Positions 1-32,776 of a stretch of 32,776 bases of DNA are shown here, in pieces. Every line of letters starts with the position of its first letter. The first letter of the stretch is position 1. A model generated the notes under the pieces. That model saw only the letters and a program-made list of their open reading frames with translations, did no database searches and had not been told where the DNA came from. Location of the stretch: positions 1-32,776 of the forward strand of contig JACNJU010000031.1 in assembly GCA_014382375.1 (NCBI GenBank), read 5' to 3'. The stretch comes from Rhodospirillaceae bacterium (GTDB lineage: Bacteria > Pseudomonadota > Alphaproteobacteria > Rhodospirillales > JABHCV01). A program made the translations under genes and the position numbers.

Positions 1-992
1 GGTTTGATAGCCAGCATCCTGTCTTCGGATTCGGCGATGAACATATGCTCGCGGAATTTCTCCCAGTGGCCTGAATCTTCCCACAAGGCGCGATCAACAA
101 GCTGCGGGGTGTTGACCTCCACATAGCCGCCACCCTCAAGGCGTTTACGCATGTAGTCCTGAATGGTCCGGTACAGGGTCCAGCCATGGGGATGCCAGAA
201 CACCGAGCCCGTCGCCACATCCTGCAAGTGGAACAGTGACATTTCACGTCCCAGACGACGGTGGTCACGCTTTTCGGCCTCTTCCAGCATATGCAGGTAC
301 TGTTTGAGTTGTTTCTTGTCTGCCCAGGCGGTGCCGTAGACCCGTTGCAACATTTCATTGTTGGAATCACCGCGCCAATAGGCACCGGCCAGCTTCATCA
401 ATTTGAAATGAGTGCCAACTTTTCCCGTTGAAGGCAGGTGTGGGCCACGACACAAATCAATGAAATCACCCTGCTTGTAAACCGTGATGGTTTCATTGGC
501 CGGAAAGTCGCTGATCAGTTCGGCTTTATAGGACTGTCCGTTATCCTTGAAATACGTAATGGCCTCATCGCGGTCCCAGACTTCGCGGGTGATCACTTCG
601 TCACGCTTGACGATTTCATGCATCCGGGCCTCTATTTTTTCCAGATCTTCCGGCGTGAAGGGGTCTTTAACCGAAAAATCGTAATAGAAACCGTTTTCGA
701 TGGATGGTCCGATGGTCACCTGGACACCCGGATACATTTCCAGAACCGCTTCGGCCAGTACATGGGCTGTATCATGACGCAGCAGATCAAGCGCCTCCTC
801 GTCCTTGGAAGTAACAATGGAGACGGCGGCATCGGTTTCAAAAACCGTCGACAAATCAGCCATTTCATCGCCGATGCGGATAGCCAAGGCCGCTTTCGCA
901 AGGCCTGGGCCAATGTCGGCAGCCAACTCGGCACCGCTGACCGGTCCATCGAAGGTTCTGACGCTGCCGTCAGGGAGTGTGATCGCGACCAT
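1..992 (-). CDS. thrS: Threonyl-tRNA synthetase, 5' part (C-terminus outside the window)
   Basis: Charges tRNA-Thr with threonine in the cytoplasm. The visible 330 residues start at an ATG at 992 ([16 protein letters not shown]). They cover the N-terminal TGS domain (about residues 1-60), then the editing/SAD domain with its HxxxH metal-binding motif (HDTAH) and the stretch [11 protein letters not shown]. After that comes the beginning of the class II catalytic core, with the motif [22 protein letters not shown]. The anticodon-binding domain lies beyond position 1. The gene runs in the same direction as the two glycosyltransferase genes upstream, with 63 bp between them. No T-box or other leader was recognised. 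Family assignment is secure. Confidence 0.95.
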
Positions 993-1055
993 CAAAATCG
1001 CCTTTTATCCAGAAAATTCAAAGCAGCCGGGAATGTAAGACGATTAACGTCTGTG

Positions 1056-1994
1056 TCAAGCAAGCTCTAGTGCCTCCATTACCTCATCAACGCCCACATC
1101 CGCCAGATCAGGCTTTCTTATGTAGGATACCTTTGGTCCGCGCTGGCCACAAAGCCTGGGGTCGGAGGCATGACTGTAGAGCACGACCGACGGGCAGCCG
1201 AGCCCCACTATTAAGTGCATGGGGCCACTATCATTGCCAACAGAAAGCCTGGCCAGACGGGCCAGGCCAGCAATTTCAAGCAGGCTGGTCTGGCCACACA
1301 AATTCAGGGCCTGGGGACAGTCGGCAGTGATCAGGTCCATGGCCTCAGTCTCCGCCGGGCCCCCAATCAAAACCGGGGTGAGATCGCAACCAAGGAGGCG
1401 CTTTGCCAGTTCAGCATAACGTTCAATCGGCCAACGTTTTTCCGGTCGGTGCGCTGCCCCGCCAACAACCAGCAAGGCAAATTTATCAGGCACGGCGAAA
1501 CGCACAACCGGCGCGTCCAGGCCGCTCAGGTCCGCCATGGCATCGCTCACCGTTTCAATACCCGCCACCTGCAACTGTTCGGCCTGACGCTCGATGGTGT
1601 GCATCAAATCCCGCCCTGGATTGTCATGGGGATGTGAGCAACCGCGGGCGATGCCCGACCATTCAGGAGACGGGGAGGGCCAGAACAGACGTCGGTAAAA
1701 ACTGCTTCTGTCGGAGGTTTGCAAATCGTAAACCCGCGCGTAGCCCCCCGAACGCAATGTGCGGCGTAAGGCGAGCCATTGCCCGAATGCCAGACCACGC
1801 GGTTTGCTGTCGCTTAACACCTGATCAAACATTCCCGTTGCCCGGGCCATCTCCACATACGGGTCGGTCGTCAGCAATGTCAGATGGTCGTCCTGATGAT
1901 GCCGGGCGATTGCCGCAAACGGCCCCAGCGCCTGAACGAAATCACCCAGCGCTGCCAACTTGATAATAAGAATTTTACGTTGCGTCTCAGGCAT
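1056..1994 (-). CDS. Glycosyltransferase family 9 (ADP-heptose:LPS heptosyltransferase-like)
   Basis: A 312-residue GT9 protein, the family that adds heptose to the LPS core at the cytoplasmic face of the inner membrane. The N-terminus ILIIKLAALGDFVQALGPFAAI is the typical GT9 Rossmann start with the conserved GD. The C-terminal half has KRWPIERYAELA and the donor-site motif GNDSGPMHL. It overlaps the upstream GT4 gene by 8 bp, so the two are translated as a pair. The acceptor sugar cannot be told from sequence, and the enzyme need not be WaaC or WaaF; the operon partner suggests a role in LPS or another surface glycan. Family secure, substrate inferred. Confidence 0.88.
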   Translation of the reverse strand: MPETQRKILIIKLAALGDFVQALGPFAAIARHHQDDHLTLLTTDPYVEMARATGMFDQVLSDSKPRGLAFGQWLALRRTLRSGGYARVYDLQTSDRSSFYRRLFWPSPSPEWSGIARGCSHPHDNPGRDLMHTIERQAEQLQVAGIETVSDAMADLSGLDAPVVRFAVPDKFALLVVGGAAHRPEKRWPIERYAELAKRLLGCDLTPVLIGGPAETEAMDLITADCPQALNLCGQTSLLEIAGLARLARLSVGNDSGPMHLIVGLGCPSVVLYSHASDPRLCGQRGPKVSYIRKPDLADVGVDEVMEALELA

Positions 1995-3231
1995 TTGGGT
2001 CGGCAGTCAGTTGTAATATGTCGTCATAGACTGCCAGTGTCTTGGCACACATCGCCGCCTTCGAGAAGTACTGGCGAACGTTTTGGACCGCCTTTTCTGC
2101 CAGTTCCTTGCGCGCATTTTCATCGAGGTTGAGTACATGTTCGATGGCTGTCGCCAGCGCCTCCACATCGCCCGGCGGCACCAGCCAGCCTGTTTCTCCA
2201 GGGATCACTGTTTCGCGGGCACCGCCATGGTCGGTGGCAATGACGGGGCGGCCCAGGGCCTGTGCCTCTGGCACCACCCGCCCGAAGGCTTCGGGATCGG
2301 TCGAGGCCGAGACAACGACATCGGTCAGCATGTAAGCGGCGGGCATGTCGTTACAGTTTTCAACGATGCGGACAATTTCATTCAAGCCGTTTTCAGCGAT
2401 CAGTTTATCAAGCTCCTTGCGATAGTCCTTGCGTCCCTGGTCCGAACCAACCAACAGGCAACGGATATCTGTGCGGCCCCGCCCGACCAGGTTGGCGATG
2501 GCCTTGATGAACACTGTTTGCCCTTTCCAACGGGTCAGGCGACCGGGTAACATAACCACGTGCAATCCATCATCCAGACGCCATTCATCGGCCAGCCCGA
2601 TCACCCTTTGCGCCGAAACTTTTTGAGCGTCGAAACGTTCAAGATCGACGCCGCGATGAATGATCTTCAACTTTGATGCCTTGATGCCATAATTTTTGCG
2701 GATGTGTCCTGCGATAAAAGTGGAATTGGCAATCACCCGCTGACCCTGGGTCATGATCGCGTTGTAACGCCGTTTTAGTCTGCCGCCCAGGGAATAGGTG
2801 CCGTGAAAGGTTGTCACAAAACTGACCCCGGTTCGCTTTGCTGCCGCATACGCGCTCCAGGCCGGGGCGCGAGAGCGCACGTGGACAATATCAACATCGT
2901 TTTCAACAATGATTTTCACCAACCGGGCAATATTGGCATAGATGACAAAAGGGTTTTTGCTATCAACGGGCAAGGTGATGTGTTCGGCCCGGGCGCGGGT
3001 GATTTCGTGAACCATGGGGCCACCCGCCGATACGACAAGAGCGCGCCCGCCAGCCTTGACCACGGCCCCGGCAATATCCACCGTCGTGCGCTCGACACCG
3101 CCCTGAACCAGTGTCGGCAGGACTTGCAACACGGTCGGTCGTGGACCGTCAGCGTCGGCCCAGAAGGGCTGAACCGGAACAGTCCGGTCCGTCGCATACT
3201 CAGCATTGTTTAGGTCGTCAACCTGTTTCAT
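1987..3231 (-). CDS. Glycosyltransferase family 4
   Basis: A 414-residue GT-B fold enzyme. The N-terminal half carries a glycine-rich acceptor loop (PTLVQGGVERTTVDIA, about residues 38-53). The C-terminal half has LPGRLTRWKGQTVFIKA and the GT4 E-x7-E donor motif in EAFGRVVPEAQALGRPVIAT (about residues 318-337). The first 30 residues precede the fold and may be a poorly conserved extension, so a downstream start is possible. It transfers a nucleotide-activated sugar to a membrane-glycan acceptor in the cytoplasm. Its gene overlaps the GT9 gene, so both probably work on one glycan such as the LPS core. Confidence 0.88.
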   Translation of the reverse strand: MKQVDDLNNAEYATDRTVPVQPFWADADGPRPTVLQVLPTLVQGGVERTTVDIAGAVVKAGGRALVVSAGGPMVHEITRARAEHITLPVDSKNPFVIYANIARLVKIIVENDVDIVHVRSRAPAWSAYAAAKRTGVSFVTTFHGTYSLGGRLKRRYNAIMTQGQRVIANSTFIAGHIRKNYGIKASKLKIIHRGVDLERFDAQKVSAQRVIGLADEWRLDDGLHVVMLPGRLTRWKGQTVFIKAIANLVGRGRTDIRCLLVGSDQGRKDYRKELDKLIAENGLNEIVRIVENCNDMPAAYMLTDVVVSASTDPEAFGRVVPEAQALGRPVIATDHGGARETVIPGETGWLVPPGDVEALATAIEHVLNLDENARKELAEKAVQNVRQYFSKAAMCAKTLAVYDDILQLTADPNA

Positions 3232-3277
3232 TATGCCCCATGTATCTTCATTCGACTTAAACAGTGAGTCTAAAACG

Positions 3278-4042
3278 ATGACCGCTCAAATCCCGCCACA
3301 GATACTAGCACGTCCAGACGGCGCGACAATCGCCTACAATTCCATTACGGGAAAATCTCCGGGTGTGGTTTTCCTGAGCGGCTTCATGTCTGACATGACC
3401 GGAAGCAAGGCGATGGCGCTGGAAGAACACTGCAAGACCCGCGGCCAGGCATTCCTGCGCTTCGATTACAGTGGCCACGGTCAGTCATCGGGAGTTTTCG
3501 CAGAGGGCACCATCGGCCAGTGGGCTGAGGACGCCATTTTCGCCATCGAACAACTGACCGAAGGGCCGCAGGTGCTGGTTGGATCGTCCATGGGTGGCTG
3601 GATCATGCTGCTGGCGGCTTTAAGATTACAGGAACGGGTTTGCGCTCTGATTGGTCTGGCCGCCGCACCAGACTTCACCGAAGACCTGATCGAGGGCGAA
3701 CTGACTGATCAACAACGCCGTAATTTAACCCGCGATGGCTTCATTGAAGTGCCTTGCGATTACGATGACGGGGAGCCCTACACCATCACCCAGAGACTGA
3801 TCGATGATGGCCGCAACAACCTGCTTTTGGCTGACGACATTATGCTGAACCAGCCTGTGCGGTTGATTCAGGGCCTCAAGGACAGCGATGTACCTTGGGC
3901 AACGGCGCTTCGTTTACAGGAAAAGCTGACCAGCACCGACGTCGAGATCACCCTGATCAAGGACGGCGACCACCGCCTGTCAGAACCCGACGATCTGGCC
4001 CGCCTGAGGGCAATTCTCGATACCTTACTGGATGCTCTCTAA
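3278..4042 (+). CDS. Alpha/beta hydrolase (ABHD10-like thioesterase/esterase)
   Basis: A 254-residue alpha/beta hydrolase starting at the ATG MTAQIPPQILARPDG. An in-frame upstream start at 3206 would overlap the divergent GT4 gene and add 24 residues outside the fold, so it is rejected. Visible features are the oxyanion strand VVFLSGFMSDMTGSKA, FDYSGHGQSSG, the nucleophile elbow GSSMGG (Ser), the acid Asp in GLKDSDVPW and the His in GDHRLS. The order and spacing match the ABHD10/palmitoyl-thioesterase-like group. The natural substrate is unknown. The 3' end overlaps the convergent epimerase gene by 18 bp. Confidence 0.85.
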   Translation: MTAQIPPQILARPDGATIAYNSITGKSPGVVFLSGFMSDMTGSKAMALEEHCKTRGQAFLRFDYSGHGQSSGVFAEGTIGQWAEDAIFAIEQLTEGPQVLVGSSMGGWIMLLAALRLQERVCALIGLAAAPDFTEDLIEGELTDQQRRNLTRDGFIEVPCDYDDGEPYTITQRLIDDGRNNLLLADDIMLNQPVRLIQGLKDSDVPWATALRLQEKLTSTDVEITLIKDGDHRLSEPDDLARLRAILDTLLDAL

Positions 4043-4921
4043 AATCGCGGCAAGTCCTTGCCGGTAACCGGGATAGAGAAGACGGGCGTTCAGCTCATTT
4101 TTGATGCGGCTATTATCAACCCGTTTGTTGTCGGCCCAGAATGTCCTGCCCATTGCTGACATTTTCTTTTCGGCCTCATCGAAACTCTGCACCGGCGGTG
4201 GCGCTACCCCCAGCAGTTCACAGGCATAGGTCACCACCTCCATAGGCGCAGCCGGTTCGTCGTCACAGACATTATAGATAGAACCGGGGTTTGGTCTTTT
4301 CATGGAGGCCCGAACAACATTGCCGATATCATCCACATGGATGCGTGAGAAAACGTGACCCGGCTTGTCAATACGCCTGGCCCGTCCGGCCCTGACATCT
4401 TCAAGAACATTGCGTCCGGGGCCGTAAATTCCGGCCAACCTGAAGGCGTGAGCCCCCAAGGCACGCCACCGGCTTTCAGCCTCGGCGCGCCGGCGCGCCC
4501 TGTCCGATGTTGGGGCAAGGGCGTCACTTTCATTGACCAACCCACCATCCCTGTTGCCGTAGACGCCGGTAGTCGACAGATAACCGATCCAGTCGAACGG
4601 TCCGGCAAGGATATCGCTATGAAGATCAAGAACAACGTCACCTTGCCCGTCAGGCGGTACGGATGAAAGCACATGGCTGACATTCTCAAACAGACTCTGT
4701 GGATTTTCCAGCGGTCGGTCCCGATCAAAAAGGTGGGCCTCAATGCCCAGGCTTTTAAGCTCTTCGAGATTGTCTTCTTCACGGACCGTACCGGCAACCT
4801 GCCAGCCTTCACCGATCAATACCAGGGCCAGCGCCCGTGCGCTGTATCCAAGGCCAAAACAAAAAAGACGGGGTTGGGGCATTATTTTCGCTGCTGTTAT
4901 GATGGACAAGGGGCACGACAT
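4025..4921 (-). CDS. NAD-dependent epimerase/dehydratase, SDR family (YeeZ-like)
   Basis: A 298-residue extended short-chain dehydrogenase. The N-terminal nucleotide-binding strand reads RLFCFGLGYSARALALVL, a GxGxxA variant of the usual GxxGxxG. It is followed by YLSTTGVYGNRDGGLVNE, the region around the active site, and FRLAGIYGPGRN, characteristic of the YeeZ/YbjT-like branch. The start at 4921 has AAGG eight bases upstream. A second ATG at 4882 (MPQPRLF) has no ribosome-binding site but would match the usual protein start. Physiological role is unknown; it probably acts on a nucleotide sugar or a related metabolite. Confidence 0.82.
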   Translation of the reverse strand: MSCPLSIITAAKIMPQPRLFCFGLGYSARALALVLIGEGWQVAGTVREEDNLEELKSLGIEAHLFDRDRPLENPQSLFENVSHVLSSVPPDGQGDVVLDLHSDILAGPFDWIGYLSTTGVYGNRDGGLVNESDALAPTSDRARRRAEAESRWRALGAHAFRLAGIYGPGRNVLEDVRAGRARRIDKPGHVFSRIHVDDIGNVVRASMKRPNPGSIYNVCDDEPAAPMEVVTYACELLGVAPPPVQSFDEAEKKMSAMGRTFWADNKRVDNSRIKNELNARLLYPGYRQGLAAILESIQ

Positions 4922-4969
4922 GCCCCATACCTTCGACAGGATAGATGACCTGAGGGATAAAATCTAACA

Positions 4970-5401
4970 ATGAACACGCCCAATTCGACTCCCATAATGG
5001 CCCACTTGGTGCCGCGCGGCCATTGCGTCCGCAAACCAGACAGTGAACAACCAGAGACCGTTTTCATCAAGGCCGAACGCCAGGGCACCGAATACATTCA
5101 CCATTACCTGATTCAGGTTACCCCCAGGCTGGCGGAGGGCCTGGCGATGGTCTATGTGGACCCCGAAGACATGCTGATTGATTGCGGTAACCCGCCAAAG
5201 TTTAACTATTCAGACGGCGAAACCCGAAACGATCCGGCAATCGGGGATATTTTTGAAAATCCAAAAGGCACGTATCTGAAAGTAATCGAAGACCCCAAGT
5301 CACAAAAGATGTTCGCCTTCATCGACACCACCAGTGGCGAGGTCAAGCGCCGCCAGGAACGCAACGTCAAAATCGTCTACGCTTCGTGGCAGATCAGGTA
5401 A
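4970..5401 (+). CDS. Conserved-looking unknown protein, 143 residues
   Basis: Not recognised. The protein is soluble, with no signal peptide or membrane segment. A disordered first 12 residues precede a compact domain containing the strands VPRGHCVRKP, YIHHYLIQVTPRL and MVYVDPEDMLIDCG, and a basic tail (KRRQERNVKIVY). An acidic-to-basic alternation and many aromatic residues suggest a small beta-rich fold. The start ATG at 4970 has only a distant GAGGG, so the ATG at 4997 is an alternative. It is divergent from the epimerase gene (48 bp between the starts) and ends one base before the convergent fzlA-like gene. It looks like a real gene from codon pattern and fit between its neighbours. Confidence 0.7.
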   Translation: MNTPNSTPIMAHLVPRGHCVRKPDSEQPETVFIKAERQGTEYIHHYLIQVTPRLAEGLAMVYVDPEDMLIDCGNPPKFNYSDGETRNDPAIGDIFENPKGTYLKVIEDPKSQKMFAFIDTTSGEVKRRQERNVKIVYASWQIR

Positions 5402-5402
5402 A

Positions 5403-6071
5403 TCAGAAATCCAGGTTGGCGTAATGTTTTGAAGGCGGCGCGCCGGGAATATGGTCCGAAAGCAGCGAGCGGAAACTGGGACGTGACTTGATGCGGGCAT
5501 ACCAGTCCTTGGCACTTTGGTGTTCAGCCCACGGCACATCACCCAGATAATCGATGGTCGACAAATGCGCGGCGGCAGCGATATCGGCCAATGTCATTTC
5601 ACTTCCGGCCAGCCATTTGCGTCGCTCGATCAGGTACGAAATATAGGAAAGATGGGTGTGGATATTGTTGTGTCCGGCCCTGATTGCTTTTGAATCCGGC
5701 GCACCGAGTCCCAAAAACCGCTTCATCACCTTCTCGCCGACAAGATTTTCCGTCACCTCCTCGTTAAATTTGCGATCAAACCAGGCAACCAGCCTGCGCA
5801 CCTCAGCGCGTTCCAGTGGGTGACGGCCAACCAGCGGCGGCTCTGGATGAATTTCATCCATGAATTCCGCAATCACGTCACTGCCCGAAAGCGCCGTGCC
5901 ACCCGGTTCGACCAAAACAGGCACATCACCAGCCGGATTGAGAGCCAGGAATTCGCGGCGCCGTTCCCAGACATTTTCAACCTTCAAGTCGAAATCAATC
6001 TTCTTCTCGTGAAGAACGATGCGAACTTTCCGGCAGAAAGGGTTGAGCCATAAGTGATAGAGCGTTTGCAT
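5403..6071 (-). CDS. fzlA: FzlA-like protein (FtsZ-associated, glutathione S-transferase fold)
   Basis: A 222-residue GST-fold protein: thioredoxin-like N-terminal domain (LYHLWLNPFCRKVRIVLHEK, then ENVWERRREFLALNPAGDVPVLVE), helical C-terminal domain (WLAGSEMTLADIAAAAHLSTIDYL), and a distinctive tail, DHIPGAPPSKHYANLDF. In Caulobacter, FzlA binds FtsZ and activates constriction, and a conserved C-terminal tail is part of how it works. The tail and the ERRREFLALNPAG segment here fit that group better than a detoxifying GST. That is family knowledge plus my recognition of the tail, without an alignment. It has its own promoter close to the start codon. Confidence 0.72.
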   Translation of the reverse strand: MQTLYHLWLNPFCRKVRIVLHEKKIDFDLKVENVWERRREFLALNPAGDVPVLVEPGGTALSGSDVIAEFMDEIHPEPPLVGRHPLERAEVRRLVAWFDRKFNEEVTENLVGEKVMKRFLGLGAPDSKAIRAGHNNIHTHLSYISYLIERRKWLAGSEMTLADIAAAAHLSTIDYLGDVPWAEHQSAKDWYARIKSRPSFRSLLSDHIPGAPPSKHYANLDF

Positions 6072-6079
6072 TGATTTGG

Positions 6080-6107
6080 ATTATACCGAAATGTGCAGCA
6101 CTGCAAA
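6080..6107 (-). promoter_or_regulatory. Sigma-70-like promoter of the fzlA-like gene
   Basis: On the minus strand there is a perfect TATAAT (6085-6080), with TTTGCA (6107-6102) 16 bases upstream. Only 8 bases separate the -10 box from the ATG at 6071, so the transcript would begin at or very near the start codon. There is no Shine-Dalgarno sequence before the ATG, which fits a leaderless mRNA. Confidence 0.5.
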
Positions 6108-6221
6108 TCATTGATACACGACCACTTCACGATGATGTTATTTCCAGCTTGTAGGCAATTATGCAAGATTGTCGAATCATTAAAAAAAAGGAGGTTGGCC
6201 CTTTAGGCTGGCGCTGTCCAA

Positions 6222-7202
6222 ATGCTGATCAAGAACAAGATTTTATCCGACATTAAAAGCTCGGAGATCACGCCGAAATCGGTGTTTATGAACCGCCGTC
6301 ACTTTATCAAATCCGCCGCCATTGCCAGCGCCGGCTCGGCCTTGATGCCCGGCCTTCTGTCATCAAGCGCGCTGGCGGCAACCGATCCAAAACGCGGCAA
6401 GCCCCTTGTTGGCATTATCAAAAGCCCGTTAAGCACCAGCGAGGAGCCGACACCCTACAACCACGTCACCACATACAATAACTTCTACGAATTCGGAACC
6501 GGCAAGGATGATCCGGCTGTCATGGCCGGGGATTTCAAACCCCGGCCATGGAAGGTCCAGGTTGGCGGCGAAGTTGGTAAACCGGGTGTTTATGACTTTG
6601 ACGACCTGATCAGGCCCCACAAACTTGAAGAGCGCATTTACCGCTTTCGGTGTGTGGAGGCGTGGTCGATGATCGTGCCCTGGGTCGGCATTCCACTGGC
6701 TGAAATCATCAAGCGGTTCGAACCAACTTCAAAAGCCAAATACGTGGCCTTTGAAACCCTCAATGACCCCGAACGGATGCCCGGACAGGTGCGGCGCGTA
6801 TTGAGTTGGCCCTACGTTGAAGGCCTGCGCATGGACGAAGCCATGAACCCGCTGACCCTGATGGCCGTCGGCCTGTATGGTGAAGAACTGCTGGGCCAGA
6901 ACGGCGCGCCGATCCGTCTTGTCGTGCCATGGAAGTACGGTTTCAAATCGATCAAGTCCATCGTCGGCATCCGGCTGGTCGACACTATGCCGCCGACGAC
7001 CTGGAACCGCTCGGCCCCGCATGAATACGGCTTCTACGCCAACGTCAATCCGGAAGTCAGCCATCCACGCTGGAGCCAGGCCAAGGAACGCCGCCTGGGT
7101 GGCGGTTATTTCTCGCCAAAAGTCGAAACCCTTAAGTTCAATGGTTACGGCGAAGAAGTCGCCAGCCTTTACGACGGCATGGATTTAAGTAAATCTTTTT
7201 AA
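6222..7202 (+). CDS. msrP: Protein-methionine-sulfoxide reductase catalytic subunit MsrP (YedY)
   Basis: Periplasmic molybdopterin enzyme that reduces methionine sulfoxide in envelope proteins. The 326 residues start with an N-terminal segment ([22 protein letters not shown]), then a Tat signal, [20 protein letters not shown], ending near SSALA. A long pre-Tat segment is also seen in E. coli YedY, which supports the upstream start. The molybdenum-ligand Cys is in [10 protein letters not shown]. The only strong Shine-Dalgarno (AAGGAGG, 6188-6194) is 27 bases from this ATG, which is unusual. MsrQ follows after one base, as in the usual msrPQ pair. Confidence 0.93.
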
Positions 7203-7203
7203 C

Positions 7204-7851
7204 ATGACCAAACAGGACACCATCCGCTGGGTTGCCAAACCCACAGTCTTTATGCTGTGCCTGATCCCGCTTGCGTGGATTGCCTGGCGCATTATTAACG
7301 GCGATGTGGGAACCGGCCTGAATGCCAATCCGGTCGAGCAGGTCAATCGCTATCTTGGCGACTGGGCCTTGCGGTTTGTCCTGATCGCGCTTTCGGTAAC
7401 CCCCCTGGTGAAGATAACGAACTGGACGACACCGGTCCGTTTCCGGCGCATGTTGGGCTTGTTCGCCTTTGCTTATGCGACCCTGCATCTGGCCAACTAT
7501 GTCATTGCCGATCAATTTTTCAACTGGACCGATATCTGGGCCGATATCGTCAAAAGGGTTTTCATCACGCTGGGCATGGCGACATATCTTGTTTTACTGG
7601 CCCTGGCCGTGACATCGCCCAAGGGAATGGTCAAAAAAATGGGTGCCAAACGCTGGCGCCTGTTGCACCGCGGTGCCTACCTGGCCGGGGTCGGCGGTGT
7701 CATTCATTACTGGATGATGGTCAAGGCCGACCTTAGCGGGCCAATCATTCACGCCGCCATTCTGGGTTTACTGTTGGGATACCGGGTGATCAAACGACAA
7801 AACAAATCCACTGCCCCGGCCCGCAATTCCGGCAAGATGCAGATGGTTTAG
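7204..7851 (+). CDS. msrQ: MsrQ (YedZ), haem-binding membrane subunit of MsrPQ
   Basis: A 215-residue integral membrane cytochrome of the ferric-reductase-like family that feeds electrons from the quinone pool to MsrP. About six hydrophobic helices are visible (for example FMLCLIPLAWIAWRII, LRFVLIALSVTPLVKI, MLGLFAFAYATLHLANYV and MATYLVLLALAVTS). Candidate haem-ligand histidines are in YATLHLANY, RLLHRGAYL and GGVIHYWMM. The RFRRMLGLFAF segment is typical. The gene starts 2 bases after the msrP stop, so the two are translationally coupled. The 3' end overlaps the convergent unknown gene by 4 bp. Confidence 0.93.
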   Translation: MTKQDTIRWVAKPTVFMLCLIPLAWIAWRIINGDVGTGLNANPVEQVNRYLGDWALRFVLIALSVTPLVKITNWTTPVRFRRMLGLFAFAYATLHLANYVIADQFFNWTDIWADIVKRVFITLGMATYLVLLALAVTSPKGMVKKMGAKRWRLLHRGAYLAGVGGVIHYWMMVKADLSGPIIHAAILGLLLGYRVIKRQNKSTAPARNSGKMQMV

Positions 7852-8231
7852 TCGATTTTTGGTTTGGTCGCCCATTGCACACTGACCATCATCGAGACTT
7901 CCTGGCCGTCAACTTTCAATATCTTCTGTGCAACACGCGGCAGGGGAATTTTGTTGGCCGAGCAGAATTTAATCAGTGCGGCCCCGACCTGATCGCGGCT
8001 CAAGGGCACTTCCTTTGGATCATTCGAATCCCCTGAGGAAAACCTGAGCACCAGAACACTGGCATCATTATCGCTGACCAGTATTTCATCGACAGGTGCT
8101 TGCGGGATGTTAACGCTGTTTCGCAAACAATAGTCGTATGCAGCCGCCCGCAATTCGGCATCATCGAAAACCAGTTTTCTCAGTTCCTTGGGCACAGCCA
8201 CTCCAATCCATTTTAATGGGCGTCGTTCCAA
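7848..8231 (-). CDS. Unknown protein, 127 residues, downstream of polA
   Basis: Not recognised. A soluble acidic-basic mixed protein with strands VDEILVSDNDASVLVLRF and VSMMVSVQWATKP, and a helical middle (DQVGAALIKFCSANKIPLPRVAQKILK). It lacks a signal peptide and membrane segments. The longest start overlaps the end of polA by 19 bp without a ribosome-binding site. A GTG at 8195, preceded by GGAG five bases upstream, is a better supported start and would give about 115 residues beginning MPKELRKLV. It is probably co-transcribed with polA. The phrase LPRVAQKILKVDG resembles a small alpha-beta domain, but no function is claimed. Confidence 0.65.
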   Translation of the reverse strand: MERRPLKWIGVAVPKELRKLVFDDAELRAAAYDYCLRNSVNIPQAPVDEILVSDNDASVLVLRFSSGDSNDPKEVPLSRDQVGAALIKFCSANKIPLPRVAQKILKVDGQEVSMMVSVQWATKPKID

Positions 8232-11005
8232 TTATGACCGATGCCGACATCGACAATCAATGGAACATCCAGACTGGCTGCATTTTCCATTGTTTTCTTA
8301 ACCACCCCTGACGTTACCTCGATTTCTTCATCCGGCACTTCAAAGATCAGTTCATCGTGTACCTGAAGCAGCATTTTTGCTTTCAAACCCGCATCCTTCA
8401 AGGCGTCCGGCATGGCGATCATGGCGCGCTTGATTATATCGGCGGCACCGCCCTGGATCGGCGCGTTGATAGCGGCCCGCTCGGCAAAAGAGCGCATCTG
8501 CGGAGCCTTGTCATCAATGCCACGGACATGACATTTGCGCCCGAACAGGGTCGATACGTAACCCTGATTACGGGCTTCTTCCTTGGTTTGTTCCATGTAG
8601 GTGCGAATGCCCGGATAACGCTCAAAATAGGCGTTAATGTAGTCAGAGGCCGCGCCATTGGAAATATCCAGTTGACGGGCCAGGCCGTAAGCCGAAATGC
8701 CGTAGATGATGCCGAAGTTGATGGCCTTGGCCTGCCTGCGCACCATTGGGTCCATACCTTCGACAGGCACCCCGAAGACCTGTGAGGCGGTCAGCGCGTG
8801 AATATCCTCGCCAGATTTGAAGGCATCGATCAGGGTATCTATACCGGCGACATGGGCCAGCAGGCGAAGCTCGATTTGCGAATAATCGGCGCTCAGTAAC
8901 TGGCATCCCTCTTCGGCGATAAAGGCGTTCCTGATCTTGCGTCCCTCCTCGGAGCGGACCGGAATATTTTGCAGGTTTGGGTTCGATGAGGCCAGCCTGC
9001 CTGTCGAGGTCCCGGCCATGGAGTACGAGGTATGGACACGACCGGTGCCCGGATGAATTTGCGCGATCAGGGCGTCCGTATAGGTGCTTTTCAGTTTCGC
9101 CAACTGCCGCCAGTCGAGTACCTTTTGCGGCAATGTATGGCCGTCACCGGCCAGTTTCTCAAGCACATCCGCACCTGTAGCATAGGCACCGGTTTTGCCT
9201 TTTTTGCCGCCCGGCAAATCCATTTCATCGAACAGAACTTCACCAAGCTGTTTGGGCGAGCCGACATTGAAGTCGTGCCCTGCCAGGCCATGAATTTCAA
9301 CTTCCAGATCGCCCAGGCGGGCGGTAAAATCGGCGCTCAGGCGTTTGAGTTCCACCGCGTCAACCTTAATGCCATGACGTTCCATATCAACGAGCACGCC
9401 AATCAGGGGTCGCTCCAGGGTTTCGTAAACGGTGACCATGGACTCGTCGACCAAACGCGGTTTGAGAATCCCGTGCAGGCGGCTGGTGATGTCGGCATCT
9501 TCGGCAGCGTAGTCCAGCGCCTTATCCAGGCTGACGTAATCAAACGTCACCTGCGTCTTGCCGGTGCCCGCCACTTCTTTAAACTTTATCGTCGAATGAT
9601 CGCAATGCAGCAGTGCCAGCTCGTCAAGGCCATGTCCATGCAAGCCGCCTTCAAGCACGTATGAGAGCACCATGGTGTCATCGATGGCGTTCAGAACAAT
9701 GCCGTAGTTGGCCAGCACCTGGGCGTCATACTTGATGTTATGGCCGACTTTCAAAACACTTGGGTCGGCAAACAAATCACCCAGACATTTAAGGGCCTGA
9801 TCAAAGTCAACCTGCTCGGGGCCTTCGCCCGCACCACTTTCAGAACCGCCATCGCCCAGATCAAACGCGCCCTGGGCCGCAGGCGCCTTGTGGGCAAGCG
9901 GGATATAGCAGGCCCGACCGGCCCCGTTGGAAAGTGATACGCCGACCAGTTCGGCCTGGGTTGCGTCAAGGGAGGTGGTTTCCGTATCGACCGCAACGAC
10001 TCCCTTTTCGTGGGCTTCGGCAATCCAGCCCTGCAGGGTCTCAAGGTCCTGCACCAACTGGTAAGTTGCCTTGATCTCTTCAGCCGCAGCGGCTGGAAAA
10101 TTTTCACCAGCAGCCTCATAGCCATAACGGCTGCTCACCCGCTCTGCCAGTTTTTTGAAATCCTGGGCGGCAAGGAATGCAAGCAGGTCGTCGCGGTCCG
10201 GCTCTCTTATGGCAAAGTCGCTTAAGGGAACGTCGATCGGAACATCTGATTTCAGGGTCACCAGTTCTTTGGAAATGCGGGCGTCCTGTGCGTTGTCGAT
10301 CAGGCTTTGCCGACGCTTCGGTTGCTTGATCTCCTCGGCGTGGGCCAACACCCCTTCCATGTCGCCGAATTCGTTGATCAGCAAGGCCGCTGTCTTAAGG
10401 CCAATGCCGGGAACGCCGGGCACATTGTCAGAGGCATCACCGGCCAGGGCCTGCACTTCAATGACCCGGTCCGGGCCAACGCCGAACTTTTCCATCACCT
10501 GCTCAGGCCCAATTTCCCGGTTTTTCATGGCATCGAACATAATCACCTTGTCATCAACCAGTTGCATCAGGTCCTTGTCCGAGGAAACAATGGTGACATC
10601 GGCACCACCTTCCTTGGCCAGCTTGGCGTAGGTGGCGATCAGGTCATCGGCCTCGAACCCCTGCATATCGACGCAGGCGACGTTGAACGCCCGGGTCGCC
10701 TCGCGGACCAGCTCGAATTGCGGAATCAGGTCATCGGGCGGGGCGTCGCGGTTGGCCTTGTAATCAGCATAGATGTCATTGCGGAAGGTCTTGCGGGCGC
10801 TGTCAAAAATAACCGCAATGTGGTCGGCGTCCGTATCATCAATCAACTTCATCAGCATGGTGGTAAAGCCGTGAACGGCGTTGACCAGAGTGCCATCGGC
10901 CCGCGTCATTCGTTGCTTGATGCCGTAATAGGCGCGAAACAGGAAGCCCGAGCCATCGATCAGGAAGACGTGGCGCGGCGTGGGTGTGGAATTTTTATCT
11001 GTCAC
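8213..11005 (-). CDS. polA: DNA polymerase I
   Basis: A 930-residue, full-length three-domain enzyme for Okazaki-fragment maturation and repair. Residues 1-300 form the 5'-3' nuclease (HVFLIDGSGFLFRAYYG; ALAGDASDNVPGVPGIGLKTAA). The middle 3'-5' exonuclease has all three acidic motifs: VVAVDTETTSLD, GHNIKYDAQVL and YAAEDADITSRL. Proofreading should therefore be active, unlike in some bacterial PolA proteins. The C-terminal polymerase has motif A LLSADYSQIELRLLAHVAG, motif B RRQAKAINFGIIYG and motif C VHDELIFEVP. The start at 11005 fits the family. No frameshift or odd residue was seen. Confidence 0.97.
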   Translation of the reverse strand: MTDKNSTPTPRHVFLIDGSGFLFRAYYGIKQRMTRADGTLVNAVHGFTTMLMKLIDDTDADHIAVIFDSARKTFRNDIYADYKANRDAPPDDLIPQFELVREATRAFNVACVDMQGFEADDLIATYAKLAKEGGADVTIVSSDKDLMQLVDDKVIMFDAMKNREIGPEQVMEKFGVGPDRVIEVQALAGDASDNVPGVPGIGLKTAALLINEFGDMEGVLAHAEEIKQPKRRQSLIDNAQDARISKELVTLKSDVPIDVPLSDFAIREPDRDDLLAFLAAQDFKKLAERVSSRYGYEAAGENFPAAAAEEIKATYQLVQDLETLQGWIAEAHEKGVVAVDTETTSLDATQAELVGVSLSNGAGRACYIPLAHKAPAAQGAFDLGDGGSESGAGEGPEQVDFDQALKCLGDLFADPSVLKVGHNIKYDAQVLANYGIVLNAIDDTMVLSYVLEGGLHGHGLDELALLHCDHSTIKFKEVAGTGKTQVTFDYVSLDKALDYAAEDADITSRLHGILKPRLVDESMVTVYETLERPLIGVLVDMERHGIKVDAVELKRLSADFTARLGDLEVEIHGLAGHDFNVGSPKQLGEVLFDEMDLPGGKKGKTGAYATGADVLEKLAGDGHTLPQKVLDWRQLAKLKSTYTDALIAQIHPGTGRVHTSYSMAGTSTGRLASSNPNLQNIPVRSEEGRKIRNAFIAEEGCQLLSADYSQIELRLLAHVAGIDTLIDAFKSGEDIHALTASQVFGVPVEGMDPMVRRQAKAINFGIIYGISAYGLARQLDISNGAASDYINAYFERYPGIRTYMEQTKEEARNQGYVSTLFGRKCHVRGIDDKAPQMRSFAERAAINAPIQGGAADIIKRAMIAMPDALKDAGLKAKMLLQVHDELIFEVPDEEIEVTSGVVKKTMENAASLDVPLIVDVGIGHNWNDAH

Positions 11006-11011
11006 GGGGGA

Positions 11012-11191
11012 TTAATGGCCGGCGGCCTGGCTCGCGCCCTCGGCAAGTTTATAAGTGCGCGAACAGTATGGGCAGACGATTTCGCCTTCATCGCCGATCT
11101 GTAGGTATACCCTGGGATGACCCAGCGGCCCGCCACCGCCGTCACAGCTGACGCTTGATTGTTCGACGATAACGATTTCTTCGACTTCCAT
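11012..11191 (-). CDS. Small zinc-finger protein, zf-CHCC (NDUFS6-like) domain
   Basis: A 59-residue protein starting MEVEEIVIVEQSSVSCDGGGG, with AAGG six to seven bases upstream; the longer open frame to 11317 has no support. The metal ligands are Cys (SSVSCDGG), His (LGHPRVYLQI) and CPYC, in the order C-H-C-x2-C. This is the pattern of the zf-CHCC family that includes the mitochondrial complex I subunit NDUFS6 and small alphaproteobacterial homologues. It may be associated with complex I or have another zinc-dependent role. It sits just upstream of polA in the same direction (6 bp gap). Confidence 0.82.
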   Translation of the reverse strand: MEVEEIVIVEQSSVSCDGGGGPLGHPRVYLQIGDEGEIVCPYCSRTYKLAEGASQAAGH

Positions 11192-11306
11192 GGCGCACCT
11201 TACGAGATAATATATAGTGGGCCTAGATGATAGCGATTGCCGCCGGACATTCAAAGCCCGCATGTGATACGATTGATCTCTTTTAATGTAAGGCTGACCA
11301 ACCCCG

Positions 11307-12248
11307 ATGACAGACAATGCGGTTCAAACCATCAATTTGAGCAAAATCTACGCCAGTGTGAACGGGGCATCCCCGAAGCCAGCCCTGGACAAAATATCCC
11401 TGAACATTCCGCGCGGCTCGTTTTTCGGCCTGCTAGGCCCCAACGGAGCCGGTAAATCGACCCTGATAAACATTCTTGCCGGTCTGGTGATACCGACATC
11501 CGGCGAGGCACGCATCTGGGATTACGACATTGAAACCGATATGCGCGCGGCCCGCCGTTCAATCGGCATCGTGCCCCAGGAATTGAATGTCGATCCCTTT
11601 TTCACGCCCCGGGAATCCCTTGAACTGCAGGCCGGTCTCTACGGTGTTCCGGCCAGCGCCCGGCGCTCCGATGAAATCCTTGAAGCAGTCGGTCTTCTCG
11701 ATAAAGCCGATGCCTATGCGCGCACCCTTTCAGGGGGCATGCGCCGCCGTATGCTGGTCGCCAAGGCGATGGTCCACTCGCCGCCGGTGCTGGTCCTTGA
11801 TGAACCAACGGCGGGGGTCGACGTGAACTTGCGCCGTCAATTATGGTCATACGTTCGCCATCTCAACGAGCAAGGAACAACCGTGCTGCTGACCACCCAT
11901 TATCTGGAAGAAGCCGAGCAACTGTGTGACACCATCGCCATCATCGATCACGGCAAACTGATTACCTGCGAAGCAACGGAGTCACTACTGCGCAAGCTCG
12001 ACGCCAAGGAAATGACGGTCACTGTCAGCGAGGATTTATCTTTTATTCCCGAAACCCTGAAGCACTTTAATGTCGAGCTTAAGAGTAACCAGCGTTTGCG
12101 TATCTGCTATCCACCAAGCAAAACCAACAGTGGTGAAATTCTCGGTGCCATTGCCGAAGCGGGCCTGAGTGTTACCGATCTGGTTACAAAAGAAGCCGAA
12201 CTTGAAGATATTTTTCTGTCCCTGACCTCAACAAGTGATGGCCGCTAA
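11307..12248 (+). CDS. ABC-2-type transporter ATP-binding protein (CcmA/NodI-like)
   Basis: A 313-residue ATPase of the exporter type. Walker A is GPNGAGKST, the Q-loop is IGIVPQELNVDPFFTPRE, the signature is LSGGMRRRM, Walker B is VLVLDEPTAGVD, and the H-loop is LLTTHYLEEAEQL. The short C-terminal extension is like those of drug/polysaccharide ABC-2 exporters. AAGG precedes the ATG. No ABC-2 permease gene lies next to it. Instead the stop codon overlaps the start of a lipoprotein hydrolase gene. The permease must be encoded elsewhere or the ATPase serves a non-adjacent partner. Confidence 0.9.
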   Translation: MTDNAVQTINLSKIYASVNGASPKPALDKISLNIPRGSFFGLLGPNGAGKSTLINILAGLVIPTSGEARIWDYDIETDMRAARRSIGIVPQELNVDPFFTPRESLELQAGLYGVPASARRSDEILEAVGLLDKADAYARTLSGGMRRRMLVAKAMVHSPPVLVLDEPTAGVDVNLRRQLWSYVRHLNEQGTTVLLTTHYLEEAEQLCDTIAIIDHGKLITCEATESLLRKLDAKEMTVTVSEDLSFIPETLKHFNVELKSNQRLRICYPPSKTNSGEILGAIAEAGLSVTDLVTKEAELEDIFLSLTSTSDGR

Positions 12249-13213
12249 TGGTGCCCCGGGCTTTGCTGGTTGTTACCACATTACTGTTTGTGACGGTGCT
12301 TGGCGGCTGCGCGTCACCCGACATTCAGCAACCCAGAAATGAAACCGCAATGCCAAGCCTGAACAGTGATCATTTTATCGCCCATGACGGGCTTGCAATC
12401 CCGCTTCGTAAGTGGATGTCCGAAGATCAAAAACCCGCAGCTGTCGTCATCGCCGTCCATGGCTTTAACGACTACAGCAATTTCTTTGATGGACCAGGTA
12501 ATTTTCTGGCCGACCGCGGCGTCACCACATACGCTTTTGATCAACGCGGTTTTGGCGCCACGCCTGCCGCAGGGATCTGGCCCGGCATTGCAGCCTTAAC
12601 TCAGGATCTTGAAACGATCATCGCCCTTGTTCTGGCCCGCCACCCGGACACGCCGCTCTATCTGTTTGGTGAAAGCATGGGCGGCGCTGTTGTTATGGTC
12701 GCCCTCAAGAAAGCCCGCGACCTGAACCAGACCCTTGGCATTGAAGGCGTTATATTGTCTGCCCCGGCGGTCTGGGGACGGGAAGCCATGCCCTGGTATC
12801 AATCCACCGCGTTATGGCTTTCCAGCCACATCATGCCAAGAGCCAAACTGACGGGCCAGGGCCTCAAGATCATGGCCTCTGACAATATTGAAATGCTGCG
12901 AGCCCTTGGCCGGGACCCATTGATCATCAAGAAAACCAGGGTTGATGCGGTTTACGGCCTGACAAATCTGATGGACGCAGCACTCAAGGCGGCCTACCAG
13001 ATCGATCTGCCTTTACTGATACTTTACGGGGAAAAGGATGAGATTATCCCGAGAAAACCAACTGAATTGATGCTTTCAAGATTGCCAGAAACTGGCAAGA
13101 TCGACAGGCAGGTGATCTTCTACGCCAACGGCTACCACATGCTGACCCGCGACCTGCAAGGGGAAGTCGTGTGGCGTGATATCGACAAGTGGATCAGCGC
13201 CCGTGCCGGATAA
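12248..13213 (+). CDS. Lipoprotein alpha/beta hydrolase (lysophospholipase-like)
   Basis: A 321-residue predicted lipoprotein. The N-terminal hydrophobic helix MVPRALLVVTTLLFVTVLGGC ends in a lipobox (LGGC) around residue 21. The catalytic domain has VIAVHGFNDYSNFF, YAFDQRGFGATP, the nucleophile elbow GESMGG, the Asp in LYGEKDEIIP and the His in NGYHMLTRD, as in monoacylglycerol lipase/lysophospholipase L2 relatives. The ATG overlaps the last base of the ABC ATPase stop, so expression is coupled. Likely role: envelope lipid hydrolysis. The exact substrate is unknown. Confidence 0.88.
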   Translation: MVPRALLVVTTLLFVTVLGGCASPDIQQPRNETAMPSLNSDHFIAHDGLAIPLRKWMSEDQKPAAVVIAVHGFNDYSNFFDGPGNFLADRGVTTYAFDQRGFGATPAAGIWPGIAALTQDLETIIALVLARHPDTPLYLFGESMGGAVVMVALKKARDLNQTLGIEGVILSAPAVWGREAMPWYQSTALWLSSHIMPRAKLTGQGLKIMASDNIEMLRALGRDPLIIKKTRVDAVYGLTNLMDAALKAAYQIDLPLLILYGEKDEIIPRKPTELMLSRLPETGKIDRQVIFYANGYHMLTRDLQGEVVWRDIDKWISARAG

Positions 13214-13238
13214 ACCCAGTCCCGCCAACAACTGCCGC

Positions 13239-13267
13239 TTGCCGTCACCGGAGGATAAGGGTAGATT
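13239..13267 (+). promoter_or_regulatory. Original tRNA-Arg promoter, now upstream of the truncated copy
   Basis: TTGCCG (13239-13244) and TAGATT (13262-13267) are separated by 17 bases and lie 13 bases before the tRNA 5' end at 13281, the right geometry for a tRNA promoter. The tRNA sequence behind it is only a half gene. Confidence 0.5.
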
Positions 13268-13279
13268 GCGCAAACCTCA

Positions 13280-13319
<40 letters not shown>

Positions 13320-13390
13320 TGGGCAAATAAATCGGGAAAACTCCATATATATCAATAGCTTGTTCGGGTGCTGTCGCAAACCGTTTTTTC

Positions 13391-13430
13391 CGAACAAAAC
13401 CGCATAAAACTTGATAAAACCGGATAAAAC
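13391..13430 (+). repeat. Four direct repeats of 10 bp (consensus nngATAAAAC)
   Basis: Four consecutive decamers: cgaacaaaac, cgcataaaac, ttgataaaac, cggataaaac. Each lies on the same face of the helix, 70-110 bp inside the left end of the island. This position and phasing suit arm-type sites for the integrase or sites for an accessory bending or excision protein. No protein-coding pattern. Confidence 0.6.
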
Positions 13431-13498
13431 GGATTAAGTCGGTCACGGTTGTGCGGTTTTTGTTGTTTTTCAGATATTTGTGGGAAAGGCTGTTAAAG

Positions 13499-13518
13499 AG
13501 GGCAGCGCTTGCTGCCCT
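13499..13518 (-). terminator. Perfect 8-bp hairpin, possible terminator
   Basis: AGGGCAGC-GCTT-GCTGCCCT is a perfect inverted repeat with a 4-base loop. Read on the minus strand it is followed by TCTTTAAC, a modest T-rich run. It would end minus-strand transcription leaving the island toward the host lipase gene. Confidence 0.45.
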
Positions 13519-13537
13519 AGGGGGTATCAGGTTCACA

Positions 13538-13558
13538 CCGTGACCAAAACGTGACCAA
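13538..13558 (+). repeat. GGTCACG double motif, inverted copy of the integrase 3' end
   Basis: The minus strand reads TTGGTCACG-TTTT-GGTCACGG, 21 bases identical to 17195-17215 in the integrase remnant (there on the plus strand). Each block holds two GGTCACG heptamers 11 bp apart. A further GGTCACGG lies at 13441-13448. In this copy the bases would encode GHVLVTV followed by a stop, but nothing upstream of it is integrase-like, so it is either a binding site or a minimal gene scrap. Confidence 0.55.
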
Positions 13559-13667
13559 TAATTTTACCGATCACAACATTCAATTTGCATTAAGAGTCAT
13601 CATTAAGGGCAATACGAAATTTGGCTATATTTTTGTTGAATAGGTCTTGGCCCGAATTTTCCCTTGC

Positions 13668-14105
13668 CTACTTTGGTAACAAGTTGCCAAAACAAAATTT
13701 TTGTAGGTTGAAGCGCGGCCCTGTACCTCGAAATATTTGCTTATAAAGCCTGTCACTGAATAAATTCTCAACTCCTGACCTGGTTTCATTGGGATCAAGT
13801 TCGCAAGCGGCAACGGCTTTTGCTAAATCTTCTTTCTTTATGGTTCGAAGAAAAGGTCCGCCAAAGTTTTTCTGAGGCTCACTTTTTGACTGACGCTTTC
13901 TGAGATACAGGTACCCACTTTTTCTGAGTTTTCTTTCTAATTCGATTTGTATTCAATCATTTGATCGTAAGTCAGATTGCTTTATGGCATTTTGCCAATT
14001 GGCAGATTCAACTATTTGTGACACTAGAGCTTCGTAGGTCTTATGACCCTTTTTCCAATAATTTTTTGTACGATAAGGATTCACCCTCTCCCCACTAGCA
14101 ATTGG
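13668..14105 (-). pseudogene. C-terminal remnant of an AIPR-like (abortive phage infection) gene
   Basis: One reading frame, interrupted by an in-frame TGA at 13953-13955, translates as VNPYRTKNYWKKGHK, then QNAIKQSDLRSND, stop, IQIELERKLRKSGYLYLRKR, then FGGPFLRTIKKEDLAKAVAA and LDPNETRSGVENLFSD, ending at TAG 13668. The order of QNxIKxSDLRSND, a basic-aromatic GYxYLRKR segment and a DLAxAVAAcxLDP segment is what I recognise from AIPR proteins (PF10592), which protect against phage. The N-terminal several hundred residues are absent and there is one nonsense codon. The codon before the TGA and after it remain in frame, so the break is a point mutation. Family call is by eye. Confidence 0.6.
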
Positions 14106-14121
14106 TTAAAATTTTTTAAGC

Positions 14122-14643
14122 TCAAGGATCATTCCACACATTTGCCGGGGCTTCGGTTGTCCATACGTTTGCCGGGTTTAGCTCTATCATCACGCCGTCA
14201 GCCGCGTTCCATGCAAATCCAAACCGATTGACAAGATCGATGGCTGTAAATGATGAATAACGGAGGTCCAATTCACCGCAGATAGCGTCATAGACTTTCG
14301 AGACGTGGTGTTCACAACCCAGCAGATATGTGTACAACCCAACGGCTAAAATATATTCACTTAGATCCTCCAAGGCGGAAACCATTCTTCTGTATTCTTC
14401 TGACTGGTCGACCTCATCGCCAATGACGCACAATTCAATTGTTACAAATATCGACCCTCTTAAGCGCACTCCATGAGGACACCAATCAACGTTTTCGTCG
14501 GCAAATTGAATCGCCATATCGGGGGGCAATATGGTGTCATCGTTTTCGGCAATACCGAATTCCTTCCACTGATTGTAGGCACCCTCTTTTGCAGCGCGTT
14601 TCCACCTTTGAGGAATTCCCTTTTCGTCTTGCGGCCCAGACAT
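14122..14643 (-). CDS. Unknown acidic 173-residue protein, candidate immunity protein
   Basis: Starts MSGPQDEKGIPQRWKRAAKEG with a strong AAGGAG six bases upstream, so it looks translated. It has no signal peptide, no membrane segment and no recognised domain. It is acidic overall in the middle (DEVDQSEEYRRMVSALEDLSE). Tryptophan-containing repeats (PANVW) lie at the C-terminus. It follows the putative toxin gene on the same strand, 156 bp away, the usual place for an immunity gene in polymorphic toxin loci. The immunity role is inferred from context and size only. A close homologue in other toxin loci would support it. Confidence 0.62.
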   Translation of the reverse strand: MSGPQDEKGIPQRWKRAAKEGAYNQWKEFGIAENDDTILPPDMAIQFADENVDWCPHGVRLRGSIFVTIELCVIGDEVDQSEEYRRMVSALEDLSEYILAVGLYTYLLGCEHHVSKVYDAICGELDLRYSSFTAIDLVNRFGFAWNAADGVMIELNPANVWTTEAPANVWNDP

Positions 14644-14799
14644 TCTGCTCTCCTTAGATTGGAGAATAGGGGAGTTATAAACCCCCTTAACTTTCCAAAA
14701 TTACCTCAGTGCATTCTAAATGGAAGGCAAACAATGCACCAAAACCTTAATTTTTTTAATTGAGCCATCTATAAGTGAAACAACCGTATATTATTCACC

Positions 14800-16002
14800 T
14801 TAACGGCGCCGTTTTTGCCAACCTTTTGGAATAAGAATGACGTCTGCATTGGTCCGACGGCGAATCCGTTCCGCCGCTTTAAGTTCACGATTTGTGGGTT
14901 TGCCGTTGCGATCAACATCAACACTCTGCACATGCACTGTTCGGCCTTTAGGCGTTTCAAAGGTCAAATCTGAAAAATTGCCTCCGGGACGACTATCTCC
15001 AAATTTTCTGCCAGGACCCGGGATATGTTTCTCGGGAATGTCTGTGCCATCTGATTGATTACGGCCACCGCCCGTATGTTTCCAGTCAGGATTTTGCTTC
15101 AATATTTGATCGCGAATATCAACGAGTTCTTCCTGTGTCTCTGGCTTTCCCCGACGATTATCGAGAATTTGGCTCAACTTACCAAGCTCATCATCCGGAA
15201 TCGGATGAACGTAAATGGCTGGCTCATTATTTTCCGGAATAGGTCGTGAGGGATCTATGTGTTCAAACGGAGGCGTGGCAGGTAATTCCTCCATTTTGGG
15301 ACGAGGGTCGTCACCTGGCTCGCTTGGGGGAATGGGAGGGAGAGGTGTTGCCTGATCGGTTCGTTCTGACGTAGAACCCTGATCTGTTCTTTGCTGAAGT
15401 TCATCACCAATTTTTTTACCCGCTGCAACTCCAGCGCCAAGACCAAGCGCCCTCAGGACTTGTGGCCCGACAATACGGGCTATAAATGCCGTAGCTTCTA
15501 CGCCAACCGGAATTGCGGGCGCAAAGGCGACCTGTTTTTCTCCCTTTGATTTCTTTTTTGATTCCGGTGATTTAGGGGGATTTGCGGCATGATGGGATAG
15601 ATTAGTATTGCCAATGGTACCCTTGTCCTGATTTTTTGAAATGGCCGATTTCAAAACCAGGTCGAGGAAGCCAATCGGCTTTTTGCTTCGATCAACTTCA
15701 TCCCAAATGGTGCCTGGACGTTTCTGTTGTTCCGCTACAATCCCCCGATTTTTAAGAACCTTGGAAAGAGTCTCGTGGGTAGGGCCGTCCGGTTTCATCA
15801 CGCCATCGACTTTCAAACCCTTATCACTTTGAAAGGATTTGATACCTTCAATCATAATTCTATCGGCATATGGGTTGAGGCCATGGTCGGGCACCTTGTA
15901 GTGGCCAAGATCAACTAGGGCGCGTTTGGTATTCCATATATCGTCCTGGTCCATGGTGTATGGCATCCCGAGTGGATTTTTTAATTTGAATGGTTGAAGC
16001 AT
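14800..16002 (-). CDS. Peptidoglycan-binding protein with putative nuclease-toxin C-terminus
   Basis: 400 residues with modular layout. Residues 18-85 form a peptidoglycan-binding domain (PG_binding_1 type: IKSFQSDKGLKVDGVMKPDGPTHETL). A Lys-rich linker follows at about 115-155. A hydrophobic segment (VEATAFIARIVGPQVLRALGLGAGVAAGKKIG, about 168-200) could enter a membrane, followed by a Pro-rich linker at 215-265. A separate C-terminal module of about 85 residues (GGNFSDLTFETPKGRTVHVQ, then DRNGKPTNRELKAAERIRRR, ending in KGWQKRRR) looks like the small, basic tips of bacterial polymorphic toxins; SDLTF...VHVQ could be a restriction-endonuclease-type core. GGAG lies about 10 bases before the ATG. 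There is no signal peptide. Toxin function is inferred, not shown. Confidence 0.7.
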   Translation of the reverse strand: MLQPFKLKNPLGMPYTMDQDDIWNTKRALVDLGHYKVPDHGLNPYADRIMIEGIKSFQSDKGLKVDGVMKPDGPTHETLSKVLKNRGIVAEQQKRPGTIWDEVDRSKKPIGFLDLVLKSAISKNQDKGTIGNTNLSHHAANPPKSPESKKKSKGEKQVAFAPAIPVGVEATAFIARIVGPQVLRALGLGAGVAAGKKIGDELQQRTDQGSTSERTDQATPLPPIPPSEPGDDPRPKMEELPATPPFEHIDPSRPIPENNEPAIYVHPIPDDELGKLSQILDNRRGKPETQEELVDIRDQILKQNPDWKHTGGGRNQSDGTDIPEKHIPGPGRKFGDSRPGGNFSDLTFETPKGRTVHVQSVDVDRNGKPTNRELKAAERIRRRTNADVILIPKGWQKRRR

Positions 16003-16380
16003 GTGTCAGTTCTCCGGCGAACAAACCTGTTCAATGGGTTTGCGCACATATGTACGGGCGCGGCAGCGCATAGGCGCTGTTCTGCGCGGTTAAAATTTGT
16101 CCTGGGAAGAGTTATCCGTAGTGGGTTATCGGTTTTACCGGCCCGACGGGCACATCCATATTTCCGGATCAGGTCCCAAATTAGAATAGAAAACGGGGAA
16201 CAATCCAGGCACATTTACATCAGGAAATAATACCTTTGTAAAGTAAATTATCTTATTTCCTATCCGGTTTAGTAAAAGTAATAGTGGTGATACTGCCCTT
16301 AAAGCCCTACTCCATAAGGCTCCGGCGACAAAACGGTGGATAATTGACATCCTTAGATACTGCCTTAAACCCAAGCCACC

Positions 16381-16394
16381 CCGTTACATAACGG
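16381..16394. repeat. Inverted repeat CCGTTA-CA-TAACGG
   Basis: A perfect 6-bp dyad with a 2-base centre. It overlaps the left arm (ACGGAAAAAAG, 16391-16401) of a larger inverted repeat whose right arm is CTTTTTTCCGT at 16422-16432, able to form an 11-bp stem. Confidence 0.55.
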
Positions 16395-16424
16395 AAAAAA
16401 GATAATTTCTGAATTTTCCTGCTT

Positions 16425-16455
16425 TTTTCCGTATACGGAAAAGTTTCCGTATACG
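16425..16455. promoter_or_regulatory. Tandem palindromic operator-like sites
   Basis: TTTTCCGTATACGGAAAA (16425-16442) is a perfect 18-bp palindrome. Directly after it TTTCCGTATACG (16444-16455) repeats most of the same site. The symmetry centres are 18 bp apart. This is the form of a pair of repressor operators, but no regulator gene survives next to it. Confidence 0.6.
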
Positions 16456-16547
16456 AGATTGATTGGGAAAGCCGTAACAGCACATATTGGATCCACGATT
16501 CGGAAACCAAATTTGAAAGCTTTTAAAGATTTTGACAACGAAACCTC

Positions 16548-16593
16548 CCTTTAAAGGCCGTCTCTTTTGGGTGTTTCCCTTTAAGTTTAAAGG
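16548..16593. repeat. CCTTTAA/TTAAAGG inverted repeats
   Basis: CCTTTAAAGG (16548-16557) is a 10-bp palindrome. CCTTTAA-GT-TTAAAGG (16578-16593) is the same half-site with a 2-base wider centre. Related half-sites (CTTAAAG) occur at 16298, 16643 and 16700, and CTTAAAA at 16765. Confidence 0.5.
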
Positions 16594-16660
16594 ACCGCAA
16601 GCAAACCGAATCACATCACCCATTCACCTTTTCGATACGCCCCTTAAAGCAAGTCCCATT

Positions 16661-16818
16661 CGTAACGATACGGGTCCGCAACAAATTGGGAGTGTTTCGC
16701 TTAAAGCTTGGGGTGTTCGTAACGTATCAAACACACCGTAACGTAACGAAATGGATACGAATCCCTTAAAACCATGACGACAGAAACCACCCTTAACGTA
16801 ACCGTCCCGCCCGTAACG
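16661..16818 (+). repeat. Cluster of CGTAACG repeats (iteron-like)
   Basis: Exact CGTAACG at 16661, 16718, 16737, 16742 and 16812, with a one-mismatch copy (CGTAACC) at 16797. Spacing is irregular. All copies are in the same direction. The last two lie inside the start of the HTH remnant, which argues against a purely coding origin. Function unknown. Confidence 0.55.
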
Positions 16819-16925
16819 CTACCTGAACCGGGATGAGGCTGCAGAGTGGTTAGGGGTCTCGGTCGATACCTTTTCCGGGTTTTCCATTCCTTTTTGTGAT
16901 TTCGTGCCCCTCTTGCGGCGCGAGG
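16773..16925 (+). pseudogene. Helix-turn-helix (excisionase/AlpA-like) remnant
   Basis: An ATG at 16773 opens MTTETTLNVTVPPVTL. A one-frame shift near 16818 continues as RYLNRDEAAEWLGVSVDTF followed by GFSIPFCDF, a sequence typical of small MerR/AlpA-type HTH proteins found with phage integrases. The reading frame then runs into integrase DNA and stops shortly after. Both the frameshift and the loss of the C-terminal half show that it is broken. Role when intact: probably excision control or transcription of the integrase. Confidence 0.65.
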
Positions 16926-17238
16926 GCCCAAACAAAGCGGCCCGGTCTTCACGTACAAAGGGAAAGCGGTGAAGAGCATGAAAGTCGCGTTCAACAGGGC
17001 ACGCGACAGGGCGGGCCTGGAAGGCCTCCGGTTTCACGATCTTCGCCCTACGTTTGCATCCCGACTTGTGCAAGCCGGTGTTCCGTTGTATGAGGTCATG
17101 CACCTGACCGGACACAAGTCGTTCGAGATGGTGCAAATGCATTCTCACCTCGCTCCCGACTTCGCGGAGAAGGCAATCCAGGCCTTGGACGCATTTGGTC
17201 ACGTTTTGGTCACGGCAGAAAATGAGAATGCCGCCTAA
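16903..17238 (+). pseudogene. Tyrosine integrase remnant (C-terminal catalytic part)
   Basis: The frame GPVFTYKGKAVKSMKVAFNR continues to the stop at 17238. Box II keeps His and Arg (FHDLRPTFASRL; the usual RHTFAS has become RPTFAS), and the LTGH motif is intact. The nucleophile position is mutated: MVQMHSHLAP replaces the common xxxRYxHLAP, a His (CAT) where Tyr (TAT/TAC) is expected. The N-terminal arm-binding and core-binding domains and the first catalytic Arg are missing, removed by the deletion that joined it to the HTH remnant. It ends 29 bases before the tRNA, the standard place for an island integrase. Confidence 0.88.
17195..17215 (+). repeat. GGTCACG double motif, right-end copy
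   Basis: Two GGTCACG heptamers separated by TTTT inside the last codons of the integrase remnant, inverted relative to the copy at 13538-13558. It is about 50 bp from the right attachment site. Confidence 0.5.
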
Positions 17239-17257
17239 GGGTCAAAAAAACCCTTTA
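17236..17257 (+). terminator. Probable terminator of the integrase remnant
   Basis: AAGGGT-CAAAAAA-ACCCTT forms a 6-bp stem with a 7-base loop, running into TTTAAAAAC directly after the integrase stop. Weak. It would limit read-through from the island into the tRNA. Confidence 0.35.
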
Positions 17258-17267
17258 AAAACAAGGA

Positions 17268-17344
<77 letters not shown>

Positions 17345-17489
17345 ATGTTTTCAATGACTTAGAGGGCATCAATTTATTAAGATTGCTTATTTGGGGACAA
17401 ATTTGGGACAATTCGAATCATTGGACACCCCTGACGACGAAAATATTCCACCCGGAATCGGCCCCCACGAGGGTAAGGAGTTGGAACTC

Positions 17490-17837
17490 ATGCTGGCTGG
17501 TGAAAAACCGGTAGCTATGTTCTCCGATGTGATCCCACCATCATTTGAATTACCAGAGCAGGATTTTGCCCCGTACGTGGCAGACGGCAAATTGATTATG
17601 CGTGACATTGTAGTGACGGCTTCTCAGACCGGTAGCCATGATATGCGTTTTCTGTTTTACGCCTTGCCCGAAGAACAATGGCGGATCGAGAGGCTCATAG
17701 AAATTCACCGCGCCATCCACCAGCATGATGAACCTTCAACGCACGAGCTTGAGACGGAAATCGGCCAGCTGTTAGGATATAAAGATCAGGATATCCAAAT
17801 ATTTCTCGACAGGTCTTTAAAATCCTCTAGCGGATGA
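17490..17837 (+). CDS. Unknown protein, about 115 residues, next to the tRNA
   Basis: The best start is the ATG at 17490 (MLAGEKPVAMFSDVIPP) because AAGGAG lies nine bases upstream. A longer frame can begin at TTG 17391 (148 residues) without such a site. The body (FAPYVADGKLIMRDIVV, MRFLFYALPEEQWRIERLIE, LLGYKDQDIQIFL) reads like a small globular alpha-beta protein. There is no signal peptide, membrane segment or recognised domain. It lies between the tRNA and a broken peptidoglycan-binding gene of the opposite strand, so it may be part of an older insertion on the 3' side of the tRNA. Confidence 0.65.
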   Translation: MLAGEKPVAMFSDVIPPSFELPEQDFAPYVADGKLIMRDIVVTASQTGSHDMRFLFYALPEEQWRIERLIEIHRAIHQHDEPSTHELETEIGQLLGYKDQDIQIFLDRSLKSSSG

Positions 17838-17872
17838 AGACGGTTTATTAAGCCGCCTACATCCGCTTGTCC

Positions 17873-18208
17873 CTAACTAGCTTTTTTTGCACAATCCGGG
17901 CAAAGTTTTCCGGCCACACCGCCATGAGGAGCCCCGCATTTTGGGCACCTGTAAATTGGGGATTTTGCTGCCAACTGGGTTTCTGTCGGCCCGCCCGGTT
18001 TGATTAAGCCGTCTTTTTTCAAACCATTTTCGGACTGAAACTTTTCAATCCCTGAAAACATTGCCCGATCAGGGTAGGGCGTTATCCCCCATTCCGGCCT
18101 TTTTTAATAGCCAAGTTTATCAAGTGACATTTTGACCGAAAGCACATCATTTTGTTTCACATTGTGCGATGACGGACAGTCTGCTTTTGGGGGTAAAGCA
18201 GACATCAT
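17873..18208 (-). pseudogene. Broken peptidoglycan-binding/zinc-ribbon gene
   Basis: The frame from about 18208 reads VKQNDVLSVKMSLDKLGY, then TAA (18104-18106), then KRPEWGITPYPDRAMFSGI and IEKFQSENGLKKDGLIKPGG, and ends in a zinc ribbon (CPKCGAPHGG, then CPDCAKKAS). Lined up with residues 20-80 of the island's 400-residue protein, the TAA replaces the Tyr of LGHYKVPDHGLNPYADR, so one TAT-to-TAA change killed the gene. Translation from the ATG at 18061 could still give a 62-residue fragment. The first codons lie inside a hairpin repeat, so the original start is uncertain. Confidence 0.72.
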
Positions 18209-18249
18209 TTTAGGGTAGTAATTAGGTCCGCTTCTGACCCGAAGCAGCC
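18179..18249. repeat. Two dispersed-repeat-like hairpins
   Basis: GTCTGCTTT-TGGGGGT-AAAGCAGAC (18179-18203) is a perfect 9-bp stem. GTCCGCTTC-TGACCC-GAAGCAGCC (18226-18249) is a related but imperfect dyad. This (A/G)GTCCGCTT...AAGC(G/A)GAC pattern resembles repeats that I know from many alphaproteobacterial genomes, where they are often misread as short proteins beginning MSALPPKAD. The rest of 18209-18351 holds no gene. Confidence 0.55.
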
Positions 18250-18279
18250 AATTCGGGGATAAGTGACTTGTAATTTTAA

Positions 18280-18321
18280 GAAAAAGAAACCCCAGTCCTC
18301 ATGACCATGCCTTGTCATAAG
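18280..18321 (-). terminator. Probable terminator of the glpRDKCAB operon
   Basis: After the glpB stop the minus strand forms CTTATGAC-AAGGCATG-GTCATGAG (18321-18298), an 8-bp stem with one wobble pair, followed about ten bases later by TTTCTTTTTC. Moderate strength. Confidence 0.45.
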
Positions 18322-18351
18322 AGATTCATACAAAATTTTTCCCAATTAAGC

Positions 18352-19632
18352 TTACGCTTCCAAAATCTTTGAGGCTGCCTCAACCGCTTTGTAGGCACTC
18401 GCGAAGGAGATGCCGGCGCCGCAACGTTGGCGAATCCAGTCCTGATGAGCCAACACGATACCGGCGGCGAAAAGGCGTTCGCTGGCGGGATTGCCGTTGG
18501 CGTCCAGGGGGCGATAGCATCCATCAACTTCTATTCCAGAACGATTAATCGGATGCCCTCCTGCATCGAAATAATCGGGATTGTGCCAATCGTTTCGGTT
18601 GTCGGGCTGGCTCACCGGTATTCCCGCCAGGGTTTCGCGGACGCCATGGCGATCGGCGGCAAGCCCGCCTGAAAGGAAACGGCCCGTGGCCAGAATGGCC
18701 GCCTGGGATTGAATTTGGATCTCGCCGAAACTGTCTTCCAGGTTAACAATGATGCCGTCCTCATTCAGGTCAATCCGATTGGCTTTGTGTTGTGGCACCA
18801 GCATCAATCCTTTGTCCGGTAGCGTCCCTTCAAACAACTCACGAAGCCTTATTCCCGGCACGGCAGGCGGCATGGTGGGGATTTCAAAAACCGGAACGCC
18901 GATTAGTTTTTCCATTTGGGCATGAACCACGTCCGAACCGTGAATGCCCAGAATAGCAGGAAGGCCGACAACCTTGGAGTCTCCCAAAACAGCCTTGATG
19001 CGCTTAGCCAGACGTTTCTGGTTTTCGGCGACTTCAAGCGAGCGGGCCATGACTTCCACATAAACCGAAGCGCCGCTTTCCATATCCGGAAAGGCGACCG
19101 TCTCGGCCCCGAGGCCGGGCCAGGATGATGACAGGTTGGCGACCATTTCCTTGGCGCTAAAGCCCTGCAGACCGATGAAATCAACAATCAACGTTTGCGC
19201 GCCTTTGCTGGCCGCTTCGACACCGCCAAGCATGGTTTTCGGAACCGACAGTGTCGGCTTGGCGATGCCGCCCGGCAGCAGGGCCATTAAGTTGTTCTCG
19301 CCCGGTTGCGTGTATCCAAGGCCGAGGGCGGACAGAGCTTCAGTAAATTTGGAAAAAGCGGTTCGGATGTCTTTGTCGTCAATGCGGGACAGCGGATGAT
19401 CGGGCTCGGTTTTGCGCAAAGCCTCAATCCCCCGCCAGGGATCGTCGATGACCTCGCCGCCATCACCCCCGAGCAAGTCGAAGTAGCCGGTGGTGTAGGC
19501 CACCGCCCCGGTGTTGCCGATCTGGGCCGTCTGGATGCCACGATCCAGGGCGAACATGCTGGCTGCAAAACCAGCAAGGCCGGAACCGATCACCGTCACC
19601 TGGGTGGTGTATTGTCTCAATTCCCGTTTCAT
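18352..19632 (-). CDS. glpB: Anaerobic glycerol-3-phosphate dehydrogenase subunit B
   Basis: 426-residue flavoprotein of the GlpB family. FAD-binding N-terminus: TQVTVIGSGLAGFAASMFAL, then TTGYFDLLGGDGG; C-terminal SERLFAAGIVLAHQDW and CGAGISFASAYKAVEAA. In the GlpABC complex it passes electrons between the GlpA active site and the iron-sulfur membrane subunit GlpC. It overlaps glpA by 4 bp (ATGA). It is the last gene of the operon. Confidence 0.92.
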   Translation of the reverse strand: MKRELRQYTTQVTVIGSGLAGFAASMFALDRGIQTAQIGNTGAVAYTTGYFDLLGGDGGEVIDDPWRGIEALRKTEPDHPLSRIDDKDIRTAFSKFTEALSALGLGYTQPGENNLMALLPGGIAKPTLSVPKTMLGGVEAASKGAQTLIVDFIGLQGFSAKEMVANLSSSWPGLGAETVAFPDMESGASVYVEVMARSLEVAENQKRLAKRIKAVLGDSKVVGLPAILGIHGSDVVHAQMEKLIGVPVFEIPTMPPAVPGIRLRELFEGTLPDKGLMLVPQHKANRIDLNEDGIIVNLEDSFGEIQIQSQAAILATGRFLSGGLAADRHGVRETLAGIPVSQPDNRNDWHNPDYFDAGGHPINRSGIEVDGCYRPLDANGNPASERLFAAGIVLAHQDWIRQRCGAGISFASAYKAVEAASKILEA

Positions 19633-21242
19633 GAGGACGACCCGGACCCGTTCTCTTTTTTAAAGTCGAGACCTAAAAGGCCGCAATGAAAGGCTTCCGC
19701 CAATTCCATCTGCGGCATCTGCTTACCCCACAAAACGGGCCGCAAGCCTTTAAACCTTTCGGCCAAGAAGTCACGCATGTGATCGCGTCCCTCGACGCCC
19801 GAATAGACGTCGCTGTCATAAAGATAGGATGAAACCCGTGCGGCGCAGAAGGAGCCCTGACAGGTTCCTTTGCCGACGCGCGAGCGCAATCCGATGGCGC
19901 GCAGTGTCATATGGCTTTCCGCGCCGGGCGCGGTCTCGACAATTTCATCAATGGCGGAACGCGGAACCATTTCACATTCACACAGGATGGCGTCCGTCGG
20001 ATCGTTGCGCCGGTACCAAAAACGCGGTGCATATCCGGGTTCGGTCCAGCGCACGCTGTCGCCTGCGGGCAAGGGTTCGCTGGCCGATTTACACGGAGCC
20101 TTCTTGCCCATTCGGCGTGTCACCAGATCGCCCGTCTTTTCCGCCATCAGGCGATAGGTCGTCAACTTGCCGCCAACCAGACTGGTGAAATTTTTAAGCC
20201 CCTGATCCTCGTGATCAAAAAGCTGAAACCCCCGGCTCGCCTTTCGTCCGTCCATCCCGGCATCGGATGATTGCAACAAGGGGCGCACGCCACAGAAGGC
20301 GCGAATAAAACGGGTGTCCCTTAACACCGGCAGCATGGGCATGCCCTCGTTCAGGATGTGGTCGACTTCATCAACGGTTGGGCGCAGCCCTTCAAGGCTG
20401 TCGACTTTATCGGATGTCGTCCCCAAAAGGGAAACGGTGCCGCCCGGTACCAGAATATCGCCATCCCCCGGCGGACGCAGGCGGTTGACGACCCCATTGC
20501 AAAGGCGCGAATTACTGACAATCAACGTTCCCTTGACATATAGCAGATCGACATCGGTGCAGCCCGCCAGTTGAGCAATATTCCTGGCCCAGGCTCCGCT
20601 CGCGTTGACGACCTGCTTGGCGCTAATGCGAACGCTCTCCCCGGACCGAAGGTCGCGGCACAAGGCGCTGGCAATCGTGCCATCGGCAATGTCAAACTCA
20701 ATCACCTCGGTGTGCGGTAGGTAGGTGCTATCTGTCAGTTGCTGGGCATGATGGACGTTGCCCAGCGTGATGTGGAACGGGTCGATGCTGGCGTCCGGCA
20801 CGACGTAGGCGGCGAAGACGGTGTCGGAAAGCTGGGGCTCCCTTTTCCTGGCTTCCTGAGGACTTAAAGACTGGCAGTCGATACCGGCCTTGGCGCAGTG
20901 TTCAGGAAAGCGCTCGGCAAAGGCCGGATCGTCCCCTTCGACGGCGACAAACAAGCCGCCGCAATCATCAATGCATTCCGGCGCCATACGCTTGATGATA
21001 TCGGATTCCATTCGGCATTCGGCGGCCGTCTCCGCATCGCTTGAGGCATAACGACCGCCACTGTGAAGCAGCCCATGATTGCCGCCCGACGCCCCGGCGT
21101 TCAGGTCCTTGCGTTCCACCAGCAAACACTGGAAACCGCGCAAGGCAAGATCGCGCATGATGCCCGTTCCGGTGACGCCGCCGCCGATGATCAGAACCTC
21201 GGTGTCATAGGTTTTCGTTCCAGCCGGATCAATGGTGCTCAT
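19629..21242 (-). CDS. glpA: Anaerobic glycerol-3-phosphate dehydrogenase subunit A
   Basis: 537 residues. FAD-binding motif EVLIIGGGVTGTGIMRDLAL, substrate-binding region GASGGNHGLLHSGGRYA, and a C-terminal BFD-like [2Fe-2S] domain with CECEMV (about residue 413) and GKGTCQGSFCAARV. The length and domain order match E. coli GlpA. It oxidises sn-glycerol-3-phosphate to DHAP with quinone or fumarate respiration as sink. It overlaps glpC upstream and glpB downstream by 4 bp each, so the subunits are made in step. Confidence 0.95.
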   Translation of the reverse strand: MSTIDPAGTKTYDTEVLIIGGGVTGTGIMRDLALRGFQCLLVERKDLNAGASGGNHGLLHSGGRYASSDAETAAECRMESDIIKRMAPECIDDCGGLFVAVEGDDPAFAERFPEHCAKAGIDCQSLSPQEARKREPQLSDTVFAAYVVPDASIDPFHITLGNVHHAQQLTDSTYLPHTEVIEFDIADGTIASALCRDLRSGESVRISAKQVVNASGAWARNIAQLAGCTDVDLLYVKGTLIVSNSRLCNGVVNRLRPPGDGDILVPGGTVSLLGTTSDKVDSLEGLRPTVDEVDHILNEGMPMLPVLRDTRFIRAFCGVRPLLQSSDAGMDGRKASRGFQLFDHEDQGLKNFTSLVGGKLTTYRLMAEKTGDLVTRRMGKKAPCKSASEPLPAGDSVRWTEPGYAPRFWYRRNDPTDAILCECEMVPRSAIDEIVETAPGAESHMTLRAIGLRSRVGKGTCQGSFCAARVSSYLYDSDVYSGVEGRDHMRDFLAERFKGLRPVLWGKQMPQMELAEAFHCGLLGLDFKKENGSGSSS

Positions 21243-22531
21243 GGCAAACCAATGTCCATCAGGTCGGGACCTAAATATTTGCGTTCATTCTCACCCAGAA
21301 TTCCGAGCGCGAGGCAGATCAACGTCCAGAAATGAACGACCCTATAGTCTCCGCCGTAGACGTCGCCAAGATCGGTGATTTGGGAATGGCAGTTATGACA
21401 AGGTGTCAGCACGTACTGTGCCTGGGTCACGGCAATCTGGTCGAACTTGCGTTTGCCGTAAGCGCGGCGCTGTTCGTTCATGCCCGCCTGCAGGAAACCG
21501 CCGCCGCCGCCGCAACAGTAATTTGCGCTGCGGCACGGCTGCATGTCGATGACATTGTCAGCCCCGACCAGTTCCCGGGCGACGTAACGCAAATCGTCGG
21601 CTACCGGGTCACCCATTGATTTACGAACCAACTGGCACGGGTCCTGAATGGTGAACTTGATGTTGCCGGTGTTCCAGTCCGAATTAACCGGAAGCTTTCC
21701 TTCCCTGATCCACTGGGCGTAATAACTGATAAGACTGGCGGCCTCAAAATTGGTTTCCAGTCCGAATTTTTCGACCCCGGCCCACATGGTATAGAAGGAA
21801 TGACCGCATTCGGTATTGATCCAGACCTTGCAGTCCAGTTCATTGATCGCGTCGACCCGCTGTTTGACCATTTCCTTCCATGTCGATTCGTCACCCGTAA
21901 ACATACAGAAGTTTTCCGCCGCCCAGCCTTTCGAGGCATAGCTCCAGTCGGCCCCTACATAGTCGAAAATTTTCCATAAAGGCCCCAGTTCTTCGGGTTC
22001 GACAGCCGGTTCCCTGGAATTCTGATTGACGAAAAAATACGCGCCCTTTTTGTCCATGGGCACTTCCAGGTCTTTAAAACGCTCGTCGCCCAGATGCAGT
22101 TCCTCGACGGTCTCTTCGATAATCTCGACAAAATCGTCAGGCATGACTCCCATGGCGCTGGTGCTGGCTGACATCATCTGCGCCTCGCACGAGCGAACGA
22201 TGCCCTGCGGTTTTTTCTCTTTCGGCCACGCGCCCCGGGCATAACCGACCAGCACGGATACATCGATGTTCATGGGGCAAACATAGGCGCAGCGCTGGCA
22301 CATGGTGCAGGTCCAGATCCAGGGCGTGTTCGAGAGTTCCTCGTTCATGCCCAGCATGGCCATGCGGATAAAACGCCTGGGATCTATGCCGTGCAGGCCG
22401 GAAGCAGGACAACCGGACGAACACAGCCCGCAGGCCAGACAGGAATCATAACTGGCGTTCTCGGGCAATAACTCATGAGCCTTGGCCTGGAAGTCGATTG
22501 TCGGGGTAATGATTTCTTCCTGAGCGGTCAT
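21239..22531 (-). CDS. glpC: Anaerobic glycerol-3-phosphate dehydrogenase subunit C (Fe-S, HdrD-like)
   Basis: 430 residues. Two [4Fe-4S] motifs, CLACGLCSSGCP and CTMCQRCAYVCP, are followed by a cysteine-rich CCG-type domain with CRSANYCCGGGGG and TPCHNCHSQI; a second, incomplete version of that motif (TECGHSFYTMW) precedes it. This is the membrane-associated electron-transfer subunit that connects GlpAB to the quinone pool. It lies 12 bp after glpK and overlaps glpA. The divergence from E. coli GlpC is notable, so it could also be called a heterodisulfide-reductase-related subunit, but position settles the role. Confidence 0.88.
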   Translation of the reverse strand: MTAQEEIITPTIDFQAKAHELLPENASYDSCLACGLCSSGCPASGLHGIDPRRFIRMAMLGMNEELSNTPWIWTCTMCQRCAYVCPMNIDVSVLVGYARGAWPKEKKPQGIVRSCEAQMMSASTSAMGVMPDDFVEIIEETVEELHLGDERFKDLEVPMDKKGAYFFVNQNSREPAVEPEELGPLWKIFDYVGADWSYASKGWAAENFCMFTGDESTWKEMVKQRVDAINELDCKVWINTECGHSFYTMWAGVEKFGLETNFEAASLISYYAQWIREGKLPVNSDWNTGNIKFTIQDPCQLVRKSMGDPVADDLRYVARELVGADNVIDMQPCRSANYCCGGGGGFLQAGMNEQRRAYGKRKFDQIAVTQAQYVLTPCHNCHSQITDLGDVYGGDYRVVHFWTLICLALGILGENERKYLGPDLMDIGLP

Positions 22532-22543
22532 GATGGTGTCGCC

Positions 22544-24037
22544 TCAGGAGTCGTTCAGGGTTCGACGGACGGACTCTTTCCAGCCTGCGTAGAGAGTCTC
22601 ACGCGGCTCCTGATCCAACGCCGGTTCAAAGCGTTGATCCAGCGCCCAGGTATCAGCGAACCCTTCCAGACCATGATAGAGTCCGCATCGCATGCCGGCC
22701 AGATAAGCCGCGCCCAAAGCCGTCGTTTCCTGCACCCGAGGTCTGTCGACCGGAACGCCCAGAATGTCGGACAGAAATTGCATGGTCCAGTCCGACGCCG
22801 TCATTCCGCCATCGACACGCAGAACGGTATCTGATCCAGCCCCGGCCCAGTCGCCCTTCATGGCTTCCAGCAGATCGCGGGTTTGATAGCCAACGCTTTC
22901 CAATGCCGCCTTCGCCAATTCCGCCGGGCCGGTGCCACGTGTGATCCCGTATAATGCGCCGCGGGCCTCGGCGTCCCAATATGGCGCGCCGAGGCCGACG
23001 AAGGCAGGCACCAGATAGACGCTCTGGTTTTCATCGGCCTGTGACGCGAGGTTTCCGGCTTCGGCGGCGTTATCAATAACCTTCAAGCCATCGCGCAGCC
23101 ACTGCACCGCTGCTCCGGCGATGAAGATCGACCCCTCAAGGGCGTACGTCGGCTTGCCATCCAGTTGATAGGCAATCGTCGTCAGCAACTTGTTTGATGA
23201 GACGACCGGAGTTTCGCCCGTATTCAAGACCGCAAAACAGCCCGTGCCATAAGTCGATTTCATCATGCCGGGTTTAAAACAGGCCTGACCGACGGTCGCC
23301 GCCTGCTGGTCGCCAGCGATACCGCGAACGGCTATGGCGGTGCCGAACACGTCAGGCGACGTTTCGCCGAAATCGGCGGCGCTGTCCTTTACCTCCGGCA
23401 ACATCGACATCGGCACGTTGATGTGTCTGCAAAGCTCTTCTGACCAGGCCCCCTTATGGATGTCGTACAGCAGGGTGCGGCTGGCGTTTGTAGCATCGGT
23501 CGCATGCACCTTGCCGCCGCTCAAACGCCAGAGAAGAAAACTGTCGACGGTGCCGAAGGCAAGTTTTCCGGCTTCCGCCTGCGCCCGTGCGCCGTCCACG
23601 TTATCCAGAATCCAGGCGATTTTCGTGCCGGAAAAATAAGGGTCCAGCAGCAAGCCCGTTCGGGCCGAAACATCGGCCTCAAGTCCGTTCGCCTTCAATC
23701 CGGCGCAATTATCGGCGGTTCGCCGGTCCTGCCAGACAATGGCGCGGTGGATCGCCTTGCCGGTTTCGCGATCCCAGACAACGGTCGTTTCGCGCTGGTT
23801 TGTGATGCCTATGGCGGCAATGTCGCCGGCGGCAATTCCGGCCTTTTCGATGGCCTCGCTACAAGTGGATAGTGTTGTGTTCCAAATGTCTTCCGGCTCA
23901 TGTTCGACCCATCCCGATTGCGGAAAGTGTTGATGGAATTCTTCCTGGGCCACGGCGACCGGCGCATGCTGCGCGTCAAAAACGATGGCGCGTGACGATG
24001 TCGTCCCTTGGTCGATGGCGAGGATAAAACCTGACAT
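22544..24037 (-). CDS. glpK: Glycerol kinase
   Basis: 497-residue FGGY-family kinase that phosphorylates glycerol to sn-glycerol-3-phosphate. N-terminal phosphate-binding loop [40 protein letters not shown]-terminal signature around [18 protein letters not shown] and [13 protein letters not shown]. The length matches the family. AGGAG lies seven bases before the ATG. The gene starts 2 bp after the glpD stop and is followed by glpC. No changes in active-site residues were noticed. Confidence 0.97.
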
Positions 24038-24039
24038 GA

Positions 24040-25584
24040 TTATTCTCCTGCTGCGACACCGGCGACACCGGCGCCGCTTTCTCCCAATTTCAACTGCCGG
24101 AACCAGTCTTCCAGCTCGGCTTTGTTCTGCTGTGATAGTCTAAGCCCCAGCTTGCTTCGCCGCCAGAGAATGTCATCGGCGCTACGCGCCCACTCATCGT
24201 GAACCAGATAATCGACCTCACGCTGATACAGCCCCGCACCGAAATGACGGCCCAGATCGCCCTCGGTTTTCGCATCGCCCAGAATTTTAAAACTCAAAGT
24301 CCCATAGGCGCAAACCAGCCTTTCGATCAATTCTGGGTTTATCCGTGGGTAAAGTTCCTTGAGTTTGGCCATCAAATCAGGCCGCCCTTCAATTGGGAAA
24401 TCGCCTCCGGGAAGGGAGGAATGTTTTGTCCAGGATTGATCCATTCTCGGCAAATGCGGCTTCAGTTTGTCAAGAACCTGCTCCGCCAGGTGTCGGTATG
24501 TCGTTATTTTTCCGCCAAAAATGTTGAGGACGACCGGTACTTCCTCCCCCCCATCCAATTCGAGAACAAAATCACGGGTTGCCTCCTGGGCTTCAGAAGA
24601 TCCATCGTCGTATAAGGGACGAACCCCGGAATACGACCAGATGACCTGATCGGGCGAAATTGCTTTTGAGAAATATTCACCGGCCGTTTCGCATAGGTAC
24701 GCGATTTCCTTATACTCTGCGTGGACGTCTTCTGGACGCCCTGAATAATCCAGATCGGTTGTTCCAACCAGGGTGAAATCTGATTCGTAGGGGATCGCAA
24801 AAATTATCCTCCGGTCGGCATTTTGGAAAATGTAGGCTCTGTCATGATCAAACATCCGGGGAACGACAATGTGACTTCCCTTTACCAGACGAATTTTTGA
24901 CCGGCTCGAGGTCGTGATGCGGTCCGAAATAACGTCCGCGATCCAGGGGCCACTGGCGTTGACCAGGACGCAAGCCTGTGTCGTGTAAATTTGTCCGGTC
25001 AATTTGTTCTGGATTTCAAGTCGCCATTTGCCGCCCTCGCGTTTGGCCGACAACACTTCTGTTCGGGTGTTGATGGCGGCTCCCCTGCCCCGTGCATCCA
25101 TGGCGTTGAGCGCGACAAGGCGGGCGTCGTCTACCCAGCAATCGGAATATTCAAACCCTTTGGTGAGGGAGGGTCGAAGGGGGGCGCCGACTGGCGAGGC
25201 CCTGAGATTGACGTAATTTGATCCCGGCAACCGTTCGCGCCCGCCCAGATGGTCGTAAAGAAAAAGCCCAAGCCTTATCATCCAGGCGGGACGCAGGTTT
25301 TTTACGTGTGGCAGGACAAAACGCAATGGATGAATGATATGCGGAGCCATGCCCCACAGAACTTCCCTCTCGCGAAGGGATTCGCGAACCAGGCCGAATT
25401 CATAATATTCCAGATAACGCAAACCGCCGTGAATCAGTTTTGTCGATGCCGACGATGTTCCGCTCGCCAGATCATCTTTCTCTGCCAAATAGACCGACAG
25501 GCCCCGTCCGGCCGCGTCTCGGGCTATGCCGCAGCCGTTAATGCCACCACCGATGATGGCGATATCGTAGAGGGTCTCGCCCAC
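24040..25584 (-). CDS. glpD: Aerobic glycerol-3-phosphate dehydrogenase
   Basis: A 514-residue FAD enzyme on the inner membrane that passes electrons to ubiquinone. FAD motif [50 protein letters not shown], and the C-terminal DAO_C domain. I place the start at GTG 25584 (MGETLYD) because GGGAGG precedes it by four bases. A GTG at 25602 would add six residues and sits before the ribosome-binding site. It is the first enzyme gene after glpR and is followed by glpK with a 2-bp gap. Confidence 0.95.
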
Positions 25585-25609
25585 TTTTCCTCCCGGCACC
25601 ACTTATTTG

Positions 25610-25627
25610 ACTGCTTAAATGCAGTCT
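25610..25627. promoter_or_regulatory. Palindrome between glpR and glpD
   Basis: GACTGC-TTAAAT-GCAGTC is a perfect 6-bp dyad in the 84-bp glpR-glpD gap. It has no T-run after it on the minus strand, so it may be an operator or an mRNA stem before glpD rather than a terminator. Confidence 0.4.
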
Positions 25628-25686
25628 TGGGAGAACTCTATTAGAAGAAAAACGAGCCGACAACGAAAATAAGTGAAAATATTTCT

Positions 25687-26457
25687 TTAGTCGCTGTCCG
25701 CGAGGATGACCTCAACGTCGTGCTCCCTGCAAATCCTTGCAAAGGGGGCAGGCGGAGGGTTGTCAGTGACGAATCCGGATAACTGGGAAATGTGTCCGAT
25801 TCTGACGGGAGCCGTGCGCTCGAACTTAGTGCTGTCGGCCACCAGAATACAATTTCGGGCGTTTTCAATAATAGCCTGGGCCGCCTTAACTTCGCGATAG
25901 TCATAATCGAGAATAGAGCCGTCCTCATCAATCGCAGAAGCGCCGATGATGGCGTAGTCCATTTTGAACTGGCGGATGAAGTCGACGGTCGCCTCGCCGA
26001 CCACACCGCCGTCAGCCGAGCGAACAACACCACCCGCCACGATGACTTCAATATTGGGAACACCGTGCAAGATATTGACAACATTGATGTTATTGGTGAT
26101 GACCATAATGCCGCGCTTGCCTCTCAGGGCATAGGCCACCTGCTCTGTTGTCGTGCCGATGTTTATCATCAGGGAGCTGTTGTCCGGCACCAGCGAAGCT
26201 GCCTTGAGGCCGATCTGCTTTTTCTCATCAGACGCGAGCGAGCGCCTGGCTTCGTAATTATAATTTCTGACTCCTGAAACGAGAATTCCCCCGCCATGGA
26301 CGCGTTGGAGAATTCCCTGCTCACATAACTCATTCAAATCCTTGCGGATTGTTTGCGGGGTGACATCAAAATGTTCGGCAAGTTCATCGACGACCACTCG
26401 CCCCTGATGGCGCGCGCGGTCAACAATGTCATGCTGACGGGGTGATACGGGTTTCAT
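25687..26457 (-). CDS. glpR: GlpR, DeoR-family repressor of glycerol metabolism
   Basis: 256 residues. N-terminal DeoR helix-turn-helix: RQHDIVDRARHQGRVVVDEL, then VTPQTIRKDLNELCEQGILQRVHGG. The C-terminal sensor domain has IGTTTEQVAYAL and DGSILDYDYREVKAAQAII, the ISOCOT-type sugar-phosphate pocket. Sensing of glycerol-3-phosphate is family knowledge. It stands at the head of the catabolic operon and next to the shared control region, so it probably represses both that operon and the transporter genes as well as itself. No ribosome-binding site is visible before the ATG. Confidence 0.92.
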   Translation of the reverse strand: MKPVSPRQHDIVDRARHQGRVVVDELAEHFDVTPQTIRKDLNELCEQGILQRVHGGGILVSGVRNYNYEARRSLASDEKKQIGLKAASLVPDNSSLMINIGTTTEQVAYALRGKRGIMVITNNINVVNILHGVPNIEVIVAGGVVRSADGGVVGEATVDFIRQFKMDYAIIGASAIDEDGSILDYDYREVKAAQAIIENARNCILVADSTKFERTAPVRIGHISQLSGFVTDNPPPAPFARICREHDVEVILADSD

Positions 26458-26470
26458 AACGGCTCAATAA

Positions 26471-26511
26471 ATTGAAAAATTCAATGGTTTCGCCACTCAA
26501 CGTAACGAAAC
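26471..26511. promoter_or_regulatory. Putative GlpR operators in the divergent glpR/glpV region
   Basis: ATTGAA-AAA-TTCAAT (26471-26485) is a perfect palindrome. GTTTCG (26487-26492) and CGAAAC (26506-26511) form an inverted repeat with a 13-bp spacer. A further AGTTTCG lies at 26574-26580 over the -10 of glpV. TTTCG half-sites are common in GlpR/DeoR-type operators. Assignment inferred from position and symmetry. Confidence 0.5.
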
Positions 26512-26547
26512 TATATTGAAATTGCAATTTTCATCATAAAATTTCAT

Positions 26548-26576
26548 TTGACCTTCGTTTTTTTTCGGTTGATAGT
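26548..26576 (+). promoter_or_regulatory. Sigma-70-like promoter of glpV
   Basis: TTGACC (26548-26553), 17-base spacer, GATAGT (26571-26576), leader of about 40 bases to the ATG at 26623 with AAGGGAG before it. Overlap with TTTCG half-sites suggests repression by GlpR. Confidence 0.6.
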
Positions 26577-26622
26577 TTCGGGGAGCTTTAACAAAAAAAG
26601 CATATACAAGGGAGAATTCAAC

Positions 26623-28359
<1,737 letters not shown>

Positions 28360-28388
28360 GGCCAAGCCTTAGTCGTTCAGAGAAACAG

Positions 28389-28421
28389 CCCGGGGGACCA
28401 CTTGCGTCCCCTGGGTTTTTT
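28389..28421 (+). terminator. Rho-independent terminator/attenuator between glpV and glpS
   Basis: CCCGGGGGAC-CACTTGC-GTCCCCTGGG, a 10-bp stem with one G-U pair and a 7-base loop, directly followed by TTTTTT. It should end most transcripts after glpV and allow partial read-through to the lower-abundance ATPases and permeases. Confidence 0.85.
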
Positions 28422-28514
28422 CCTCAAAGTCAATTTTCATGGTTTTATGTGGATTTATAGTTACCCTGTTTCCAGTTCCCAGGCGTGAGGAACAGCAGGG
28501 ATGGATTTCCAAGT

Positions 28515-29576
28515 ATGCCTCTTGAACTGAAAAACGTCGTTAAAAAAGTGGGAGCCGATACCCACATCTACGACACAAGCGTCGAGCTTGTAGAGAACCA
28601 GTTCAATATCCTGTTGGGAACGACCCTGGCCGGAAAAACCACGCTGATGCAGTTGATGGCCGGTCTTGAAACGCCAACGTCCGGGGAAGTCTGGTTCGCC
28701 GGAAAAAACGTCACCGGCGTCCCGGTCCAAAAACGCAACGTTTCTTTCGTGCACCAGCAATTTATCAACTACCCCCATTTTAATGTTTATGAAAATATTG
28801 CTTCGCCATTGCGAGTCGCCAAAATTTCCAAAAAAGAAATTGAAGAGCGGGTTGGGCATGTCGCCGACCTTTTGAAACTGACCCCCATGCTGGGACGAAA
28901 GCCGAGTGAACTTTCCGGCGGCCAGCAACAGCGAACGGCCCTGGCCCGTGCGCTTGTCAAGGATGCCGATCTTGTGCTGCTGGATGAGCCGCTGGCCAAT
29001 TTGGACTACAAGCTGCGTGAAGAGCTGCGCGATGAATTGCCGAAGCTTTTTCAGGATCGCGACTGCACTGTCGTTTACGCCACGACCGAACCGACCGAGG
29101 CTCTGTTACTGGGCGGGAATACCGCAACCGTGCACGAAGGGCGCATCACTCAATTCGGCAATACTTCCGAGGTGTATCGAAAACCGTCGGATTTACTGAC
29201 GGCGGAAGTCTTCTCGGACCCACCGATCAACGCTGCGGAGGTCGAACTCGCAAGTGGGCAGTTCTCCCTCAATGGGCAGGTAAACTGGCCCTCCGCCAGC
29301 ACGAAACTGGCCAATGGTTCGTACAAAATGGCTATTCGCCCCCATTATGTCACCCTGGAGCAAAATTCTGAAAAGGCGCTCAAACTGGAAGGCCGGGTTT
29401 TGGTTGCCGAGCTCAGCGGTTCTGAAAGCGTCGTCCACTTTGAGGTGGAAGGCCATCCCTGGGTTTCGCAATCACCGGGCATTCATGCCATTGAAGTCGG
29501 TCAGGCGATTGATTTTTACCTTGATACAACCCAGTGCCTGTACTTCGACGACAACGACAAACTGATTGCGGAATGA
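28515..29576 (+). CDS. glpS: Glycerol ABC transporter ATP-binding protein GlpS
   Basis: 353 residues, CUT1/MalK-type ATPase with a C-terminal OB-like regulatory region. Walker A GTTLAGKTT, Q-loop FVHQQFINYP, normal signature LSGGQQQRTALARALV, Walker B LVLLDEPLANLD. The switch segment reads YATTEPTEA where the sister protein has YVTHDQTEA, so the H-loop His is Thr. The start is put at ATG 28515 (MPLELKNVVKKVG); the longer frame begins with GTG 28485 and adds ten residues without family support. The genes downstream form the rest of the importer. Confidence 0.88.
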   Translation: MPLELKNVVKKVGADTHIYDTSVELVENQFNILLGTTLAGKTTLMQLMAGLETPTSGEVWFAGKNVTGVPVQKRNVSFVHQQFINYPHFNVYENIASPLRVAKISKKEIEERVGHVADLLKLTPMLGRKPSELSGGQQQRTALARALVKDADLVLLDEPLANLDYKLREELRDELPKLFQDRDCTVVYATTEPTEALLLGGNTATVHEGRITQFGNTSEVYRKPSDLLTAEVFSDPPINAAEVELASGQFSLNGQVNWPSASTKLANGSYKMAIRPHYVTLEQNSEKALKLEGRVLVAELSGSESVVHFEVEGHPWVSQSPGIHAIEVGQAIDFYLDTTQCLYFDDNDKLIAE

Positions 29577-29586
29577 GGGTCGCAAA

Positions 29587-30654
29587 ATGTCAAAAATCAG
29601 TTTGAAAAACATTCGCCACAGCTACATGGACAACCCGGTTGATGACATAGACTGGGCCCTTAAACAAATGAGCGTCGATTGGTCGGATGGCGGCGCCTAC
29701 GCGCTGCTTGGTCCTTCGGGTTGCGGCAAGACCACCCTTCTCAACATTATTTCAGGCCTGCTGAAACCGTCGGAAGGGGAAGTCTGGTTCGGCGACCAGG
29801 AGGTTTCCAATTTTCCGACCGATCAGCGAAATATCGCCCAGGTATTCCAGTTCCCGGTCGTATACGACACCATGACTGTTTACGACAATCTCGCCTTTCC
29901 CCTTCGTAATCGTGGTATCCCGGAAACCGAGATCGATAAAAAGGTGCGTGAAATCGCCAGTATGCTCGACCTTGAAAAAACCCTGATGACCCGCGCCTCG
30001 GGATTGACGGCTGACGGCAAACAGAAAATTTCCCTCGGCCGCGGCCTGGTCCGTTCTGACGTCAACGCCATCATGTTCGACGAACCGCTGACCGTGATCG
30101 ACCCCCACCTGAAATGGGAACTGCGTTCCAAGTTGAAGGAACTGCACCAGCAGATCGGCACAACCATGATTTATGTGACCCATGATCAGACCGAAGCGTT
30201 GACGATTGCGGATCAGGTCGTCGTCATGCAGGAGGGACAGGTCGTCCAGATTGGAACCCCGGTGGAACTTTTCGAGCGCCCGCAACATACATTCGTCGGC
30301 CACTTCATCGGATCGCCCGGCATGAACCTGCTGCCCTGTGATTTCGACCTTGGCAAAATTGTTTACGGCGGCGCCCAGATCGAAACATCCAACCAGCTGA
30401 ACGTTGATAATACTGCAACCCGTTTTGAAATAGGGGTTCGCCCGGAGTTTATCCGCTTCGCTGACAGCGGCATTCCGGTTCGCGTCGAGAAAATGAGTGA
30501 CGCCGGGCGCTTCAGCATCGTTGAGACGCGCCACGGAGAAGATATCATTAAATTACTGGTTCCTGACGGCGGTCATGTGCCTTCAGAGAGCGCCTTTTTG
30601 CAGTTTGACCCGAAACACACGCACATTTACGCTGACGACTGGATGGTGGACTGA
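29587..30654 (+). CDS. glpT: Glycerol ABC transporter ATP-binding protein GlpT
   Basis: 355 residues, second ATPase of the same importer. Walker A GPSGCGKTTLL, Q-loop VFQFPVVYDT, Walker B AIMFDEPLTVID and H-loop YVTHDQTEALTIAD are good. The ABC signature is degenerate: LTADGKQKISLGRGLV instead of LSGGQ. The C-terminus has the regulatory extension (IGVRPEFIRF). It starts 10 bp after the glpS stop with GAGGG seven bases before the ATG. Together with GlpS this gives one intact and one defective ATP site (see findings). Confidence 0.88.
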   Translation: MSKISLKNIRHSYMDNPVDDIDWALKQMSVDWSDGGAYALLGPSGCGKTTLLNIISGLLKPSEGEVWFGDQEVSNFPTDQRNIAQVFQFPVVYDTMTVYDNLAFPLRNRGIPETEIDKKVREIASMLDLEKTLMTRASGLTADGKQKISLGRGLVRSDVNAIMFDEPLTVIDPHLKWELRSKLKELHQQIGTTMIYVTHDQTEALTIADQVVVMQEGQVVQIGTPVELFERPQHTFVGHFIGSPGMNLLPCDFDLGKIVYGGAQIETSNQLNVDNTATRFEIGVRPEFIRFADSGIPVRVEKMSDAGRFSIVETRHGEDIIKLLVPDGGHVPSESAFLQFDPKHTHIYADDWMVD

Positions 30655-30657
30655 GCC

Positions 30658-31524
30658 ATGGACAACAGGAGATCAAACAAGAAGGCCTGGTTCTTTGTTC
30701 TGCCGGTTGTCGCACTGGTCGCTTTTAACGCCATCATCCCGCTGATGACGGTGGTCAATTATTCGGTGCAGGAAACCTTTGGCAACAATGTCTTTTTCTG
30801 GGAAGGCGTTAAATGGTTCGAGCAGGTTCTGAATTCGGATCGCTTCCACGATTCACTGGGTCGCCAGTTGATCTTTACCGGTATTATCCTGTCCATCGAA
30901 GTACCCCTGGGCGTTGCGATTGCGCTGACCATGCCGAGAAAAGGCGTCTGGGTATCCGTCTGCCTCGTCTTCATGGCCATGCCGTTGCTGATCCCCTGGA
31001 ACGTCGTCGGGGCGATGTGGAACATATTCGCCCTGCCCGATATTGGCCTTCTGGGTTACGCCCTGAATTCAATCGGCTTCGATTACGACTACACCCAGCA
31101 ACCTCTTTCAGCCTGGTTTACGACAATCCTGATGGATGTCTGGCACTGGACGTCGCTGGTCGTGTTGCTGGCCTATGCGGGCTTGCGCTCGATCCCTGAC
31201 GCTTACTATCAGGCCGCCAAGATTGATGGCGCTGGCGCGTGGGCCGTGTTCCGCCATATTCAACTTCCGAAAATGAAACGGGTTCTGACCATCGCAATCC
31301 TGCTTCGTTTCATGGACAGTTTCATGATTTATACAGAACCCTTCGTTCTGACCGGCGGCGGCCCCGGAAACTCGACGACCTTCCTGTCCATCGATCTGGT
31401 CAAGGTGGCGCTTGGTCAATTTGATCTGGGTCCGGCCGCCGCGATGTCGCTGATCTACTTCCTGATCGTTCTGCTGGTCAGTTGGGTGTTCTACACCTTG
31501 ATGATGAAAAACGAGGGCCAGTGA
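30658..31524 (+). CDS. glpP: Glycerol ABC transporter permease GlpP
   Basis: 288-residue CUT1-type inner-membrane permease (MalF-like) with about six helices, for example WFFVLPVVALVAFNAIIPLM and FLIVLLVSWVFYTLMM. The cytoplasmic EAA loop is YYQAAKIDGAGAWAVFRHIQLPKMK, which contacts the ATPases. It begins three bases after glpT and its stop overlaps the glpQ start by one base (TGATG). Confidence 0.92.
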   Translation: MDNRRSNKKAWFFVLPVVALVAFNAIIPLMTVVNYSVQETFGNNVFFWEGVKWFEQVLNSDRFHDSLGRQLIFTGIILSIEVPLGVAIALTMPRKGVWVSVCLVFMAMPLLIPWNVVGAMWNIFALPDIGLLGYALNSIGFDYDYTQQPLSAWFTTILMDVWHWTSLVVLLAYAGLRSIPDAYYQAAKIDGAGAWAVFRHIQLPKMKRVLTIAILLRFMDSFMIYTEPFVLTGGGPGNSTTFLSIDLVKVALGQFDLGPAAAMSLIYFLIVLLVSWVFYTLMMKNEGQ

Positions 31525-32321
31525 TGAATAAAAAATACATCGTTCCCGTCATTTACATCGTCTGCCTGATGCTGCCGATTTACTGGCTGGTCAAAATGTC
31601 GTTCATGACAACCAATGAGATTCTCGGCACCTTCGCCTTGTGGCCGAAGGAAATCACGTTCGACAACTATATTAAGATTTTCACCGACCCGACCTGGTAC
31701 AACGGCTACTTCAATTCCCTGACCTATGTGGGCATCAACACGGTCATATCGGTCAGCGCCGCCCTGCCTGCCGCTTACGCATTCTCCCGTTTCAGGTTCC
31801 TGGGCGACAAGCACCTTTTCTTCTGGTTGCTGACCAACCGCATGGCGCCACCCGCCGTTTTCGCCTTGCCGTTCTTCCAGCTTTATTCGGCGGTAAATCT
31901 GTTCGACACCCCGATGGCCGTCGCCTTGGCTCACTGCCTGTTTAACATCCCGCTGGCGGTGTGGATTTTGGAGGGTTTCATGTCGGGCGTTCCGAAAGAA
32001 CTGGATGAGACAGCGTACGTGGACGGCTATCCTTTCTGGAAATTCTTCGTCCGCATATTCATACCGACCATTGCCGCCGGGATCGGGGTCACCATGTTCT
32101 TCTGCTTCATGTTCTCGTGGGTCGAACTGTTGCTGGCGAAGACGCTGACATCCGTCGCCGCCAAGCCAATCGCCGCGACCATGACCCGAACGGCCAGCAC
32201 CTCCGGCTATGAGTTGGGGCTATTGGCGGCGGCCGGAACACTGACGATTATCCCGGGCGCTTTCGTGATTTATTTCGTCCGCAACTACATCGCCAAGGGC
32301 TTCGCCCTGGGCCGCGTTTAG
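31524..32321 (+). CDS. glpQ: Glycerol ABC transporter permease GlpQ
   Basis: 265-residue MalG-like permease with six helices (KYIVPVIYIVCLMLPIYWLV at the start). The EAA loop reads ELDETAYVDGYPFWKFFVRIFIPTI. The start ATG at 31524 overlaps the last base of glpP; an in-frame upstream start at 31482 would place 14 residues in glpP coding DNA and is rejected. It pairs with GlpP as the glycerol channel. Confidence 0.92.
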   Translation: MNKKYIVPVIYIVCLMLPIYWLVKMSFMTTNEILGTFALWPKEITFDNYIKIFTDPTWYNGYFNSLTYVGINTVISVSAALPAAYAFSRFRFLGDKHLFFWLLTNRMAPPAVFALPFFQLYSAVNLFDTPMAVALAHCLFNIPLAVWILEGFMSGVPKELDETAYVDGYPFWKFFVRIFIPTIAAGIGVTMFFCFMFSWVELLLAKTLTSVAAKPIAATMTRTASTSGYELGLLAAAGTLTIIPGAFVIYFVRNYIAKGFALGRV

Positions 32322-32336
32322 GAAGGAGGAGCAAAC

Positions 32337-32618
32337 ATGGGACTGTCATGGATGGCCTGGACATGGCCAACAGCCGCCTTCTTCATCTTTGTCGCCTGCG
32401 CCATCATCCTGATGGGCTTTCTGGAGTGGCGACGCCCCGGCGGCGCCCCCCGGCACGGTATTCTGACCCTAGACACCACCCGCGGCGACCGCTTGTTCAT
32501 CACCCTGCTGGGCAGCGCCTTCATTTTCCTGGGCTGGCTGGCCCTGATGGGAACGCCATTATGGGGCGCACTGGCGATATCAATCGCCTACGGGTTTGCC
32601 GTTTTCAGATGGGTGTGA
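32337..32618 (+). CDS. glpU: Small membrane protein GlpU (DUF2160)
   Basis: 93 residues, two to three hydrophobic segments (FFIFVACAIILMGFLEW, LFITLLGSAFIFLGWLALM, LWGALAISIAYGFAVFRW) and the conserved RGDRLFITLLG middle typical of DUF2160. AAGGAGGAG precedes the ATG. In rhizobia glpU lies in the glycerol transporter operon and its role is unclear; it may be an accessory of the permease. The operon seems to end here: AGAGGC-TGAATAC-GCCTCT (32633-32651) follows, a weak hairpin without a T-run. The remaining 125 bases show no gene. Confidence 0.88.
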   Translation: MGLSWMAWTWPTAAFFIFVACAIILMGFLEWRRPGGAPRHGILTLDTTRGDRLFITLLGSAFIFLGWLALMGTPLWGALAISIAYGFAVFRWV

Positions 32619-32776
32619 CCTGAAGAACGGGAAGAGGCTGAATACGCCTCTACATTGTTGCCCTCTTTCATTTCTACGGATTTCGCTCGCTTGGCAAAAA
32701 ATGACATGTCTGTTTTTGGCTGAGGCTGTTGAAGAACTCTGTTGTCATCGCCGTGTCAACGTGATTCACTTTTTCC

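Follow-up and report, generated by a model that had tools for sequence, protein, structure and literature searches.

Two adjacent genes, glpS and glpT, encode the ATPases of a putative glycerol importer in the window analysed here, a stretch of 32,776 nucleotides. The question raised by this locus is whether the two subunits carry complementary defects, such that their dimer keeps one complete ATP site beside a degenerate one. Both reading frames are open at the coordinates given in Table 1. They lie in a plus-strand run of glpV, glpS, glpT, glpP, glpQ and a gene for a DUF2160 protein, and glpR-, glpD- and glpK-like genes adjoin on the minus strand. This set of two CUT1-type ATPases, two permeases, a DUF2160 protein and a binding protein matches that of GlpSTPQUV systems, the linkage to glpR-, glpK- and glpD-type genes included, and no structural difference was found. 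It is from this gene context that glycerol is assigned as the putative substrate. The glycerol ABC transporter encoded by glpSTPQUV is known from Rhizobium leguminosarum VF39, and a similar cluster, Rmet_2229-2234, is found in Cupriavidus metallidurans, where derepressing it makes the cells more resistant to zinc and cadmium and where growth on glycerol does not require it (PMC7912956, in part). The passages and Discussion of that paper make no mention of a motif asymmetry of GlpS/GlpT. In the named-genome set of relatives, all 51 loci with full flanks keep the order S-T-P-Q-U, and the DUF2160 protein is present in 51/51 relatives with full flanks.

Table 1. Genes of the operon and its neighbours, and ATPase motifs of GlpS and GlpT (positions in the window)
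Feature	Position	Strand	Residues	Remarks
glpK-like FGGY kinase	22544-24037	-		
glpD-like FAD oxidoreductase, glycerol-3-phosphate dehydrogenase type	24040-25602	-		
glpR-like DeoR regulator	25687..26457	-		
glpV, solute-binding protein	26623..28359	+		SBP_bac_1; ATG internal to a longer listed frame
glpS, ATPase subunit 1	28515..29576	+	353 aa from ATG	LSGGQ kept, H-loop His replaced by Thr
GlpS Walker A GTTLAGKTT	28617..28643	+	35-43	altered, Lys kept; position 3 Ser to Thr in 200/200
GlpS signature LSGGQQQ	28911..28931	+	133-139	canonical; LSGGQ in 200/200 scorable GlpS
GlpS Walker B/D-loop LVLLDEPLANLD	28971..29006	+	153-164	catalytic Glu kept, E in 201/201
GlpS H-loop YATTEPTEA	29076..29102	+	188-196	T191 (codon 29085-29087) at the His position
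glpT, ATPase subunit 2	29587..30654	+	355 aa from ATG	His kept, signature degenerate
GlpT Walker A GPSGCGKTT	29710..29736	+	42-50	canonical
GlpT signature LTADGKQ	30004..30024	+	140-146	degenerate; Asp at second Gly of LSGGQ
GlpT Walker B and altered D-loop AIMFDEPLTVID	30067..30102	+	161-172	TVI in 202/202
GlpT H-loop YVTHDQTEA	30172..30198	+	196-204	His199 at 30181-30183; His in 202/202
glpP, permease 1	30658..31524	+		BPD_transp_1
glpQ, permease 2	31524..32321	+		BPD_transp_1; ATG internal to a longer frame from 31482; Pfam scan covered 31527-32318
DUF2160 small membrane protein, glpU position	32337..32618	+		PF09928

Each composite site of an ABC dimer consists of the A-loop, Walker A/B, Q-loop and H-loop of one subunit and the signature of its partner (PMC7756269, in part). 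The original prediction held that GlpS combines a normal LSGGQ with an H-loop in which Thr stands for His, and that GlpT combines a normal H-loop with a degenerate signature. Both halves of this description were borne out: the motifs were re-read as described, and among the relatives collected below no GlpS has the His (0/201), no GlpT has LSGGQ (0/202) and every GlpT has the His. The Q-loops read VHQQF in GlpS and VFQFP in GlpT. In the same genome, the ten best-scoring other ABC ATPases (best 10 of 71 other matches) all have LSGG and the His. The nearly fixed Asp at the second signature glycine of GlpT presumably corresponds to G551D, a mutation that causes cystic fibrosis, so that the wild-type state of this importer would be a disease allele in CFTR. 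Further departures were also seen that the prediction had not listed, namely the lack of an aromatic A-loop residue and a changed Walker A in GlpS and a changed D-loop in GlpT, all of which fall on the same composite site.

GlpT served as the query for gathering relatives, which kept the H-loop of GlpS from influencing the choice of pairs. Three samples supplied them: near relatives (41 of 150), the phylum (85 of 398 genomes) and stretches confirmed in named genomes (the best 80 of 597), the last searched with the patterns IAQVFQFP and V[VI]YDTM[TS]V, neither of which is the signature. With the window included and three copies of its own locus left out, the final set comprised 202 GlpT and 201 GlpS proteins; one locus (L077) ends before GlpS, and in another (L026) GlpS is partial and lacks the part from Walker A to the signature. 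Sampling is centred on the window's relatives in the Pseudomonadota, the named-genome loci being titled alpha-, beta- and gammaproteobacteria, and other phyla are represented by plasmid records and by a single MAG, L072, whose title names Desulfobulbaceae. GlpS-like rows in L062 and L117 turned out to be ordinary paralogues, were rejected as GlpS and moved to the controls.

The residue at the H-loop position of GlpS is Thr in 154 and Ser in 47 proteins and never His (n=201), and its A-loop residue is non-aromatic in 198/200 and Phe in the other two. In the signature of GlpT the third position is Ala or Pro throughout (202/202) and the fourth is Asp in 200/202 (Gly and Ala once each), so both glycines are gone in 201/202, while position 5 is variable (the residues seen include G, A, N, E, Q and D). 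Both defects occur together in every scorable orthologous pair, as well as in the five more distant pairs described below, which belong to a second operon type, and no homologue with only one of the two changes was found among the scored pairs (201 GlpS, 202 GlpT). Since the deviations recur in 199 distinct pairs among the 200 loci holding both genes, sequencing error or decay was rejected as their source. In the raw counts, Ser in the GlpS H-loop accompanies Pro in the GlpT signature in 34 of the 35 Pro cases; these residues change only 5 and 3 times on the tree, so that a sign test for covariation cannot reach significance.

How the changes are distributed over the two composite sites was scored at 29 motif positions, each at least 90% fixed in 52 control paralogues (10 from the same genome, 40 weaker matches among near relatives and 2 from named-genome loci), all of which have LSGG and the His (52/52). 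A position was counted as changed where the paralogue residue is lost in most members, and the D-loop was counted with the signature side. The site formed by the Walker side of GlpS and the signature of GlpT, termed site D here, is changed at 14/29 positions, and the opposite site C, formed by the Walker side of GlpT and the signature of GlpS, at 1/29 (Fisher p 0.00016, for positions that are not truly independent). The sole changed position of site C is the Ser of the GlpS D-loop, which is Ala or Val. This count agrees with the earlier view of one doubly defective and one canonical site, and complementary defects that leave one consensus composite site, as in degenerate-site ABC dimers, are present. 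Judged by the residues retained, however, doubly defective is not the same as dead: because the Walker B Glu of GlpS is invariant, site D need not be inactive.

The fixation of these changes also bears on whether site D serves any purpose. If one site suffices for cheap glycerol uptake, selection on the other could be relaxed and it would drift without a function of its own, which would fit site-D positions that vary, such as position 5 of the GlpT signature. Many of the changed positions, however, are fixed and not drifting, with Thr3 of the GlpS Walker A in 200/200, Thr or Ser in its H-loop in 201/201, D4 of the GlpT signature in 200/202 and the TVI D-loop in 202/202, across alpha-, beta- and gammaproteobacterial loci, and changes of these kinds are found again in Streptomyces. 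We regard drift as quite unlikely.

Two different ATPase subunits are encoded together, as in degenerate-site ABC dimers, in 200/200 loci with both genes, GlpS always directly upstream of GlpT on the same strand and the aligned ends 2-317 bases apart (median 35). GlpT occurs in 85/398 genomes of the phylum sample and GlpS, by a search of its own, in 85/396; the listed genomes agree by eye, all 85 GlpT loci have GlpS adjoining, and neither gene was seen without the other among the genomes listed in these searches. In a tree of 41 pairs (the window and every fifth locus) and the 52 controls, GlpS and GlpT each form one clade with a support of 100, on stems of 2.3 and 2.0 changes per column, respectively; this was a quick tree in which long branches were flagged. 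AlphaFold models of GlpS and GlpT (mean pLDDT 85.5 and 90.3) match E. coli MalK chains over the whole length (Z 36.0-38.9 and 33.4-35.9), indicating that the motif alignment is sound and that the regulatory domain is kept in both subunits. Both are thus predicted to have a MalK-type fold with a C-terminal TOBE/OB regulatory domain, although the TOBE_2 score of GlpT (20.8) falls just below the cut-off of 21. The nearest solved structures by sequence are general MalK-type ATPases. The best NCBIfam match of both is UgpC (NF008653), and their scores of 249.4 (GlpS) and 281.8 (GlpT) lie below its 432-bit cut-off, setting them apart from MalK, UgpC and MsmX.

Some CUT1 importers share a multitask ATPase of the MsmX type, and further MalK-like ATPases are encoded in this genome, the closest having 40% identity with GlpT. 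GlpS and GlpT might accordingly not be mutual partners, each forming a homodimer or pairing with another MalK-type ATPase. However, neither site would have LSGGQ in a homodimer of GlpT, and neither would have the H-loop His in one of GlpS, so that only the heterodimer has a complete site, and the strict linkage of the two genes also speaks for pairing. That they do not pair appears very improbable.

The reading that we favour, with a probability of about 75%, is an obligate GlpS-GlpT heterodimer in which ATP would be hydrolysed mainly at one site and held at the other. Such a heterodimer would power the GlpPQ permease. Site C, with the A-loop, Walker A/B and His of GlpT and the LSGGQ of GlpS, is complete and would hydrolyse ATP. 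Site D, in which Walker A/B of a GlpS without His or A-loop aromatic residue face the degenerate signature and altered D-loop of GlpT, would still bind ATP-Mg. Binding there is probably kept, since the Walker A Lys (200/200), the Q-loop Gln (200/200) and the Walker B Asp-Glu (201/201) of GlpS are invariant. Hydrolysis at site D would be slow or nil, and the site may mainly hold the dimer together or tune gating. One working site could translate into roughly one ATP per glycerol, possibly an economy for a cheap three-carbon substrate.

Two observations count against this reading. Site C is itself changed at one position, the Ser of the GlpS D-loop, and the catalytic Glu of GlpS is invariant (201/201), which would be odd if site D never hydrolyses. 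Both sites might hydrolyse, with the substitutions altering only rate or coordination at site D, for example with the kept Glu as base and Thr or Ser in place of the His; the invariance of the Walker B Glu, Walker A Lys and Q-loop Gln fits this, as does an H-loop residue that is always Thr or Ser (201/201). Changes in the H-loop and the signature usually cripple an ABC site, however, and here both signature glycines are lost in all but one GlpT while the A-loop aromatic residue and the His are lost on the same site. Both the H-loop and the signature have been assigned a role at the gamma-phosphate (PMC7756269, in part). Hydrolysis at both sites is therefore considered unlikely.

With exporters that have one degenerate site, GlpS and GlpT share a layout in which one half is defective on the Walker side and its partner in the signature. 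This arrangement is found in TM287/288, BmrCD, TAP1/2 and CFTR (G551 in the case of CFTR). The two halves of Pdr5 are likewise defective in different motifs, those of the Walker side and the signature, so that one consensus site is left, and transport by Pdr5 is impaired when all four motifs are restored; in TM287/288 the D-loop of the partner reaches the nucleotide of the degenerate site (PMC7756269, in part). Unlike these exporters, GlpS/GlpT belong to a MalK-type importer with separate subunits and a binding protein, and the change of the Walker B Glu that is usual at the degenerate site of exporters (in part PMC7756269) is absent, GlpS having E in 201/201 and the L283 pair described below being the only one with Asp. 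ABCG5/G8 show another pattern of motif changes (PMC7756269, in part), and a Glu change was thus not treated as defining degenerate-site dimers. Among importers, the CUT1 ATPases MalK, UgpC and MsmX have the fold, length and domain order of GlpS/GlpT. They are homodimers with two consensus sites. RbsA and NupO belong to the CUT2 class of importers. These fused importer ATPases have one degenerate site, described from sequence (PMC11466899, in part). They differ from GlpS/GlpT in that their two domains lie in one chain and that the Walker A Lys is lost in the second half.

Transporters with degenerate sites are hence already known from exporters and from RbsA/NupO, and it is the asymmetry in a CUT1 pair that appears new relative to the open-access literature searched; no account of it in GlpS/GlpT or any CUT1 importer was found there, which does not show its absence from print. 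This sugar-type importer seems to have the unequal pair of ATP sites familiar from CFTR, TAP and other exporters, and the asymmetry is retained between distantly related bacteria. In the literature examined, work on the degenerate site concerns mainly exporters. For coupling, the best-understood systems are importers such as maltose MalFGK2, and a MalK-type importer with a fixed degenerate site would allow the role of the second site and the ATP used per substrate to be addressed in an importer architecture.

The asymmetry extends beyond the glp operon. Among plasmid records queried with GlpS, a match of 43% identity came from Streptomyces chartreusis, and a second operon type is represented by five S/T pairs, from S. 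chartreusis, Streptomyces sp. NBC_00271 (95% identical in the S subunit), Ensifer adhaerens, Ponticoccus alexandrii and Tabrizicola piscis, the two Streptomyces pairs being from Actinomycetota. The same split is kept, with Thr in the H-loop of 5/5 S subunits, His in 5/5 T subunits and T signatures that read LTADD, LTADD, LTAGE, LSADL and LTADQ. The permeases are 25-32% identical to GlpP/GlpQ, an alcohol dehydrogenase lies upstream in all three annotated loci (the other two carry no annotation), and DUF2160 gave no match at E 1e-3 within the stretches examined of the five loci.

A profile of four second-type T subunits, searched against the 398 genomes, recovered the 85 GlpT proteins at E 4.5e-125 or better, the next matches starting at 4.7e-88. 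Twenty of these next matches were read (one per genome, among the matches listed), and the SGGQ core is absent in eight. One belongs to a pair (locus L283, genome G535) more decayed than GlpS/GlpT: its first partner reads GPPKSGKSV, LSGGEKQ, LDDP in Walker B (Glu to Asp) and YATSDSLEA, and its second GPSGCGKTT, LDAGTRQ and YVTHDQTEA. In a 59-row tree built with the motif columns omitted, the first partner groups with GlpS (support 93, the tool's own mark being 95) and the second with GlpT (99), both on long branches, a placement consistent with a single asymmetric pair of ancient origin, but no proof of it. No further pair of this kind was found in 279 class genomes at E 1e-80, a sample without a positive control, and the S subunit had no plasmid match at 1e-70. 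Its T subunit matched 22 plasmid records at E 1e-60, 15 of them listed at 37-40% identity; the four examined each hold one ATPase with ordinary SGGQ and His.

A tentative but quite conceivable extension is that all of these pairs descend from one ancient MalK-type importer lineage, in which an asymmetric GlpS/GlpT-type pair arose once, before the divergence of three or more operon types (glycerol glp, alcohol-dehydrogenase-linked and semialdehyde-dehydrogenase-linked) in Pseudomonadota and Actinomycetota, spending one ATP per small low-energy substrate. If this is true, the kept Glu would make GlpS/GlpT an intermediate on the way from symmetric importers to exporter sites, in which decay has gone further, and the L283 pair would represent the more advanced stage.

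The seven remaining matches without SGGQ belong to a tandem-ATPase family that occurs in 21/299 genomes; its loci read here are L284-L288, L292, L293 and L296-L316, partly from the same genomes. Like GlpS/GlpT, these CUT1 ATPases are adjacent and one of them has an altered signature, subunit A reading LAGGD, LSSGD, LAAGD or, in 4/21, LSGGD. Subunit B has LSGGE or LSGGQ. The family differs from GlpS/GlpT in that the His is kept in both subunits, and in the 59-row tree each subunit falls in a separate clade outside those of GlpS and GlpT. The family lies near dihydroxyacetone-kinase-like genes, and in all seven wider loci there is a sequence that resembles the dihydroxyacetone kinase of L284, at 37-100% identity. 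By its motifs it is a one-sided, weaker form of the asymmetry and, given its separate clades, a parallel case, not shown as an ancestor. Candidate orthologues of GlpS/GlpT with a single change were rejected on the same ground, the pairs with the signature change alone being members of these clades. Symmetric MalK, the mild tandem pairs, GlpS/GlpT and the L283 pair thus form a natural graded series.

The original prediction had also called such asymmetry unusual for a CUT1 importer. This fits the single-ATPase CUT1 systems seen here, but among those with tandem ATPases asymmetry occurs repeatedly, with three strongly asymmetric operon types and one mild separate family. A related system with a DUF2160-like stretch and similar permeases (29-36%) was also seen at a further locus (L258), and it has one ordinary ATPase.

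The asymmetric ATPase pair GlpS/GlpT of the glycerol operon is also found in genomes titled Pelagibacteraceae or Pelagibacterales (SAR11; loci L054, L056-L061, L063-L065, L067-L071 and L073), with GlpT 62-65% identical to that of the window among the best 80 of 597 confirmed stretches. The operon and the DUF2160 protein occur together in 51/51 full-flank loci, and the word DUF2160 was absent from papers in an open-access literature search. The sister system in L258 shares with the glycerol operon a DUF2160-like stretch and related permeases (29-36% identical to GlpP/GlpQ), but has one canonical ATPase, and is a possible symmetric comparison for the asymmetric GlpS/GlpT.

Features of the window and of compared loci
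Feature	Location	Positions	Strand	Content or context	Basis
Sister system	L258	3377-8960		DUF2160-like stretch, permeases resembling GlpP/GlpQ, single canonical ATPase	
Tandem ATPase pair	L283	4787-6989		adjoins semialdehyde-dehydrogenase-type gene	
DUF2160 small membrane protein	window	32337-32618			
GlpA/GlpB/GlpC-like genes	window	18352-22531	minus	FAD oxidoreductase, FAD-binding protein, CCG/4Fe-4S protein	gene order and domains
Second operon type				regulator, alcohol dehydrogenase and binding protein, with a pair of permeases and a pair of ATPases	three annotated loci

In the L283 pair, one subunit has Asp for the Walker B Glu and lacks the H-loop His, and the signature of the other reads LDAGTRQ; no further pair of this type was found in plasmid records (searched with the subunit that lacks the His, E 1e-70) or in 279 genomes of the class (E 1e-80, a sample without positive control).

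An asymmetric pair resembling GlpS/GlpT also lies in a second operon type, carried by plasmids of Streptomyces and alphaproteobacteria (L255, L259-L262). No DUF2160 protein was detected in its fetched stretches (E 1e-3), and its putative substrate is perhaps, at a guess, a small alcohol or diol.

The GlpA/GlpB/GlpC-like genes adjoin glpK and glpD, and this one cluster possibly combines anaerobic-type and aerobic-type glycerol-3-phosphate dehydrogenases.

Tandem CUT1 ATPases in L284-L288, L292, L293 and L296-L316 are mildly asymmetric, with LxxGD in one subunit, LSGGE/Q in the other and His in both; a dihydroxyacetone-kinase-like stretch lies close by in 7/7 wide loci.
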